Of a stretch of DNA of 64,000 nucleotides, positions 1 through 64,000 are shown in pieces (the first letter of the stretch is position 1; each line of letters starts with the position of its first letter). Where the stretch lies: positions 62,001 to 126,000 of the forward strand of contig NZ_VKDE01000031.1 of the NCBI RefSeq assembly GCF_007097485.1, written 5' to 3'. The notes under the pieces were generated by a model. That model was not told where the DNA came from and did no database searches. It saw only the letters and a list, made by a program, of their open reading frames with translations. The translations under genes were made by a program, and so were the position numbers. Origin of the DNA: Carboxylicivirga sp. M1479. GTDB taxonomy: Bacteria; Bacteroidota; Bacteroidia; Bacteroidales; Marinilabiliaceae.

Positions 1-1
1 T

Positions 2-457
2 TTAATTGAGTATAAGAAATATTGGGGCATAAAGCCAGGCACAACACTTGCCTTTAAAGCCAAATTAGGGTATGCCCGAATGGTTTATGATGACGGATTG
101 GTTCCTGTTGAAGAACGTTTCTATGCCGGGGGTAGTTATTCTGTTAGAGGTTGGGCGCGTTCTCAATTAGGGCCAAAAGATGATGCGGGTGTGCCAACCG
201 GAGGTAATAGTTTGTTAGAAGGTAGTATTGAGTCTCGTCATTTGATTGCACCAAAATTGGTTTTTGCTGCTTTTGTCGATGCAGGTAATGTTTGGCACGA
301 TTCATTTGGATATCGTCTTGATGATTTACACTATGCAGCTGGAGTTAGTATACGTTTTAAAACCCCTATTGGCCCTGTTGGGATTGATGTAGCTAAGCCA
401 ATATTTGATGAAGAAAAGAAGTGGCAATTACATTTTAATATTGGTAATCCATTTTAG
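2..457 (+). CDS. BamA/TamA-family outer membrane protein, C-terminal fragment
   Basis: The reading frame is open from base 2, so the 5' part of the gene lies outside the window; about 151 C-terminal residues are present. The segment has the look of an Omp85 barrel end: alternating aromatic and polar strands, a GGSYSVRGW motif near residue 40 of the fragment (the conserved RGF/RGW loop of BamA and TamA), a VDAGNVW strand, a GPVGIDVAKP strand, and a C-terminal phenylalanine in NIGNPF, the usual barrel-recognition signal. The family folds or inserts proteins into the outer membrane. The stop codon is followed after one base by a TamB-like gene, so this is probably the TamA-like partner of that protein. 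BamA itself is less likely because of that neighbour. The N-terminal POTRA domains cannot be seen. Confidence 0.85.
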   Translation, partial: LIEYKKYWGIKPGTTLAFKAKLGYARMVYDDGLVPVEERFYAGGSYSVRGWARSQLGPKDDAGVPTGGNSLLEGSIESRHLIAPKLVFAAFVDAGNVWHDSFGYRLDDLHYAAGVSIRFKTPIGPVGIDVAKPIFDEEKKWQLHFNIGNPF

Positions 458-458
458 T

Positions 459-3400
459 ATGATAAAGAAAATATTGAAATATGGATTATTCATCATCAGC
501 TTCATTTTGATACTGATTGTGGGTTTGTTGGCTTATACACAAACTAGTCTTTTTCGCGAGCAATTACGAGTGAAAGTTTTACAACTAACCAACCCCTTGT
601 TTAATGGAGATATAGATGTTGGACAAATAAATGGCAACTTATACCAAACGATTCACTTATCGGATGTGTCCTTAATAGAGGGAGATTCCACCGTAGCAAA
701 TATCGATTCACTGTATGTAAAGTATCAACTTATAGATTTAAAAGACAAGCATATTAGAATTGATACCTTGTATATTCACTCTCTACATTTCAATTTGTGG
801 TACAAAGATACCGCCAAGATGCATTTGATGTACGTGCTCGATAAACTGGTTAAAAAAGAACGAACTAAAACACCATTTTTCCCAGTAATACTTGATTTTG
901 GTTACATAGAGATTGTTGATGGAGCGGGAAAATATCAAATGAAATATGGAGCTGAACCCATTCAATTTTCTGATTTCGAATTAAGCGCAGATGCTTTTTT
1001 TAAAAACAAACATGTAGAGGTTGATTTGCACCATTTGCACACCAGTGCAAAATCTCCTGATGTTAATTTAGAGAATGTGAGCGTTCGATTTAAGAAGATG
1101 GGGCGCTATATGGAGTTTGACAGCCTAATGCTTAAAACGAACCACTCCCAGCTAGTTGGAAGTGGTAGTTATTCCAATCGAGGAGATTATCATGTTAATA
1201 TACAGGCTGAGCCAATTGCTAGTAACGATATTAGTTCTGTGTATTCTGGTATCGGCATAAAAACAATACCCGATTTAAGGGTGCGTGTCGGGAAAGAAGG
1301 TACAGCCCTAAATACCAGTTTGTATGCTTTTAATGGAAGCAAAAGTTTGGGTCTGAAAGGTATAGTATATGATTTAACTCAAGTGCTAGCTGGAGAACTT
1401 AATCAGATTAAGTATGAGGCTGTTCTTGCATTTAATCAATTTGTTCCTGAAGAATGGATTGATATTAAGAGAACAGGTGCCTATTTAAATGGCTCATTGG
1501 ATATAGTTGGAGATGATATTTTGGACTATAAAGATGACCTTAGGATAGAGGCACGATTTAATAATTCGTCTTATAATGGTACGGTAACAGACACCTTGCA
1601 CTTCGATGCGATACAAGCAAATAATGTGGTTGATGCGAGTGTTTTACTTGTTTATAACCAAAGCAGGAGTAATGGAGAGTTAGTTATTAACGACTTGTAT
1701 AACGTTCCCATCTATACGGCTGATTTTATTACTCAAAACCTCGATTTAGAGGCGATAGAGCCCCGCCTGGAAAACACAGTCGTTAATGGTCAAATTAGCA
1801 TTTCAGGCACTCGCATTTTATCTGGGAACAGGCAGTTTCAAACCAAAGCCAACTTAAACAATGGAACAATTTATAATGTGGGTTTTGATTCTTTGTTGGT
1901 GCAAGGGCGTTTAAATAATGGATTATTACAATTAGATACACTTGGCATTATAACGAGTGATCATAATGCCGTTAGCTCAGGGGAATATCATCTAAAAACC
2001 AAAAGGTTTGAGGTGGAAGCAGTGGTGCAAAGCAAAAGTTTTCCTTTTCTCAGTGGGATGGATATTCCCGATATTGATTTTGACCATTCATTGATTGATG
2101 CGAAAGTAAAAGGGACAGCGAAAGATTTTGATTATTCTGCCAATGTATTCCTTTATGATGTCAATGCTATTGGATTGTATAGCGATACTCTATATGGCGA
2201 AGTAGAAGGGCGTTTTAAGCCCGATTCTATAAGCTCCTTTGGGACAATTGGCTTAAATAATTTACTAAATCCGGTACAAGAGCTTGATACTGTATCAATT
2301 AATTATAGTTATGGTCAGGATCGCCTAAATACACAAGTTTTGTTTAGCCGAGAAGATACGCTAGATGGAATGATTGATACTGAATTAGCATTTGGAGATA
2401 CTTTAGTTGCTAAAGTCTATCGTGGGCAAATCGACCTGCCTTTTGCGCGGTTTTACATGCTAGATACGGCAAAGCAAATATTAATTCATGATAACTTTAT
2501 CGAGTTTAATCATTTTACTTTTAATGATAGCTTAGATGATAATTTTAAATTCGAGCTCGATGGTTTACTAAGTATGAGAGATAGTGCTGACTTTACGCTG
2601 GATGTAAACCATTTAAACTTATACCTCTTCAATAAGTTTATTGCCAATGCCGATACAGTCAGTGGTAAGGTATCGGCCGACTTTGCCTTAAGCGGAAGTC
2701 CAGGGGCATATTTTTTAAATGGCAGTTATAACATAATGAATCCACATTATGGAGTTGCTGCACTTCCATCTATTGACGGAGAGTTGTTTTTTGAGAATGA
2801 CACTTTCTTGGCAAATGGCTGGTTGCCCGATTTAGATAGTAGCCTTTACTTTAATGGTGCTGTTCCGCTTTTTTTGGATGTAAATGAAGAAGGAGAATTC
2901 GATTTTAAAGGGCCTGAAACCTTTAAGGCAGAAGTGGAAATTGATTCCTTAGCTTTCGAATTACCCGAGATTGAAGAATATCGTCATTTAGAAGCTAATG
3001 GCGTTTTTAATGGAACCCTAGAAGCCAATGGCACCTTTTCAAAACCACAATTTTTTGGACAGGTGAAAATTGAAGACGGTAGGCTTACCGATCAGAAGCA
3101 AGGTATTTACTATAATGAGATGTTCGGGCAGGTTAGTTTTATGGATAATAAAGTGTTTGTAGACACCGTTAAGATATCGACTGAAGATGGCTATTTTGCG
3201 TCTGATGGCTATATTGAATTTGATTCAACATTGATTTCAGGTAAACTAATCGCAACCGATATTAAGTCCGATATTAAAAATTTTCATGCCATTCAACACA
3301 AAAATTCTGATATCAATATAAGTGGTAATCCATATTATAAATCTGAAGAAGGCGAAGATCCTCTTTTTGGTGGTCGAATTACGGTTAACCGTTCTGTGTT

Positions 3401-4301
3401 TAATTTGTCGGATTTAATTAAAACGGATGAGCAAGCTCAATATGATGAAAATGAGCCTCTTCTGCTTGTTGCTATTCATCAAAACGATTCGAGCTATATG
3501 CTTGCCGAAGAAATAGAGGAAAAGGAAAAGTCAGCGTTCATGAAAGAGCTGAAGGGGCGCCTAAGAATTGATATTCCTCGCAGTGCATGGTTAAAGGGTG
3601 ACGATATGAATATTGAGATTGCTGGAGATCTTGATATAGCCAAAACAACCGATTATTTTGAATTATTTGGCGATGTTGAAGTTGTGCGTGGTCATTATAT
3701 TTTATATGGTCGTAAGTTTAATATTGATGTAGGGGTCATCACTTTTATGGGGGGAGAGAAGCCCGATCCAAGACTGGATATATCAGCTTCTTACACGTTT
3801 AGGGGTAGTGACAAAGAAAAACATGAGTTAACGCTATCCGTTACAGAGTATTTGTCTGAACCCAGAATTTTGTTTTACCTTGATGATAATCCTATTTCAC
3901 AATCGGATGCTGTGTCAATTATGATTTTTGGTAAAACAATGGACGAGTTAAGTTACGATGGGCAAAATGGTATTATTGGTTCAGTAGGGTCTAATGTATT
4001 GGCCAATGTTATTACCTCGTCTTTAAGTTCAACAATTGGCCAGCGCTTTAAGTTGGATATGATTGAAGTAAACTCAACGGAAAACTGGCAAAGTGCAGCT
4101 TTTGTGGTTGGAAAATACATTACCAACGACTTGTTTGTTATTTACCAGCGGGGCTTTGGTGAAACAGAAGATGATGAAATAACCCCCGAGACCATTACTT
4201 TGGAATATGAATTAAATAAAGTTTTATTCTTCAGATTGCAGAGTGGTAGTTCCAAAACATCAGGTTTTGATGTAATTTTGAAATTCGAATCAGATAAATA
4301 A
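459..4301 (+). CDS. tamB: TamB-like translocation and assembly module protein (DUF490)
   Basis: A 1280-residue protein. The frame is open upstream to an ATG at 405, but the start at 459 (MIKKILKYGL) is preferred: it follows the upstream stop by one base and begins with a positively charged segment and a single membrane helix at about residues 6-28, the inner-membrane anchor of AsmA/TamB proteins. The rest is long repetitive beta structure with many Asp-rich LDG/SG turns, and the last 350 residues match the TamB C-terminal domain (motifs such as GRITVNRSVFNLSDL, GGEKPDPRLDISASY, SDAVSIMIFGKTMDEL). TamB-like proteins span the periplasm and move lipids or assist barrel proteins between membranes. 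Pairing with the barrel gene just upstream supports the assignment. Bacteroidota versions are diverged from E. coli TamB, so the symbol is by family only. Confidence 0.88.
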   Translation: MIKKILKYGLFIISFILILIVGLLAYTQTSLFREQLRVKVLQLTNPLFNGDIDVGQINGNLYQTIHLSDVSLIEGDSTVANIDSLYVKYQLIDLKDKHIRIDTLYIHSLHFNLWYKDTAKMHLMYVLDKLVKKERTKTPFFPVILDFGYIEIVDGAGKYQMKYGAEPIQFSDFELSADAFFKNKHVEVDLHHLHTSAKSPDVNLENVSVRFKKMGRYMEFDSLMLKTNHSQLVGSGSYSNRGDYHVNIQAEPIASNDISSVYSGIGIKTIPDLRVRVGKEGTALNTSLYAFNGSKSLGLKGIVYDLTQVLAGELNQIKYEAVLAFNQFVPEEWIDIKRTGAYLNGSLDIVGDDILDYKDDLRIEARFNNSSYNGTVTDTLHFDAIQANNVVDASVLLVYNQSRSNGELVINDLYNVPIYTADFITQNLDLEAIEPRLENTVVNGQISISGTRILSGNRQFQTKANLNNGTIYNVGFDSLLVQGRLNNGLLQLDTLGIITSDHNAVSSGEYHLKTKRFEVEAVVQSKSFPFLSGMDIPDIDFDHSLIDAKVKGTAKDFDYSANVFLYDVNAIGLYSDTLYGEVEGRFKPDSISSFGTIGLNNLLNPVQELDTVSINYSYGQDRLNTQVLFSREDTLDGMIDTELAFGDTLVAKVYRGQIDLPFARFYMLDTAKQILIHDNFIEFNHFTFNDSLDDNFKFELDGLLSMRDSADFTLDVNHLNLYLFNKFIANADTVSGKVSADFALSGSPGAYFLNGSYNIMNPHYGVAALPSIDGELFFENDTFLANGWLPDLDSSLYFNGAVPLFLDVNEEGEFDFKGPETFKAEVEIDSLAFELPEIEEYRHLEANGVFNGTLEANGTFSKPQFFGQVKIEDGRLTDQKQGIYYNEMFGQVSFMDNKVFVDTVKISTEDGYFASDGYIEFDSTLISGKLIATDIKSDIKNFHAIQHKNSDINISGNPYYKSEEGEDPLFGGRITVNRSVFNLSDLIKTDEQAQYDENEPLLLVAIHQNDSSYMLAEEIEEKEKSAFMKELKGRLRIDIPRSAWLKGDDMNIEIAGDLDIAKTTDYFELFGDVEVVRGHYILYGRKFNIDVGVITFMGGEKPDPRLDISASYTFRGSDKEKHELTLSVTEYLSEPRILFYLDDNPISQSDAVSIMIFGKTMDELSYDGQNGIIGSVGSNVLANVITSSLSSTIGQRFKLDMIEVNSTENWQSAAFVVGKYITNDLFVIYQRGFGETEDDEITPETITLEYELNKVLFFRLQSGSSKTSGFDVILKFESDK

Positions 4302-4308
4302 TCGGATC

Positions 4309-6516
4309 ATGATGAATGTTACGGAGATTAAGAAGAGCCATGCAAATGTTTGCCAGGCCTTAGCTAAGAAAAACATTAAAGAAAGTCTTGATTTAATCAG
4401 AGCAATGGTTGTGGAGTCTCAAAATGGAGATTTAATTGACGACCATTATAACATTGAGTTTACTTATAAGAACATTTTAAAATACACAGTTGAGGGCATT
4501 TCAGACCCAGAGCGGCAAAAAATATATAACCATTTAGTGCGTGATGTTTATCGTTTGGGCGATAAGGTTGCTGATGTTTTATTGAGTAAGTTTTCAAGTG
4601 ATGTTGTATTCGAACACCGTAAAAAGTATCAAGCTAAGAACATGACTGAATTGATTGATGAAATCAATTCTATTTGGAGTGGTATTGATTTGAAAAAAGT
4701 GGTTGATAGTCAGGCCGAAAATAGTGTCGAATTGCAGAGTAAAATAGTTGATTTGTTTAATTATGTGTGGGGAAAAGTGCATATCGATAACGATGATAAA
4801 AAACTTATTAGCGATTTGATGTTTAAGAGTGGCATACCTGTTCATTACAAAGCGGTGCTTGTCGGCGGTATTAACCTATCGTTAATGAGTGCTTTTTCAT
4901 ACGATTATCTGCAGCTCCTAATTGAATTATGCAAACATCCCGATGATGCGATTGCGGGAAGAGCCATGGCAGCCCTTTTGTTAGCCCTAGATAAATACGA
5001 TGCACGTTTGCCCTTGTATCCCGAGTTATATACTCAATTATTTATGATGATTGAAGAAGGTTCTTATCAGTCCTTGGTGCAAAGTATTGCCATTCAGCTG
5101 ATTCGTACGCGTGAGACCGAGCGGATATCACAGAAAATGAATGAAGAGATATTGCCTGAAGTAGTTAAGTTACATCCTAAATTATCTGATAAATTAGATC
5201 TTGATAATTTAATAAGCGATAGCCTGGCAGAAGGTAAAAATCCAGACTGGGAAGATGTTTTTAAAGATTCGCCTAATCTGATGAATAAGATGGAGGAGTT
5301 AACGCAATGGCAAATGGAGGGCGCTGATGTATTTCTATCCACTTTTAAACACCTAAAGCACTTCTCTTTTTTTAATGAAACAGCCAACTGGTTACTGCCA
5401 TTTTACCCTACTCAACCACAAGTGTTAGAAGCTTTGCACTCTGAAGATAAAGTTTTTAGTAGTGAGTCTTTATTGGATGGTTTGAGTGCTTCTCGATTCT
5501 TATGTAATTCAGATAAATACTCCTTAATTCTGAGTATCCCTCACATGCCAGGCATGCAAAAGGAGATGATGGGGCAAATGTTTTCTGCTGAAATTGAGCA
5601 GATGATGGAAATGCAAAAGGATGAGCAGGCCTTGCAGGGTAATCATAAAAAATTAGTGGCAAGCAATCAATTTATTCAGGATTTATACCGATTGTTGAAG
5701 GTGCACCCTCAAAAACACCAATTCAATGATGTGTTTGTACGAAAAATGGATTTTCATAAGCGATGGTTCTTCAATCAGTTGTTTGATGATACAAATTCAT
5801 TGCGCGAAATAGGGGAATATTATTTCAAGAAAAACTACTTTGAAGATGCCTTGGAGATAATGGAAATTGTAAGGAGTAAGAGCCCTGAGGCTACAGACGT
5901 CATTCAAAAAATAGCATTCTGTCATCAGCAACTTAAGAATTATGATGAGGCCTTAAAGTATTATTTACAGGCCGATTTGGTGGGGGCACAAAGTGTTTGG
6001 AATAAAAAGAAAATAGCACTGTGTTATCGGCATTTGAAGAAGACAAAGAAGGCATTAGGCTATTACCAGGAGGCAGAAAAGGTGAGTCCTGATAATTTAC
6101 ATACTCAAGTATCTATTGGTCATTGCTTGTTGGAGCTCAATGATTTTGAACAAGCATTAAAGTATTACTTTAAAGTTGAGTACCTCGATCCAGGAAATAA
6201 TAAAGTAGGTCGTCCTATTGCCTGGTGTTCTTTCGTAGTAGGTAATTTTGATCAGGCTGAAAAGTACTATCACAAGCTTATTGTATCTGAAAAGAACAAG
6301 CACGACCTCATCAATATTGGGCATACCCTTTGGTGTAAAAAACAACGTAAAGAGGCGCTATCGTACTACCAAATGAGTATTCAGCTACCAGATCATTCGC
6401 TGCAGGAATTTATTGATACGTTTAACGATGATATCCCACACTTAAAAAGGCATGGTATCGATTCGGGTGACATCCCTTTAATGTTAGATCAAATAAGGTA
6501 TTCGCTGGAAAACTAA
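4309..6516 (+). CDS. TPR-repeat protein of unknown function
   Basis: A 735-residue protein with no signal peptide, so probably cytoplasmic. The first 450 residues are helical with no recognised motif. The last 250 (about 500-700) contain four or five tetratricopeptide repeats of the ALKYYLQAD / ALGYYQEAEKVSPDN / ALKYYFKVEYLDPGN type. TPRs form protein-binding superhelices. The gene follows the TamB-like gene by seven bases and precedes the next by seven, so it is probably in the same transcript. Two in-frame ATGs (4309, 4312) serve equally as start. No enzymatic motif was seen; a scaffold or chaperone role is inference only. Confidence 0.75.
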   Translation: MMNVTEIKKSHANVCQALAKKNIKESLDLIRAMVVESQNGDLIDDHYNIEFTYKNILKYTVEGISDPERQKIYNHLVRDVYRLGDKVADVLLSKFSSDVVFEHRKKYQAKNMTELIDEINSIWSGIDLKKVVDSQAENSVELQSKIVDLFNYVWGKVHIDNDDKKLISDLMFKSGIPVHYKAVLVGGINLSLMSAFSYDYLQLLIELCKHPDDAIAGRAMAALLLALDKYDARLPLYPELYTQLFMMIEEGSYQSLVQSIAIQLIRTRETERISQKMNEEILPEVVKLHPKLSDKLDLDNLISDSLAEGKNPDWEDVFKDSPNLMNKMEELTQWQMEGADVFLSTFKHLKHFSFFNETANWLLPFYPTQPQVLEALHSEDKVFSSESLLDGLSASRFLCNSDKYSLILSIPHMPGMQKEMMGQMFSAEIEQMMEMQKDEQALQGNHKKLVASNQFIQDLYRLLKVHPQKHQFNDVFVRKMDFHKRWFFNQLFDDTNSLREIGEYYFKKNYFEDALEIMEIVRSKSPEATDVIQKIAFCHQQLKNYDEALKYYLQADLVGAQSVWNKKKIALCYRHLKKTKKALGYYQEAEKVSPDNLHTQVSIGHCLLELNDFEQALKYYFKVEYLDPGNNKVGRPIAWCSFVVGNFDQAEKYYHKLIVSEKNKHDLINIGHTLWCKKQRKEALSYYQMSIQLPDHSLQEFIDTFNDDIPHLKRHGIDSGDIPLMLDQIRYSLEN

Positions 6517-6523
6517 TGGGTTT

Positions 6524-6910
6524 ATGGCAAAGAAAAAAATAACTTGGGAACTGTATAGTTATGGCGAGTACTCTAGGTGGGAAAGAAGCTCTAAAAAGTT
6601 ACCAAAACTTATAAAAATAACCGACCGTATTAAGATACATGAAGACCTTGAGTTTGGGTATGTTTTAAAAATTAAAGGGGCAAAGGGGAAAGTTGTTGAT
6701 TATATTATTGAGCACCCTCCTTTTAAAGATCCAAAAGGTAATATTGAACCCTCATTTAAAGGGCAATACTTTATTAATTCAAATGATTATGAATTCTTTT
6801 TGGGTGATACCGTGTGGGAGCCTTACGACGATAAAGTGGGTGATTGGCTTTTGTTGACCTACCTTGATGGGCAACTGATAGCTGAAAAGAAGATAGTACT
6901 ACAGCGGTAA
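6524..6910 (+). CDS. Small DUF3859-like protein
   Basis: A 128-residue protein with no signal peptide or membrane helix, seven bases after the TPR gene and probably cotranscribed with it. Its layout resembles DUF3859 domains: a YGEYSR start, a central FGYVLKIKGAKG strand, an HPPFKDPKG segment, and a GDWLLLTYLDGQLIAEKKI ending, which in that family reads as W...L.....G..L....F. The function of DUF3859 is unknown. The domain call rests on remembered family pattern rather than a search, so it is moderate; that the frame is a real gene is likelier, given its spacing and codon use like the neighbours. Confidence 0.6.
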   Translation: MAKKKITWELYSYGEYSRWERSSKKLPKLIKITDRIKIHEDLEFGYVLKIKGAKGKVVDYIIEHPPFKDPKGNIEPSFKGQYFINSNDYEFFLGDTVWEPYDDKVGDWLLLTYLDGQLIAEKKIVLQR

Positions 6911-7039
6911 TTAATTCATCAATACCATAATCAGGAACATAATAAAACCTAGTAAGGCAATTATTAAGGCCACTTCAATAATAGAGTATATAAGTATCTT
7001 CCGTTTTAACTTTAGGGTTATGTCAGTTTCTTTTTTCAC
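6911..7039 (-). CDS. Possible 42-residue single-span membrane protein
   Basis: A short frame on the minus strand beginning at a GTG (7039) and ending in TAA directly against the stop of the upstream plus-strand gene. The translation begins with a charged stretch (KKETDITLKLKRK) and then has one strong hydrophobic helix of about 24 residues with few polar residues, ending in LMN. This positive-inside organisation is typical of real small membrane proteins, but no Shine-Dalgarno sequence is visible, the start codon is not ATG, and the family is not recognised. A stop lies six codons upstream of the GTG. It could be chance. Confidence 0.4.
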   Translation of the reverse strand: MKKETDITLKLKRKILIYSIIEVALIIALLGFIMFLIMVLMN

Positions 7040-7252
7040 TATGGTATTTTTTTAAATTGTAAAATGGGCTCACTTTACAAACTTAAAAGGCTTAAATTAA
7101 AAATCAATACCCTTTAACAGTAATTAACAGAGAGTTGACTTTTTTTAACCGTATTCTATTAAATTATAGCAAACTGATATGATTTACTCCTGATTTGGAG
7201 TAGATCATTTGATAAAACTATTTAAAATTGAATGAATCGATACTTTTAATGA

Positions 7253-8998
7253 TCAACTTAGGTGTTTTTTCATTTTTCGAATCAGATCCTCTGGCTGAAA
7301 AGGTTTGCTAATGTAGTCATCCATACCTGACGCCAAACATTTTTCTTTATCTTCAGGAAAAGCATTAGCCGTTACCGCAATAATAGGCGTGTGGGTGCCA
7401 GTACTTTTTTCTATCTGCCTTATTTTTTCTGTAGCTTTAAAACCATCCATAATAGGCATTTGTACATCCATTAGTATTAAATCGTATTTTGCTTTTCCAA
7501 ATTTATCGAGAGCCTCTTTTCCATTAAATGCCACCTCAATTTTCTTCACTTCATCTTTTATGTACAGGATAATGATTTGTTGATTACTAAAGTTATCCTC
7601 AACTAATAAAATATTAGCATTCGCAATGTCTACAACAGGTTTAAAAAAGTTCTCTGATTGTTTTGTGGGTGCTTTAATGCTTTCAATCGATTGACTGTTG
7701 TTATTTTCTTTGAACGAAGCGGTAAATTCAATAACTGTTTTTACCGAGTCAGGAATGATATCAATATTGTTACCATCCATTTCAATGATTTTTTGAGTAA
7801 TTCCTAGGTCTAATAAATTAATGTATTTTGATCGGTTGAGGTGAATTATTTCTGATGAATGTATCGCGTCTTCGCCCAATTCAGCCTTTGGAATTGGAAC
7901 AACCGTATTGCTAATGATGCGAAACTTTAAAACTATCTTATCAGGTAATAACTCTTTACGAGACACTTCAATGGTGATGGTTTTAAGGTCGGCTTTGTTA
8001 TATTTGAGCAAGCTGTTGAGCAGGTTTAGGAATACTTGCTTAACCTTTATGCTGTTGCCAATTAAGTTGGTGGGGATGTCTGCCGATAAAGATAAACTAA
8101 ACTTTTTCTTTTTATGATCGTCTTGGAACAGTTTAATGGTGTTGTTGATGGTTGAGTACAGGTTGAAGCTGACTTCTTCAGCCGGAATTTGGCTAAAGTT
8201 AGTTTTGGTAGCAGCCACCATGTTATTAACCACGTTTACCAAGTTATTCGACGATGCATGTATTGTGTTGATGTAATCACGTTGGTCATCGCTTAGGTTT
8301 GTCTTCTCCAGAATATCAATAATACCAGTAATGTTACTCAGAGGTGTTCTAATTTGGTGTGATAACTTTGAAATTAATTCCTCCTGCGTTTTATTGAAGT
8401 TCTGGGAATCCAGAACACGCCTTTCCTTACGAAGTATTATTTCAGTGTAGGTGTAATGAATACCATAGGTAGTAATGAAAAATATATTGTAGAAACTAAT
8501 AAATACAATCTTTTCAACCAAAGTATATTGTTTAACATCTGGAATTAGCCCATAGTCGTTAATAATAAAAACGAAAATGGTTATTACTGCCGAAAAGATT
8601 AATGAAAACACAGATCCTCTTTTCATTCCCATTAGTGAAATAATAAATGGAGGAAAAAGCGCTGACCAAATAATGTTGAGGCCTGTACTACTACCAAAAA
8701 TTACAAAATACAAGAATGTAACACTTGAGAAAAAGAATAACGAGTTTTGCATGCCTACCGATTGCGTTTTACGACTCAGGTATACAAAGTGAAATGCAAA
8801 AATTAAGCTTAATGATAAAAGAGGAATTGCAAAAAAAATGTTTTCGGTACGCAAACAAATTATTCCTTCAATAAATACTATGCAAAATAAAAAGAAGTTG
8901 ATTAAATTGTTGATAAGCATTGGTGCTTGTTCCTCATCATCAACCTTGTTCTTGCTTTCAACTCTAAAAAATGTCAGAAATCTATTTATAATTTTCAT
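7253..8998 (-). CDS. Hybrid histidine kinase / response regulator with degenerate ATPase domain
   Basis: About 581 residues. The frame opens at a GTG at 9040, but the ATG at 8998 (MKIINRFLTF) is preferred. The N-terminal 190 residues hold about six membrane helices. A HisKA domain follows with an intact H-box (SHQIRTPLSNI, His about 214). The HATPase region is unusual: the N-box reads FLNLLNSLLKYN, the expected DxGxG G1 motif is absent (the position reads ISNTVVPIP), and the G2 region reads LLDLGITQKIIEMDG. The C-terminal receiver domain is intact (VEDN, phosphoacceptor Asp about 511 in LMDVQMP, TAN, Lys in ISKPF). The protein may therefore not bind ATP and could act as a phosphotransfer partner or phosphatase of another kinase. 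The gene stands alone, with no output regulator beside it. Confidence 0.85.
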   Translation of the reverse strand: MKIINRFLTFFRVESKNKVDDEEQAPMLINNLINFFLFCIVFIEGIICLRTENIFFAIPLLSLSLIFAFHFVYLSRKTQSVGMQNSLFFFSSVTFLYFVIFGSSTGLNIIWSALFPPFIISLMGMKRGSVFSLIFSAVITIFVFIINDYGLIPDVKQYTLVEKIVFISFYNIFFITTYGIHYTYTEIILRKERRVLDSQNFNKTQEELISKLSHQIRTPLSNITGIIDILEKTNLSDDQRDYINTIHASSNNLVNVVNNMVAATKTNFSQIPAEEVSFNLYSTINNTIKLFQDDHKKKKFSLSLSADIPTNLIGNSIKVKQVFLNLLNSLLKYNKADLKTITIEVSRKELLPDKIVLKFRIISNTVVPIPKAELGEDAIHSSEIIHLNRSKYINLLDLGITQKIIEMDGNNIDIIPDSVKTVIEFTASFKENNNSQSIESIKAPTKQSENFFKPVVDIANANILLVEDNFSNQQIIILYIKDEVKKIEVAFNGKEALDKFGKAKYDLILMDVQMPIMDGFKATEKIRQIEKSTGTHTPIIAVTANAFPEDKEKCLASGMDDYISKPFQPEDLIRKMKKHLS

Positions 8999-9040
8999 GC
9001 CCCAAGTCTTTATAGAAATAACTATTACCTGAAATAACAC

Positions 9041-9440
9041 TGAGTTGAACTGCTCAATGCTAAATCCTATAGAACTTAATTACCCATTTGTAATTAATCG
9101 TCAATTAGCCATGCTGTTTGTTATTTTGATCAAGCATCTGGCGCGAGCGATTATTCTTGTTTACGATTCTATAACAAAAATAATTTATTCAGGCACTTAA
9201 TTGGCATTTACACATTTTTTTTTCCAGTTTGATAAAATTAAATTCAATTTGGTGTAACCGTTCAAGGGTAGATTAGCGTAAGAGGCTTTGAAATTACATC
9301 GAAAATTAACTCTATTATCAGAGTTTTGGATGTGATTTTTTCTACCTAAACTGAAATTAAACTTGGTTGTTTTTAAATTCTTTCAGGTTCCTTTGGGTAG
9401 ATGATAAGCGCAAAAGAAAAATAACTTAAATGTAATATAG
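9041..9440. other. 400-bp gap with no recognised feature
   Basis: AT-rich spacer between the start of the hybrid kinase (minus strand) and the start of the secreted protein at 9441 (plus strand), so it must hold both promoters. No coding frame, strong hairpin or repeat was recognised, and no clear pair of -33 and -7 boxes could be placed. Confidence 0.5.
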
Positions 9441-10286
9441 ATGAGAACAATTTTAACGTTTTTAAGTGCCCTATTATTTGTGTCAAGTGTTTCAGGAAAA
9501 GAACATTTACCTTCTAAAGAAGACTATCAGGCTTTTTTAAATACAAAAACCCTAGTGGTTATGGATGTTAATCCGATGAGTGATTTTAACTTCAAAATTA
9601 AGGAAGTTATGGAATCGGTTTGGACATTGACAGATTTTGAATTTATTAGCAATGCTGAGTTTGAAGATAAACGAAATGATCCATCATATTCATTTTTAAT
9701 TACGACAGTGGCTACTTTTGATGCAGATAAAACCAAAGCACGCTATAACTTCTTAAGCCTATTGATGGGCGAAACAGATACGGATGTTCGTAATTTGCCA
9801 GATTTATGTTCTTTGCCACTTTCGTACTTGCGTGTTGAAGATACGAGCTATGCGTACAAGGTTGAGGCTTTTGTGCGTTTTATTCAGGATCATGTAAGCT
9901 TGATGAATGAGCGTCCAGAGTTAATTAAGGCTAACGCGTTTAAATATTACAATAAAAATGTGACGAGCTTATCGGACAAAACCCTCTTAGTTGTTAAAGA
10001 AGATTTGTCGCCTGAGGTAAATACGATTGGAAAATTAAAAAGTATTTATCCTTACAATATTAAAATTGTGACACAGGATGAGGTTGAAGATGCGATTGAG
10101 CGCAAGGATGAAAACACTGTTTTTATGCATAAAGTTGGTCCCGAGGGTACAAAGTATAAGGCACGTTGCTACAAAATGCTTATTGGAGCCGATAGTTCAA
10201 CTTTTTATTATTTTGACTATCACATGGTGAGCAAAAAGAACAGAGACGGATTGTTGGAAAAAGATCTTAAAAAAATGGCATCGTAA
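9441..10286 (+). CDS. Secreted protein of unknown function
   Basis: A 281-residue protein with a clear signal peptide (MRTILTFLSALLFVSSVSG, cleavage about residue 19-20) and no lipobox, so probably periplasmic. The mature part is mixed alpha/beta with several hydrophobic beta strands (TLVVMDVNP, YSFLITTVATF, KTLLVVKEDL, NIKIVTQDEVEDAI), reminiscent of a duplicated small alpha/beta fold, but I recognise no family or catalytic motif. It stands alone between the divergent kinase gene and rex, about 225 bp upstream of rex. The coding call rests on length, signal peptide and codon use. Confidence 0.7.
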   Translation: MRTILTFLSALLFVSSVSGKEHLPSKEDYQAFLNTKTLVVMDVNPMSDFNFKIKEVMESVWTLTDFEFISNAEFEDKRNDPSYSFLITTVATFDADKTKARYNFLSLLMGETDTDVRNLPDLCSLPLSYLRVEDTSYAYKVEAFVRFIQDHVSLMNERPELIKANAFKYYNKNVTSLSDKTLLVVKEDLSPEVNTIGKLKSIYPYNIKIVTQDEVEDAIERKDENTVFMHKVGPEGTKYKARCYKMLIGADSSTFYYFDYHMVSKKNRDGLLEKDLKKMAS

Positions 10287-10511
10287 AGCCTAAATGATTT
10301 AAAATAATTGACTATCAGTGATCATTAATTAGTTGGATGATATAAATCTTGTCATTTTTAATTAAAGAAATGAATCATCATTAAAAAACTTAGTTAATTT
10401 TGTAAACCTATTGCAGAAATAGACTTATAACAATTAATGTTTCTTAACCCATAAATAATTAATTAGTTTTATAAGTTAAATAGCAAGTTATAATCATTTG
10501 AAAACTACAAC

Positions 10512-11153
10512 ATGTCGTTAACAAATCGCAAAAAAAACAACTTAGTACCAGAGCCGGCTCTTCGTAGGATGCCTTGTTATTTAGCGTATTTAAAGTTGGC
10601 TCAAAAAGAAGGGCTTAAACATATATCATCTACTTTAATAGCTCGCGATATGGGGGTTGATCCTACTCAAGTAACAAAGGATTTATCATATACGAGTATT
10701 GTTGGTAAAACAAGAGTGGGTTACGAAGTGGAGCCATTGATTGATGTTTTGGAAGATTTTCTCGGTTTTACTGTTGTTGATGAAGCTTATTTGTTTGGTG
10801 TAGGTAGCTTGGGTAAGGCATTACTACACGATCATGGCTTGAAACAATTTGGACTTAAAGTGGTAGCGGCATTTGATGTTGATCCTGAGGTTGTAGGTAA
10901 AACCATTGAAGGGGTGCCCATCTATCATTTTGAAGAGTTAGCCAATATGCATGAGGGTAAGGCCTCTATTGGAATTTTAACAGTACCTGTGGATAAGGCT
11001 CAGGATGTTGCCAATAAATTAGTAGAGGTTGGTATTAAGGCCATGTGGAACTTTACACCTGTTAGGATTAAGGTAGATGAAAGTGTGGTTGTACAAAACA
11101 CTTCCTTATATGCGCATTTAGCAGTCATGTTTAATCGTATGAAAGCTGAATAA
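10512..11153 (+). CDS. rex: Redox-sensing transcriptional repressor Rex
   Basis: A 213-residue protein of the usual Rex length. The N-terminal 80 residues form the winged-helix DNA-binding domain (PEPALRRMPCYLAYL, then VDPTQVTKDLSY). The C-terminal Rossmann domain carries the NADH-binding glycine motif FGVGSLGKALL, followed by FDVDPEVVGK and the late VDESVVVQNTSLYAHLAVM segment. Rex represses fermentation and respiration genes when NAD+ is high and releases DNA on binding NADH. The start at 10512 places the conserved domain at the usual distance. It appears monocistronic and is followed by a hairpin terminator. Confidence 0.95.
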   Translation: MSLTNRKKNNLVPEPALRRMPCYLAYLKLAQKEGLKHISSTLIARDMGVDPTQVTKDLSYTSIVGKTRVGYEVEPLIDVLEDFLGFTVVDEAYLFGVGSLGKALLHDHGLKQFGLKVVAAFDVDPEVVGKTIEGVPIYHFEELANMHEGKASIGILTVPVDKAQDVANKLVEVGIKAMWNFTPVRIKVDESVVVQNTSLYAHLAVMFNRMKAE

Positions 11154-11167
11154 TAATAAAATATTTG

Positions 11168-11204
11168 AAAAAGGTGCATTCCCATTGGGTTTGCACCTTT
11201 TTTT
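11168..11204. terminator. Rho-independent terminator, probably bidirectional
   Basis: An 11-bp inverted repeat (AAAAAGGTGCA / TGCACCTTTTT) around a 13-base loop, with a run of T on the plus strand and A on the left arm. It lies between rex (plus) and a convergent kinase gene (minus) and can serve both. Confidence 0.85.
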
Positions 11205-11208
11205 ATGC

Positions 11209-12570
11209 TTAAAAAGTAAGTGTGAATTTTGTGGCTACTTCAGGTTCGGAATAGGCCGATATGGTTCCTCCGTGTAAACGAAGTATTTGCTTTGATAAAC
11301 TTAAGCCAATGCCCGATCCTTGCGGTTTGGTTGTAAAGAATGGGATAAATATTTTATCCAATACATTTGGTAATATTCCTTGCCCATTATCAATCACTTG
11401 GATGGTTATTCTGCCACGTTTGTTAAGAAATGCATTGAGTTGAATTTCTGCATTCTCCCTTCCATCAAGGGCTTGTATGGCATTTTTAACCAGGTTAATA
11501 ACAACCTGTTCAATTAGTTTTTCGTCCGCCGAAAGCTCTAATGAGTTAGGTTCAATTTTAATAATGCATTTGATGTTTTTGCTTTTTAACTCTTCGTTTA
11601 ATAAGCCTTTAATGTTCATTAGTAGCTTATTAATAGTGAAAATGGCAAAAGTGGGTGTGGGAATTCTTGTTAGATCCCGATATGTATTTACAAAGTGTAA
11701 TAAGCCATCGGTACGTTTATGAATCGTTTGAAGTGCACCTTCTACCTCCTTAATGGTTTCTAAATCATCTTCATCCGTGTTTTTTTCTTTTAAACTCGAT
11801 GATAGATCATTTAGTATCATGGTAATGGTTGATGATAAGGAGGAAATTGGAGTAATGGAATTCATAATTTCGTGTGTTAGAACACGAATTAGCTTTTGCC
11901 ACGATTCCATTTCCTTTTCTTCTAATTCATCCTGTATGTTTTTTATCGATATAAGTAGAATTGTACGGTTATGAATCTTAAATTCAGTTGCATAAATGGC
12001 TAACTGCAAGAGTTCGTCTTTTTCTTGAACCCTTATTAATGTATTTTCGCCATGTCTGATGGTAAGTAGTTTTTGAACTAGTTCAGGACTAAAGTCGCTT
12101 AAGGCTTGAATGTTATTTAAGGATCGTACCTGAAATAGTTTTTTAGTTGCGTTATTAATCAATTCAACCTTGCCATCTTTTCCATAAGCAATTAGCGATA
12201 TTCCAATATGCTGAATAACCGTTTGTAAATAATAATAGTTCTCTTCTTTTTCTGCCCTTACTTCTTGAAAATCTTGAATTACCTCATTAAATGATTTTTT
12301 GAGTTTGTCAAAAGATGAATCAAGACTCTCTACTTGAAAAGTTCTTGTGAAATCGGAGTAACGAATTGATTCGAGAAAGTTATTTAATACTCTGTTCGTC
12401 CGATCAACATAATGAATCATGGCAAATATTTGGAAAGCTATTAGCAATCCAACTAAAACCAGCGTCATTGTTAAATCCGTATTGAAAAATAAATAGAAGA
12501 ACGCAAAAATTGACCCTGCTAAAAGCAAGGTCCTTACAATAAAGTTAATTCTAAAATTATTATAAACCAT
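11209..12570 (-). CDS. NtrY-like sensor histidine kinase
   Basis: About 453 residues. The frame extends to a TTG at 12579, but the ATG at 12570 (MVYNNFRINF) is preferred. Two membrane helices lie in the first 65 residues, then a HAMP-like linker, a PAS-like region (IQHIGISLIAYGKDGKVELIN) and an intact kinase core: H-box LTHEIMNSITPISSL, N-box VVINLVKNAIQAL, G1 VIDNGQGI, G2 GSGIGLSLSKQIL. The HEIMNSxxPI form of the H-box is typical of NtrY/PgtB-type kinases that partner with sigma-54 activators. The start overlaps the stop of the NtrC-like gene by 11 bases, so the two form one operon. The signal sensed is not evident. Confidence 0.92.
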   Translation of the reverse strand: MVYNNFRINFIVRTLLLAGSIFAFFYLFFNTDLTMTLVLVGLLIAFQIFAMIHYVDRTNRVLNNFLESIRYSDFTRTFQVESLDSSFDKLKKSFNEVIQDFQEVRAEKEENYYYLQTVIQHIGISLIAYGKDGKVELINNATKKLFQVRSLNNIQALSDFSPELVQKLLTIRHGENTLIRVQEKDELLQLAIYATEFKIHNRTILLISIKNIQDELEEKEMESWQKLIRVLTHEIMNSITPISSLSSTITMILNDLSSSLKEKNTDEDDLETIKEVEGALQTIHKRTDGLLHFVNTYRDLTRIPTPTFAIFTINKLLMNIKGLLNEELKSKNIKCIIKIEPNSLELSADEKLIEQVVINLVKNAIQALDGRENAEIQLNAFLNKRGRITIQVIDNGQGILPNVLDKIFIPFFTTKPQGSGIGLSLSKQILRLHGGTISAYSEPEVATKFTLTF

Positions 12571-13936
12571 GCTTCTCAAGTCTTCGGTATAACGATGTGC
12601 GAGTGAGACCTAAATCAGCCGCAGCTTTTGAAACATTACCTCTATTCATGCGAAGTACTTTTTCAATTATTTGCTTTTCAATGTCTTCAAGGTTGTAGGT
12701 GTCAAATTCAAAGCCTTCAGAACTACTAGGTAGTGAAGAGAGTTGGAAATCAGATTCTTCAAAATTTGGAGACTCACTCATAATCACTGTGCGTTCAAGG
12801 ATGTGTTGGAATTCACGTACATTTCCTGGCCATGGATAATTCGTTAATTTTTTAATGACCTTCGACGATAATCGATTGACTTTTTTCTTATATTTTTTCG
12901 AGAAAATCTTTAGGAAATGATCGGCTAAAACAGGTATGTCTTCAGGTCTTTCTCTTAGTGGAGGTAGCTCAATCTCAACCGTATTAATTCGGTAAATTAA
13001 ATCTTGACGATAGCTATCTTCCATAGCCATCTGCTTTAAATTCATGTTAGTTGCGCAAATTAGTCGAATATCGATAGGTTTTGATTTGTTAGCTCCAACA
13101 CGAGTTACCTCTCTGCGTTCTAAAACCGTTAATAGCTTTGCTTGGAGGGGCAATGATAAGTTGCCGATTTCATCTAAGAATATAGTTCCACCAGAGGCCA
13201 ATTCAAAACGACCAGGCCTTTCCGACTTGGCATCGGTAAATGCGCCTTTTACGTGTCCAAATAATTCGCTTTCAAACAATGACTCGCTTAATGCACCTAA
13301 ATCCACACTAATAAAGCTTTCGTTGGTGCGCAAAGAGTTACGATGTAGAGCGCGTGCTACCAATTCTTTACCCGTTCCATTTTCCCCTAGTATTAAAACG
13401 TTAGCATCTGTTCCTGCTACTTTTTTAATGGTGTTGAATACATTTTGCATGCCAGGTGAAACACCTATGAAATCAGCAAAAGGTTGATCCAGAATAGTAT
13501 TTAACTCTTTTTGTTTGCTTTTTAATTGTTTGACTTCGTTCCGTGATAGGCGTAGTTTGATGGCTGAGTTGACCGTAGCTAAAAGCTTTTCGTTTTGCCA
13601 AGGTTTTAAAATAAAGTCAGTTGCGCCAGCACGAATGGCTTTAACTGATTTTTCTACATCGCCATACGCCGTAATAAACAAAACGACTGCTAATGGGTCT
13701 ATTTCTAAGATTTTCTCAAGCCATTGAAAACCCTCTTGACCGCTAATTGCATCTTTAGTAAAGTTCATGTCTAAGAGAACAACATCAAATGACTCTTCAG
13801 CCATAAGCGCAGGTATTTTATTAGGGTCTGTTGATGTGGTAATGCTTTCTACATGAGGTTTTAATAATAGTTTCAAAGCAAAAAGAATATCTGCATTGTC
13901 ATCTATAGCGAGGATTCGTCCTGATTTCTTTGTCAT
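12560..13936 (-). CDS. NtrC-family sigma-54-dependent response regulator
   Basis: About 458 residues from the preferred ATG at 13936 (MTKKSGRILAIDDN); the frame is open to an ATG at 13987, giving an atypical extension. It has a receiver domain (IDDN, LLDMNF with the phosphoacceptor Asp, TAYG, LKPW), an AAA+ domain with Walker A GENGTGKE, Walker B GGTIFLDEIGNL and the sigma-54 loop GAFTDA (a GAFTGA variant), and a C-terminal Fis-type helix-turn-helix (NVSKAAADLGLTRTSLYRRL). It activates sigma-54 promoters when phosphorylated by the kinase gene just downstream. Its likely target is the divergent MacB-type ABC operon at 14316, since two related palindrome-like sequences lie in the shared gap. 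Confidence 0.93.
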   Translation of the reverse strand: MTKKSGRILAIDDNADILFALKLLLKPHVESITTSTDPNKIPALMAEESFDVVLLDMNFTKDAISGQEGFQWLEKILEIDPLAVVLFITAYGDVEKSVKAIRAGATDFILKPWQNEKLLATVNSAIKLRLSRNEVKQLKSKQKELNTILDQPFADFIGVSPGMQNVFNTIKKVAGTDANVLILGENGTGKELVARALHRNSLRTNESFISVDLGALSESLFESELFGHVKGAFTDAKSERPGRFELASGGTIFLDEIGNLSLPLQAKLLTVLERREVTRVGANKSKPIDIRLICATNMNLKQMAMEDSYRQDLIYRINTVEIELPPLRERPEDIPVLADHFLKIFSKKYKKKVNRLSSKVIKKLTNYPWPGNVREFQHILERTVIMSESPNFEESDFQLSSLPSSSEGFEFDTYNLEDIEKQIIEKVLRMNRGNVSKAAADLGLTRTSLYRRLEKHGL

Positions 13937-13994
13937 TGTTTTGAGTTTTACGAAACTAAATATACCATAAATATGCTTACAATTCATGGCATGT

Positions 13995-14030
13995 TGTTCG
14001 AATGCGTACGGTTAAATTCGATTTCATGTT
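13995..14030. promoter_or_regulatory. Operator-like sequence, copy 1 (NtrC-like regulator side)
   Basis: The sequence begins TGTTCGAATGCGTAC and ends TTCGATTTCATGTT. It shares TGTTCGAAT, CGTAC and TTCGATTTC, in the same order and nearly the same spacing, with a second copy at 14264. It lies upstream of the regulator start. It could be an enhancer site for the adjacent sigma-54 activator; that link is inferred from position. Confidence 0.5.
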
Positions 14031-14085
14031 AACCAAAAAGGATGCCGTTTTTGTAATTGTCTTGATTGTAAGGTATTAAGCCTTG

Positions 14086-14100
14086 TGGCATAGAAAGTGT
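14086..14100 (+). promoter_or_regulatory. Weak sigma-54 promoter candidate
   Basis: TGGCATAGAAAGTGT has the -24 GG and a partial -12 element (GT in place of GC) at the right spacing, between the two operator-like sequences and upstream of the ABC transporter. The match is imperfect and the distance to the start codon is long (about 215 bases), so it is only a candidate. Confidence 0.25.
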
Positions 14101-14263
14101 TTTCTCTAGTTCGACGAATAGTATTATTTTTGAGTATTCGGAATGGGAATGATGCAATGTAAGGATCAGTATTGTAGTTGGTTAAGAGGTGTTGGTTTTG
14201 TTGTTTACATTAGCATTTATATCAATAAAGGGGATTTTAAACTAATATTTAATCTATAGAGCA

Positions 14264-14300
14264 TGTTCGAATTCGTACACTTGTGTTTCGATTTCGAACA
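14264..14300. promoter_or_regulatory. Operator-like palindrome, copy 2 (ABC transporter side)
   Basis: TGTTCGAATTCGTAC is followed by TTCGATTTCGAACA; the outer bases TGTTCGAA and TTCGAACA are exact inverted repeats. The sequence matches copy 1 at 13995 with one extra base in the spacer. It ends 15 bases before the ABC ATPase start codon. Two copies in one divergent gap next to an NtrC-like gene point to a specific regulator site. Confidence 0.6.
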
Positions 14301-14315
14301 TAAAATATTGCAGCC

Positions 14316-14999
14316 ATGATTCACGCAAGAAACTTAACCAAGGTAGTTAGGAATGGTTCCATTGAAACAACGGTTCTTCAAAATGTCAATTTAGACATTG
14401 AAGAAAGTGAGTATGTTGTAATTCTTGGTCCCTCAGGAAGTGGTAAAACATCGTTGATTAATACAATTGGTTTAATTGACAAGCCTTCTTCGGGTGAAAT
14501 GTTTTTTATGGGCCATGAGGTGAGCCGCCTTAAAGAAAGACAGCGAAGCAATCTTCGAAGAGGTGGTATTGGTTTCGTTTTTCAGAATTTTGGACTAATA
14601 GATGAGCTAAATGTACTTGAGAACATTGAGTTGCCATTACAATATCTAAAGTACTCAAAGAAAAATCGTCAAGAACAAGTACAAAAGATGTTGTCAAAAT
14701 TTCAACTTACACACCTAAAGCAGTATTATCCGAATCAATTATCGGCCTTGCAAAAACAAATGGTTGCGATTGCTAGGGCCTATGTAATTAATCCAGATGT
14801 TTTAATTGCTGACGAGCCTACTGGTAATTTGCTATCGGCAGATGGTAACAAAGTGATGGATGTACTGTCCGCTTTAAACGAGGAGGGCTTAACAATTGTT
14901 ATGGCTACACATTCAGCCACTGAGGCTGATAAAGGACAGCGCGTAATTCAGTTGTACGATGGACATGTGATAACAGAAAATATTAAAAATCGATTATAG
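14316..14999 (+). CDS. MacB/LolD-type ABC ATPase with altered signature motif
   Basis: A 227-residue ATP-binding protein of the MacB/LolD group. Walker A (GPSGSGKTSL), Q-loop (GFVFQNF), Walker B (VLIADEPTGNL) and H-loop (ATHS) are intact. The signature normally reading LSGGQ is LSALQ (QLSALQKQMVAIARA), and the D-loop position normally reading GNLDS is GNLLS. Both belong to the surface that contacts the opposing ATP in the dimer, so hydrolysis may be impaired or unusual. The permease gene follows with one base between them, so the two form a unit. These MacB-like transporters generally drive periplasmic conformational work rather than bulk import. Control by the divergent NtrC-like pair is inferred. 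Confidence 0.9.
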   Translation: MIHARNLTKVVRNGSIETTVLQNVNLDIEESEYVVILGPSGSGKTSLINTIGLIDKPSSGEMFFMGHEVSRLKERQRSNLRRGGIGFVFQNFGLIDELNVLENIELPLQYLKYSKKNRQEQVQKMLSKFQLTHLKQYYPNQLSALQKQMVAIARAYVINPDVLIADEPTGNLLSADGNKVMDVLSALNEEGLTIVMATHSATEADKGQRVIQLYDGHVITENIKNRL

Positions 15000-15000
15000 A

Positions 15001-17421
15001 ATGATGTTGAATCACCATATAAAAGTGGCTATCCGCAATATTCAAAAGCAGGGTGTATATGCTCTACTTAATATTGTTGGCTTGTCCGTTGGCCTTGTTC
15101 TAGGGCTTTTTGTGATTTTATTGGTGAGACACGAATTGAATTATGATGGATCTTTTAGTGATAGCGATCAAATATATCGAATGAGTACGGAGGGTGTTTT
15201 AGCAAATAACCTTATTAATAGTGCTACAACACCAATGCCATTAGCCCATGTTTTGGAAAAGATGGATGGAGTTGAAAAAATTGTCCGTTTTATTCCAGGT
15301 GCAAATAATGTTGTTGTAAAAGGAGATGTGCGCTATAATGAATCTGGTTTTATGTTTGGCAGTGAGCAGTTTTTTGAACTGTTCGATTTGAAGATTATTG
15401 AGGGTAATACACCAGTCGATTTAAGCTCTCCTCGTAAAGTTGTCATAACAGAACGTGTTGCCGGTATGTATTTTCAAGATGAAGCTGCTGTTGGGAAGTT
15501 CATTAATCGTGATGGAGTAGAGTATGAGGTTGTGGCGGTGTGTGAAGAGCTGCCAACTGCATCGCACTTTGATTTTAGTTTTGTAGCATCTTTAAATACA
15601 ATTGATGAGATACTTTTGAGAAAGGGAGACTCTGCTTATGTTGAGAATTGGAAGTCAGATTGGATGTATCTTAATTGTTATACATATTTCAAGCTGAACA
15701 AGAATATAGACAAAAATGAATTTGTTAAGCAAGTTAATGTCGAAAAGGATAAACTAATTTCTCCACAGGTTGAGGAGATGATGAAACTCGAACAATCGAC
15801 TGATAGCATTGAACTATCCTTTTTTGCTCAGAGTATTAAAAGTATTCACTTTGCATCTCATCTCGATGGGGAACTCAAGGCTAACTCAAAACCTATTTAC
15901 ATTCAGTTATTTGTTTTTGTTGCCATGTTTGTACTGTTGACGACTTGTGTCAATTTTATGAACCTGACAACAGCTAAGTTAAAGGTAAAATATAGAGAAG
16001 TTGGTTATAGACAGTTGGTTGGTGCTACGCGAGGCCAATTAATTATGCAGTTTCTGGTAGAGGCTTTGGTATATGGTTTGGGCGCCATGTTTATTGGTAT
16101 GGTCCTTTTAGAGTTATTATTACCTTATTTTAATTCCTTTTTCGAGCTTAACTTAGAGTTTAATTTCTTCAGAGGTTGGGTTGATTTCTTCGGCATACTA
16201 ATAGCGTTGCTTTTAGTTGGTTTGATAGCAGGTAGCTTTCCAGCATTTTTCTTTTCAGGAAGAAAGCCTGAGAAATTAATATCTGGCAATTATTCCATCG
16301 GAAAAGCAGGCTTTGTTATCAGAGGTTTGTTAGTGACCAGTCAGTTTGCCGTTGCTATGTTTCTGGTTGTTGTTGCTTCGGCTATGTGGTGGCAGATAGA
16401 TTTTGTGCGTGATAGCGAACATGGTTATGATGCTCAAAATATAATGGTGATTGAAAGAGGTAATGCGGTGCGTAAAAAATTACCAGAGTTTAAGCGTGAA
16501 TTGTTGCAGGTAGAAGGTGTGAAGTATGTAAGTGCCTGTAGTAGCCTGCCTGGAGATGATTATATTCAAGGCCCATTTCGAATTAATGATGTAGATAATG
16601 ATCGGGTCGTAATGCTTCCATTGAACTATGTAGATGAAGATTATTTTAATGTTTTGAACCTCCGATTAAAGGCTGGACGATTCCTGAGTACTGAACTTGG
16701 AGATAGCATGGGCCTTAGTTTAAATGTGGCTGCGGTTAAAAAACTTAAGCTTCGCAAACCTTTGGAAGATAAGCTAGAAGTATTTGGAAATAGTAAATGG
16801 TCGCTTAATACAGTGGGCGTGATTAAGGACTTTCATTACGAATCTTTTTTCTCTGAAATTAAACCTTTGGGTTTGCTTCTTTTGTCGAATAAAATGAGGT
16901 TTGAATATGTTTTGGTTAAAACTGAGGGTGTTAATCCTGAACAAATTGAAGAAATTAAAAAGATATGGGATAAGTATTCCGATGGAGCCCCTTTCGTACA
17001 TAAGAGTATGTCAGAAAGGTTAAATCGCTTGTATGAAGAAGAAGTTCGTATTGCAAAAATAATGTCCGTTTTTGCATTGCTATCCTTGTTTATTGCCCTG
17101 TTAGGGGTAATTGCTTTGGTTGCTTTTATAATCGAGTATAAAGCTGAATCTATTGCTATTAAAAATGTGATTGGTGCCTCAAGGCAATCGATTATGTCTC
17201 AGGTGTTTTCTATGTTTGGCTTCTATGTGTTGTTAGGTGTGCTATTTGCATCCTTGCCAGCTTATTGGGCTATAAAAGCCTGGGCAAGTAGCTATGCCTA
17301 TTTCGATTTTATAGGATTTGGTGCTTTTATTCTGTGGGCAATAGTACTAATCGCGTTAGCATTTGTGGTAACATTTATTCAAACATTCAGAGGTTCTACT
17401 CTAAGGCTTGCTGCGTCCTAA
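15001..17421 (+). CDS. MacB/FtsX-family ABC transporter permease (large, two-repeat type)
   Basis: An 806-residue membrane protein. It opens with HHIKVAIRNIQKQGVYALLNIVGLSVG, the usual start of Bacteroidota FtsX-like permeases. It contains an N-terminal helix, a periplasmic MacB core domain (to about residue 290), three FtsX-type helices (REVGYRQLVGATRGQLIMQF between them), a further helix near residue 440, a second periplasmic domain, and a final three-helix FtsX block (IKNVIGASRQSIMSQVF). This duplicated layout equals two fused MacB-like halves. It works with the ATPase just upstream. The substrate is not apparent. Confidence 0.9.
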   Translation: MMLNHHIKVAIRNIQKQGVYALLNIVGLSVGLVLGLFVILLVRHELNYDGSFSDSDQIYRMSTEGVLANNLINSATTPMPLAHVLEKMDGVEKIVRFIPGANNVVVKGDVRYNESGFMFGSEQFFELFDLKIIEGNTPVDLSSPRKVVITERVAGMYFQDEAAVGKFINRDGVEYEVVAVCEELPTASHFDFSFVASLNTIDEILLRKGDSAYVENWKSDWMYLNCYTYFKLNKNIDKNEFVKQVNVEKDKLISPQVEEMMKLEQSTDSIELSFFAQSIKSIHFASHLDGELKANSKPIYIQLFVFVAMFVLLTTCVNFMNLTTAKLKVKYREVGYRQLVGATRGQLIMQFLVEALVYGLGAMFIGMVLLELLLPYFNSFFELNLEFNFFRGWVDFFGILIALLLVGLIAGSFPAFFFSGRKPEKLISGNYSIGKAGFVIRGLLVTSQFAVAMFLVVVASAMWWQIDFVRDSEHGYDAQNIMVIERGNAVRKKLPEFKRELLQVEGVKYVSACSSLPGDDYIQGPFRINDVDNDRVVMLPLNYVDEDYFNVLNLRLKAGRFLSTELGDSMGLSLNVAAVKKLKLRKPLEDKLEVFGNSKWSLNTVGVIKDFHYESFFSEIKPLGLLLLSNKMRFEYVLVKTEGVNPEQIEEIKKIWDKYSDGAPFVHKSMSERLNRLYEEEVRIAKIMSVFALLSLFIALLGVIALVAFIIEYKAESIAIKNVIGASRQSIMSQVFSMFGFYVLLGVLFASLPAYWAIKAWASSYAYFDFIGFGAFILWAIVLIALAFVVTFIQTFRGSTLRLAAS

Positions 17422-17510
17422 ATAAAAGCAAGTTTTTATTATTTCCCATCATCATTAAAAAATGATGAGTTAGAATCCATAGAATATCAATTTAACACTT
17501 CCTTTTAAGT

Positions 17511-17539
17511 CTTGTATATGAAAAATTTCGATATATTTG
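17511..17539 (+). promoter_or_regulatory. Bacteroidota-type promoter of secDF
   Basis: CTTG at 17511 and TATATTTG at 17532 match the -33 (TTTG) and -7 (TAnnTTTG) boxes of the Bacteroidota primary sigma factor with a 17-base spacer. The secDF start codon lies about 50 bases downstream. Confidence 0.55.
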
Positions 17540-17590
17540 CGCGACTAAGATGCAAAGTTTGTCAAAACGAATTATAAAAATTATTAACAA

Positions 17591-20572
17591 ATGCAGAACA
17601 AAGGAGCTATTAGACTTTTTGCCATATTGTTGGTGTTAGTCAGCTTATATCAATTAATGTTTACGTTCCAGACTCGTAGAGTGGAAAATGTGGCGAAAGA
17701 GATGGCAGGAGGCGATGCAGAGAAAGAATTTGCTTACCTGGATTCAATTAAAAACGAGACGGTTTATAACTTTTTATGGGTAGCCAGGAAGTATACTTAC
17801 CAAGAATGTAAAGAGCGTGAGATTAATTTCGGTCTTGACTTAAAAGGTGGTATGAACCTTATTCTTGAGGTTAAAGTGGCCGATGTTGTTAAGGCTCTTT
17901 CGAATTATAATACCGATGAAACATTCCTTAAAGCTTTAAAAGCTGCCGAGGAAGCTGAGAAGAACTCATCAGAAGATTTCATCAAATTATTCGGAAAAGC
18001 ATTTTCAGATATTGATCCGAACGCTCAGTTAGCAACCATATTCAATACAGTAGAACTTAAAGATCGTGTGAGTTACAACTCAACCAACGAAGAGGTTTTA
18101 CTTGTGATTAAAGAAGAATCAACTAGTGCGATTGATAACGCATTTAACATTCTTCGCTCACGTATTGACCGCTTTGGTGTAACACAGCCAAATATTCAAC
18201 GTCTTGAAAAAGCCGGACGTGTATTAGTTGAGTTACCTGGTGTAACTGACCCACAACGTGTTCGTAAACTACTTCAAGGAACAGCTAGTTTAGAGTTCTG
18301 GGAGACTTACGAAAATTCTGAATTGTTTGAATCATTGGTTCAGGCCGACACAAAAGTTCGTGAAATGGAAGCAGCTAAAGCTCCTGTAAGCGAAGTTGAA
18401 GAGGAAGCTGTTGAAGAGACAACTGGCGATGATACTTCTTTAGTTGATCAATTAGCAGCCGATGCTACATCAGCTGATTCTTTAGAAGCTGCAAGTGCTA
18501 CATCACTATTTACATATTTACAACCTAACCACCCTCAACAAAGAGGACCGGTTGTTGGAGTTGCATTATCTCGTGATACTGCTGAAGTAAATAGCTATTT
18601 AGCTAATCCTTCTATCAAAAGTTTATTTCCAAAGAATGCACGTTTCTTCTGGACCGTTAAGCCTATCGAAAAAGATTATTTAGTTAGTCGTTTTGGTAAT
18701 GATGTTAACGACAAAGAAACAGCATATCAGTTGGTGGCTATTAAAGTGAGTACGCACGATGGTCGTCCTCCATTAGAGGGTGATGTAATTACATCTGCTC
18801 GTAGCCAAACGAACCAAAGAGGTCAGTTTGAGGTTAGCATGAGTATGAATGCGGAAGGTGCTAAATCATGGTCTCGTTTAACGGGAGCTAATATTGACCG
18901 AAGCATTGCTGTTGTGTTAGATGGATTTGTTTATAGTTTCCCAACTGTAAATCAAAAAATCGATGGTGGACAGAGTCAAATCACAGGAAACTTTACTCCT
19001 GAAGAATCACAGGATTTAGCAAATATCTTGAAGTCAGGTAAATTACCTGCTCCAGCTCGTATTGTTGAGGATACTGTTGTTGGACCATCATTGGGTCAGG
19101 AAGCTGTTGATAGCGGTTTAACATCATTTATTTGGGCATTTATTGTTGTTCTGATTTATATGTTGTTGTACTACGGTATACGTGCTGGTTGGGTAGCCGA
19201 CTTTGCATTGGTAGCAAATATGTTCTTTATCATGGGTGTTTTAGCTTCTTTTGGAGCTGTGTTAACATTGCCAGGTATTGCAGGTATTGTTCTAACAATT
19301 GGTATGTCGGTTGATGCCAACGTACTTATTTATGAACGAATTAAGGAAGAGCTACGTTCTGGTAAAGGAATTCAGTTAGCAATTAAAGATGGTTATAGAA
19401 ATGCATTCTCTGCCATTATTGATGCCAACGTTACAACCTTCTTAACTGGTTTAATTTTATTCTTGTTCGGAACAGGTCCTATCAAAGGTTTTGCAACTAC
19501 CTTAATGATTGGTATTGCTACTTCATTCTTCTCAGCTATTTTTATTACACGATTGATTTTCGAAAAAATGTTGAGCAAGAACAAGACCTTAGTTTTTGAT
19601 ACGAAAGTTACTCGTAACTTATATAAGAACTTACATGTTCGTTTCCTTGAGAAGAAAAAATTATTCTTTATCATTTCGGCGATTGCTATTGTTGGTTCAT
19701 TAGCTTCATTAACTACACGAGGCTTAAAACAAGGAATTGATTTCACTGGAGGTCGTACATTTGTTGTACGTTTCGATGAGCAGGTGTCATCTACCGATGT
19801 ACAGGATGCCTTAACTGCCGAATTTGACGGTGCTCATGTTGAGACTAAGCAATTTGGTAACGATGGTAACCAAGTGCGTATTGCCACTAACTATATGATC
19901 GAGGAAAACTCTGAGGCGATCGATAATCAGGTGGAAGCTAAACTTTACAATAGCTTAAAGACTTTTGTTAAAGGCAACGTTACACAGGATGAATTCTTGG
20001 CTAACTACCGCATGAGTTCTCAGAAAGTAGGACCAACCATTGCCAGTGATATTAAAAAGAATGCAGGATTAGCAATTGGCTTTAGTTTACTGGTAATCTT
20101 CCTTTATATTTTAATCCGTTTCCGCAATAAAGAATATGGTTTTGGAGCATTAGCTGCCTTGGTGCATGATGTTATTATTGTACTAGGTGTATTCTCTGTT
20201 ACCTATTCATTTATGCCTTTCTCAATGGAAATTGACCAGGCTTTTATTGCTGCAATCTTAACGGTTATTGGATATTCGATTAACGATACAGTGGTTGTAT
20301 TTGACCGTATTCGTGAGTATTTTAAACTATATCCAAAACGTGCTAAAGACGAAGTGGTGGATGCTGCTCTTAACTCAACAATTAGTCGTACGGTAAATAC
20401 CTCGTTAACTACCTTTGTTGTGTTATTAGTCATCTTCCTATTTGGAGGTGAAGTAATTCGCGGATTTGTATTTGCCTTGATGGTTGGTGTACTTGTTGGT
20501 ACTTACTCATCATTGTTTATTGCAACTCCTGTTACTTTCAACTTTCTTAATAAAAAGAAGCAGAAGAAATAA
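17591..20572 (+). CDS. secDF: Protein translocase subunit SecDF (fused)
   Basis: A 993-residue fusion of SecD and SecF, the usual Bacteroidota form. The SecD half has an N-terminal helix, the FGLDLKGGMNLILEV motif near residue 80, the DRFGVTQPNIQR segment, an acidic low-complexity insert near residues 265-300, and five membrane helices with GMSVDANVLIYERIKEE. The SecF half begins near residue 700 with an N-terminal helix and GIDFTGGRTFVVRF, and carries GYSINDTVVVFDRIRE. The protein uses proton-motive force to complete Sec-dependent export from the periplasmic side. It is transcribed alone and ends at a strong terminator. Confidence 0.97.
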   Translation: MQNKGAIRLFAILLVLVSLYQLMFTFQTRRVENVAKEMAGGDAEKEFAYLDSIKNETVYNFLWVARKYTYQECKEREINFGLDLKGGMNLILEVKVADVVKALSNYNTDETFLKALKAAEEAEKNSSEDFIKLFGKAFSDIDPNAQLATIFNTVELKDRVSYNSTNEEVLLVIKEESTSAIDNAFNILRSRIDRFGVTQPNIQRLEKAGRVLVELPGVTDPQRVRKLLQGTASLEFWETYENSELFESLVQADTKVREMEAAKAPVSEVEEEAVEETTGDDTSLVDQLAADATSADSLEAASATSLFTYLQPNHPQQRGPVVGVALSRDTAEVNSYLANPSIKSLFPKNARFFWTVKPIEKDYLVSRFGNDVNDKETAYQLVAIKVSTHDGRPPLEGDVITSARSQTNQRGQFEVSMSMNAEGAKSWSRLTGANIDRSIAVVLDGFVYSFPTVNQKIDGGQSQITGNFTPEESQDLANILKSGKLPAPARIVEDTVVGPSLGQEAVDSGLTSFIWAFIVVLIYMLLYYGIRAGWVADFALVANMFFIMGVLASFGAVLTLPGIAGIVLTIGMSVDANVLIYERIKEELRSGKGIQLAIKDGYRNAFSAIIDANVTTFLTGLILFLFGTGPIKGFATTLMIGIATSFFSAIFITRLIFEKMLSKNKTLVFDTKVTRNLYKNLHVRFLEKKKLFFIISAIAIVGSLASLTTRGLKQGIDFTGGRTFVVRFDEQVSSTDVQDALTAEFDGAHVETKQFGNDGNQVRIATNYMIEENSEAIDNQVEAKLYNSLKTFVKGNVTQDEFLANYRMSSQKVGPTIASDIKKNAGLAIGFSLLVIFLYILIRFRNKEYGFGALAALVHDVIIVLGVFSVTYSFMPFSMEIDQAFIAAILTVIGYSINDTVVVFDRIREYFKLYPKRAKDEVVDAALNSTISRTVNTSLTTFVVLLVIFLFGGEVIRGFVFALMVGVLVGTYSSLFIATPVTFNFLNKKKQKK

Positions 20573-20586
20573 TTAATTGATACGAT

Positions 20587-20627
20587 AAAAGAAAAGCTCC
20601 ATGATTTGATCATGGAGCTTTTCTTTT
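20587..20627 (+). terminator. Rho-independent terminator after secDF
   Basis: A perfect 18-bp inverted repeat (AAAAGAAAAGCTCCATGA / TCATGGAGCTTTTCTTTT) with a five-base loop and T-rich right arm, 14 bases after the secDF stop. Confidence 0.92.
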
Positions 20628-20648
20628 ATAATGATGCCGCTATTTTAT

Positions 20649-20656
20649 TATCTTTG
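20649..20656 (+). promoter_or_regulatory. Candidate -7 box for the tatA operon
   Basis: TATCTTTG fits TAnnTTTG and lies 18 bases upstream of the tatA start, directly after the secDF terminator where a new promoter is expected. No matching -33 TTTG was found at the usual spacing. Confidence 0.35.
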
Positions 20657-20674
20657 AACTTGAAAATATTGATT

Positions 20675-21064
20675 ATGGATACGATTCTTTTTATTTCTGG
20701 TGGTGAGGTTATTATTGTCGTACTTGTTGTCTTATTATTATTTGGAGCAAAGAGTATTCCTGATGTCGCACGTATGTTAGGTAAAGGAATGAATGAATTT
20801 AGGCGTGCTTCAGACGAGATTAAGCAAGAGTTTCGTAATAATACCAGTGACATTACAGATGTGGTTAAGGAGACAAGAGCTGAATTAAACAGTGAAATTG
20901 AAGCTGTAAGTGATGCGGTTAATGAGGATGTTGATGTCAATGATCCGTATGGCTTATCTGAAGAGGAAAATAAAGACCAAGAAAAGTCTCCTGAGAAAGA
21001 TGGTGAAGTGCCTCCGATTAAAAAAGACGGACCCATTTCACGCGAAGACATAATCGATTCATAA
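20675..21064 (+). CDS. tatA: Twin-arginine translocase subunit TatA/TatB family
   Basis: About 129 residues from the ATG at 20675 (MDTILFISGGEVIIV). The open frame extends upstream to 20606, inside the secDF terminator, so that start is rejected. It has the TatA plan: a short N-terminal membrane helix (to about residue 22), the LLFGAKSIPDVARMLGKGMNEFRRA amphipathic helix with its FG...P motif, and a long acidic, disordered C-terminal tail. TatA forms the pore for folded Tat substrates. TatC is not in the window. It leads a run of closely packed genes. Confidence 0.92.
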   Translation: MDTILFISGGEVIIVVLVVLLLFGAKSIPDVARMLGKGMNEFRRASDEIKQEFRNNTSDITDVVKETRAELNSEIEAVSDAVNEDVDVNDPYGLSEEENKDQEKSPEKDGEVPPIKKDGPISREDIIDS

Positions 21065-21074
21065 AACATATTTT

Positions 21075-22007
21075 ATGCCCCCAATTTTATATTTATTAGC
21101 CGGATTCGTTCTTTTATTTTTTAGTGGAGACTGGCTGGTAAAGTCGAGCGTTCAATTAGCCAGACACTTTAAGGTATCTACTTTGGTAATTGGAATTACT
21201 GTTGTTGCTTTTGGAACATCGGCACCAGAGCTCTTAGTTAGTTTAAGAGCTGTTTTTGATGGTGCAGCCGATATTTCAGTGGGAAATGTAGTGGGCTCTA
21301 ATATTGCCAACATTGCCTTGGTTTTAGGGCTTGTATCAATTGTTTATCCTGTAAAGGTTAAAAAGAAAGCGATTTGGTTTGATTGGATGGTTATGATGCT
21401 GGCAACTATTGGTTTGATGCTAGCGAGTCGTAACAATCAATTAAGTACCCTTGAGGGTATTGTCTTTCTCGTTATGCTTGCTATTTATATTCTGTGGGCT
21501 GTTTATAGTAGTCGTAAGAATAACAAAGCTCAGGAGACAATAGTATTACCAAGTATGTCTTTACTTAAAACAATTGGCTTATTTGTGTTAGCGGCTGCAG
21601 GTCTTTATTTTGGAGCCGATTGGTTAGTTGTTGGCGCTAAGGATGTAGCCTCTAAGTTAGGTGTTAGTGAAAGAGTAATTGGTATATCAGTTGTGGCCAT
21701 TGGAACCAGTGTGCCAGAGTTAGCAACGTCGTTAATGGCGGCTATTAAAAAAGAAAGTGATATTTCAATTGGTAATATTATAGGATCAAATATTTTTAAT
21801 GTTTGGGCTGTGCTGGGTATTACTTCTTCAATTAAACCCATAAGCGTTAATGCCTCTATGGTTAATGTTGACTATTGGTGGATGTTCGCTATCGCAGTCT
21901 TGTTATTGATAGTTATTTTGCCTTTATCAAGAGGTGTTGTAACACGTTGGAAAGGAATGATTCTTCTATCAATATATATCTTTTACATTTATTTATTATT
22001 TGTGTAG
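21075..22007 (+). CDS. Calcium/sodium antiporter, CaCA family (YrbG-like)
   Basis: A 310-residue membrane protein with about ten helices arranged as two inverted repeats. Each repeat carries the CaCA alpha motif: [13 protein letters not shown] with [16 protein letters not shown] in the first half, and [14 protein letters not shown] with [16 protein letters not shown] in the second. These Glu and Asn residues bind the transported ions. The family exchanges Ca2+ for Na+ (or K+) across the inner membrane. It sits 10 bases after tatA and two bases before lolD. Confidence 0.95.
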
Positions 22008-22009
22008 AT

Positions 22010-22660
22010 ATGATTAGGTGTAAGCAAATAAGAAAAAGCTACGGAAATTTAGAAGTTCTAAAAGGCATTGATTTACATGTAGAGGCCGGTGAAGTGGTTT
22101 CTATTGTGGGAGCTAGTGGTGCCGGAAAAACCACACTGCTACAAATTCTGGGGACTTTAGATAAGCCATCGGCAGGTGAGGTTTTTATCGATGGGATTAA
22201 TTTAAGTTCGCTGCAAGGGAAAGACTTGGCTCATTTTAGAAATACTAAAATTGGATTTGTATTTCAATTTCATCAGCTACTACCTGAGTTTACAGCACTT
22301 GAAAATGCGATGATGCCTGCGTTAATTAATGGCATGTCAAAAGCTGAATCTGAAAAGCGAGCTAAAGAATTGTTGACTTTCTTGAGTTTAGAAGAGCGCT
22401 ATGATCATAAACCTGCGGAATTGAGCGGAGGCGAAAAACAAAGAGTGGCCGTTGCCAGAGCTTTGATAAATAAACCAGCAGTAATTTTTGCCGACGAACC
22501 TTCTGGAAATTTGGATTCGCATAGTCAGGAGGAACTGCAAAAGTTATTTTTTGATTTGCGTAAGGCCTTTAATCAGACCTTTGTAATTGTTACGCACGAT
22601 TACCATTTAGCAAAAATGTGCGACCGCATGATAGAGATGAAAGATGGCTTAATTAACTAA
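22010..22660 (+). CDS. lolD: LolD-like ABC ATPase
   Basis: A 216-residue ATP-binding protein. The frame is open upstream to 21875 inside the antiporter gene, but the ATG at 22010 ([17 protein letters not shown]) is the usual start. Walker [12 protein letters not shown]-loop [21 protein letters not shown] (the [10 protein letters not shown] string is typical of LolD), intact signature [15 protein letters not shown], Walker [13 protein letters not shown] and H-loop VTHD are present. LolD powers LolCE to release lipoproteins from the inner membrane. The permease is not adjacent, which is normal in Bacteroidota. Confidence 0.9.
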
Positions 22661-22668
22661 GCGTAGCT

Positions 22669-23433
22669 ATGCAAATAGAGGAAATTAAGATCTTTCTTGA
22701 TGAGAAGGTAAAAAAATATAATCAACCGGCATTTATCGCTGATGATCCAATTTCTATTCCGCACTTATTTTCTAAAAAAGAAGATATTGAAATTGCTGCT
22801 TTTATGGTTGCAACCATAGCTTGGGGGCGGCGAGATTTAATATTGAAGAGTGCTTCCAATCTAATGCGTATCCTAAAGCATCAGCCATATGATTTTTTGA
22901 TAAATGCTGATGAGCATGATTGGATGGAACTTGAAAACTTCTACTATCGTACCTTTTCAGCTGTTGATGGCACCTACTTTCTGAAAGCCTTACGTCGTAT
23001 TTATTTGGAACATGGCGGCCTTGAATCTTTATTCATGGATGGCTACCAAAATGGCGGTTTGAAGTATGCTATAAGTCATTTTCGCGATGTGTTTTTAAGC
23101 TTTGATGCTCCTCAGCGTACACATAAACATGTGGCCAATGTAAAAAAGGGATCTTCTGCAAAACGCATAAACATGTTTCTTAGGTGGATGGTTCGTAACG
23201 ATAATAAAGGCGTTGATTTTGGTCTTTGGAAAGGGATTTCAGCAGCTGATTTGTTGTTGCCACTCGATCTTCATACCGGAAATGTATCTCGTCACTTAGG
23301 GATTCTTACTAGAAAGCAGAACGATATGAAAGCTGTGGAGGAGGTGATGGAAACCTTAAGAATTTTTGATCCCCTTGATCCTGTAAAATACGATTTTGCA
23401 TTATTTAGTCTGGGTGTAAACGAACAGTTTTAA
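22669..23433 (+). CDS. DUF2400 / TIGR02757 family protein
   Basis: A 254-residue soluble protein matching TIGR02757: ADDPISIPHLFSKKEDIEIAAF, WGRRDLILKSASNLM, SSAKRINMFLRWMVR and LLLPLDLHTGNVSRHLGIL. The last segment resembles the helix-hairpin-helix glycosylase signature (P.D.H..R....LG), so a role in DNA base repair has been suggested for the family, but it is unproven. It lies eight bases after lolD and abuts the next gene without any gap. Confidence 0.85.
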   Translation: MQIEEIKIFLDEKVKKYNQPAFIADDPISIPHLFSKKEDIEIAAFMVATIAWGRRDLILKSASNLMRILKHQPYDFLINADEHDWMELENFYYRTFSAVDGTYFLKALRRIYLEHGGLESLFMDGYQNGGLKYAISHFRDVFLSFDAPQRTHKHVANVKKGSSAKRINMFLRWMVRNDNKGVDFGLWKGISAADLLLPLDLHTGNVSRHLGILTRKQNDMKAVEEVMETLRIFDPLDPVKYDFALFSLGVNEQF

Positions 23434-24153
23434 ATGTCTAATACGTTTTTTCAATTCAAGAAGTTTATCGTGCACCAGGATAAAACCGCTATGAAAGTAG
23501 GTACTGACGGTGTGTTATTGGGGGCCTGGGCAGATGTAGCCAATAGTCAAACGATTTTAGATATTGGTACAGGAACTGGGCTTATTGCTTTAATGCTTGC
23601 TCAACGTAATATAGGTGCAAAAATAAAATCCATTGATATCGAAGACGCTGCCGTTGATCAGGCTAAACAAAATTTTTTGGAGTCTGAATGGAGTCAACGA
23701 TTATCCGTTTCTCATTCCTCGCTCCAGGACTTTGTACTTCATGAAGAATCAAAGTTTGACCATATAGTTTGTAACCCTCCTTACTTTAATAATTCATTAA
23801 AAAGTACGAATGATGCACGCTCTATGGCGCGACATACCGATAGTCTTTCCTACAGAGAATTACTTCAAAATAGCTTTAATCTTCTTAATGGAAGTGGACG
23901 GTTTTCACTAGTTTTACCGTTCTCATCTGAAAAAGAGTTTACCGCACTAGCAATTGAGATAGGTTTTCATGTAAGTCGAATCAATCGCATTAAACCAACA
24001 CCAACAAAAGGTTTTGTAAGGTGCCTGATTGAGCTCTCGAAGCAAGCTACAGATACTGTGTTAATTGAAGAAATGATTATTGAAGATAAAGGCCGTCATT
24101 GTTATTCTGATCGTTACATTGAATTAACTAAAGATTTCTATCTGAAAATGTAG
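23434..24153 (+). CDS. trmN6: tRNA1(Val) (adenine(37)-N6)-methyltransferase
   Basis: A 239-residue SAM-dependent N6-adenine methyltransferase of the YfiC/TrmN6 family. It opens with the family string FQFKKFIVHQDKTAMKVGTDGVLLGAW, has motif I LDIGTGTGLIALMLAQR, and catalytic motif IV NPPYF. It methylates A37 of tRNA-Val. The start codon immediately follows the stop of the DUF2400 gene, indicating translational coupling. It is the last gene of the run beginning at tatA. Confidence 0.92.
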   Translation: MSNTFFQFKKFIVHQDKTAMKVGTDGVLLGAWADVANSQTILDIGTGTGLIALMLAQRNIGAKIKSIDIEDAAVDQAKQNFLESEWSQRLSVSHSSLQDFVLHEESKFDHIVCNPPYFNNSLKSTNDARSMARHTDSLSYRELLQNSFNLLNGSGRFSLVLPFSSEKEFTALAIEIGFHVSRINRIKPTPTKGFVRCLIELSKQATDTVLIEEMIIEDKGRHCYSDRYIELTKDFYLKM

Positions 24154-24518
24154 TGGTTCACTAACTCCGCGTAGTTTTAATAATCTATCAGTGCAATATC
24201 TGGTTTTAAATTGATTGGCCTTTGGTATAATTAATAGTACTGTGCCTATCACTATTCTTAAAAACTTGGTTTTTATTTGTTGGAATTTACTAATTCCCGA
24301 ATTATGTCTTTGATGCCTCAGTGAGCTAATCGACAGAAAATGAATATTGTTCAAATTATCGATTGTATTTGAAACAAATTAAGGTAGAAACAGTAGAAAA
24401 ACATATGATGATATGGGCTATTGTTTAACAAGAGCTTAATATGGACAATGGCTTGGTGATGTGCCTATGTGAGGTAATTAAATTAAAATCACTATTTTAG
24501 CCATGGAAAGGATAAAGA
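24154..24518. other. 365-bp gap with no recognised feature
   Basis: AT-rich spacer between trmN6 and the sigma factor gene. No frame, strong hairpin or repeat was recognised. Just before the downstream start, GGAAAGGAT could act as a ribosome-binding site. Confidence 0.5.
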
Positions 24519-25094
24519 ATGTTAGGAAAGAAGTATACAGATAATGAGTTGTTGGATGCAGTGTATGCCAGAGATAGCAAGCTAATTAAGTATGTTATGA
24601 AATTAGTCTGGAATCAAGTATGCTCAACTGTTGTTAATAATAGTGGTAATAAAGAAGATGCCATGCAAATTATGCAGGACGCCTTTATTGCTATATACTC
24701 AAAAAAAGAAAAGCCAATTTTAACGAGTAAATTCTCAACATATTTCTTGTCGGTTTGTACTAATTTATGGAATTATGAATTACGTAAGCGACAGGTTACA
24801 CCTGCTTATCAAACACTGAATGATGAGATACCTGAATTAGAAAGTGAAATTCACGAGAAGGAGCTTTTTGAAAAGAGAAGACAATTGTACTTAAAGTATT
24901 ACCACAAAATTCAGAAGGTTTGCCAAGATGTGTTACGTTTGGTATCTATTGGTTTTACAAATGAGCACATTGCTACTGAATTGGCATTTAGTTCCGTTGC
25001 ATATACCAAGAATAGAAAGTCGATGTGTAACAAGAAATTATTGGAAATGATTAAATCTGACCCGGAATATAAAAAGTTGAAGTATGGATTATAA
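24519..25094 (+). CDS. RNA polymerase sigma-70 family (ECF-type) sigma factor
   Basis: A 191-residue ECF-size sigma factor. Region 2 is visible as NKEDAMQIMQDAFIAIYSK and the FSTYFLSVCTNLWNYELRKR helix (core-binding and -10 recognition). Region 4 is the C-terminal CQDVLRLVSIGFTNEHIATEL and AYTKNRKSMCNKKLLEMI helix-turn-helix. An AAAGGAT ribosome-binding site lies near the start. The next gene overlaps by 11 bases and has the layout of an anti-sigma factor. In Bacteroidota, sigma factors of this type often sit beside TPR-CHAT proteins, as here. Confidence 0.88.
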   Translation: MLGKKYTDNELLDAVYARDSKLIKYVMKLVWNQVCSTVVNNSGNKEDAMQIMQDAFIAIYSKKEKPILTSKFSTYFLSVCTNLWNYELRKRQVTPAYQTLNDEIPELESEIHEKELFEKRRQLYLKYYHKIQKVCQDVLRLVSIGFTNEHIATELAFSSVAYTKNRKSMCNKKLLEMIKSDPEYKKLKYGL

Positions 25095-25821
25095 CAAAAA
25101 AATATTGCAATTTTTTACGAATGAACTTGACCCTCTTCAAAGTCAAGAATTAAAGGTGGAGATGGCCAACGATGCCAACGTGGAGGAGGATATGAAGTTG
25201 CAGCAAGAGGTTTTATTTGCCATAGCTAATCAGCAAGATGATAATAGTGATTTTAGACAACAGCTTGAGGAAATAGGGAATGAGTTTTTAGAAGAGGAAG
25301 AAAAACCCAAGCATTCGTTTACAATTAACTATTGGCTTGCAGCAGCATCAGTTGTGGTGGTAATGGGCCTTGGTAGTTATTTAGGATTACTAAAGAATGA
25401 TAATTACTCAGGTAACCAGGCTTTTGTTGAGTATTATGCGCCCTATGGAACTGATATGACCGTGAGGGGAACTGAGCAAGTAAGTAATTTCGACAAGGCT
25501 TTTGAGTTATATCAATCTGGTGATATGAGCAGAGCTATTGAATCGTTTAATGATTTAGCCGATGAAAATGAGGAGTTGGTAGGCTATTTCAAAGGCTTGT
25601 GCTATATTGAGTTAGGTGAAATTGAAAAGGCCAAGACTCAGTTGGCTGCAGCACAAAAAATAGCAATCTTCTACGAAGATCAGATTAATTGGTACCTGGC
25701 GCTTTGTCATGTTAAACAAGAAGAGCAGCAAGCTGCTGAACTTCTATTGACTCAAATACTAACATCAGGTAATCAATATTCAAGCAAAGCTAAAGAATTA
25801 CTAGAAAAGCTGGATCTTTAA
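25084..25821 (+). CDS. Membrane TPR protein, probable anti-sigma factor
   Basis: A 245-residue protein that overlaps the sigma factor by 11 bases. The N-terminal 80 residues form a soluble acidic helical domain (ILQFFTNELDPLQSQELKVEM, similar to anti-sigma N-termini). One membrane helix follows (INYWLAAASVVVVMGLGSYLGLL, about residues 81-100), then a periplasmic domain with about three TPR units (FELYQSGDMSRAIESF, FKGLCYIELGEIEKAK, WYLALCHVKQEEQQAAELL). The topology suits sequestering the sigma factor inside and sensing through the TPRs outside. No zinc-binding anti-sigma motif was seen. Its stop codon overlaps the stop of the convergent CHAT gene within a TTAA. Confidence 0.75.
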   Translation: MDYNKKILQFFTNELDPLQSQELKVEMANDANVEEDMKLQQEVLFAIANQQDDNSDFRQQLEEIGNEFLEEEEKPKHSFTINYWLAAASVVVVMGLGSYLGLLKNDNYSGNQAFVEYYAPYGTDMTVRGTEQVSNFDKAFELYQSGDMSRAIESFNDLADENEELVGYFKGLCYIELGEIEKAKTQLAAAQKIAIFYEDQINWYLALCHVKQEEQQAAELLLTQILTSGNQYSSKAKELLEKLDL

Positions 25822-28800
25822 TGCTTTCGCTTTCGATCGTATAAGAATAATAGTATAACCGATAACATAGCAAATGCCAAGAGGTAAACAAAAATACCTT
25901 TTGGCATTTTTTGTTGAATAGGGCTTGTGTTTCCTGCTAAAATATAATTGGCCCAGTAGTATGGATGCGATTTAATGCCATCAGCTTGGGATATGTAGGC
26001 AAGTTTGCTGGCTTGAAGTGCCTTGTTCTTAGTTAAGCCTGTTTCTAGTTGTGCATAAAGTCGTTCTGTAATATCCGCTCCGCTTTGATCATTAACTGGC
26101 CATAAGGTCATTATTTGCGACTCAACACCCGCGTATGTAAAAGCCCGGGCAATACTTAATAAACCTTCACCTTTTCGTTGGTTACCATAACCGGTACTAC
26201 AGGCACTAAGTATGGCTAATGGTGATTTAATACTGTAATTGTATAATTCTCTTGCTTTAAAACTACCTGAAATACTATCTTCACTTGCAAAAACCAGTTG
26301 AGAGTTAAAGGGTTGAATTTCGTTGTTTAGGGTATGCATAGCAAGGTGTAGAATTGCATTTTTCTGCATGTTATCTATAAAGTTGCGCTTATTGGCTGTT
26401 GGGCCAATAAAAGCCTTGGTAGTGAATGATTTCTTTATCGACTTAATTTCTTTTTTAGCTCCAGATAATGGCATTAACAAAGAATCTAAGTGAAGAGATG
26501 TGCTTGTTTGGATGGAGTCGCTTGATAGCTTACCGTAATATTGAGGGGCGAATGCAATTACCTTTGAAAAGGTGGCAGGCTCTGATGCTTCATCATTAAA
26601 AAGCGCAGTGTTGTACAAATAGCTAATAGCTTGCTTTTTTATTAGCCAGGGATAATTTTTAAAGCGTGGTTTCTGTTTTGAGCAATCTTTGGTTAAAAGA
26701 ACTTCAAAAGGTAAATAAGAAAGAACGCCATGTGGCACAATTATAAGTTCTTTATCGTCAGTCAAAGGTTCAGTCTTATCAAAAAGAAGTGTGTATAGTT
26801 TGTAAGATGCATTTGCAAATGCTTGCATGTGCTCCAAACCATGTTGACCAATAAAAGGTGTTGATATTTCTTCTGTAACAAGCTCCATCGCCTTGTTAAA
26901 TTCATCACCGATTGGGATGATGTCAAATTGATAGTCAAACTTATTGATCGTACATCTGAACAACTCTTCCTCAGTTTGGTAGTAGTCAATCACAACCTGG
27001 TTCTCTTTTAGGCGTTGCTGAATTTTCTCAATAGTTGGAAATGGATTAATTGAATTGTCGTATTTCGAACTCGGGTACTGGCCCTCAATTAGCTTATTCA
27101 AACTATCTATTTTAGCCATATTTTCATTCATCTGTGAACTGAAATAGCTAACGGTACTACTATCTGCGTTATTTGAAAATACGGCTTCATTGTACCTAAT
27201 TTCGTATCTGTCGTACTGCTCTTTAAATTGATTGATTGCATTAATGAGTTCGATGGGAACCCCGGAATTAAGTTTGTATTGTTTCTCTGCTACGCCTTGT
27301 GTAAGGGCATGTGCTTTGCTCGATTGAATGTTTTCATAAATTTTATGGATGTACTTATCGCCTCCCAGCTTATTATATAGCGCCATATTTATTCTGGTGC
27401 TTAGGAGTGTAAAATCGTAGAATTGCTCACCACTTACTAGGCGGTCACGATCATAAGTTTGTTTGTTTCTAAATCTTTGAAGGCTCGCATTTGCAATATC
27501 TAAAATCTTTTCAGATTCTTGAAGTAGCTCTAAGTCGCCATTTTGTTTGTACCAGCGATATTGGTTTTGGGCCAGCTTCATATTAATGTTCCGATACAAG
27601 ATGCCAGTTTTGGTATCGTGGATATTGGAGTTTTTATCGTACAAGTATGGGTATAGGTTTCTCAAATTGGAATTGGCCTCAGTAAGTAAACGATAGGCTT
27701 TGTTATATTTCTTGGTTTGGCTATAGCAAATAGCTTGTTCGTATTGATTGTCAATTTTTAGGTATGGAGTGTAATTCTTGTCCTTATTTAAAATATCTGC
27801 AATGTTTTCGAGGTGGTAAAGTGCTTGAGTATACTGCTCTAACTCCAGGTAGGAGAGAGCTATTGTATTTTCAAAAACGCGTTTGCTTTCTTTGGTGCTT
27901 GAATATTTGTCGAAGGTGTATTTGGCTGAATCAATGTACAGGTATGCCATTTCATCGAGCTGTAATTTAGCTGACATTTTTGCCATAAAAGTATAGGCGG
28001 TTAAAAGTGATCTTTTGTTATTATTTTTACTTTCTTCTATATCTCGCTTGGCATAGTACCACATTTTATCGTATTGCTGCAGGTCGTAATAGCAATTGGC
28101 CAAAGTGTTGATAGCATAGCTTCGGACAGATGTGGAGCTCTGATTCAGTTTTGTTATGGATAGAACTCTGGTCGACAGGTGAATGGCTTTGGTGTAGTTT
28201 TTCTGATTTCTCGCATGTTTTGCAAGACCATTGAGTAGACTTACGTATTCATTGATGAAGTGTTGGCTCTTAATGAGGTAAAAATGTTCCAGATCATCAA
28301 TGTATTTTTCTGCCTTGTTATTCATGCCCATGTGGTAAAGTAAATCGACGTAATTACCTATTAGGCCATGGTTGTTGATGTTAACGCTTTGGTTAAAAGG
28401 TTGTGAAAGTGCTTCCTGAAATAGGTGGTAAGCTTTTTCATTTTGTTTAAACTTGTTATAAAGTTGTGTGGCGTAGACGTTAACAGAGATGTTGTAGTTT
28501 GCGTAATTGTGATTTGTTGACAGGTTATTCTTTTCTAATTCATAGGATTTAATCACGTATATTAAACGTTTTTGCTGATTGCCTTCATTTCCATATACAA
28601 CACTTAGGTTGTGGTAGATTTTTGACCTGACCGAATCGTGTAGAAACTCTGAATTATTTTCTTCTAGCAAAGAGGTGAGAATAACTTTTGCTTCATTGTG
28701 TTTTTTGATGGGTATGGATAAACTGCCTATGTATAACGAGATGTATTGACGGAATAGTGGTGAGTACATTTCAGCGTCAAATTCATTTATAAATTGGTAA

Positions 28801-29051
28801 GTTTTATGCATCCCACCAGAGAAAATGGAAGCCCTTATGGTTTTGTATAAAAGACGAAACTCTTCGTTATTATAAAATTTAGTGTTTCCTAATTTTAAAA
28901 TTTGCTGGCCTAATAGGGTAGCTTCCTCGTATTTACCTTCAGAATACAATGAATTAAAATATATTATGTTAGTGTCCGTTTCTTGCGCGTAGCACTTTTT
29001 TTGACTCGCTAAGAGACAGGTAATCAGTGTTATAAAAAAAAGAATTTTCAT
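25818..29051 (-). CDS. Exported TPR-CHAT domain protein
   Basis: A 1077-residue protein with an N-terminal signal peptide (MKILFFITLITCLLASQKKCYA), about 600 residues of TPR-like helical repeats, and a C-terminal CHAT domain (about residues 740-1040). The catalytic pair of this caspase-like protease family is present: His 906 in ILHLAMHT and Cys 951 in LAILSACSTGYG, followed by GEGLLSIARAFTYAG and LWPVND. A final membrane helix (IFVYLLAFAMLSVILLFLY) and a basic tail RKRKH anchor it, so the TPRs and protease would face the periplasm. It converges on the sigma/anti-sigma pair and is divergent from the GG-peptide gene, 83 bases away. A link to sigma-factor signalling or to the exported peptide is inference. 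Confidence 0.9.
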   Translation of the reverse strand: MKILFFITLITCLLASQKKCYAQETDTNIIYFNSLYSEGKYEEATLLGQQILKLGNTKFYNNEEFRLLYKTIRASIFSGGMHKTYQFINEFDAEMYSPLFRQYISLYIGSLSIPIKKHNEAKVILTSLLEENNSEFLHDSVRSKIYHNLSVVYGNEGNQQKRLIYVIKSYELEKNNLSTNHNYANYNISVNVYATQLYNKFKQNEKAYHLFQEALSQPFNQSVNINNHGLIGNYVDLLYHMGMNNKAEKYIDDLEHFYLIKSQHFINEYVSLLNGLAKHARNQKNYTKAIHLSTRVLSITKLNQSSTSVRSYAINTLANCYYDLQQYDKMWYYAKRDIEESKNNNKRSLLTAYTFMAKMSAKLQLDEMAYLYIDSAKYTFDKYSSTKESKRVFENTIALSYLELEQYTQALYHLENIADILNKDKNYTPYLKIDNQYEQAICYSQTKKYNKAYRLLTEANSNLRNLYPYLYDKNSNIHDTKTGILYRNINMKLAQNQYRWYKQNGDLELLQESEKILDIANASLQRFRNKQTYDRDRLVSGEQFYDFTLLSTRINMALYNKLGGDKYIHKIYENIQSSKAHALTQGVAEKQYKLNSGVPIELINAINQFKEQYDRYEIRYNEAVFSNNADSSTVSYFSSQMNENMAKIDSLNKLIEGQYPSSKYDNSINPFPTIEKIQQRLKENQVVIDYYQTEEELFRCTINKFDYQFDIIPIGDEFNKAMELVTEEISTPFIGQHGLEHMQAFANASYKLYTLLFDKTEPLTDDKELIIVPHGVLSYLPFEVLLTKDCSKQKPRFKNYPWLIKKQAISYLYNTALFNDEASEPATFSKVIAFAPQYYGKLSSDSIQTSTSLHLDSLLMPLSGAKKEIKSIKKSFTTKAFIGPTANKRNFIDNMQKNAILHLAMHTLNNEIQPFNSQLVFASEDSISGSFKARELYNYSIKSPLAILSACSTGYGNQRKGEGLLSIARAFTYAGVESQIMTLWPVNDQSGADITERLYAQLETGLTKNKALQASKLAYISQADGIKSHPYYWANYILAGNTSPIQQKMPKGIFVYLLAFAMLSVILLFLYDRKRKH

Positions 29052-29134
29052 TTCTTTAAAAAAAGTTCAAAAAAAGGTGTTACGTTTTCTGATTTCTGCA
29101 ATTAACCTATAGAAACCATTAATACGATAATGAT

Positions 29135-29278
29135 ATGATTTTTTTAGGCAAAGCAAAAAAACAGGGGCAATTTAAAAAGTTTAATGCAAAAGATACTGCC
29201 TTTCTGAAAAAGATAATTGGGGGTGATGACAGTTCAAAAGACGAAAAAAGTGGTACAGACAACACAATAAAGATTTAA
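29135..29278 (+). CDS. 47-residue peptide with double-glycine leader
   Basis: A short frame starting at ATG 29135. Residues 1-30 form a lysine-rich leader ending FLKKIIGG; leucine at -7 and isoleucine at -4 from the Gly-Gly fit double-glycine leaders cut by C39 peptidases. The predicted core is the last 17 residues (DDSSKDEKSGTDNTIKI), polar, with no cysteine, so neither lanthionine nor disulfide chemistry is expected. The downstream HlyD and C39-ABC exporter genes on the same strand are the obvious processing and export machinery. It may be a bacteriocin-like or signalling peptide. An ATG at 29130 is followed by an immediate stop and is not used. Confidence 0.65.
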   Translation: MIFLGKAKKQGQFKKFNAKDTAFLKKIIGGDDSSKDEKSGTDNTIKI

Positions 29279-29353
29279 GATTTTCATGTTAATCATCAAT
29301 GGGTTTTGGACGAGCCAGATGTATAACATTTTAAAAATTTATAACTATCCCAA

Positions 29354-29476
29354 TAGTTAAGGCTTGAACGCAGGCCATTAAAGGACCAAAGAAGATGGAG
29401 GTGTTTCCCTTAAGATTCCCGATTCTTATACTATGCAAATGCATACACTCCATTTTCTTAGTCCTTAATAGAACTA
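29354..29476. repeat. Structured element R3, copy 1
   Basis: The outer stem is TAGTT / AACTA. Inside it are a small hairpin (GGCTTG aacg CAGGCC) and a long arm: ATTAAAGGAC pairs with GTCCTTAAT (one bulge), then AAGAAGATGGAG with CTCCATTTTCTT. The apical region holds TTTCCCTTAAGATTCCC and a TATGCA/TGCATA hairpin. Same architecture as copies 2-4. Confidence 0.75.
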
Positions 29477-29541
29477 AGGTAGTTAAGGAATAAAATACCA
29501 GTTAGTAGTTTAACTGGCATCATTGAATTTGAAGATCCCGA

Positions 29542-29664
29542 TTAGTGAAAGCCTAAAAGTAGGCTTGTTAAAGAACCATAGGAGGTGGAGAAGTTTCCCT
29601 TAAGATTCCCAATTCTTATTTTCACCCCACCTTACTCTTTCCACCTCCTGTCTTTAACTACTAA
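29542..29664. repeat. Structured element R3, copy 2
   Basis: The outer stem TTAGT / ACTAA, hairpin AAGCCTA aaag TAGGCTT (7 bp), arm GTTAAAGA / TCTTTAAC (8 bp perfect), then AGGAGGTGGA / TCCACCTCCT (10 bp perfect). The apical region repeats TTTCCCTTAAGATTCCC from copy 1. The stem sequences differ from copy 1 while complementarity is kept. Confidence 0.8.
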
Positions 29665-29684
29665 GGATTAAAGTATAGTAATTA

Positions 29685-29760
29685 GCCTGAAAGCAGGTGG
29701 AAAACATAGATAGTGAGAACGAGTTGCTTGAAATAGATTTGCATTTTAAGCAGTTCTCTA
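29685..29760. repeat. Structured element R3, copy 3 (shorter)
   Basis: The hairpin CCTG aaag CAGG is followed by an arm GAGAAC / GTTCTC that continues as GCTTGAAAT / ATTTTAAGC. The outer stem is not clear and the apical TTTCCC block is absent, so this is a reduced or diverged copy. Confidence 0.6.
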
Positions 29761-29826
29761 AAAAAAACGAATTTGTGCGAGAGCTTTTACGATTGTAAAA
29801 GTGTAGATTAATGTATAACTAACCCG

Positions 29827-29945
29827 ATTTGAGTGCCTGAAAGCAGGCTTTTTGAAGGAAAAGAAGGTGAGCTGGTTTTCTATATGAATTATCCCTTTTC
29901 TCACCCCGTTTCATATCGTATGACTCACCTTCTTCACCCTCAAAT
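29827..29945. repeat. Structured element R3, copy 4
   Basis: Outer stem ATTTGAG / CTCAAAT (7 bp perfect), hairpin GCCTG aaag CAGGC, then arm AAGAAGGTGAG / CTCACCTTCTT (11 bp perfect). It ends 22 bases before the start of the small HTH gene, and its loop contains CCCTTTTCTCACCCC, similar to copy 2. Confidence 0.78.
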
Positions 29946-29967
29946 TGTGTATTAAACAAGGAGAGAT

Positions 29968-30216
29968 TTGGCGCAGCAAGAAGTGCACAAAACAATATCA
30001 CTGATTGATAACGAAATCAGACAGAAAGAAACCGGTTCACCAATAGAGTTAGCCGGGCGCCTGCATATGTCTGTACGTATGCTTTATTTCTATTTAGATA
30101 TGATGGATTGTTTGGGAGCAAGAATTATTTTTTCCAAGCAATTGAATAGTTTCGTATATCAACAGGGAGGTTTTTTTAAAGATGGTATACGTTGGATTGA
30201 ATATCAGAGGGTATAA
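29968..30216 (+). CDS. Small helix-turn-helix protein
   Basis: An 82-residue protein starting at TTG 29968, chosen because AAGGAG lies five bases upstream, a strong ribosome-binding site for this genome. Residues 20-55 resemble a winged-helix or HTH unit (GSPIELAGRLHMSVRMLYFYLDMMDCLGARIIF), followed by a small beta wing (FVYQQGGFFKDGIRW). It could bind DNA and control the adjacent peptide/exporter genes, but the family is not one I recognise with certainty. It lies between the R3 elements and the HlyD gene, on the same strand as both. Confidence 0.7.
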   Translation: MAQQEVHKTISLIDNEIRQKETGSPIELAGRLHMSVRMLYFYLDMMDCLGARIIFSKQLNSFVYQQGGFFKDGIRWIEYQRV

Positions 30217-30308
30217 TTTTTTATAAAACGCAAATTACTATCATACAACTTGTGTTTAGGGCTGGTCTTCAATAAAAAATGCTATTTTCGAAATGTAGCT
30301 TTTAAAAT

Positions 30309-31481
30309 ATGCCAGTTATAAACCCCAAGCAAACGCCGTTTAAGAGTAAGTATCAGCATTATACTAAGGTTAACTACCGTGGATATTTGCTATATACCGT
30401 GGTGCTTGTATTTGTATTCTTAAGTCTTTTGTCACTGCCGTTTATTTCAGTCGATGTTTCGGTGCAGAGTAGTGGCGTTATCCGATCCTTCAACAAAAAG
30501 ATGGCTATTTCAGCTCCGCTAAGCGAACGAGTGAAACAGATTTTTATTAGCGAGAATTCCAAAGTACAAGCGGGCGATACCTTGCTTGTTCTTCAGCAAC
30601 AGGCACTTGATAAGAGAATTGATAATAACCTGCAGCAAAGGAAAATACAAAGCAATTATGTGGGTGATTTAAACGCCTTGTTAAGCGGTAAACACAACAC
30701 GCATCAACTTACACCCTTATATCAAAAGCAGTTAGACGAATACGACGGATCATTGGTTAAGTTGGATAGGAAAATTCAAAAATTAAGGGTAGACTTTCAG
30801 CGGACATCTGATTTGTATAAGGATGGTGTATTGCCCTTAAGTACATTTCAAGAGGATTCTTTTTTGCTTAATGAAGCACAAGATGAATTATTGTCGTATC
30901 AGACCCTTACAAAAGCCCGTTGGGAAGAAGAGCGTAAAGAGTATGTGCTATCGATTAATGAATTGGAGAACCGTGTTGAGAACCTAAAGCACGAAAAGAA
31001 CAAGTATTTAATTGTCGCACCTTTAAGTGGCAGTATTATTAATTTTAATGGTGTTGCTGTCGGAAATTTCGTTAACGAAAATGAACCCATTGCCTATTTA
31101 TCGCCCGAAGAAGAATTAGTAGTGGATTGCTATGTCTCTCCTTCTGATATTGCTTTTATCAAAGAGGGTATGACGGTGCGATTTCAGGTGCATGCTTATG
31201 ATTATAACCAGTGGGGTTTGTTGGAATCGCATGTGTTTGATGTGGCCGATGATGTGACTCTCTATAATGGTCAGTATTGTTATCTGGTCAGGTGCCGTTT
31301 TAAAAAGGATTATTTAGAGTTGAAAAATGGCGTTAGAGGATCCATGAAAAAAGGAATGAGCCTAACAGGTCGCTTTATAATCACCCAACGCACCTTATTC
31401 CAGTTGTTGTTCGATAAGGTAGATGATTGGATGAATCCCAAAATACAAACGGATATTGATCTAAACTTACCATCGGCATGA
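30309..31481 (+). CDS. HlyD-family secretion (membrane fusion) protein
   Basis: A 390-residue periplasmic adaptor with one N-terminal membrane helix (about residues 26-46, LLYTVVLVFVFLSLLSLPFI), a biotinyl-lipoyl-like half-motif (VDVSVQSSGVIRSF and the later APLSGSIINFNGVAVGNFV), a long coiled coil between them (about residues 95-215), and a C-terminal beta-barrel. It bridges an inner-membrane ABC exporter to an outer-membrane channel. Its stop overlaps the start of the C39 ABC gene by four bases (ATGA), so the two proteins are coupled. No TolC-like gene is nearby. Confidence 0.92.
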   Translation: MPVINPKQTPFKSKYQHYTKVNYRGYLLYTVVLVFVFLSLLSLPFISVDVSVQSSGVIRSFNKKMAISAPLSERVKQIFISENSKVQAGDTLLVLQQQALDKRIDNNLQQRKIQSNYVGDLNALLSGKHNTHQLTPLYQKQLDEYDGSLVKLDRKIQKLRVDFQRTSDLYKDGVLPLSTFQEDSFLLNEAQDELLSYQTLTKARWEEERKEYVLSINELENRVENLKHEKNKYLIVAPLSGSIINFNGVAVGNFVNENEPIAYLSPEEELVVDCYVSPSDIAFIKEGMTVRFQVHAYDYNQWGLLESHVFDVADDVTLYNGQYCYLVRCRFKKDYLELKNGVRGSMKKGMSLTGRFIITQRTLFQLLFDKVDDWMNPKIQTDIDLNLPSA

Positions 31482-33628
31482 ATGTGAAAGTACAACAATA
31501 TGATGCAACAGACTGTGGTGCTGCTTGTTTGGTGTCGGTCGCCAGGTACTACAAACTGCGTTTGCCGATTTGGGATATTCGACAACAAGCAGGAACCAAC
31601 CAGGTTGGAACCAGTGCTTTGGGCTTGGTTAAGGCTGCAGAAAGTATTGGTTTCGATGCCAAAGGTGTTGAGGTGAGTATTGATGACATAAAGGAGATAC
31701 CATTGCCGGCCATTGCTCATGTTCAGTTACCGTCGGGCAATAAGCACTTTGTGGTTGTTTATAAAGTTGGCAAGAAAAAGGTAAAAGTGATGGATCCGGC
31801 TATAGGGCAGATGTACCAACTTAGTCTGGAGGAATTTGAAAAGCGGTGGTCGGGTGTTTTTATATTGCTGATTCCATCTGCTAATTTCCAAACAGGAAAT
31901 CGTAAAGTTTCTAATTATAAACGCTTTTGGCAGCTTATGCGCCCACATCGAAGTGTTTTTGTACAATCGACTTTTGGTGCTTTGGCTTTTTCAGTTTTAG
32001 GTTTATCTACAGCATTTTACATTCAAAAGCTAAGTGATTTTGTATTGGTTGGTCATAACCGAAACCTACTTCATTTGCTTGGCGTCATATTTTTAGTTGT
32101 AATAGCCGTTCAGTTTGTCATTGGCTTTTTGCAATCGTGGTTTGTGTTAAGAGTGAGCCAAAATATCGATACAAGCCTCATATCGGGCTATTTCAGGCAT
32201 TTGATAAAATTACCACAACGGTTTTACGACAGCATGCGCATTGGTGAGCTCATATCACGGGTGAATGATGCTGTTAAAATCCGTAATTTTATTAATCAGG
32301 TGGCGGTTGAATCGGTGGTTGATGCTTTAATTATTGTCATTGCCTTTGCAGTAATGATGCTTTTTAATTGGAAAATAGCCTTGCTAACGTATAGTGTAAT
32401 CCCCATTTACATGCTTCTCTTTGGCCTTGTCAATGCGTTCAATAAAAAGCTGGAGCGCATGAAGATGGAAGAGTCAGCCGGCCTGGAAATTCAGCTGGTA
32501 GAATCTTTGCGAGCCGTTAAAACCATTAAGCAGATGGGGGCGGAAGAGCACTTTGCCGAGGCAGTAGACCAAAGCTTAATTAAGGTATTGGATAAAGTTT
32601 ATCGTTCGGGTAAGCTTGATGTGATATCCTCTTCGATGTTACAGTTGATTAATCGGCTTTTAACACTTGCTATACTTTGGATGGGAGCTTACTTTGTTAT
32701 GGATACCCAACTGACGGCTGGTGAGTTAATGTCATTCTTCGCCATCTCGGCCTATTTTACAGGGCCAGTATCGCGTTTAGCAGCACTTAATAAAAATGTA
32801 CACGGCGCACTCATAGCCATGGATCGTTTATTTGAGTTATTAGAACTGAAGCACGAACAAGATGAGCACAGAAGCATTGAGATGCGGGCCGAAGATGTGG
32901 GCGACATTGTGTTTAAGGATGTTGACTTTTCCTATACCCTTGAGCAAAGTTTGTTTAACAAGCTTAACATGTTGATGCCGGCCAATAAAATATCTGTTCT
33001 ATTGGGTGATAGCGGCTCCGGTAAATCAACCATTGGCTCATTAATCCAAGGTTTGTATCCGATTAACAAAGGGCAGTTATGCATTGGACAATACGATGTG
33101 AAAAATGTTGTTTTGGGTGACTTACGCCGTGTAGTGGGTATCGTACCGCAAAACATTGAGCTTTTTGCCGGTAATGTTATTGATAACATAGCCATAGGTG
33201 ACCCTCAGCCAGATACCCGTCGGGTTATTGATATTATTCATCAGTTAAAGCTAGAGGAAACCATCAATAATTTGTCCGATGGCTTGTATACCTGGTTGGG
33301 TGAGAATGCCACTCAGTTATCGGGAGGACAACGTCAGAAATTAGCCATTGCCCGGGTATTATACCTTAATCCACAAGTAATAGTTTTTGATGAGGCCACA
33401 TCTTTTCTCGATGATCGTTCCGAGTCACTTGTGAAGGATCTGATTGTAAGCTTAAAAGATCAGGGCAAAACCATTATTCTGGTGGCGCATCGCCTGAGTG
33501 TCATCGATATTGCCGACCAGGTATTTGTCTTTGAGCAAGGGAAAATTATTCAATCGGGCAGTATTGAAGCTCTTAAGCGCGATGTGAATGGGCGTTTCGC
33601 CGAAATGATGAAACATCACTATTCTTAA
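31478..33628 (+). CDS. C39-peptidase-containing ABC exporter
   Basis: A 716-residue transporter of the bacteriocin/RiPP export type. The N-terminal C39 peptidase has the full catalytic set: oxyanion Gln 7 and Cys 13 in QYDATDCGAACL, His 90 (KHFVVV) and Asp 106 (MDPA). Six membrane helices follow (about 160-430), then a nucleotide-binding domain with Walker A GDSGSGKST, intact signature LSGGQRQKLAIARVL, Walker B VIVFDEATSFLD and H-loop VAHR. It would cut a double-glycine leader and export the core peptide with the HlyD partner. The only clear substrate nearby is the 47-residue peptide at 29135. Confidence 0.95.
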   Translation: MNVKVQQYDATDCGAACLVSVARYYKLRLPIWDIRQQAGTNQVGTSALGLVKAAESIGFDAKGVEVSIDDIKEIPLPAIAHVQLPSGNKHFVVVYKVGKKKVKVMDPAIGQMYQLSLEEFEKRWSGVFILLIPSANFQTGNRKVSNYKRFWQLMRPHRSVFVQSTFGALAFSVLGLSTAFYIQKLSDFVLVGHNRNLLHLLGVIFLVVIAVQFVIGFLQSWFVLRVSQNIDTSLISGYFRHLIKLPQRFYDSMRIGELISRVNDAVKIRNFINQVAVESVVDALIIVIAFAVMMLFNWKIALLTYSVIPIYMLLFGLVNAFNKKLERMKMEESAGLEIQLVESLRAVKTIKQMGAEEHFAEAVDQSLIKVLDKVYRSGKLDVISSSMLQLINRLLTLAILWMGAYFVMDTQLTAGELMSFFAISAYFTGPVSRLAALNKNVHGALIAMDRLFELLELKHEQDEHRSIEMRAEDVGDIVFKDVDFSYTLEQSLFNKLNMLMPANKISVLLGDSGSGKSTIGSLIQGLYPINKGQLCIGQYDVKNVVLGDLRRVVGIVPQNIELFAGNVIDNIAIGDPQPDTRRVIDIIHQLKLEETINNLSDGLYTWLGENATQLSGGQRQKLAIARVLYLNPQVIVFDEATSFLDDRSESLVKDLIVSLKDQGKTIILVAHRLSVIDIADQVFVFEQGKIIQSGSIEALKRDVNGRFAEMMKHHYS

Positions 33629-33663
33629 TCGCCATAAAGGTGCACAGCACCACTTTCTTTACT

Positions 33664-33671
33664 TACTTTTG
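33664..33671 (+). promoter_or_regulatory. Candidate -7 box of the MATE gene
   Basis: TACTTTTG fits TAnnTTTG and lies 23 bases before the ATG at 33695, which argues for that ATG over an in-frame GTG at 33671 that would overlap the box. No convincing -33 element was found. Confidence 0.4.
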
Positions 33672-33694
33672 TGGCCACTAAATGGTCATTCATC

Positions 33695-35032
33695 ATGCAA
33701 AATAAATACTCGGCCCATTATTGGCCAAATATTAAGTTAGCTACACCGGTTGTTTTGGCACAAGCTGGTCAAATGCTTGTTAATGTGGCCGATACCGTGA
33801 TGGTTGGACAGGTGGGAACCATACCCCTGGCGGCCGCGTCGCTTGCCAATAGTATTTTTATTAATGTAATGGTGTTGGGCATGGGCATCTCGTTTGCCTT
33901 AACGCCCTTGGTAGGTAAAGCCTTTGGTGCTAAAAACAAAGAGGATTGTGCTTACTGGTTTCAGCAAGGCTTGTATGCCAATGCCATAATAGGTGTGTTA
34001 TTGTCCTTACTGGCGGGTGCTATTGTGCTGATTATGCCGTACATGGGGCAGGAAACGGCAGTTGTTGAAGAAGCCATTCCCTATTATATTCTCCTGGTAT
34101 TATCGATTTTACCTTTGCAGCTGTTTAATAATTACAAGCAGTTTGCCGAGGGGCTAAGTAATACTAAGGTGGCCATGATTATTACCATTGGCGGTAATGT
34201 GCTAAATATAGCCTTGAACTATGTGTTTATATATGGGCATTTTGGGGCACCGGCCTTGGGCGTTGTAGGTGCCGGAATAGGCACCCTTGTTTCGCGCATT
34301 TTAATGGCTGTAACGTTTATGATTGTGTCGCGACAAATTAGTTTGTTTAATAATTACAGAGGTATCCATTTGAGTAAATTTTCCATGTCGGCCTTTAGGC
34401 GAATTTGGAAATTGGGTTTGCCCATAGGTCTGCAATCGGTTATTGAAGTGTTTGCCTTTAGCCTGGGTAGTATTATGATGGGATGGATTAATGCTGTTAG
34501 TATGGCAGCCCATCAAATTGTGTTGAGCATGGCCAGTTTAACGTATATGATGTCCTCTGGTTTGGGGTCGGCAACCACTATTAAGGTGAGTATTTTCAGG
34601 GGTAAAAAAGAGTACCCATCTATTAAAGACAGTGCATTTGCTTCACTTCACCTGGTGGTTTTATTCATGACCATCATGGGCATTCTGTTTGTTTCCTTGC
34701 GTTACTTTTTACCATCTTTATTTGTGGATGAATTGGATGTGATAGAAACAGCTGCAGGGCTAATGTTGGTGGCAGGCCTCTTTCAAATTTTTGATGGTAT
34801 ACAGGTGGTGGCCTTGGGTATATTAAGAGGCTTGGAGGATGTGGTAATGCCCGTTATTGGTGCTGGAATAGCATACTGGGTTATATCATTGCCAATAGGA
34901 TATTTAACAGCATTTACTTTTGATGCCGGGCCTGTGGGTATATGGATCGGTTACCTGGCTGGCTTATCATCGGCAGGTGTCTTCTTATTGTGGCGCTTCA
35001 GATCCTTGTATAAAAAGCGCTACGGAAAATAA
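33695..35032 (+). CDS. MATE-family efflux transporter
   Basis: A 445-residue membrane protein with 12 helices in two homologous halves. The N-terminal half carries the MATE string PVVLAQAGQMLVNVADTVMVGQVG and LAAASLANSIF; the second half has PIGLQSVIEVFAFSLGSIMMGWI and AAHQIVLSMASLTYMMSSGLGSATTIKV. The family exports cationic drugs or metabolites in exchange for H+ or Na+. The frame extends to a GTG at 33671, but the ATG at 33695 (MQNKYSAHYWPNIKLA) is preferred. It follows the C39 exporter by 66 bases and probably has its own promoter. Confidence 0.93.
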   Translation: MQNKYSAHYWPNIKLATPVVLAQAGQMLVNVADTVMVGQVGTIPLAAASLANSIFINVMVLGMGISFALTPLVGKAFGAKNKEDCAYWFQQGLYANAIIGVLLSLLAGAIVLIMPYMGQETAVVEEAIPYYILLVLSILPLQLFNNYKQFAEGLSNTKVAMIITIGGNVLNIALNYVFIYGHFGAPALGVVGAGIGTLVSRILMAVTFMIVSRQISLFNNYRGIHLSKFSMSAFRRIWKLGLPIGLQSVIEVFAFSLGSIMMGWINAVSMAAHQIVLSMASLTYMMSSGLGSATTIKVSIFRGKKEYPSIKDSAFASLHLVVLFMTIMGILFVSLRYFLPSLFVDELDVIETAAGLMLVAGLFQIFDGIQVVALGILRGLEDVVMPVIGAGIAYWVISLPIGYLTAFTFDAGPVGIWIGYLAGLSSAGVFLLWRFRSLYKKRYGK

Positions 35033-35074
35033 TAGTAGAAAAATAGCGTCTTAAACGGTTTTAATTAATATTCG

Positions 35075-35310
35075 GAACGACTAGGAGGGAATGGGCCTCA
35101 GCCTGTGAGCCAAAAAACAGGATTGATATGACGGTTAAAAATTGGTTTCTGTTTGAATCCTTTTGAGGAACGAGAAAGGGTGAGTTTAAAACAATTTCAG
35201 TCATGAAACCTAGTTTTTTGAGGGAGCAGGGTGTAGCCTAGACTTTTTTTGCTTCCGTTTTTTGTGTCATGACAAAAAATGAAGTCCAGTTTGGGCGGAT
35301 AGCCCAATGG
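35075..35310 (+). repeat. Dispersed structured element R2, copy a
   Basis: Begins GAACGACTAG and contains CAAAAAACAGGATTGA, GAGTTTAAAACAATTTCAGT and ATGAAACCTAGTTTTTTG, all shared with the copy at 56521. Two hairpins are visible: ATCCTTTT / GAAAGGGT around the loop GAGGAACGA, and CTTCCGTTTTTTGT / ACAAAAAATGAAG. It ends with TTTGGGCGGATAGCCCAA, shared with the copy near 49900. It fills the gap between the MATE and comB genes; no coding frame was seen in it. Confidence 0.75.
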
Positions 35311-35342
35311 AAAATAGTTAGGATACTAATAATAGTAGAAAA

Positions 35343-36056
35343 ATGAATATAGAGCTTATAGCAACTGCTCAGCAGGTAAGTGAGGAGCAGGTAAAAAATA
35401 AAACAGTTGTTGTTATTGATGTTTTGCGAGCTACATCGGTAATGGTGTCGGCGCTTAATAAGGGTGCTAAAGGTATTATTCCGGTTTTAACACCCCAGGA
35501 AGCCTTTGCTGTGAAAGAAAAGCTGGGAGACGAAGTGTTATTGGGCGGCGAGCGTCATGCTGAACCAATTGAGGGGTTTGATTATGGTAATTCGCCCCTT
35601 TCCTATTCGAATGAGGTGGTGCAGAACAAGGTATTGGTGATGACCACTACTAACGGTACTTTGGCTATCAATAATTCATTATCGGCCCGTGAGCTGTTAG
35701 TGGCTTCATTTGCCAACGACCAGGCTGTTGCCGAGCATATTCAATCGCACACCGATGTGGTGTTGGTTTGTTCAGGCAACAATGGCTTATACACCTTGGA
35801 AGATGCGTTGTGTGCTGGTCGTATTATTCATTTGTTACAGAAGAAATCCGCAAGTCTTACCTTGTCGGATTTTGCCTTGTCGATACAGTTGTTGTACGAG
35901 TCAAGTCAAGCTCAACTAAAAGAGGTGGCAAGCAAAGGGTATCACTACGGGGTATTGCAGGGCAAAGGATACGAGAAAGATTTGGACTACTGCTTTAAAA
36001 GTAATACCTGCACGAATATACCGGTATGGACTGGTGAGATGTTGGTTAATAAATAG
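35343..36056 (+). CDS. comB: 2-phosphosulfolactate phosphatase family protein (ComB)
   Basis: A 237-residue protein with the ComB family motifs in order: VVVIDVLRATSVMVSAL near residue 22, LLGGERHAEPIEGFDYGNSP near residue 65, and VLVMTTTNGTLAI near residue 100. ComB is Mg2+-dependent and dephosphorylates 2-phosphosulfolactate to sulfolactate in coenzyme M synthesis in methanogens. Many bacteria without coenzyme M carry it, where its role is uncertain; a part in sulfonate metabolism is possible. No other coenzyme M gene is nearby. It is monocistronic with its own terminator. Confidence 0.88.
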   Translation: MNIELIATAQQVSEEQVKNKTVVVIDVLRATSVMVSALNKGAKGIIPVLTPQEAFAVKEKLGDEVLLGGERHAEPIEGFDYGNSPLSYSNEVVQNKVLVMTTTNGTLAINNSLSARELLVASFANDQAVAEHIQSHTDVVLVCSGNNGLYTLEDALCAGRIIHLLQKKSASLTLSDFALSIQLLYESSQAQLKEVASKGYHYGVLQGKGYEKDLDYCFKSNTCTNIPVWTGEMLVNK

Positions 36057-36076
36057 GCGGATGTATAGAAAAAATT

Positions 36077-36115
36077 AAGCCACTGATTTTTTAAGTCAGT
36101 GGCTTTTGTTTTTTT
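36077..36115 (+). terminator. Rho-independent terminator after comB
   Basis: A 10-bp inverted repeat AAGCCACTGA / TCAGTGGCTT with a nine-base loop, followed by a T-rich tract. The T tract overlaps the stop codon of the convergent small gene. Confidence 0.9.
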
Positions 36116-36284
36116 AGTCAATTATACGGTTGAGAACGATGTGAGCCCCAGTACCGCCGACAAATAAAAGTGCCGCCATTACTAATGGTGTATTGCTAGG
36201 TGGTGTATTAGCCATGTAAAAGGCTAGTACAATTACTCCTAAAAGGATGAGTATAATCCCAAAATTCTTTAAAAATGTATTCAT
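36114..36284 (-). CDS. 56-residue two-helix membrane protein
   Basis: A short frame starting at ATG 36284 (MNTFLKNFGIILILLGVIVLAFYM) with a first membrane helix at residues 8-24, a polar TPPSNTP loop, a second helix (LVMAALLFVGGTGAHIVL) and a final NRIID. The layout (two helices around an NTP loop, ending HIVLNR) matches small conserved membrane proteins that I recall from Bacteroidota genomes, function unknown. It converges on comB, sharing the terminator region, and is followed on the far side by a repeat-filled gap. Confidence 0.7.
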   Translation of the reverse strand: MNTFLKNFGIILILLGVIVLAFYMANTPPSNTPLVMAALLFVGGTGAHIVLNRIID

Positions 36285-36589
36285 AGTGATATTATTTAGG
36301 TAGATCTAAATATACGAACAAATCAGTCTTTCGCAAACACGCATTGTTGTAACGATGAATGATTGTTTTACCGCAGAGGACGCGAAGAGCGCAGAGCGCG
36401 TAAATAACGCCATAGCAACAAGCTCTTTTTGTTTTTAATCTCGCTGAAGCAATCTTTCCAATGCATTGCGTCTGTGGCCTCTTGAAAAAATACTTTAGTT
36501 GCTGTTATGACATTAGGGAGATCGGGAAGTTCCAAACTTGTTTTGGAAATCACCCGACCGAACTTATGTTGTAAGCGCATAAGAAAGTT

Positions 36590-36690
36590 TTTTGGCAAGC
36601 AGCCTTGATTTTCTTTGTATACTTTCTTGTATCAAGACAAGAGAAGTATAAGCCCCGCGGCTATAGCGACGAATGAGAATCGAATGTATT
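36590..36690 (+). repeat. Possible diverged member of dispersed family R1
   Basis: TACTTTCTTGT / ACAAGAGAAGTA forms a hairpin around a short loop and is followed by AAGCCCCGCGGCTATAGC. That tail resembles AAAGCCCTTGCGGCTAGAGC, which follows a variable hairpin in the R1 elements. The upstream part GGCAAGCAG also resembles R1. No coding function was seen here. Confidence 0.45.
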
Positions 36691-37490
36691 TACCGCAGAG
36701 GGCGTAAAGTATTGCCTCCATTGTATAATTCTTTCTCAGCGTACACCTTTAACTCCGCGGTTAAATATTTTCACTCTTTACCGCAGAGGACGCGAAGAGC
36801 GCAGAGGATTACCGTTGTGTAGTCTTAACGTTCTTTTTCAATTCACGGTTTATTGTTTTTCCATATAGGAATGAAGATGTCTTCATTGAATAATTCTTTC
36901 TCTGCGTACTCCTTTAACTTCGCGGTTAAATATTTTTACTATTTACCGCAGAGCACACGAAGAGCGCAGAGGATTACCGTATCGTAATCTTTATGTTCTT
37001 TTTTACATCACGGTTAATTGTTATTTCAAAAAAAAGTGAAGATATTTTTATTGTTTAACACTTTCTTTGCGTACTTCTTTAACTCTGCGGTTAAATATTT
37101 TTGCTTTTTACCGCAGAGAACGCAAAGAGCACAGAGGATTACCGTTGTGTAGTCTTAACGTTCTTTTTCAATTCACGGTTTATTGTTTTCCATATAGGAA
37201 TGAAGATATTTTTATTGTTTAACTCTTTCTCAGCGTACTCCTTTAACTCTGCGGTTAGAGTTTTTGCTTTTTACCGCAGAGAACGCAAAGAGCACAGAGG
37301 ATTACCGTTGTGTAGTCTTAACGTTCTTTTTCAATTCACGGTTTATTGTTTTCCATATAGGAATGAAGATATTTTTATTGTTTAACTCTTTCTCAGCGTA
37401 CTCCTTTAACTCTGCGGTTAGTGTTTTTTTACTTTTTTACCGCCGAGGACGCCAAGAGCGCAGAGGATTACCGTTGTGTAGTTTTTACTT
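36685..37490. repeat. Tandem ~163-bp repeat array with palindromic junctions
   Basis: About five units begin with TTACCGCAGAG at roughly 36778, 36943, 37108, 37271 and 37437, preceded by a degenerate unit near 36690 and a solitary start near 36369. Each unit includes AGGATTACCGTTGTGTAG, CAATTCACGGTTTATTG, a CATATAGGAATGAAGAT block and ends with AACTCTGCGGTTA. At every junction CTCTGCGGTTA faces TACCGCAGAG, forming an inverted repeat across a short T-rich spacer. Units 4 and 5 are nearly identical. The last unit ends against the stop codon of the YCF48-like gene. Apparent frames with FTAEN-type peptides are by-products of the repeat. Confidence 0.88.
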
Positions 37491-38525
37491 CATCAGTATT
37501 GAAATACGCGCTACCCTGCCATCGGAGCCAGCAGCATAAGCCATTAGCGTACCATCAATTGATCGAATGGTGTAGTAGCCTTCGTCACCTCCTTTGTGCC
37601 AAGTTAGGCCGTTATCCTGCGAGTAGTCAAAACCTGTTTTTCCCATGGCAAGCGACAGGCTGGTGCTTCCGTTGTTAAAATGTTGCACACATGAGCGGAA
37701 ACCACGTGGCATCTGCTCGGCCAATAACCAGGTTTTACCACCATCCTTGGTGTAGGCAGCAATGCTGTCGTTCAGGTGAGGTTGATCAAAATTACCACCA
37801 ACAACAATCCCTTGTTGGCTATTTTTAAATTTGATGGAATAAATGCCATCGTAGTCACTGTTAACCTTGATGGGTGTATCTACAATGTGCCAATCATCAC
37901 CGTCGTTTTTAGTTGTATAAACCCTTGCTTTAGAGCCTCCGGTAGCGAACCAGGCATAACCGTTGCTCAGGTAGTCGATGCAGGTGTTGGAGGCGGCAAA
38001 ATTCGCTTCGTTCTTGTATTTAACAGGCATGGCTTCACAGCGCTTCCACGATGCCCCGCCATCATTGGTTTTGATTAGTAAAAAACGTTCATCGATGGGA
38101 TCAGATAAAGCCAGAGCCCGGTTTGCATCTGCAAAAACCAGGGAATTAAAAAAGAGACCTTTGGACGATAATGAATCCATCACTTGCCAGTCGGCACCAC
38201 CGTTAGTAGTGGCATAAATAAGGGCTGGGTTATTAATGCCCAACACAAATGCCCTCAGCGAGTCAAAGGCGTGGATGCTTCTGAAATCATTTTCCAGTTC
38301 CTCTTTAATGGAGCAATCAATCCAGTTTTTACCACCATCGCTTGTTCGCATAACGGTTCCGCCTGAGCCCGATACCCACACCGTATTGGCATCGATAACG
38401 CTTAAGCCGCGTATGGATGCCTGGCTTGGCGTATTAATTTCGTCGATGGAGAAAGTAAGCTGAGGTGATTTGTTGCAAGCCATTAGGCTGATGATCATAG
38501 CGATAAAGAGGATGTGTCGAAGCAT
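37485..38525 (-). CDS. YCF48-like / BNR-repeat beta-propeller lipoprotein
   Basis: A 346-residue protein with a lipoprotein signal (MLRHILFIAMIISLMAC, lipobox LMAC, Cys 17). The mature part has at least six Asp-box repeats: TSDGGKNW, TTNGGADW, TNDGGASW, TKNDGDDW, TKDGGKTW and SQDNGLTW. These give a beta-propeller of the YCF48/sortilin type. In plants YCF48 helps assemble photosystem II; in Bacteroidota such proteins are surface or periplasmic propellers often annotated as oxidoreductases without support. No partner is adjacent. The repeat array at 36685 runs up to its stop codon. Confidence 0.88.
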   Translation of the reverse strand: MLRHILFIAMIISLMACNKSPQLTFSIDEINTPSQASIRGLSVIDANTVWVSGSGGTVMRTSDGGKNWIDCSIKEELENDFRSIHAFDSLRAFVLGINNPALIYATTNGGADWQVMDSLSSKGLFFNSLVFADANRALALSDPIDERFLLIKTNDGGASWKRCEAMPVKYKNEANFAASNTCIDYLSNGYAWFATGGSKARVYTTKNDGDDWHIVDTPIKVNSDYDGIYSIKFKNSQQGIVVGGNFDQPHLNDSIAAYTKDGGKTWLLAEQMPRGFRSCVQHFNNGSTSLSLAMGKTGFDYSQDNGLTWHKGGDEGYYTIRSIDGTLMAYAAGSDGRVARISILMK

Positions 38526-38670
38526 GGTGTTGTTGTGTTTTGTAATTGATGAGGTGTTTTAGTGCTTTAAAAATAAGGAAAAGATTGAATTTGGGAGCTG
38601 AGGCACGGTAATCGCATTTAAAAATCTTTTACGCGAAACTCTTCTCTAATAAAGAGAAAAGAACTTGATT

Positions 38671-38862
38671 TTGCTCTAGCCGCAAGGGCTTTTACTTTCT
38701 TCCTTCAGCCGAAGAAAGTAAACAAAGAAGCCCGCCGACTGCACCACTCGCTTACCCACTAGTTTCTTTGTTTTGAGACAGAAAGAACTCCCTACGGTCA
38801 TACAGCTTTCTGTCTATTCAAAATCAAAGAAAAGTGGGTCCCAAGCTACGTTGCTGATGTCG
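38671..38862 (-). repeat. Dispersed structured element R1, copy a
   Basis: Read on the minus strand it contains CAGCAACGTAGCTTGGGACCC, GGGTAAGCGAGTGG, AGTCGGCGGGC and AAAGCCCTTGCGGCTAGAGC, shared with copies at 52715 and 53088. Hairpin TTTACTTTCTTC / GAAGAAAGTAAA (12 bp) surrounds the loop CTTCAGCC. A second arm pairs CTTTGTTTTGA with TCAAAATCAAAG and GACAGAAAG with CTTTCTGTC. The rest of the 38526-39297 gap shows no further feature. Confidence 0.8.
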
Positions 38863-39297
38863 GATGCGTAACATGGAACCTTGTAAGTTTAAATGCGGAT
38901 TGCGGTGGGAGCTGAGGTTTTTGATGTTTATGTGATAACAGTGTGCATGAGCTCAAGAAAAAGGGTTTATGCTTTCAATTATGAGAATTGTTTAGTTGTA
39001 TAACTTCCAATTAAACCACAAGTAGTATGCCCAGACAACTGCCCATTATCAATCACGATGCCTTGCTATGTTCATCAATTAAAATAAATCATTCGTCAAA
39101 GAAAATAGCCCCTCAAGCGCATGCAACTGGCGCTGCTGATATATGTCATTTTATTGATGGGGTGATTGCGAGTAGTTTTATGATAAGTATTGCAGGGTAA
39201 TCCGCCGGCAGGTCTTCAACCGCTCACACTTTGCAGGCAGAGATTGGAAGAAGTGGCCGACGGACCTTTGCAATATAGTACTTTAATCAAGAATCAA

Positions 39298-39675
39298 ATG
39301 AGCATTAAATGCAAAGTGGTTGCTAAAACCAATCCTCAAAATCGCGAAGAATCGAAGTTTTATGTGCAACCCATTCGAAAAGGCACTATTAGTAGAGGTA
39401 AAATGGAAGAGGCAATAGTAAGGGAAACATCGCTTAGTAAAGGTGATGTACGTTCGGTATTAACCACCTTAAGTGATTTTATCGCCGATTATTTAACCGA
39501 AGGCTACAACATCGCTCTTAACGAAATTGGGACTCTATCCATAAGAGTCAGTAGTGAAGGCGTTGTATTGGAAGCAGATGCCACCGTTAATAACATTAAG
39601 AATGTTAGCGTGGGCTTTCGTCCGTCTGTTGAGTTACGCGAAAAAGTGCTTAAAACAAAGTTCGAAAAAGAATAG
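39298..39675 (+). CDS. HU-family DNA-binding protein
   Basis: A 125-residue HU/IHF-like protein of the Bacteroidota HU-HIG subtype. The frame is open upstream to a TTG at 39190, but the ATG at 39298 (MSIKCKVVAKTNPQ) gives the usual length. Features are the FYVQPIRKGTISRGKMEEAI start, the dimerisation helices DVRSVLTTLSDFIADYLTEG, the beta arm NIALNEIGTLSIRVS, and the end NVSVGFRPSVELREKV. Such proteins bend or coat DNA. It lies at the edge of the accessory island and ends at a hairpin terminator. Confidence 0.88.
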   Translation: MSIKCKVVAKTNPQNREESKFYVQPIRKGTISRGKMEEAIVRETSLSKGDVRSVLTTLSDFIADYLTEGYNIALNEIGTLSIRVSSEGVVLEADATVNNIKNVSVGFRPSVELREKVLKTKFEKE

Positions 39676-39697
39676 TTTTGGTCGTAAATTATTGGTT

Positions 39698-39741
39698 AAA
39701 GGCATCTTGCCAGTGGTATTTCACTGGTGGGGTGCCTTTTG
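39698..39741 (+). terminator. Rho-independent terminator after the HU-like gene
   Basis: AAAGGCA pairs with TGCCTTT at the base and GCCAGTG with CACTGGT near the tip, followed by a T-rich run. Confidence 0.75.
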
Positions 39742-39780
39742 TTTAACCTACAATTTATAAACCCTTAGGGGAAGTACCTT

Positions 39781-39884
39781 AAAGCCTAAGGCTTTGCATC
39801 AAAAAGGTTAGACCTTTTGCCCCAAAAGGCTTAGGCTTTTTGCTTAAAAGGTTTAAGGAAAGCGATGGAAAGGTTTAACCTTTT
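39781..39884. repeat. Cluster of four short palindromes
   Basis: AAAGCCTAAGGCTTT, AAAAGGTTAGACCTTTT, AAAAGGCTTAGGCTTTT and AAAGGTTTAACCTTTT follow one another within 104 bases. All share an AAAGG...CCTTT or AAAGCC...GGCTTT theme with a 2-5 base centre. The rest of the gap to 40360 holds no recognised gene. Confidence 0.7.
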
Positions 39885-40359
39885 AAGAGCTTCAATAGTT
39901 GGTGTGGATTTGTCATCCGTACAACTTCAATTCCTCAGCTCAATTACCTATTCTAATCACTTAAGCTCCACCTGCCAAGTCTACGAGTTTTTGCCTTAGC
40001 CTATTGAGGTTATTTAAATTATAAAAGCTACTTTAGTACGCACTATCGGGATAAAGCCACTCAACACAGAGGTGTGGGAACTTCATAATTGGAGTGGTAT
40101 AAATTGAAAATATAAATACGGATGTATCACCTATTAATAGCTGATCATATCTGTTGTATCTACTCATGAGCATGGTTTATGAGAAATGTATCGGCGTATA
40201 GGTTGGGGTACAAGAGAGTTAGGGCTAATTACCTCTAATGCCGTAGGAATATTTGCCTATAAGAACGTAACACAAAGACATATAGACTGCTTAAATTTTA
40301 TAATAATAAATTACCGAAGAACTGACGTTTAAATTTTATGAAAGTTAAAATCGAATAGA

Positions 40360-41067
40360 ATGACAAGAGCTCATAAAAGAATACTAGTACTATATATCTT
40401 TACCGTAGCATTGGGAATAGCGCTTCCATTTTTATTATGTTTGGATGATAAATTGAAATGGAGCTTAGATATTTCAAAAACAATTTCAATATTATCGGCA
40501 TCAATACTTGCGTTATTTTATTTTGATCCTTTTGGAATCAGAAAAAGTAATATAGCAAAGCAACATGAAAATGTAATACAGATATTGGAAAACACATTTT
40601 CTCAAAGAATACTGGCGGATACAAAATTTTTAAATCCAGATTCAAAGTATTCTAAGATGTTCTCACAACATTCTATGACAAAAAAACATCTAGAATTTAT
40701 CTTATCCGATGATTTTGCATCTGAATACCTAGACTATCCAGTGCTAATGAATATTGAAAATTTCATTGAGCAAACGAAAGAACTAGTTAAGTTGAAAAAT
40801 AGTTTGTTTACTCCTCAAAAGGTATCGAATAAAATAAAGTTTTTAGAATTTAGCAGTGCTTCTCGGACAATTATAGAGTATCAGAGTTTTACAATTGCGA
40901 CATGGGGTAGTGGACAAAATAACGATCTAGATAAATTATATGATGAAATGAACAATGAAAAACTGACTCTTAAAAGACTGTTTGAAAATTATTTTGACCT
41001 AATTAATGAATGTGTTATATGGCTTGAAGCAAATTCTTTCTCGACAAAACACTTAAATATAAACTAG
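40360..41067 (+). CDS. Membrane protein of unknown function
   Basis: A 235-residue protein with two membrane helices near the N-terminus (about residues 9-28 and 38-57, LYIFTVALGIALPFLLC and ISILSASILALFYFDPFG), then a soluble helical domain rich in Lys, Asn and Phe. I recognise no family. It is the first gene of the accessory island and is separated from the CBASS operon by about 230 bases with a different upstream region, so it is probably not part of that operon. Low GC and lone position are consistent with horizontal gain. Confidence 0.6.
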   Translation: MTRAHKRILVLYIFTVALGIALPFLLCLDDKLKWSLDISKTISILSASILALFYFDPFGIRKSNIAKQHENVIQILENTFSQRILADTKFLNPDSKYSKMFSQHSMTKKHLEFILSDDFASEYLDYPVLMNIENFIEQTKELVKLKNSLFTPQKVSNKIKFLEFSSASRTIIEYQSFTIATWGSGQNNDLDKLYDEMNNEKLTLKRLFENYFDLINECVIWLEANSFSTKHLNIN

Positions 41068-41164
41068 CCCCAACACACTAGTATAAAGCATTTAGCGTAT
41101 GTGAGAAATTGTAAGAAAGGTTGGGTAATCGTACACCGCCAAATCTTTGATTTGGCTTTAGAAG

Positions 41165-41229
41165 TGAAAAGATAAAAACAAATAAAAGATTTGGCTCAGA
41201 GCATTTTTGGAAGGTATAGTAGGTTAAAT
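41165..41229 (+). repeat. 65-bp direct repeat, left copy, upstream of CBASS
   Basis: The first 33 bases are identical to the copy at 45707 and the whole matches at about 57 of 65 positions. It is preceded by a perfect hairpin GCCAAATC ttt GATTTGGC and ends GTTAAAT. It flanks the CBASS operon on the left. Confidence 0.8.
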
Positions 41230-41297
41230 TCTTTTACACTCCATGCGGCAGGCCGTTGGCGGGAAGCTAAAAAACAGTGGCAGAGCATTACTTAAAC

Positions 41298-42347
41298 ATG
41301 AAGACTTATGAAACTCAAGATATAATTATTAAGATGAAAGAATCTAAACCATTTAAAATACTATCTATTGATGGTGGAGGCATTAAAGGCTTATATAGTG
41401 CTTCAATCCTCAAACGATTAGAAGAAAAATCAGGACGCAAGTCGGGGGACTGTTTCGATATGATATGCGGCACTTCAACTGGTGGACTCATTGCTTTGGG
41501 ATTAGCATCAGGGAAAGGCGCAAGCGAATTGGTCGATTTATACAACAATAAGGGTAATGAGATATTTCCTACAGCCAATAATCGCTTCTGTCGTTTCTTT
41601 CAGAATATATGGAATGGAGCTAAGCAAGTACTATTCTTTGGAAAGTTCTCTGCTAAACCGCTCACACGCATTCTAAAAGATACTTTTGGTAGTACCACTT
41701 TGGGAGAACTTAGTAATTTGGTGTGCATTCCTAGCTTTAATCTTATTTCAGGCATGCCACGTATGTTCAAATATCCTCACAAAGAGGGCGATTTTTATAT
41801 GGATAAAGATATACCATTGGTCGATGCAGCTTTAGCCACATCCGCTGCACCTACTTATCTACCTATACATAGTTACAAAAATATCCTTTATATTGACGGT
41901 GGAGTGTGGGCTAATAACCCCACACAATGTGGATTACTAGAAGCTATCAACTATTTTGTGGGCGAAGGCAAAGCTTATACTCACGTCGAAATCCTATCTG
42001 TAGCAAGTATTTCACAGGCTAGTGGTTGGGCTTCCGGTATTCGTAAACGCCGTTCTTTTATGGGGTGGAAATCTAAGCTAATACAGACCTCAATGGATGG
42101 TCAAGCTTATTTTACCCATTTCTTCCTCACAAAAGCATTACCACAGATAGATGTTCGTTCAAAATACACCAGGCTCGAATCCCCCAAACTATCATGCGAG
42201 CAAATGGCTGTACTCGAAATGGACAGGACAGATAAAAAGGCACTTAAAACTCTTAAAGCTTTGGGCGATCAAGATGGCTACACTTATACCAACAATGCCA
42301 AGGTGATGAAATTTTATGAAACAACTAAAACTTATAAAACCAATTAA
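41298..42347 (+). CDS. capV: Patatin-like phospholipase, CBASS effector (CapV-like)
   Basis: About 349 residues from ATG 41298; the frame extends to a GTG at 41277, and ATG 41334 is also possible. The patatin motifs are intact: oxyanion loop DGGGIKG (about residues 25-31), nucleophile Ser 60 in GTSTGG, and the dyad Asp 200 in DGGVWANNP. In CBASS, the cyclic nucleotide made by the CD-NTase activates the lipase, which degrades the inner membrane and kills the infected cell. It is the first gene of a four-gene operon with two CD-NTases and an E2-like protein; the next start is two bases after its stop. Confidence 0.92.
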   Translation: MKTYETQDIIIKMKESKPFKILSIDGGGIKGLYSASILKRLEEKSGRKSGDCFDMICGTSTGGLIALGLASGKGASELVDLYNNKGNEIFPTANNRFCRFFQNIWNGAKQVLFFGKFSAKPLTRILKDTFGSTTLGELSNLVCIPSFNLISGMPRMFKYPHKEGDFYMDKDIPLVDAALATSAAPTYLPIHSYKNILYIDGGVWANNPTQCGLLEAINYFVGEGKAYTHVEILSVASISQASGWASGIRKRRSFMGWKSKLIQTSMDGQAYFTHFFLTKALPQIDVRSKYTRLESPKLSCEQMAVLEMDRTDKKALKTLKALGDQDGYTYTNNAKVMKFYETTKTYKTN

Positions 42348-42349
42348 CA

Positions 42350-43360
42350 ATGTCGAATTGCCACAACCTTTTTCAAACATTCAACTCAGACTTAAATATC
42401 AGTAAGTCTAAGAAGAAGAAACTGATGACTTCGCGTGATAATCTCAGAGACCTTATCCGCAAATACTTCAAAGAGAATCATTCAGAATACACACCTTACT
42501 TTGCTGGGCAAGGTTCTTACTCTTTAGGTACAATGATTCGCACTAAAGATGATACTTGCGATTTAGATAATGGGGTTTACTTCTTTCCAAAACCAACAGA
42601 AACAGGGACAACATTACAAAAATGGGTAAAGGAAGCTGTAAAGGAAGCTGCGTCAACTACACCAGAGCATCGCAAACGCTGTGTTCGTGTAAACTATGTA
42701 GCAGAATACCATATTGATCTTCCAATTTACTATAAAACGGGTAAAGATAATGAAGAGGAGCACCCTCACCTTGCTGTTAAAAAGGAAGATTGGTCAGAAA
42801 GCGATCCTCGAGAATTCAATCGTTGGTTTAAAGATATTAAGGACGATAAAGGTCAGCTTGTGAGAATAGTACGTTACCTAAAAGCATGGGGCGATACTCG
42901 TTCATTTAAAATGCCAAGCGGTATAACAATGACTGTACTTGCTGCTAATAATATCTCATATAACGATAGGGATGATATTAGTCTAAAAGAAACTTTAGAT
43001 AACATCCAGAGTACACTAAATAGTAGTTGGACTTGTGTTATACCTACTACTCCTGGCGATGATTTATTAGCCAACTTCAAAGGTGACAAAGATAAATTTC
43101 TTGATGCCTCAGAAAAATTCATTGATGATGCCACAAAAGCAATAGCTGAAGCAAATCAACTCAATGCAAGCAAAAAATGGATTAAGCACCTTGGTTCATA
43201 TTTCCCAGAGGGAGAAAATAAGGATGTAGATAAACAGATGAAGAAACTGTTTTCAACAGCTACAAGTGTGGTAACTGGGAATGCGAAACTAAACAGTTTA
43301 GGTCATATACAATCAAACGAAGGAGTCGATCATAAACCACACAAAAATTACGGAGGCTAA
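42350..43360 (+). CDS. CD-NTase 1 (CBASS cyclic-oligonucleotide synthase) with C-terminal Gly-Gly
   Basis: A 336-residue nucleotidyltransferase of the cGAS/DncV-like group. The G[S] motif is GQGSYSLGTMI; metal-binding acids are Asp 71 and Asp 73 (CDLDNGVYF) and Asp 123 (EYHIDLPIYY). The helical second half has LVRIVRYLKAWGD. All three acids are present, so it should be active. The C-terminus is a flexible tail ending HKNYGG, a diglycine end as expected of a substrate for E2-mediated conjugation in type II CBASS. Its stop overlaps the E2-like start codon (TAATG). The nucleotide product cannot be told from sequence by eye. Confidence 0.93.
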   Translation: MSNCHNLFQTFNSDLNISKSKKKKLMTSRDNLRDLIRKYFKENHSEYTPYFAGQGSYSLGTMIRTKDDTCDLDNGVYFFPKPTETGTTLQKWVKEAVKEAASTTPEHRKRCVRVNYVAEYHIDLPIYYKTGKDNEEEHPHLAVKKEDWSESDPREFNRWFKDIKDDKGQLVRIVRYLKAWGDTRSFKMPSGITMTVLAANNISYNDRDDISLKETLDNIQSTLNSSWTCVIPTTPGDDLLANFKGDKDKFLDASEKFIDDATKAIAEANQLNASKKWIKHLGSYFPEGENKDVDKQMKKLFSTATSVVTGNAKLNSLGHIQSNEGVDHKPHKNYGG

Positions 43361-43791
43361 TGGCATATCACAATTCAAAAAATCAAAATCCACTTGCAAT
43401 AATTGGAGCTGAAAGATCTTTATTAAACAGGCATTATAAGTTTATTAACTGCGATATCAAGAGCGGTGTATTGTATTGTTATGGTTCGTTTCAACCAACT
43501 ACCGAATCTGACGTGTACACCTATAGAATAAAGTATAAGCCTTTCAGTTCGCCTGTTACAACTGTCACAAGTCATGATATCGAGTATAATGATGATATTC
43601 ATATGTTCCCCGATAATAATTCGCTTTGCTTATATCACAAAAGCGATATAGTTTGGAACTCTACTATACATCATCTTTATGACACTATTGTACCTTGGAC
43701 TCACGAGTGGTTTGTTTTTTATGAATTGTATAAACTATGTGGTAAGTGGTTACATCCGGAAGTAAAACACAATAACAAGAAGGAGGATTAA
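43360..43791 (+). CDS. E2-like (UBC-fold) protein of short type II CBASS
   Basis: A 143-residue protein with the signature of prokaryotic E2-only CBASS components: HMFPDNNSLCLYH with His 81 and probable catalytic Cys 90, then TIVPWTHEWFVFYELYKLCGKWLHPE, matching the family run of W...I.PW..EW...YE.....G.W. There is no fused E1 domain. In short type II CBASS, such an E2 links the CD-NTase C-terminus to another molecule and primes cyclase activity. The gene sits between the two cyclases with a one-base overlap and a two-base gap. The remote similarity makes the fold assignment inference, but motif and context agree. Confidence 0.82.
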   Translation: MAYHNSKNQNPLAIIGAERSLLNRHYKFINCDIKSGVLYCYGSFQPTTESDVYTYRIKYKPFSSPVTTVTSHDIEYNDDIHMFPDNNSLCLYHKSDIVWNSTIHHLYDTIVPWTHEWFVFYELYKLCGKWLHPEVKHNNKKED

Positions 43792-43793
43792 TT

Positions 43794-44747
43794 ATGTGGC
43801 CAGTATTAGCAATAGCAGGGGCAGGTTATGTTTTATATAAATTGTTTTCGTCCGACGAAGTAAAAGTTACTCACGAATCAGATTGTCATGAGCAGTTTTT
43901 AGGATTTAATCGAACAATATCTATCAGTCACGAGAAAAGAAAAAACCTACAAAGTGCACACAACACCATTCGTACTAAACTTATTAATTACTTTGAAGAT
44001 AGGTATCATATTCCTTATATCGATTTCTTTATTCAAGGCAGTTACAAAATGGGTACGATGGTCGAAAATATGGACTCTTTTAGCGATGTTGATTTAGGTG
44101 TCTATTTCAATGAAAAACCGAGCATTGCTATTAGTACTATTCAGTATCACATCAAAGAAGCATTAACTGGGCATACTTCTAAGGGAGTTGAGATTAAAAA
44201 GATGTGTGTACGTCTTAACTATGTTAGAGATTTTCATATCGACTTACCTATCTATTACAAAGATTGGAACAATACCTATTTTGGCTGTAAGCAAGATGGA
44301 TGGCAAAAGTCAGATCCCAAAGATTTTATCAAATGGTTTCAAACTCAAACAAAAGACAAACCTCAGTTAGTACGAGTAATAAGATATTTAAAGGCGTGGG
44401 CAGATTATCGCAAGCATCAAACCAACAAAAAATATCCAAGTGGATTAGTTTTAACCTTATGGGCAATCGAACACTACTACGAAGATGAAAGGGATGACGT
44501 GGCATTTACTTTTACAAGCGACCAAATACTTCAATATCTCAACGATAAATATCAGTCCGAGTGGGAAGCAAAAATGCCTGTTGCTCCATACGACGATACG
44601 TTAAGCAGATTATCCAATAATCAGAAGGAGTATTTCTATAATGACTTTAAAGAAATGATTGAGAGTGCATCTGCTGTACTTGAATACGATAATCAATATT
44701 CTGCTATTTTGAAATGGAAAAATGTTTTTGGAAACCGATTTAATTAA
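43794..44747 (+). CDS. CD-NTase 2, membrane-anchored
   Basis: A 317-residue second CD-NTase. It has one N-terminal membrane helix (WPVLAIAGAGYVLYKLF, about residues 2-18), unlike cyclase 1. The catalytic region is intact: GSYKMGTM, Asp 98 and Asp 100 in SDVDLGVYF, and Asp 150 in DFHIDLPIYY, followed by LVRVIRYLKAWAD. It is clearly a paralogue of cyclase 1. Its C-terminus ends FGNRFN, without the diglycine, so it should not be an E2 substrate by the same rule. Two intact cyclases in a single CBASS operon are unusual. It is the last gene of the operon. Confidence 0.9.
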   Translation: MWPVLAIAGAGYVLYKLFSSDEVKVTHESDCHEQFLGFNRTISISHEKRKNLQSAHNTIRTKLINYFEDRYHIPYIDFFIQGSYKMGTMVENMDSFSDVDLGVYFNEKPSIAISTIQYHIKEALTGHTSKGVEIKKMCVRLNYVRDFHIDLPIYYKDWNNTYFGCKQDGWQKSDPKDFIKWFQTQTKDKPQLVRVIRYLKAWADYRKHQTNKKYPSGLVLTLWAIEHYYEDERDDVAFTFTSDQILQYLNDKYQSEWEAKMPVAPYDDTLSRLSNNQKEYFYNDFKEMIESASAVLEYDNQYSAILKWKNVFGNRFN

Positions 44748-44787
44748 ATGGAATCAATAAAAGCCAGCATACAATATTTTGTATAAA

Positions 44788-44880
44788 TAATGGCAGGGAA
44801 AGTGCAAAATATCGAGGTTTGTAACCCGCTCAAACGGCGTAGCGGTTTGACAGGAAACTACCTCGCAATCTGCCACTATC
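44788..44880. repeat. Imperfect palindrome after the CBASS operon
   Basis: Nested arms: TGGCAG / CTGCCA, then CGAGGT / ACCTCG, then CTCAAAC / GTTTGA around GGCGTAGCG. It follows the last CBASS gene by 40 bases. It could be a terminator-like or recombination structure; no T run follows. Confidence 0.6.
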
Positions 44881-44916
44881 CATGCAATTTACCGTTGGAG
44901 CATTCAAAATACCTAC

Positions 44917-45558
44917 ATGAGATATATAAAACTAATATTTAAAGTTGGATTTTTTTTAACACTTCTTAGTCTGCTCAGCATAATTGTAGCCAACAGCTTA
45001 GTCGAAAAAGCAGCAAAGGAAAAAGTATACGATTCAGTAAAGGAGGTTCCATATAATAAGGTAGGCTTATTACTCGGCACTGGAAAAATACTTTCCAATG
45101 GTCGTATCAATTTATATTACAGGTATCGAATTGACGCTGCTGCTAAATTATATAAGAATAGGAAAATAGAATATGTTCTTGTTAGTGGAGATAATTCAAC
45201 AAAAGATTACGATGAACCATCAACAATAAAAGACGACTTGATTGCAAAAGGAATACCAGCTGAAAAAATATATTTAGACTATGCAGGGTTTAGAACGCTA
45301 GATTCTGTTGTTCGTTGCAAAGAAATATTTGGACAACAAAAGATTACAGTTGTATCTCAACAATTTCATAACGAACGTGCAATTTATATAGCGACCAAAA
45401 AGAATATTAATGCCATAGGATTTAATGCAAAAGACGTTAACATTAAATACGGACTCAAAACCAGACTAAGGGAACGACTTGCTAGAGTAAAAATGGTTGT
45501 GGACTTGGTATTTGGGAAAAAACCAAAATTTCTGGGGAATAAGATTGAAATAAAATAA
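44917..45558 (+). CDS. SanA/YdcF-like membrane protein (DUF218)
   Basis: A 213-residue protein with one N-terminal membrane helix (about residues 7-27) and a DUF218 domain: GLLLGTGKILSNGRINLYYRYRIDAA, EYVLVSGDNSTKDYDEP, GIPAEKIYLDYAGFRTLDSVVRC and ITVVSQQFHNERAIYIA. This is the SanA pattern (vancomycin high-temperature exclusion protein of E. coli), linked to envelope barrier function, reaction unknown. It is separated from CBASS by a palindrome and is followed by the right copy of the 65-bp repeat. Confidence 0.85.
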   Translation: MRYIKLIFKVGFFLTLLSLLSIIVANSLVEKAAKEKVYDSVKEVPYNKVGLLLGTGKILSNGRINLYYRYRIDAAAKLYKNRKIEYVLVSGDNSTKDYDEPSTIKDDLIAKGIPAEKIYLDYAGFRTLDSVVRCKEIFGQQKITVVSQQFHNERAIYIATKKNINAIGFNAKDVNIKYGLKTRLRERLARVKMVVDLVFGKKPKFLGNKIEIK

Positions 45559-45706
45559 GAGCGCTCCACAGCAAACCGTTATTAAAGCATAAAGGGCATT
45601 GTGTGATTAGCTTGGTTTTGAGCTTTAGCAACAGGCGCCAAGTCACTAATTTATGAATATTTTGTTTGTTTTTAAGGCATTTATGATTTTCAATTGAGCA
45701 TTGATA

Positions 45707-45771
45707 TGAAAAGATAAAAACAAATAAAAGATTTGGCTCGGAGGAATTTTGGTAGGTTTGGTTCGTTAAAT
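45707..45771 (+). repeat. 65-bp direct repeat, right copy
   Basis: Matches the left copy at 41165 in the first 33 bases exactly and ends GTTAAAT in both. Together they bracket CBASS and the SanA-like gene (about 4.5 kb). The rest of the 45559-45852 gap contains a short CGTTT / AAACG inverted repeat near 45794 and no gene. Confidence 0.8.
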
Positions 45772-45852
45772 CGCCATACGCTATATTAGACAAACGTTTG
45801 ACGCAATTAAACGACACTGCCCAATTATATAATAATAGATAATTATTAAATC

Positions 45853-46497
45853 ATGAATTCACACAAACAAAGTTTAGCTTTTATTGGAATAATAATTATA
45901 ATGCTTATTTCATGCGATAGGGAAAGCATTGAATTAGACAATTCAAATGCCTTGATACCTATTAAAACTGGTAATATGTGGGCATACAAAATGGTCATAA
46001 AGAATAATTCAATGGAGAGCATAGATACTGTTCGTATGAAAATAGGTTCTTCTTTATCAGTAAATGATTATGAAGGGTATATTTTTGATTATGGGCAAAG
46101 ACCATTCAATGCAAAGTTTTTTGCAAAAAATGACTTAGAGGGAAATCTTGTTTTAATTGGGGGAATCTCAGACAATGATACATTATTGGTTTCTTCAATT
46201 CAGTTTAAAAATTATGCTGAAAAAGGTGAAAGTTGGGATTTTGATGATGTTATTCTCCATGAAGGTGGAACGTTTGAAAAAAGAACCATTCAGGTTCATT
46301 GTCTAAACACTGACACAACTATTGTTACAAAAAAAGGGGATTATACTTGTAAAGTATTTGAACAAACTCCGAATGCAGGTGATAATGTATACCGTTACTA
46401 TATTTCTAATAATGTTGGAATAGTTAAGATTGAACATTTTGAATCAAATAAATTATTTTCTTACAATGAATTAATTGACCTTGAATTATTTAAATAA
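45853..46497 (+). CDS. Lipoprotein of unknown function
   Basis: A 214-residue protein with a lipoprotein signal ending LISC (Cys about 21), so probably anchored in a membrane facing the periplasm. The mature part is beta-rich: ALIPIKTGNMWAYKMVI near its start recalls periplasmic proteins in which a GN.W.Y motif begins a beta-sandwich, and a late GDYTCKVFEQTP strand. No family name is offered. It is in the accessory island and is followed by the next gene after 11 bases. Confidence 0.65.
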   Translation: MNSHKQSLAFIGIIIIMLISCDRESIELDNSNALIPIKTGNMWAYKMVIKNNSMESIDTVRMKIGSSLSVNDYEGYIFDYGQRPFNAKFFAKNDLEGNLVLIGGISDNDTLLVSSIQFKNYAEKGESWDFDDVILHEGGTFEKRTIQVHCLNTDTTIVTKKGDYTCKVFEQTPNAGDNVYRYYISNNVGIVKIEHFESNKLFSYNELIDLELFK

Positions 46498-46508
46498 CTA
46501 CGCCCAAT

Positions 46509-47030
46509 ATGCATTATAAAAGTTCAGAGATACCAACACGATTTAACTTGGGTTTATTGATAGTTTTTGCATTGCAATTAATAATTATGGTATATGCAAG
46601 CTTCATACTTGGGGTTTTACTGATTGTTTTGACAATGGGGTTCGTATTAGCTAAAAGCGGACTAGAAATTGAAACCCAAGAAAACCGAATGAGAAGGTAT
46701 ATCAGCATTCTTGGATATGTCTCAGGCAAATGGATTGAAATACCAGAGCTGGACTATGTGACAATTGTAAGAGTGAAAATGACAAGCAAGAAGTACCAGG
46801 CATCAGGGGCTATATACGTTCAAGCACCTTCGTCAAAAGTTAAGTATCGAGTCAATTTGGCAACAAAAGACAGGCGAAATCGGGTTGTAAAAGTATTGAC
46901 AAGTGAGAAAGACGAAGCGATTAGTGAAGCTTTGAAAATAGGAGAAGCTTTAAACTTGAATGTTCTGGATTCCACTAGTCATAACCAAAAATGGATAAAA
47001 ACAAGTGCCAATAATGGCTCAATAGCATAG
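46509..47030 (+). CDS. Membrane protein with PH-like soluble domain
   Basis: A 173-residue protein with a pair of N-terminal membrane helices (about residues 13-48, LGLLIVFALQLIIMVYASFILGVLLIVLTMGFVLA) and a cytoplasmic beta-rich domain (GLEIETQENRMRRYISILGYVSGKWIEIPELDYVTIVRV). That arrangement resembles bacterial PH-domain membrane proteins, but this is by appearance only. It follows the lipoprotein gene by 11 bases, so the pair may be cotranscribed. Confidence 0.55.
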   Translation: MHYKSSEIPTRFNLGLLIVFALQLIIMVYASFILGVLLIVLTMGFVLAKSGLEIETQENRMRRYISILGYVSGKWIEIPELDYVTIVRVKMTSKKYQASGAIYVQAPSSKVKYRVNLATKDRRNRVVKVLTSEKDEAISEALKIGEALNLNVLDSTSHNQKWIKTSANNGSIA

Positions 47031-47208
47031 GTTTATTCGTAGAGGTCTATTCAAAATACAAGCCTTTAAGTGTACCAAAATATCTATATGAAACGACCAT
47101 GCAAATTCAATTAATTAAGTTGCTCAGAGGGCAATGATTAAATTTATTTGAGAGTTTCATCCCGATAAACCGGGACAAGTAGTGGCAATAAAAGCAAAAT
47201 TTAAACAC

Positions 47209-47769
47209 ATGAAAGTATCAACAATACTCATCACTGCTTTATTGATTTTAACAATGTCAGGTAATAGTATCGGCAAAGTATATTCTACTTCTTCTCAAGG
47301 TTCTGGTAGCCATGTAATGCCAATGTCAGATGCTTCTACTTCCAGTAAGAAGCAAAGAATACTAGCTTTAAAGCAGCAGCTATCTGATAAATTAGACCCC
47401 CTCTATGTGGATGAAGGAAATAGGCAAAGCGGGTTTGTTGGAACCAAGGGAGTGAGTTATAAAGAGATTATCTATTTTAAATACGCGAGCAATGAAGAAA
47501 CGAATTTAGATGTAACGATTCAATATAAGGTGAATTTTTCTAATGTTGAGAAGGTAGAATTGAATGATATTAATGATAATACCAAAGATGCCTGTGGCAT
47601 TGAAATCGTTTTAAAAAAGAAGAGGAGCTGCCATTTTGTACGACATTCGCCAACTTACACAAAAGGAAAAAAGGACTTTATTAGTTTTAAAATCCCTACG
47701 TCATACAAACGCCAGGATATGATTGATTCGTACAATATTATAAAGCAACTAGTTGCCGAGTGCCAATAA
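47209..47769 (+). CDS. Secreted protein of unknown function
   Basis: About 186 residues from ATG 47209 (MKVSTILITALLILTMSGNSIG, a good signal peptide). The frame extends to a GTG at 47182 that would spoil the signal. The mature protein starts with a Ser-rich segment, then a beta-rich domain with two cysteines (DACGIEI, RSCHFV) that could form a disulfide. No family is recognised. It is the last gene of the one-direction accessory run. Confidence 0.6.
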   Translation: MKVSTILITALLILTMSGNSIGKVYSTSSQGSGSHVMPMSDASTSSKKQRILALKQQLSDKLDPLYVDEGNRQSGFVGTKGVSYKEIIYFKYASNEETNLDVTIQYKVNFSNVEKVELNDINDNTKDACGIEIVLKKKRSCHFVRHSPTYTKGKKDFISFKIPTSYKRQDMIDSYNIIKQLVAECQ

Positions 47770-47832
47770 AGAGATGTTTTACCTGGCATTGATAAGCAAA
47801 AATAACCTAATCACTACTAACAAGCAGAATAC

Positions 47833-48414
47833 ATGAATCTAACTCGCATCAGTATAGCTGTATTCTTTTTTTTTATTGGCCAATGCTTGTTGGCACAAGC
47901 TTCTTTTCAAGGGCAATTGGCCGATTCAACCCTAACACTAACAAAACAAAAGGTTACCTACGACCCCACTTATTACCGTTTAGATTACCCCAATGGAGAT
48001 GTACCTGCCAACCGCGGTGTATGCACCGATGTGGTAATTCGGGCCTATCGCAAGCTAGGCATCGACCTTCAACAGTTGGTGCACGAGGATATGAAAGCAC
48101 ACTTTGATGTTTACCCTAAAAATTGGGGTTTATCGCGTCCCGATAACAACATTGACCATCGTCGTGTGCCTAACCTCATGACATTCTTCACTCGCTTTGG
48201 CAAGTCTTTGGCTATTACACAAAACAAAGAAGACTATCAGCCAGGTCATATCGTGTGTTGGAATTTAGGTAGCGGACTTACCCACATTGGCATTGTTGTC
48301 AAACAAAAAATGGCTGACGGTCGGCATCTGATTGTTCATAACATTGGGGCTGGACAGGTATTGCAAGACTGCCTGTTTGATTATAAGATTATTGGACATT
48401 ACACCTACAAGTAG
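47833..48414 (+). CDS. DUF1287 domain protein
   Basis: A 193-residue exported protein (signal to about residue 22, ISIAVFFFFIGQCLLAQA). It carries the DUF1287 run: YDPTYYRLDYPNGDVPANRGVCTDVVIRAYRKLGIDLQ, VYPKNWG...DNNIDHRRVPNL, and LTHIGIVV. Cys in RGVCTD and His in LTHIGIV match the NlpC/P60-like Cys-His arrangement, so a periplasmic peptidase or amidase activity is plausible but unproven. It is 63 bases after the last island gene. Confidence 0.88.
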   Translation: MNLTRISIAVFFFFIGQCLLAQASFQGQLADSTLTLTKQKVTYDPTYYRLDYPNGDVPANRGVCTDVVIRAYRKLGIDLQQLVHEDMKAHFDVYPKNWGLSRPDNNIDHRRVPNLMTFFTRFGKSLAITQNKEDYQPGHIVCWNLGSGLTHIGIVVKQKMADGRHLIVHNIGAGQVLQDCLFDYKIIGHYTYK

Positions 48415-48465
48415 TTGGCTGTTATATTTATGAGTTGAACAGGAAGATTGCTATTAAAACTAATT

Positions 48466-48570
48466 ACACCACCCCGCCTGTAGGCACCCACCCTAAAATT
48501 CAGGAGGGGACGGTTTTTCATCCCTCTCATCCTTGCCAAGGAGGAGTACCACGAAGTGGGGAGGTGGTTA
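48466..48570. repeat. Palindromic GC-rich repeat element
   Basis: ACCACCCC at 48468 pairs with GGGGAGGTGGT at 48558; GAGGGGA pairs with TCCCTC and TCCTTG with AAGGA inside. This type of CCACCCC...GGGGAGG sequence occurs as dispersed intergenic repeats in many bacterial genomes. It differs in base composition from its AT-rich surroundings. Confidence 0.7.
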
Positions 48571-48647
48571 AAATGCTTAAAAGCGAATCCCCTGATGAGT
48601 TGAATGTGAAGCATGAGTAGCTATAAAATATTCACTACCTTGTATTT

Positions 48648-49616
48648 ATGCTTCTTAAAAAACTCAAAGCCCTGTTTCATCCCGAGCGCTACCATGGTTG
48701 GGGTATGTCAAGTCAATATTTCGAAGGATGGTATTATAAAATTATTAGTGCCGATGAGCAACATGCCCTGGCCTTTATACCTGGTATTGCCATGGATGAT
48801 GAGGGGCATAAGCATGCTTTTATTCAGGTGCTGAATGGTAAAACATGTGAGGCTGAATACATCACCTTTAAAGCGGAGGATTTTGTTTCGCAAGCCCACC
48901 GTTTCAAAACCGAGATAGAAGACAATGTTTTTGAGGGTGATCAAATAAGCTTGAACCTACCCAATGTGAAAGGGCAGCTGCAATTTTCAAATACCGTGCC
49001 CTGGCCCAATAGCTGGTGTTCGCCTGGTATTATGGGGCCCTACGCGTTTGTGCCTTTTATGCAATGTTATCACGGTATACTAAGCATGGACCATAGTATA
49101 TACGGCCAGCTCACAATTAATGGTACTGAAATTGATTTTACTGGTGGACGTGGTTACACGGAAAAAGACTGGGGGCGTTCATTTCCCAGCGCTTATATAT
49201 GGATGCAATGCAACCACTTTGGCCAAGCGGGCATTTCTTTAAAGATGTCAATGGCCAACATACCCTGGTTGCGAAGTTCTTTTGTGGGCTTTATTGTAGG
49301 TTTGTATTACGAGGATAGGTTGATTCAGTTTACCACTTACAATAGCACTGTATTAACAAAATGCCTTGTGGATAAAAATGTGGTGCAAGTTGAATTGCGT
49401 AACAAAAAGTATCAGCTGCAAATTGTAGCTCAGCGCAGTGAAGCAACCGAACTGGCATCACCCATCAATGGGTTTATGGATGGGCGCATAAGCGAAAGCA
49501 TGACTTCCACTGTTGATATCTGCCTTAAAACAAAAAACGGCGATGTGCTATTGCGCGAAACAGGCCGTAATGTGGGGCTTGAAGTTGCTGGTAAGGTAGA
49601 GCAGATTGTTACTTGA
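48648..49616 (+). CDS. Tocopherol cyclase-like family protein
   Basis: A 322-residue protein with no signal peptide. Motifs match the tocopherol-cyclase-like family: PERYHGWGMSSQYFEGWYYKIISAD at the start, GIMGPYAFVPFMQCYHGILSMDHSIYG in the middle, and GRGYTEKDWGRSFPSAYIWMQCNHF. The fold is a beta-barrel or lipocalin-like pair. Plant members close the chromanol ring of tocopherol; Bacteroidota do not make tocopherol, so the substrate here is unknown. It stands alone after a palindromic repeat. Confidence 0.85.
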   Translation: MLLKKLKALFHPERYHGWGMSSQYFEGWYYKIISADEQHALAFIPGIAMDDEGHKHAFIQVLNGKTCEAEYITFKAEDFVSQAHRFKTEIEDNVFEGDQISLNLPNVKGQLQFSNTVPWPNSWCSPGIMGPYAFVPFMQCYHGILSMDHSIYGQLTINGTEIDFTGGRGYTEKDWGRSFPSAYIWMQCNHFGQAGISLKMSMANIPWLRSSFVGFIVGLYYEDRLIQFTTYNSTVLTKCLVDKNVVQVELRNKKYQLQIVAQRSEATELASPINGFMDGRISESMTSTVDICLKTKNGDVLLRETGRNVGLEVAGKVEQIVT

Positions 49617-49687
49617 AGCCGCTGCTTGAGGTTATTTGCTAGTAAGGATCGCATCTTTACTTGGATTTTGCTAATAGAGGTGCAATC

Positions 49688-49922
49688 CGTAAAAACGGTT
49701 TTAATTTTATCAATACCGACTTGGCCTCTTTTAATAATTGTATACGTTTTAACGATAGCTTTAGTAAAAACGCGAAGTTGAGAGCTTGCTCGAAAATCAC
49801 GCGCTTGCACTTAAGCTAGAGGTAAATAAGGATGCAATTATAAAAGTAGCCTTGAACTTTTTTCCTTAGTTTTTTAGTTCAAGCTAAAAAAGTAAGTTGG
49901 GTTTGGGCGAATAGCCCAAGGA
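49688..49922 (+). repeat. Dispersed structured element R2, copy c (diverged)
   Basis: Near the start, AAACGGTTTTAATT precedes ACCGACTTGGCCTC, resembling the beginning of copy a. The end has hairpin CTTAGTTTTTTAG / CTAAAAAAGTAAG followed by TTTGGGCGAATAGCCCAAGG, equivalent to the last hairpin and tail of copy a. The middle is not alike. It fills most of the 49617-49942 gap, where no gene was seen. Confidence 0.6.
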
Positions 49923-49942
49923 AAGAGGGAATGATGAGATTA

Positions 49943-50965
49943 CTACTTATTCCTCTTCTCATTCCAATGCCTGATAAACTTATCCATTGTAATAATACCA
50001 ACAGGTCCTTGGTAGATACCACCTGTTTGTGTTCGGTCCTGCACCCTCACAGCAATGGTAATGGTTTTGGTGTTTTGATATAGGTGGGGAGGTATGGTAT
50101 AGCCTCTTTCAGCTTTCCAGGCATCGCCATACACAAAAAAGTGGCTGTTACTTATTTCACCCGTTTGGCCTATCAGTTCCCCATTAACATACACCTCGTC
50201 CACATCATCAATTTTACCCAGCAATAGTACTAGTTTATCCTGCTTTAGTTCGCTAGGCAACGTTGTGGTTAAACGGTACCAGGCCATGCCATCGTAATCG
50301 TCGTAGCCTTGTTCTTCCCACGGACTTGGTACTTTTATCTCATCCCAGTTGGCATCGTTATAGGCAGCTTCTTTGTAATAGTTTTTATCCCCTGTTTTAA
50401 ATTTCCAGTAGCCTTCTAAAGGCAGGTCGGTAATCAAAGGATTTAACTCTGCCCGTATACGAATGTTGCCAGATATAATGCCACCTTCGTTATAAGCGTC
50501 GTACACTCGCACGGCTATCACGTTGGTGTCATCGTATTTTATATGCTGAGCTGGTAATTCATAAAGTCGGTGTGCGTTGTAGGCGGTGTTAAAGTGCGGT
50601 GGAAAAGTACCAGATCCATCGATTAGCTCTCCATTCAAATACACTTGATCGGCATCATCGATGTATCCCAGGTCGAGCCACAATCGTTTATTTTTGGCGT
50701 CACTGGTAATTTTCACTTCACGTCGGTACCAGGCAAAACCATCGTAACCGTTAAAGCCCTGCTGTTCCCATGCCGACGGAACATGTATTTGCTCCCATTC
50801 GAAATGGTTGTAATGATAGCGGGCCCAGTCGCTATTGTCGCCAATGGAGAAGTACCATTGGCCATTAAGCGATTGGTAATCGCTCAGTTCCTGAGCCTTG
50901 TTGTTACCTGCAATGGTTAATAGCAGAAACAGCGTTGCAATGATATGATGTAGTGACTGTTTCAT
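49943..50965 (-). CDS. Exported protein with two GH2-type sugar-binding jelly rolls (paralogue 2)
   Basis: A 340-residue protein with a signal peptide (HHIIATLFLLLTIAGNNKAQ). Two similar domains of about 150 residues follow, each with the string W.F..GD...W, HVPSAWEQQGFNGYDGFAWYRRE or KVPSPWEEQGYDDYDGMAWYR, then DDADQVYLNGE or IDDVDEVYVNGE, and IAVRVYD. This is the N-terminal sugar-binding domain of GH2 beta-galactosidases, repeated and without a catalytic TIM barrel. It may bind glycans at the cell surface. It is two bases downstream of a close paralogue. Confidence 0.85.
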   Translation of the reverse strand: MKQSLHHIIATLFLLLTIAGNNKAQELSDYQSLNGQWYFSIGDNSDWARYHYNHFEWEQIHVPSAWEQQGFNGYDGFAWYRREVKITSDAKNKRLWLDLGYIDDADQVYLNGELIDGSGTFPPHFNTAYNAHRLYELPAQHIKYDDTNVIAVRVYDAYNEGGIISGNIRIRAELNPLITDLPLEGYWKFKTGDKNYYKEAAYNDANWDEIKVPSPWEEQGYDDYDGMAWYRLTTTLPSELKQDKLVLLLGKIDDVDEVYVNGELIGQTGEISNSHFFVYGDAWKAERGYTIPPHLYQNTKTITIAVRVQDRTQTGGIYQGPVGIITMDKFIRHWNEKRNK

Positions 50966-50967
50966 TA

Positions 50968-52035
50968 TTAGTTATTTAACCATTCCCAAATAGTGTCAAT
51001 AAAATCAGGCTCTTGCTTTGCCATCTTCTTAAATCGTTCGAATTGATCCTGGGTCATAATGCCAACAGGTCCTTCGTATATCCCTCCATCAATGCCGCTG
51101 TCGAAAACGCGTATCGCTATGGTGTTATCTTTTTTAACGAGGCTGGCGGGTATTTTATAGGCTCGCAATGTGCTGTATGCTTGATAGTGCCCATCAATGC
51201 CACGAGCCAATGATGACCTTAGGTTACCTGGAGATACACCTCCAATGCGGGTGCCATTAAACCATGTTTTGTCTTCATCATCAATTTTACCAAGTAAAAG
51301 AATGAGTTCTTGATGCAATAGATGTTCGGGTAAAGCAAATGATTTGCGGTACCAGGCTACACCATCGTAATCGGGCCAGCCTGCTTCTTCCCATTTAGCT
51401 GGTACTTCAATGGAGCTCCAATGCTCGTCGTTATAATTTATCTGCTCGGCATTATTTTGGTTGTGCACGGCAAATTTCCATTGGCCCGAAAGGTTAAGGG
51501 CCAGTAAATTATCAGCCAGGTTGGAATAGAGAGTGACTGGTCCACCTGTTATACCACCGTGATTGTACAAATCATACACACGAATGGCAATGGTGTTATT
51601 TCCGCTTTTCCAGTAACTCTGTGGTATGGTATAATTTCGTTGTGTGTTATATTCCGTTTGCGGATGAGGCGGGAGACCTCCTGTACGGCCTACAAAGCGA
51701 CCATTTACAAATACTTCATCAGCATCATCAATACTACCTATGCGAAGTATCAGATCGTGCTGAGGCACTACATCTAAGCGAATAGTTTTTCGGTACCATG
51801 CAAAACCGTTGTAATCATTATAGCCTCTGGATTCCCATGCGCCAGGTACGCGTATTGTTTCCCAATTACTATCGTCAAAATGTGCTTCTTTCCATTGTTC
51901 ATCGTCACCTATGGAGAACCTCCAAATACCCTCAAGGGATTGTTCTTCCTGAAGTATTTGGGAGTTGACCTTTGGGCCATTTGCCATAAGCAGGCAAATA
52001 AGAAGTACGATGTATTTTAGTGTTTTGGCTATCAT
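50968..52035 (-). CDS. Exported protein with two GH2-type sugar-binding jelly rolls (paralogue 1)
   Basis: A 355-residue protein with a signal peptide (KYIVLLICLLMANGPKVNSQ). Two jelly-roll domains carry the same motifs as its neighbour (IRVPGAWESRGYNDYNGFAWYRK and IEVPAKWEEAGWPDYDGVAWYRK; IDDADEVFVNGR and IDDEDKTWFNG; NTIAIRV). The C-terminus adds a short basic/acidic tail. Tandem duplication of a two-domain gene gives four related domains in a row. No hydrolase or transporter gene is adjacent, so a polysaccharide-utilisation locus is not supported. Confidence 0.85.
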   Translation of the reverse strand: MIAKTLKYIVLLICLLMANGPKVNSQILQEEQSLEGIWRFSIGDDEQWKEAHFDDSNWETIRVPGAWESRGYNDYNGFAWYRKTIRLDVVPQHDLILRIGSIDDADEVFVNGRFVGRTGGLPPHPQTEYNTQRNYTIPQSYWKSGNNTIAIRVYDLYNHGGITGGPVTLYSNLADNLLALNLSGQWKFAVHNQNNAEQINYNDEHWSSIEVPAKWEEAGWPDYDGVAWYRKSFALPEHLLHQELILLLGKIDDEDKTWFNGTRIGGVSPGNLRSSLARGIDGHYQAYSTLRAYKIPASLVKKDNTIAIRVFDSGIDGGIYEGPVGIMTQDQFERFKKMAKQEPDFIDTIWEWLNN

Positions 52036-52112
52036 TGTATTTGTTGACGATTAAAAGTAACTATTATCAGTGTTATTCCAAATAATATGTAATACTTGGC
52101 GAGTTTATTAGC

Positions 52113-52475
52113 CTATTCTTCGTGTTGGAAATTAACTGGGAATCGAACCATTTTACCTTGTAAAGATGAGTTGACAGCGTAAAATTCTTTTTCTGCAAAC
52201 ACAGCTTTTACGTACGCCATTAATTGCTCATCTTCGCCCACTACTTTGTGAAAGTTCAACTTGTTGTCTTTACCAACAATAAACTTAACGATTACACTCT
52301 CGCAGCAATCAGGCTTTAGGTAATCAAAACTAGGACCTCTTAAACTTTTTCTAAGTTCTTTGTTTAACTGCTTGCAACATTTTTTAATGGCTACTTCTTC
52401 TGGAGTGCGTGCCATACCGCTTGTACTTAATGCTACTAAAAGGACTACTACTGAAAAAAGATTTCTTGCTTTCAT
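52113..52475 (-). CDS. Small exported protein with TonB-C-like fold
   Basis: A 120-residue protein with a signal peptide (NLFSVVVLLVALSTSGMA). The mature part has two cysteine pairs (KKCCKQ, DCCES) and a segment VIVKFIVGKDNKLNFHKVVGED...VRFPVNF that resembles the V.F.V..DG.......S TonB C-terminal domain. The resemblance is weak. It is monocistronic, followed by a large repeat-containing gap upstream. Confidence 0.6.
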   Translation of the reverse strand: MKARNLFSVVVLLVALSTSGMARTPEEVAIKKCCKQLNKELRKSLRGPSFDYLKPDCCESVIVKFIVGKDNKLNFHKVVGEDEQLMAYVKAVFAEKEFYAVNSSLQGKMVRFPVNFQHEE

Positions 52476-52714
52476 AACTTAATTGTTTGTGGTTATTAAC
52501 TTAATTACAAAAGCAAATGTAGGGGGGCAATAACACCGCTTCATCACAGCCATGTCATCTGTTGTCATTAATTGTCATTTAATTGTCACGAAAAAGGAGG
52601 AGGTGTTGATTTATTGAAGAGTTGAGTTGAGATAAGTGGTTTGTGTAGAGTGTGATAGAGGATGTGTATGGCAATTGCATTTAACTTTTAATATTGTTTT
52701 ATCTTGCGTTATAC

Positions 52715-52902
52715 CGACATAAGCAACGCAGTTTGGGACCCATTGACATAAACGTAGGAGAGAAAAATTTGATACCAAGCTGTCAATTATTAAATTTTTC
52801 CCGTAGTGATGTCATAATGGGTAAACGAGTGCTTTAGTCGGCGGCCTTTTTCTCCCCTTTTTGGGCTGAAGGCAAAAAGGGGAAGCCTCAACGGCTTGAG
52901 TT
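52715..52902 (+). repeat. Dispersed structured element R1, copy b
   Basis: Contains AGCAACGCAGTTTGGGACCC, GGGTAAACGAGTG, AGTCGGCGGCC and AAGCCTCAACGGCTTGAG. Hairpin CCCCTTTTTG / CAAAAAGGGG (10 bp) surrounds the loop GGCTGAAGG. The upper arm pairs AGAAAAATTT with AAATTTTTC. Bases 52476-52714, between the small exported gene and this element, show nothing recognised. Confidence 0.8.
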
Positions 52903-52959
52903 GAAAAAAATAATCTCTTAAATCCGATTGCCGTGAGTCGAGATGTGGGTAATGTAATT

Positions 52960-52999
52960 GATGTCATCTTTTTTGCAATAGGTACATAAAGATGACATC
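52960..52999. repeat. 12-bp perfect inverted repeat
   Basis: GATGTCATCTTT and AAAGATGACATC face each other across 16 bases, in the gap between two R1 elements. It could be an operator or hairpin; no gene starts next to it. Confidence 0.6.
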
Positions 53000-53087
53000 A
53001 GTATAAGGTACTAAGCAAGCTGTAGATCATTTTTGCCGACTAGCTACTCAAACACGGCAAACATTTAAAACAAAGCTGTAAATCAAC

Positions 53088-53280
53088 CGACCTCAGCAAC
53101 GCAGCTTGGGACCCAATCTCATAAGTGGAGGGTAGAAAAATTTGGCTCGAAGCTGCAAATCTTTAAATTTTTCCCGAAGCGTTGAGTTTTTGGGTAAGCG
53201 AGTGGTCCAGTCGCGGCCTTTTTTGTTTCCGTTTTTGGGGCTGTTGCCAAAAATGAAAAGCCCTTGCGGCTAGAGCAAAG
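53088..53280 (+). repeat. Dispersed structured element R1, copy c
   Basis: Contains CAGCAACGCAGCTTGGGACCC, GGGTAAGCGAGTGG and AAAGCCCTTGCGGCTAGAGC. The hairpin TTTCCGTTTTTGG / CCAAAAATGAAA (one bulge) surrounds GGCTGTTG. The upper arm pairs AGAAAAATTT with AAATTTTTCCC. It ends 25 bases before the stop of the downstream response regulator gene. Confidence 0.8.
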
Positions 53281-53304
53281 GTATAAACCTTAAATGCGCT
53301 TGCC

Positions 53305-53994
53305 CTAGCTACTCACTAAACGATACCCCATGCCATGCACCGTTAGTATAATCTGAGGCTCATTAGGATTTTCTTCTATTTTATGCCTCAGCTTAAGAAT
53401 AAAGTTATCAATGGTACGAGCTGTTGGCTGAAAATCGTAGCCCCATACATTGTCCAATAAGCTATCGCGACTAATGGTGGCATTCTTATGCTTCAGAAAG
53501 TATTGTAGTATCTCAAATTCCTTACTGGTCATTTTAACCTCTTCTCCGTTTACACTAGCTGTGTAAGTGGTGAAGTTAACCGATAGTTTACCTATTGATA
53601 TGAGGGCTTCTTTCTGAGTTGTTGTTTGTTTTTCAGTGCGCCTTAATACGGCCTTAACCCGCGCCATTAACTCGCGCAAACTAAAAGGTTTAGTCAGGTA
53701 ATCATCACCACCTGATTCCAGACCAATAACCTTGTCTATCTCTTCGCCCTTGGCTGTTAAAAAGATGATGGGCGTTTCATTGTTCTCATGTCGTACTTTT
53801 TTACACACATCAAAACCACTCATAAGGGGTAGCATCACATCGAGTAATACCAGATCAAAGCCATCATTGAGAATCTTCTGAAGCCCTTCTTTACCGTCTG
53901 ATGCTGTATCTACTTCATAACCTTCAAATTCCAGATTATCTTTGATGCCTGATTGCATATCGGGCTCGTCCTCAATAACTAATATGCGCTTCAT
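53305..53994 (-). CDS. OmpR/PhoB-family response regulator
   Basis: A 229-residue regulator. The receiver domain has IEDEPD, phosphoacceptor Asp in VLLDVMLPLMSG, TAKG and LTKPFS. The C-terminal winged helix has LTSKEFEILQYFLKHKN (as MTSKEFEIL), SRDSLLDNVWGYDFQPTARTIDNFILKLRHKIE and ILTVHGMGYRLV. The start overlaps the kinase stop by four bases, so it is translated with the kinase gene just upstream. The target genes are not apparent in the window. Confidence 0.95.
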   Translation of the reverse strand: MKRILVIEDEPDMQSGIKDNLEFEGYEVDTASDGKEGLQKILNDGFDLVLLDVMLPLMSGFDVCKKVRHENNETPIIFLTAKGEEIDKVIGLESGGDDYLTKPFSLRELMARVKAVLRRTEKQTTTQKEALISIGKLSVNFTTYTASVNGEEVKMTSKEFEILQYFLKHKNATISRDSLLDNVWGYDFQPTARTIDNFILKLRHKIEENPNEPQIILTVHGMGYRLVSS

Positions 53995-55556
53995 GTTGTC
54001 TTTTTTGTTGGGTTATCGATGGGTAATAATAGTCTGAATTGACTGCCTTGTCCTTCGTTGCTGTCCACTTCAATTTTGCCATTATGACCTTTTATCAGGT
54101 GCATAACAATGCTTAAGCCAAGGCCTGAGCCTTTGGCATGATGGGCCAATGCTCCTTTGGTAACACGGTAAAATTTATCGAATATCAATTTCTGCTCTTT
54201 GGCCGATATGCCAATGCCTTTGTCGGCCACCTCAAGGTATTGATATGGTCCTTTGCTGTCACTTGATACGATAATGTTTTTATCCTGACCGCTGTATTTA
54301 ATAGCATTATCGATGAGGTTAATCAAACATTCGGTAATGGCTTGCTTATCGCCTCTTATTGGAGATAGTGCTTCATTTAATTTAATTGTAACCTCAAATC
54401 CTTTTTCATTAAAGTGATAACGGTAATTACTCACCACTTCATCCACAATTTCATTTATTTTTATGGATGAAAAACTTAATTTTTGTCGTCCACTTTCAAT
54501 GCGCGAAAAGTTAAGTATGTTGTTAACAATGCCTGATAAACGTTGGGTCTCGCGATAAATAATATCGTAGTATTTCTGTCGTTTGCTTTCATCTTTGAGC
54601 CTGCCAAGCTGCAAGGTTTCAGCATACATGCTGATGAGGGCCAGGGGAGTACGTATTTCATGCGATACATTGGATACAAAGTCGGATTTTACTTTGGCAA
54701 GATGCAACTCGCGGTTGACGTTGCGATAAAACAGCCAGGCACCTCCGATTAGCAAAAGGTCGACCAATATTAATAAACCAATGTTTTGTGTTGCACGGTT
54801 ATTGGCCAGCTCACTTATGCTAATGCCTTTGGGTTGTATGCCCAGGTTATAATCGGGTAACAACCAAATAGCCTGTTCCTTTACTACCTCTTCTGGTGCA
54901 TCGTTCAATTGACTGCAGGCTATTAGCTCGTTTGTTTTTTTATGACGTACTACAATAATTAAATCATCACCCGCAGTCATTTGTATACGTGGCGAGAGTG
55001 CTTCTCCAATAAATTTCTGGGCATCTAAAAGCAATAGGTTGAGGTAGGGCTTGTTTTGTTCCTGGGTAATAAAAACCAACATGGTAAGGTGTTGCTTATA
55101 TTCCAGGTCGATGCCAATAATTTTACGATAGCCGCTTTTAATATATCGTTGTAACTGTTGTATATCTGATTGTTTAGTCTTCAGTTGTGTTTTAATCTCC
55201 TGCTGTAAACTGTCATTTTTAATGATGAAATTATTAAAGCGCAGTGAGGTGGAATCAATCGGATGTAATATAAATGAATGAACATGTGCTAACTCATTCA
55301 TGGGTACTTCGTACGTTGTTTGGTGGTCCGATGCATGAAACTCTTTGTAAAACTGGTTAATCCAATTGTTGGTAATATCATCGGTGTATTGGTTAATGGA
55401 GTAGAGGACTGACTCGAGCTGCTTGGTGTAGATTGTTTCAATAACTTCTTCCTGATCGTTGAGCGTTAATAGCTCAATGGCCGTAAAAAGTGATGTTGGA
55501 ATAACGAGTAGCAAGCCAACAATTAACCAGGGTTTTATGATGAAGCGTTTTGACAT
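53991..55556 (-). CDS. Sensor histidine kinase
   Basis: A 521-residue kinase. It has two membrane helices (about residues 9-27 and 256-276) around a periplasmic sensor region of about 225 residues, then an intact core: H-box SNVSHEIRTPLALISMYAETLQ, N-box CLINLIDNAIKYSG, G1 VADKGIGIS, G2 GSGLGLSIVMHLIKGH. It phosphorylates the OmpR-type regulator that overlaps its stop. The sensor domain is not recognised. Confidence 0.95.
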   Translation of the reverse strand: MSKRFIIKPWLIVGLLLVIPTSLFTAIELLTLNDQEEVIETIYTKQLESVLYSINQYTDDITNNWINQFYKEFHASDHQTTYEVPMNELAHVHSFILHPIDSTSLRFNNFIIKNDSLQQEIKTQLKTKQSDIQQLQRYIKSGYRKIIGIDLEYKQHLTMLVFITQEQNKPYLNLLLLDAQKFIGEALSPRIQMTAGDDLIIVVRHKKTNELIACSQLNDAPEEVVKEQAIWLLPDYNLGIQPKGISISELANNRATQNIGLLILVDLLLIGGAWLFYRNVNRELHLAKVKSDFVSNVSHEIRTPLALISMYAETLQLGRLKDESKRQKYYDIIYRETQRLSGIVNNILNFSRIESGRQKLSFSSIKINEIVDEVVSNYRYHFNEKGFEVTIKLNEALSPIRGDKQAITECLINLIDNAIKYSGQDKNIIVSSDSKGPYQYLEVADKGIGISAKEQKLIFDKFYRVTKGALAHHAKGSGLGLSIVMHLIKGHNGKIEVDSNEGQGSQFRLLLPIDNPTKKTT

Positions 55557-55656
55557 TAAAATATGGGTAAGTTCGTTTATCGTATCTTTGCGTTACTCGT
55601 TGATGGCCACAAGCTAGTAGCTATTCTATCTGTCTAAAAATCTAATATATAACAAT

Positions 55657-55881
55657 CTAATCTGGTATTTTAATATGCTCAGGCTCTTCCTCCTGGAAAT
55701 GCCTCATTTCGTCGATAACCAATTGCATATCGCTCAAAAACGCCTGATTACAGCCTTTTTGTTTGGCAATTTCCAGGTAGGCCTCCATGGCTTCCACAGC
55801 ACAAACATCGGTGCCCGATATCACAAAGGCGGGCCAATCATTTTTAAGGCATTTGGTTAATATGGCTTTTTGATCTTTCAT
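55657..55881 (-). CDS. Small conserved protein of unknown function
   Basis: A 74-residue soluble protein, mostly helical, with two cysteines and the string FVISGTDVCAVEAMEAYLEIAKQKGC, ending in an acidic HFQEEEPEHIKIPD. The sharp composition and regular codon use suggest a real gene; similar short proteins occur in Bacteroidota but no function is known to me. It is monocistronic between elaA and the kinase gene. Confidence 0.65.
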   Translation of the reverse strand: MKDQKAILTKCLKNDWPAFVISGTDVCAVEAMEAYLEIAKQKGCNQAFLSDMQLVIDEMRHFQEEEPEHIKIPD

Positions 55882-55944
55882 AGGCAGTAAATAGAAATCT
55901 AAAATAGGAATTATCTAAAATATTTGAGCATTAGTACTTCATGG

Positions 55945-56397
55945 TTATTCATCACCTTTTGGTAGTTCCATGGTGTAATGGGGGATGCCATCCTCCAGGT
56001 ATTCATCAGAAATAATTTTATATCCCAGGCTAAGGTAAAATGCCTTTAAATATTTCTGTGCACTAATCTTAAGGCTTTCACTTTGCCATTGTTTAAAGGC
56101 CCACTCGCCAGCTTGTTGCATTACTTCTCGCGCTAATCCTTTAAAGCGATAATTTTTATGCACAACCAGGCGCCCTATCGATGCCGTTTCAAAACGTGTG
56201 TTGGCAGGCAAAATACGAGTATAAGCTATAACGTGGTCATCTTCAGTCACTATCAGGTGGTGGGCCTGCTCATCAAGGCCATCTATGTCGTTGTAAACAC
56301 AATTTTGCTCAACCACAAATATTTCTGCTCGTAGTTGGAGTAGTTGGTATAAGTCTTTTAAGCTTAAATCGCTAAAGCGGGTAATTTTCGTGTGCAT
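55945..56397 (-). CDS. elaA: GNAT-family N-acetyltransferase ElaA
   Basis: A 150-residue GNAT protein of the ElaA type: the N-terminal LYQLLQLRAEIFVVEQNCVYNDIDGLDEQAHHLIV run is the family signature, followed by AYTRILPANT, the acetyl-CoA loop IGRLVVHKNYRFKGLAREVM, and LKISAQKYLKAFYLSLGYKII. The acceptor is unknown. It is monocistronic and preceded by a 500-bp gap that holds an R2 element. Confidence 0.92.
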   Translation of the reverse strand: MHTKITRFSDLSLKDLYQLLQLRAEIFVVEQNCVYNDIDGLDEQAHHLIVTEDDHVIAYTRILPANTRFETASIGRLVVHKNYRFKGLAREVMQQAGEWAFKQWQSESLKISAQKYLKAFYLSLGYKIISDEYLEDGIPHYTMELPKGDE

Positions 56398-56520
56398 ATT
56401 CTGGAACCTCAGGTTTAATGAAGCATGAATATACTTTTTTTGAAAGGGGTAAGCAAAGTTTTAACGATGTGTTGTGTTTTTTGTATCATTTGCATCCTAA
56501 ACGTTTTTGTAAAATATGGT

Positions 56521-56668
56521 GAACGACTAGTATTATCTCGGCCTCAGCCAGTGAACCAAAAAAACAGGATTGAAATAACGATTAAGAACTGTTTTTTTGT
56601 TTGAGACTTTTGTAGGAACAAAAAAGTCGAGTTTAAAACAATTTCAGTTATGAAACCTAGTTTTTTGT
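56521..56668 (+). repeat. Dispersed structured element R2, copy b
   Basis: Starts GAACGACTAG and shares GGCCTCAGCC, AAAAAACAGGATTGA, GAGTTTAAAACAATTTCAGT and ATGAAACCTAGTTTTTTG with the copy at 35075. Its first hairpin is GACTTTT / AAAAAGTC around GTAGGAACA, where copy a has a different stem around GAGGAACGA. Beyond it, to about 56870, further pairing is possible (CCAACTTTTTT / AAAAAAGTTGG and GACTTTTT / AAAAAGTC). No gene was seen in 56398-56904. Confidence 0.78.
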
Positions 56669-56904
56669 GAGAATTGGAGCAAAGCGGAAAACATGAGCTC
56701 ATATAAAACTGACACTACAGTGAACTAATTGGGTGCAGCCGACGGACTTTTTGCCAACTTTTTTGACTGTAGAATTGGAGTGCAACGTAAATCATGAACT
56801 CCAAATAAAACTAACAAAATAGTGAACTAAAAAAGTTGGAGCCATCGCGGCTTTAGCGAAAAAGTCATAAGGACAAAATTGTTTTGTACTTACCATTAAC
56901 TCCA

Positions 56905-57789
56905 CTACTTCTGTTTAAGTCGCGTTATATTCACCATGTAAATACCTCCAAACACCACCAGGCCGCCAATAATTTGCCAGCTAGTGAGCGCCTCGTTAAG
57001 AATAAAAAAGGCCGCTATGGCCGTAATAACAGGTTGACCTAACAAAGTGGGCGATACCGTAGTTGCTTTCAGGTGGCCTTGCGAGTAATTAATCAAGGTC
57101 CACCCACCCACATGCACGCCAATGCCATATATTAGCCATATAATCCAGGTTGAGTTGCTATATCCTGTAAATGAATAATCGTTATTGAGTAAGATAATAG
57201 TGCCTACAGTAAACGTGGCGGCAAGGCTACTAATGGATAAATAGAGTAGTGTGCTCATCATGGCTCGCCCTTGTTGCGTAAATAGATGGTAGATACCGTA
57301 AAAAACACCTGCTATCAGACTGATGATAATACCAGCGAACAGACCATCGCTATTACTGAAGCTACGCCATGCCATCAAAATGGTACCTCCAATGGTAATG
57401 GATAATCCAATCCAAAAACCTTTACGTTGTTTTTCTTTGAAGAAGAGCAAAGCCCCTATTCCGACCCAAACAGGTGCCAGGTTAGCCATTAAAGTAGGAA
57501 TGGTAGCGTTACTGATTTCAATGCTCCACGACCATAAGCCTGTATCAATACCAAAGGCAATGCCTCCCAATAGTGGCATCCACAAGGCTTTGGCTGATAA
57601 TTGCTGAACCTTTTTCCATTGAGCGGCCAGTGGTAAGATAAGTACGAGGCTGGCGATACCAACTCTGTAAAAAGCTGTAACCATACCAGGAGCGTCGGCT
57701 GATTTGATGAGTATCGCCGAGAACCCAATGATTAACAAACCTGTAAACAAGGCTAGGTATGCTTTTATGCTTGATGCCTGTTGTTGCAT
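56905..57789 (-). CDS. EamA/DMT-family transporter
   Basis: A 294-residue membrane protein with ten helices in two EamA halves. The first half has GLLIIGFSAILIKSADAPGMVTAFYRVGIASLVL and ISNATIPTLMANLAPVWVGIGALLFFKEKQ; the second has GHLKATTVSPTLLGQPVITAIAAFFILNEAL and IIGGLVVFGGIYMVNI. The family exports amino acids, sugars or other metabolites; the substrate is not apparent. It is in the same direction as rarD, 93 bases downstream of it. Confidence 0.92.
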   Translation of the reverse strand: MQQQASSIKAYLALFTGLLIIGFSAILIKSADAPGMVTAFYRVGIASLVLILPLAAQWKKVQQLSAKALWMPLLGGIAFGIDTGLWSWSIEISNATIPTLMANLAPVWVGIGALLFFKEKQRKGFWIGLSITIGGTILMAWRSFSNSDGLFAGIIISLIAGVFYGIYHLFTQQGRAMMSTLLYLSISSLAATFTVGTIILLNNDYSFTGYSNSTWIIWLIYGIGVHVGGWTLINYSQGHLKATTVSPTLLGQPVITAIAAFFILNEALTSWQIIGGLVVFGGIYMVNITRLKQK

Positions 57790-57882
57790 ATCACTAATTT
57801 ATGTGCTAAGGTAGCGGGTTCAACCTAATAGAAACATGATTTTACTCGTGTTCATAGATAATGAAAGGCAATCAGACGAGAG

Positions 57883-58773
57883 CTATTTTTTTGACTTACT
57901 ATAGTTGGAGATGATTGAATAGCTATACAAAGCCAAGGCAACCCAGATAGCAGCAAAAGCTACTTGTTTTTCTTTCGGAAACCCTTCTTTGTACATGAAG
58001 ATGCCTAAGAATAACATAATGGTAGGGCCAATGTATTGCATAAAACCTACTGATGTTAATGAAATGCGTTTGGCACCCTGGCCAAACCAGTAGAGTGGCA
58101 TGGTAGTAGCTACACCTGCCATAATCAGCAGAAAATCGGTTGTGAAACTTTCGTTAAACAAATGGCCCTGACCACTTACCATTCCCCAAATAATATAGGC
58201 AAGCGCAAAAGGTGTTAACACCATGGTTTCAATGGCCAGTGCAGGCATGGCTTCTACGCCACTCATTTTCTTAAGTAAGCCATAAACGCCAAACGATGCC
58301 GCCAGATAAATCGATATCCAGGGAAAACTACCATAATCAACTGTGAGGTAGGTAACAGATGCTGCTGCTAATAAAAGGGCAATAAGTTGAATGCGTGTCA
58401 GGCGTTCCTTTAAAAAAACAATGCCCAAAAGTACATTGAGTAAGGGCGTGATATAATATCCCAGACTGGCTTCTACGATGTGATTGATATTAACGGCATA
58501 GATATATATGCCCCAGTTGCTACCAACCAAAATACCAGCAATAGCCAAGGTTCCAAGTGCTTTCTTATCACGAAAGATATGACCGAGCTTCAAACTTTTT
58601 TTGACAAACAAGAATAGCAATACAAAAATGAGAGACCAGAAAATACGGTGCGACAATATTTCCAAGGCAGGAATGTGGCTTAACCATTTCCAATAAATTG
58701 GCAATAAACCCCAGGTTACAAATGCTTGGAGTGTATAAATAAAGCCAGCTGCTTGACCATGTTTTTCTTCCAT
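57883..58773 (-). CDS. rarD: RarD-like EamA-family transporter
   Basis: A 296-residue membrane protein with ten helices and the RarD pattern: FVTWGLLPIYWKWLSHIPALEILSHRIFWSL at the start, GSNWGIYIYAVNINHIVEASLGYYITPLLNVLLGIVFLKERL in the middle, and FGQGAKRISLTSVGFMQYIGPTIMLFLGIFMYKE. RarD was first described in relation to chloramphenicol sensitivity in E. coli and related bacteria; its substrate is unknown. Confidence 0.94.
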   Translation of the reverse strand: MEEKHGQAAGFIYTLQAFVTWGLLPIYWKWLSHIPALEILSHRIFWSLIFVLLFLFVKKSLKLGHIFRDKKALGTLAIAGILVGSNWGIYIYAVNINHIVEASLGYYITPLLNVLLGIVFLKERLTRIQLIALLLAAASVTYLTVDYGSFPWISIYLAASFGVYGLLKKMSGVEAMPALAIETMVLTPFALAYIIWGMVSGQGHLFNESFTTDFLLIMAGVATTMPLYWFGQGAKRISLTSVGFMQYIGPTIMLFLGIFMYKEGFPKEKQVAFAAIWVALALYSYSIISNYSKSKK

Positions 58774-58792
58774 GTGGTAGGTATTAGGTCGG

Positions 58793-58800
58793 CAAAGGTA
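58793..58800 (-). promoter_or_regulatory. Candidate -7 box of rarD
   Basis: Read on the minus strand, TACCTTTG fits TAnnTTTG and lies 19 bases before the rarD start. A -33 element is not convincing. Confidence 0.35.
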
Positions 58801-58899
58801 GTTAAATATCTTGGTAGAATGCCTCGCGATAAAAAGGGCGGACTATTGGTATTTCCCCTTTCGATTATGCGCATAAATTATGCGTTTTTGTATCCACAG

Positions 58900-59622
58900 T
58901 TACTCATCGCCAGGTGTGTAATTTAGTTGATGAAAAACCTGTTGCTTGTAATTTCTCCCTATGGGTAGGTTTTTATCTGCAATGGCAATGGTAGTAGCAG
59001 TAAAGCCACTAATGTGGTGGATAGATACGATAAATGAACGATGGATACGCATGAAATGGTTTTCATTCAGCATGTTTTCAATAGACGATAAGGTCTGTCG
59101 GGCATGTATGGTACGATCTGCGGTGTGAATATTCACATAATCTTTTAAACTCTCAACAAACACAATGTCCTTGAGTAGCACCTTGTGAACCATTTTACCA
59201 GTACGGATATACATAAAGTCGTTGTCGTCTCCGTTGGACTTAGAATGGTGCAGTTCAATGTCGCGTGGTTGTTGTTCAAAAAACTTGTTTACCGCTTTAA
59301 TAAATCGCTCAAAAGAAATGGGTTTCATCAGGTAATCAACAATGTCCAATTCATAACCTTCAAGGGCATATTCTTTATAAGCGGTGGTAAGTATCACTTT
59401 GGGTGGGTTGCGTAAGGAGCGCAAAAACTCCAAGCCTGTTAAGCCTGGCATTTGAATATCTAAAAACAAGAGATCAATTTTTTTGCTGCGCAAGAGTTCA
59501 AAGGCATCGGCTGCACGATGACAGGTGGCTACCACGTTTAAGGAATCCAGTTTATCAACATGGCTTTTTATAACCTCTACCGCCAACGGTTCGTCATCAA
59601 TAATCAAACAATTAACCCGCAT
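58900..59622 (-). CDS. LytTR-family response regulator
   Basis: A 240-residue regulator. The receiver domain has IDDEPLA, phosphoacceptor Asp in LLFLDIQMPGLTG, TAYKEYALEGYEL and LMKPIS. The C-terminal LytTR DNA-binding domain has MYIRTGKMVHKVLLKDIVFVESLKDYVNIHTAD, ARQTLSSIENML, FMRIHRSFIVSIHHI and LPIGRNYK. Its start overlaps the kinase stop by 11 bases. This is the common Bacteroidota LytS/LytR-like pair. Confidence 0.95.
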   Translation of the reverse strand: MRVNCLIIDDEPLAVEVIKSHVDKLDSLNVVATCHRAADAFELLRSKKIDLLFLDIQMPGLTGLEFLRSLRNPPKVILTTAYKEYALEGYELDIVDYLMKPISFERFIKAVNKFFEQQPRDIELHHSKSNGDDNDFMYIRTGKMVHKVLLKDIVFVESLKDYVNIHTADRTIHARQTLSSIENMLNENHFMRIHRSFIVSIHHISGFTATTIAIADKNLPIGRNYKQQVFHQLNYTPGDE

Positions 59623-60652
59623 TATCTTGCATTATTTTAAGTTGAACATCAAAGTATCCTTCTTTTGTGTTGATGGAGAAAGCGTGTTGCTGAGGATAGA
59701 TTAACTCCAAACGACGTCTAACATTTTTTAACCCCAAACCTTCGGTAAAGTCATGTAACTCATCAGCCAATGTATTTTTAACGCGTAGGTTCAGGAAATC
59801 ATCACTAATATTCAGGTGGATGAGTATGTCAACCTGTTTGTTACTCTGGATTATCCCATGTTTAAAGCAGTTTTCAATAATGGGTAATAAGAGCAGAGGC
59901 GCAATGACTTTATTGCTTGGGTCGCCTGTTAGTTGATGATCGATATTCACCACGTTTTTATCATGCCTGATGCTTTGCAGTTCAATGTAGTTCGTTAAAA
60001 AGGTCAGCTCTTTTGATAAGGGAACAAATTTTTCGCCACATTCATACAACATATAGCGCAATAAATCACTTAAGCGAATAACCACATCGGGTGCTTCATC
60101 TGCTTTTTTAAGCGTTAGAGCGTACAAGTTGTTAAGGGTATTAAATAAGAAGTGTGGGTGTATCTGTGTTTTTAAAAAGTTAAGTTCGGCCTGTTGCTTT
60201 TGCGAAAGAAGATCCTGCTTCTGACTTTGATCCATAAACCACACCTTAAATAATTTAATGGTAGCGGCCAATGCGGGAACCTCGTAATTAGTAACTGCAG
60301 CCACAATTATTTTTGGCCAGTAAAAAACAGGGAATTCTCCTTCCAAACCAAAGAATGGAATGTTGTAATAGAGCATCCATATCATAAAACCGTAAAACAG
60401 CGCATGGATGGCTGAAAACGCAAAAAACAGATGGTAGCGCTTTTTTAATAAGTAAGGTATTATCAGGTAGATGAAGCTGTAGGCGCCAATCATTCTCACA
60501 GGGAGAAATATGAGGTTGGACTTGAATTCAAAGGCATAGTTTTGTGAATATTCGCCATAGGAAAGGGAATAGAAAAGGTAGGAGACAAGCCAGAAAAGGA
60601 GGTGCCATAGCCAACGATGCTTGAATATGATGTGTTGATTGGTTTTTTGCAT
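59612..60652 (-). CDS. LytS-like sensor histidine kinase (His_kinase family)
   Basis: A 346-residue kinase. Four membrane helices occupy the first 145 residues (HRWLWHLLFWLVSYLFY and onward). The phosphoacceptor motif is NFLKTQIHPHFLFNTLNNLYAL, typical of the LytS/YehU group; the ATPase part has LLPIIENCFKHGI and GLGLKNVRRRLELIY. It pairs with the overlapping LytTR regulator. The small distance to the divergent DUF5916 gene (about 220 bases) makes that gene a possible target. Confidence 0.93.
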   Translation of the reverse strand: MQKTNQHIIFKHRWLWHLLFWLVSYLFYSLSYGEYSQNYAFEFKSNLIFLPVRMIGAYSFIYLIIPYLLKKRYHLFFAFSAIHALFYGFMIWMLYYNIPFFGLEGEFPVFYWPKIIVAAVTNYEVPALAATIKLFKVWFMDQSQKQDLLSQKQQAELNFLKTQIHPHFLFNTLNNLYALTLKKADEAPDVVIRLSDLLRYMLYECGEKFVPLSKELTFLTNYIELQSIRHDKNVVNIDHQLTGDPSNKVIAPLLLLPIIENCFKHGIIQSNKQVDILIHLNISDDFLNLRVKNTLADELHDFTEGLGLKNVRRRLELIYPQQHAFSINTKEGYFDVQLKIMQDNAG

Positions 60653-60870
60653 TACACAGATTATTTGGATTAAAAGTATTAATAAGCCTAACTATCTCCA
60701 ACTGCCAGCGACAAAATACTGAATTATGTCGACCAACAACGACAAGGGCACTTTGGGTGTATTGGTAAAGTGATTTTTTACTGTTTGTCTTACTTTTTAG
60801 GTTGTTTATCCTGCATAAAAAGCAGCAGTATGGATGCATTATATATTCGCAGATAACAACTCAAACAACC

Positions 60871-63111
60871 ATGCGAATTATCTATTTATCCATTTTCATT
60901 ATTACAAGTTTTGTGGCCAAATGCTATGGGCAGGCACCAGGACTTAATCGTGTACATATTACTAAAACCAATGAAACATTTGTAATTGATGGTGTACTGG
61001 ATGAAGCAGGATGGGATAAGGCACGCTTGATTGATGAGTTCTGGCAGCACTGGCCAAACGATACCATACCTTCGGAAGTAAAAACTGAAGTGCGCATAGC
61101 CTATGGCGAATCGCATATTTATGTTGGTGCCATTTGCTATGAGGAAAATCCATCGCCTGTGGTGCTATCTATGCGTCGCGACGATGAGGGGAATTATTGG
61201 CGAAGCGATGCCTTTTGTGTATCGATGGATCCGAATAATAATGATAAGAACGGTTACATATTTGGTTTAAATGCCGCAGGAGTTCAGCTTGATGGTACTT
61301 TGTCGCAACGTGGCGCTAATCCATATCTCGACCCATTTTGGGATGAGTTTTGGGAGGGAGAAGCGCGCGTAGTCGAGCATGGCTATGTTTACGAAATGGC
61401 CATTCCTTTTAGCTCCATTAAGTTTAATGAAGAAAATGCTGATTGGGGTTTTAACTTCATTAGAAACGATATGAAGCGGGCCGCCTATGATATTTGGTCG
61501 CGTTTTCCAATGGCCTTTTCGGGTTTGGACTTTGGTTATAATGGAGAAGTTTTTTTTAAAGATGATGTACCAGAGCAAACGGGCAGTCAGGTAGTAATTA
61601 TTCCATCGGTATCAGGTGGTGTTTTACGCAATTTTGAAGACAATGAGCCATTAAAAGGCAGCCTTACAGGAGGTGTGGATGCTAAAATGTCAATCGGCTC
61701 CGATCTATCCTTGGATGTATCGGTATATCCCGATTTTTCAACTGTTTATGTGGATAGGCAATACATCGATTTTTATCGCTTTGAATATTATTTGCCAGAA
61801 ATGCGTTCTTTCTTTTTGGAGAATGGTGATTTGTTTTCTGACTTTGGTTCCTACTCCGATCACACAACCGTGGCCAGTGATAACCGCATAAAACCTTTGT
61901 ATACAAGACGAATTGGTATGTATGATTGGGATTATGTGCCCATGGTGTATGGCACTCGTTTTTCGGGTAACGTAAGTGATGATGTGCGTGTTGGTCTCTT
62001 AAATGTAACCAACGAAGCCTATGAGGATAGACCTTCACAAAACTATTCAGCAGCTTCGTTTCAGTGGGGTGTTTTTAAGCGTTCGGCTATTAAAGGTGTG
62101 TTTACTAATCGACAATCGTTATACGATGGAATTAAGTTTGACGACACGGACTTTAATCGCACTGCAGGTCTGGAGTTTGATTACATGAATACAACTGGTA
62201 GCTGGACTGGCAGCATAAAGTATCATTATAGTTTTAATCCTGAAAAATACACCAATGCTCACATGGCAGGAGGTGAATTAAATTACGCATCTACTAAACT
62301 AAGGGTTAACAATAAAGTGTATCAAGTGGGTAATAATTACATAGCCGATATGGGTTTTGTTCCTCGTTTGTATCATAAAAACGATGTGGATGATACCGAA
62401 TTTCGACAAGGCTTTACCGAGCTGACCAATTTTACAAGTATGTTGTTTTATCCCAAGAGTAATACATTTTTGTACCTCACGCCAGGTCATCGTTTTAGTG
62501 TGTTTACTAACCTAAATGGCGAAGTCAATGATTTTATTGGAACATTCAATTTATGGGGTGAGTTTACAGGTCGTAGTGCCTTTAATATTTTTCTTAATTA
62601 CGAACAAGCTACGTTGTTGGCTCCACGCGATATTTTGCACAACGATAAACCTCTGGATAGTGGCACCTATAATTTTCAGAGTTTAGGAGCTTATTGGGCT
62701 AGCGATGCCCGGAAGCGCTATCAGGTATCGTCAACTATTGAACATGGAACCTTTTACAATGGACAAAAAACGACGGCGCAATTGGGAATGAGTTATCGAG
62801 TGCAGCCGTGGGGGCGTTTTTTATTGGATTATAATTTTTGTCGACTCGATTTTCCGGAGCCACAAGGTCTGGAAAACTATCATTTGGCTGCTCTTACTTC
62901 AGAAGTGGCTTTTCATAAAGACCTTAACTGGACAACCTTGGTGCAATACAATACACAACAAGACAACATGAATATCAATAGCATGATTCAATGGCGTTTT
63001 CGTCCGATGAGTGATTTTTTTATTGTGGTGAAAGAGGATTTTGAAGCGGGTAGCTTTAGTAACAAACGTTTTCAAGTCAATTTTAAATTGAGGTATTGGC
63101 TTAATCTGTAA
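60871..63111 (+). CDS. DUF5916 protein: carbohydrate-binding-like domain plus beta-barrel
   Basis: About 746 residues from ATG 60871 (MRIIYLSIFIITSFVAKCYGQ, signal peptide); the open frame goes back to 60802 but would bury the signal. Residues 30-200 form a CBM9-like sandwich (IDGVLDEAGWDKARLIDEFWQHWP, TEVRIAYGESHIYVGAICYEENP, DAFCVSMDPNNNDKNGYIFGLNAAG). The rest matches the DUF5916 beta-barrel (DLSLDVSVYPDFSTVYVDRQYIDFYRFEYYLPEMRSFFLENGDLF), ending in FKLRYWLNL. DUF5916 proteins are outer-membrane proteins of unknown function. It is divergent from the LytTR pair. Confidence 0.9.
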   Translation: MRIIYLSIFIITSFVAKCYGQAPGLNRVHITKTNETFVIDGVLDEAGWDKARLIDEFWQHWPNDTIPSEVKTEVRIAYGESHIYVGAICYEENPSPVVLSMRRDDEGNYWRSDAFCVSMDPNNNDKNGYIFGLNAAGVQLDGTLSQRGANPYLDPFWDEFWEGEARVVEHGYVYEMAIPFSSIKFNEENADWGFNFIRNDMKRAAYDIWSRFPMAFSGLDFGYNGEVFFKDDVPEQTGSQVVIIPSVSGGVLRNFEDNEPLKGSLTGGVDAKMSIGSDLSLDVSVYPDFSTVYVDRQYIDFYRFEYYLPEMRSFFLENGDLFSDFGSYSDHTTVASDNRIKPLYTRRIGMYDWDYVPMVYGTRFSGNVSDDVRVGLLNVTNEAYEDRPSQNYSAASFQWGVFKRSAIKGVFTNRQSLYDGIKFDDTDFNRTAGLEFDYMNTTGSWTGSIKYHYSFNPEKYTNAHMAGGELNYASTKLRVNNKVYQVGNNYIADMGFVPRLYHKNDVDDTEFRQGFTELTNFTSMLFYPKSNTFLYLTPGHRFSVFTNLNGEVNDFIGTFNLWGEFTGRSAFNIFLNYEQATLLAPRDILHNDKPLDSGTYNFQSLGAYWASDARKRYQVSSTIEHGTFYNGQKTTAQLGMSYRVQPWGRFLLDYNFCRLDFPEPQGLENYHLAALTSEVAFHKDLNWTTLVQYNTQQDNMNINSMIQWRFRPMSDFFIVVKEDFEAGSFSNKRFQVNFKLRYWLNL

Positions 63112-63229
63112 TGCAATTTCAATAATGTGAGAAGTAGCAACGGCTACTGAATAGTTGAATTCAAGGCAGTCATCTTTTTGTGGATTTTGATGGCTGCCTT
63201 TGGTTAAACGATGATCAAATCAAAATCAA

Positions 63230-63263
63230 GAACCTGTTCTCGTGGTGGAGAGCAGGTTTTTTT
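63230..63263. terminator. Rho-independent terminator, convergent
   Basis: AACCTGTTCTC pairs with GAGAGCAGGTT (one mismatch) around GTGGTG, followed by a run of seven T. It lies between the DUF5916 gene (plus) and the small membrane gene (minus) and overlaps the latter's stop region. Confidence 0.8.
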
Positions 63264-63585
63264 ATTCCTGAAATCCATAACGGTTATTTATTAATTCTAA
63301 ATCGAGAGCCTTATTGATCCATATGATAAAAACGATAATAAATGCAATGGAGATACTTAAAACAATGACTTTTTTAAATAACAGACGTTTGTTCTCTTTT
63401 ATTAATTTAAGTCGAAGGGTTTGTAATTCCTCCTTACTCATTTTTTTATCATGTCTGGTATGTTGACGGTACCCTTTGGCAACTCGTTTATTAAAACCAG
63501 AGAAAAATTTATCTCGTTTCTTAAGTAAATTTCTATTGTTACGCAGCGATTGAATCATTGCAAATACATGGCCGGCTGAAGACAT
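63262..63585 (-). CDS. Small single-helix membrane protein of unknown function
   Basis: A 107-residue protein with a very basic N-terminal half (SLRNNRNLLKKRDKFFSGFNKRVAKGYRQHTRHDKK), a helical KEELQTLRLKLIKENKRLLFKK stretch, and one membrane helix (VIVLSISIAFIIVFIIWI, about residues 73-90). The basic half would be cytoplasmic. No family is recognised. It is in the same direction as the NUDIX gene upstream, 54 bases away. Confidence 0.65.
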   Translation of the reverse strand: MSSAGHVFAMIQSLRNNRNLLKKRDKFFSGFNKRVAKGYRQHTRHDKKMSKEELQTLRLKLIKENKRLLFKKVIVLSISIAFIIVFIIWINKALDLELINNRYGFQE

Positions 63586-63639
63586 ATGAATGGTTTATGT
63601 GTGGGTAAATGATAATTATATGATGCTTGTAAGTATGTG

Positions 63640-64000
63640 TTAATCACAAACCACTGGGAATTCAGGATGATTAGCCAAGTGAACCAATTCTTTTATTTGC
63701 GACTCAAGAATTCGGTCAGTAGATAATGGAGGTAAGCTATTCAAATTAAACCATCGTGCCTCATCAATATCAAAATTACCCCTTAACTTACCGCCAGTAG
63801 GAATGCATAAAAACATAATTTTATAAACATACCAAGGCTGGGGTGGATGTGGGTGGCATCGTTTATCGTATATGGCCAATACACGTTCAACTTTAGCTTC
63901 AATGCCTGTTTCTTCTTCCACTTCCTTAACCACCACTTCTGATGGGCTATGACCAATGTCGGCCCAACCACCAGGAATCGACCATAGACCATCCATTTTC
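63640..64000 (-). CDS. NUDIX hydrolase, partial (5' end outside window)
   Basis: The frame is open to the window edge, so the N-terminus is missing; about 120 residues are seen. The NUDIX box is present as GGWADIGHSPSEVVVKEVEEETGI, the metal-binding helix-loop-helix (Lys in place of the usual Arg in REUxEExGU). The context IPGGWADIG and a late PPQPWYVYKIMFLC strand fit the ADP-ribose-pyrophosphatase-like group. NUDIX enzymes cleave nucleoside diphosphates linked to another group; the substrate cannot be set. The gene probably has a separate N-terminal domain beyond the edge. Confidence 0.88.
   Translation of the reverse strand, partial: KMDGLWSIPGGWADIGHSPSEVVVKEVEEETGIEAKVERVLAIYDKRCHPHPPQPWYVYKIMFLCIPTGGKLRGNFDIDEARWFNLNSLPPLSTDRILESQIKELVHLANHPEFPVVCD

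Follow-up and report, generated by a model that had tools for sequence, protein, structure and literature searches.

An apparently undescribed structured RNA element between a double-glycine peptide gene and C39 exporter genes in Carboxylicivirga

In a 64,000-nucleotide stretch of the Carboxylicivirga sp. M1479 genome (hereafter the window), about 690 bases separate a double-glycine leader peptide gene from the gene of a small winged-helix protein, which is followed by genes for a HlyD-type protein and a C39 peptidase ABC exporter (Table 1). What does this spacer hold, and does it act on the genes beside it? A preliminary description of the window had proposed that four structured repeats, under selection as RNA, lie here between the peptide gene and its exporter, and the neighbours are as it claimed (peptide ORF 29135-29278, HlyD, and C39-ABC exporter). 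We find that the spacer contains three copies (c1, c2, and c4) of one structured element and a fragment (c3). On balance, and with moderate confidence, we take the element to be a cis-acting intercistronic RNA that regulates the exporter half of the operon.

Table 1. Features of the locus in the window
Feature	Positions	Strand	Basis or remark
ECF-like sigma factor	24519..25094	+	below curated cut-offs
TPR protein	25084..25821	+	cluster member
TPR-CHAT protein, divergent	25818..29051	-	Pfam PF12770, E 1.7e-46
Promoter-like bipartite motif GTTACG-N12-TGCAATTA	29079..29104	+	upstream of peptide gene; putative promoter
Double-glycine leader peptide gene, 47 aa	29135..29278	+	ORF, read from sequence
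Element copy c1: H1 hairpin, long bulged hairpin, C-rich apical loop 29401-29447	29344..29473	+	
Element copy c2: apical loop 29589-29635, core near-identical to c1	29532..29662	+	
c3: H1-like hairpin only; remnant or unrelated	29685..29698	+	12-nt match
Element copy c4: nearest winged-helix gene; apical loop 29872-29918, most of C-rich core lost	29818..29948	+	
Small winged-helix protein, 82 aa, TTG start, presumed regulator	29968..30216	+	predicted fold
HlyD-type membrane-fusion protein	30309..31481	+	Pfam PF13437, E 7.6e-12
C39 peptidase ABC exporter	31478..33628	+	Pfam PF03412 (E 2.9e-36), PF00664, PF00005

Element copies in the window

Copies c1, c2, and c4 share a common plan, with a small hairpin (H1) followed by a long bulged hairpin whose apical loop is mostly C-rich. 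Their fold z-scores against dinucleotide-shuffled controls are -4.72, -5.85, and -4.42, respectively, and none of 200 shuffles was as good for any of the three. We used two covariance models, R1, built from six relatives plus c1, c2, and c4, and R2, built from clade B (G001, G002, G003, G005, and G007) and G032 only; clade B, G012, and G032 thus lie outside the R1 training set. R1 scores c1, c2, and c4 at 122.7, 103.7, and 109.7 bits, all three being inside its training set. R2, from whose build the window and its closest relatives were excluded, detects c1 at 39.8 bits (E 1.9e-6) and c2 at 29.4 bits (E 5.3e-4), and c4 weakly (17.7 bits, E 0.32).

Three of the four proposed repeats are therefore borne out by folding and by the models, but c3 is not. 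It gives no full-length match to R1 or R2, the match obtained with filters off is limited to the 12-nt H1 hairpin (6.2 bits), and its fold z is -2.77. The c3 arm overlaps a 33-aa ORF whose sole other match among the 14 genomes of the genus has an E of 0.74; we considered this ORF as a decayed peptide gene, but the likeness is by eye only and has no further support. Two matches to the H1 word with one mismatch elsewhere in the same genome (contigs C54 and C67) have flanks without the element and were discarded.

The preliminary description was right that c1 and c2 have the same loop, TTTCCCTTAAGATTCCC, and the outer stems it named are present in the window copies c1, c2, and c4; the 17-row alignment described below scores 26 pairs exclusive of these stems. 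Over 52 nt, c1 and c2 are 87% alike, with 6 of the 7 differences in the 26 stem-side positions and 1 in the 26 loop-side positions. In c4, the segment CTCAAAT has alternative partners as read from the sequence, either the outer ATTTGAG or the inner TTTG-AGG. Tandem multiplication of the module in this genome would explain the copies, of which c1 and c2 retain the loop core and c4 has lost most of it. A leader ORF within the loop, in the c1 and c2 frame, was rejected on reading the relatives, where a TAG in the loop breaks the frame.

Occurrence, conservation, and covariation in relatives

With blastn, the spacer was found in 8 of the 100 relatives searched (own genome counted), all of the same genus. 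R1 finds the element in 15 of 71 family genomes, namely the complete set of 14 from the genus plus one, G032, from another genus. Its scored copies number three in the own genome, every other matching genome has a single one, and the tandem array occurs in no other of the 71. R2 recovers all three of the clade-A loci given to it (G012, G010, and G006, from 8), c1 and c2 of the window, and, in a third genus, G022 (E 5e-5). Because R1 missed G022, the genome counts are lower bounds.

The covariance-model search for neighbours that the preliminary description had proposed places the element beside a double-glycine peptide gene and a C39 exporter in 15 loci, of which 14 were found by model and G022 through synteny and the second model. 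In all 15 (the window, 13 genus relatives, and G022), the slot is the same, running peptide, element, winged-helix, HlyD, C39-ABC. The order of a divergent CHAT gene, peptide, winged-helix, HlyD, C39-ABC, and MATE genes is kept in the 13 genus relatives and in G022, where two near-identical peptide genes stand ahead of one element. Where winged-helix genes have no preceding peptide gene, the element is absent by reading (G039, G022b, and the second copy of G022a), and R2 matches none of four loci with related winged-helix genes in which no peptide gene was found (L081-L084, E<=1). Two loci count against the cis-RNA reading: G030 (in L084) has winged-helix, HlyD, and C39 genes with the element undetectable, and G032 has the element and a winged-helix gene with no exporter detected nearby, on a contig that ends close by. 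In G032, a shortened reading frame replaces the peptide gene, as judged by eye. Across 393 genomes of the order, the R2 matches are the own genome and G233 (E 0.019), and across 395 genomes of the phylum, the R1 matches are the own genome and G745, G579, and G681 (E 0.008-0.05). We rejected these weak distant matches, which have no cluster gene nearby, bar a marginal CHAT match (E 0.009) at G681.

Imperfect hairpins, variable loops, and a tandem arrangement in one genome could also mark the remnant of a mobile or single-stranded DNA element, such as a retron msr-msd, REP/BIME, an integron attC, or IS200/IS605 ends. This origin is extremely unlikely, and the fixed slot and the copy number largely rule it out: the element occupies one place in its own genome, where dispersed copies of the REP/BIME kind were not found, there is one scored copy in 14 of the 15 matching genomes, and the slot is orthologous. 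In addition, the seven neighbouring proteins scanned include no reverse transcriptase, as a retron would have, no integrase, as would go with attC, and no transposase.

Known RNA families do not account for the element either. Rfam 15 has no match in the window at the gathering threshold, a relaxed search of 28900-30400 returned four chance-level matches (best E 0.4), and a relaxed search of seven relative loci returned only tRNA and a model overlapping tRNAs. The parts of the open-access literature available to us on double-glycine peptides and C39 exporters in Bacteroidetes, structured RNAs of Bacteroidales, CHAT proteins with sigma factors, and hairpins of bacteriocin operons contain no description of it. 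The element is thus apparently a structured RNA so far undescribed, and the earlier suggestion of a regulatory leader or undescribed RNA beside the peptide and exporter genes gains support from the orthologues in the same slot.

Is the structure itself under selection? Among six clade-A genomes, the mean pairwise identity is 0.90 in the 5′ part of the element, 0.91 in the apical loop (short by 10 bases in one of the six), and 0.86 in the 3′ arm. The corresponding values are 0.68 for the peptide gene and 0.73 for the winged-helix gene, 0.45 and 0.49 for the spacers before and after the element, and 0.91 for the region preceding the peptide gene. Since the identity of the element is high while its surroundings drift, we conclude that the element is under strong constraint.

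We then aligned 17 elements by hand, following the structure, over 26 pairs, omitting c3 and G009 (identical to G011 in the model alignment); H1 aligns gap-free in all 17 rows. For the null model, inferred substitutions were redistributed on the tree in 150 simulations. Paired cells number 414 of 442 against a null mean of 270 and maximum of 301, counts that are inflated because the between-clade part of the alignment was hand-fitted to the structure. Changes on both sides occur in 23 of the 26 pairs, against a null mean of 6.9 and maximum of 13 in the 150 simulations, and in clade A and the window alone there are 12 double-sided pairs (null mean 2.0, maximum 5). Single-pair covariation reaches E<0.05 in 3 of 26 pairs overall and in 1 of 26 in clade A plus the window, and no non-structure pair is significant. 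With just 3 of 26 single pairs significant, what is supported is the structure taken together; the covariation that the preliminary description anticipated is present at that level and in those few single pairs, and its view that the structure is selected agrees with the excess of double-sided changes over the tree-based null and with the higher identity of the element than of flanking genes and spacers in the six close relatives. Fold z-scores are below -2.8 in 10 of 11 relatives (-4.12, -4.40, -3.88, -5.52, -4.44, -5.29, -5.48, -5.14, -3.98, and -2.87), the exception being G022 at -1.64. Two features by which cis-regulatory structured RNAs are recognized are therefore found here: a conserved structure, taken whole, with double-sided pair changes, and a fixed position relative to a gene set, in 15 loci.

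The palindromes could instead be double-stranded DNA operators bound by the winged-helix protein, with the RNA fold incidental. The protein has a predicted winged-helix fold, and most clade-A genomes carry TTCCCGATT-like words not only in the loop but also in the promoter spacer and ahead of the element; however, the promoter copy of this word is not retained in clade B, and both the double-sided changes and an excess of G-U over A-C fit RNA, so we consider operators decidedly improbable. The excess is 21 G-U against 6 A-C cells (one-sided binomial 0.003, the cells not being independent), or 14 against 6 distinct pair types. Because G-U exceeds A-C, the plus strand is favoured as the working RNA.

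Apical loop and possible modes of action

The loop core reads UUUCCC-n-UUCCC(G/A)A, and two tracts resembling UUCCC are found in it in clade A, clade B, c1, and c2. An unpaired UCCC-type motif is present in the apical loop in clade A, clade B, G032, c1, and c2 and is degraded in c4, and the G022 loop is not C-rich. The G022 loop, together with the fold z of G022 and the c4 loop that is no longer intact, counts against the cis-RNA reading.

Does the loop pair with a downstream start? In clade B it can pair with a AATCGGGAAA-like sequence 12-26 nt upstream of the winged-helix start, with shuffle p values of 0.000, 0.004, 0.014, and 0.030 and 0.134 for G001, among 35 uncorrected tests overall. 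The same pairing was found in 0 of 8 clade-A genomes (p 0.41-0.96), and the p values are 0.20, 0.57, and 0.48 for the window copies, 0.23 for G022, and 0.12 for G032. For pairing with the HlyD start, clade A (TTTTCGGGAAG) has uncorrected p values of 0.018-0.43 in seven genomes and 0.74 in G012; the values are 0.026-0.93 in clade B, 0.31 in G022, and 0.65-0.92 in the window, and p<=0.03 is reached in 1 of 8 clade-A and 1 of 5 clade-B genomes, again among the 35 uncorrected tests. The clade-A site TTTTCGGGAAG may itself be a promoter -7 element. A loop contact with the peptide 5′UTR (AACCTATAGAAACC) is attractive by eye and was rejected, since it lies outside the five best duplex sites of every sequence scanned. 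Because 35 uncorrected tests were made, we keep loop-to-start pairing as a hypothesis for clade B, and the general cis-RNA claim at the moderate confidence given above.

How might a cis-acting RNA work here? The double-glycine peptide gene and the export genes presumably share one transcript, in which the element would sit, dividing the peptide message from the winged-helix/HlyD/C39-ABC message. Most likely it would set or regulate expression of the downstream half, at the translation start or via mRNA processing, and the folded RNA probably tunes the amount of export machinery made. The long stem would present the apical loop core as a recognition surface, whose partner might be a segment close to a start codon downstream (clade B), a trans RNA, or a protein, for which the winged-helix product is a candidate. 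The structure, orthology, fixed slot, and conservation on which this reading is based are observed; from them we infer transcription, the regulatory role, the loop as binding site, and its partner. A more elaborate form of the idea, which we regard as speculative and rather unlikely, is a new RNA family through which the output of a secreted double-glycine signal peptide is linked to its exporter. The loop would be an antisense or protein-sensing arm on the downstream starts, and the tandem array would serve as a decoy or a switch with several inputs, inside a CHAT/ECF/peptide cluster that has a shared promoter motif of its own.

The main rival is control of mRNA processing or stability, in which the transcript is cleaved or partly terminated and the hairpins then guard the 3′ end of an abundant peptide message, so that far more peptide than exporter is made, and the loop is only a docking site for a protein or RNase. 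The hairpins are strong, they lie directly between the peptide and exporter genes in 15 loci, and such an element needs nothing to pair with, in keeping with the window and clade A, in which no partner was found. However, conservation of the loop (0.91) matches that of the stems and goes beyond the need of a plain barrier, and there is no terminator-like site at the long hairpin, a T run being present only downstream of the small H1 of c4. We therefore hold this rival to be possible but doubtful.

Alternatively, the element could act in trans, as a free-standing small RNA or a decoy array whose C-rich loop is the seed; it would then be cut from the operon or transcribed beside it. RNAIII and RsaE are free trans-acting RNAs of Firmicutes with UCCC loops, and the exposed UCCC tracts of the element, two in most copies, resemble possible seeds in a conserved loop that the tandem copies here retain while their stems drift. 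Unlike those RNAs, the element is known from genomic sequence and is always tied to the operon slot in the loci read, and promoter-like matches for the element itself are not above shuffles; an independent small RNA is thus unlikely.

The nearest working analogue of the cis-RNA reading is icaR of Staphylococcus aureus, where a UCCCCUG motif in the 3′-UTR base-pairs with the Shine-Dalgarno region of its own mRNA and so limits translation (PMC3868564). The likeness lies in a C-rich motif acting on a start region, and clade B could act in this way; however, the icaR contact is between 3′-UTR and 5′-UTR, whereas here we have an intercistronic bulged hairpin of another fold with no pairing in the window or clade A. 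The pan and glnA motifs and Bacteroidales-1 (PMC2864571) are likewise structured RNAs from comparative genomics, some in tandem before operons, but the present element has no Rfam 15 family match. If the cis-RNA reading is true, the element would be a new structured RNA family for Bacteroidales, where few link to peptide secretion, and would add a post-transcriptional layer between peptide and exporter in a phylum whose Bacteroidia ribosomes reportedly do without Shine-Dalgarno sequences (PMC9976891). The relatives with one copy and the tandem array here would then make a ready natural series.

Genes and other features of the locus

The motif GTTACG-N12-TGCAATTA precedes the peptide gene in all 15 loci read at a constant length of 26 nt, and the own genome has 3 forward and 0 reverse matches to it (reversed-pattern control, 0). 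It is possibly a shared sigma or regulator site. One of the other matches (C13:32608-32633) precedes another small HTH-like ORF, and the other (C43:189469-189494) an unrelated-looking ORF.

The peptide ORF has no match in Pfam or NCBIfam, and its profile has a single match in each of the 14 genomes of the genus. In the 14 aligned peptides, the leader is conserved up to GG, and the residues beyond, about 13-20 aa and cysteine-free, vary strongly, a pattern suggestive of a polymorphic peptide that serves as a signal or a toxin. Most of the peptides end in K-x-(K/Q/R)-hydrophobic. In most genomes read by eye, the stop codon of the peptide gene is followed by CTTTGGACGA-like words, the window having TTTTGGACGAG at about 29298-29312. 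Bacteroidetocin loci (PMC6671954) similarly pair a small double-glycine peptide with a C39-ABC exporter in Bacteroidetes, but their mature peptides have 42-48 aa with cysteines, and the present cluster adds CHAT, ECF-like, and winged-helix genes.

For the winged-helix product, AlphaFold2 predicts three helices and then four strands (mean pLDDT 91.6). The best PDB fold matches are of the NiaR, BirA, and DtxR types, none at E<=0.001; there is no Pfam match, and searches of PDB sequences with its profile and of PHROGs were empty. The protein might bind the element or the promoter. The C39-ABC exporter scores below the cut-off of TIGR01193. A defence-system role of the locus was rejected, PADLOC having given generic ABC matches only.

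The TPR-CHAT gene is present in all 14 relative loci that have the peptide gene and exporter, and 10 of the 14 stretches fetched from these also yielded the ECF-like and TPR genes. The ECF-like sigma, TPR, and divergent TPR-CHAT genes (24519-29051) are part of a conserved cluster with the exported peptide. Just before HlyD, at 30285-30308, lies a GCTATTTTCGGGA-GTAGC-like sequence common to clade A and the window (window form, TTTTCGAAAT), a possible internal promoter or weak hairpin. Farther downstream, at 37101-37539, the same stretch (MLFTAENAKSTEDYRC...) is repeated in two overlapping ORFs, which suggests a direct repeat of about 160 bases.
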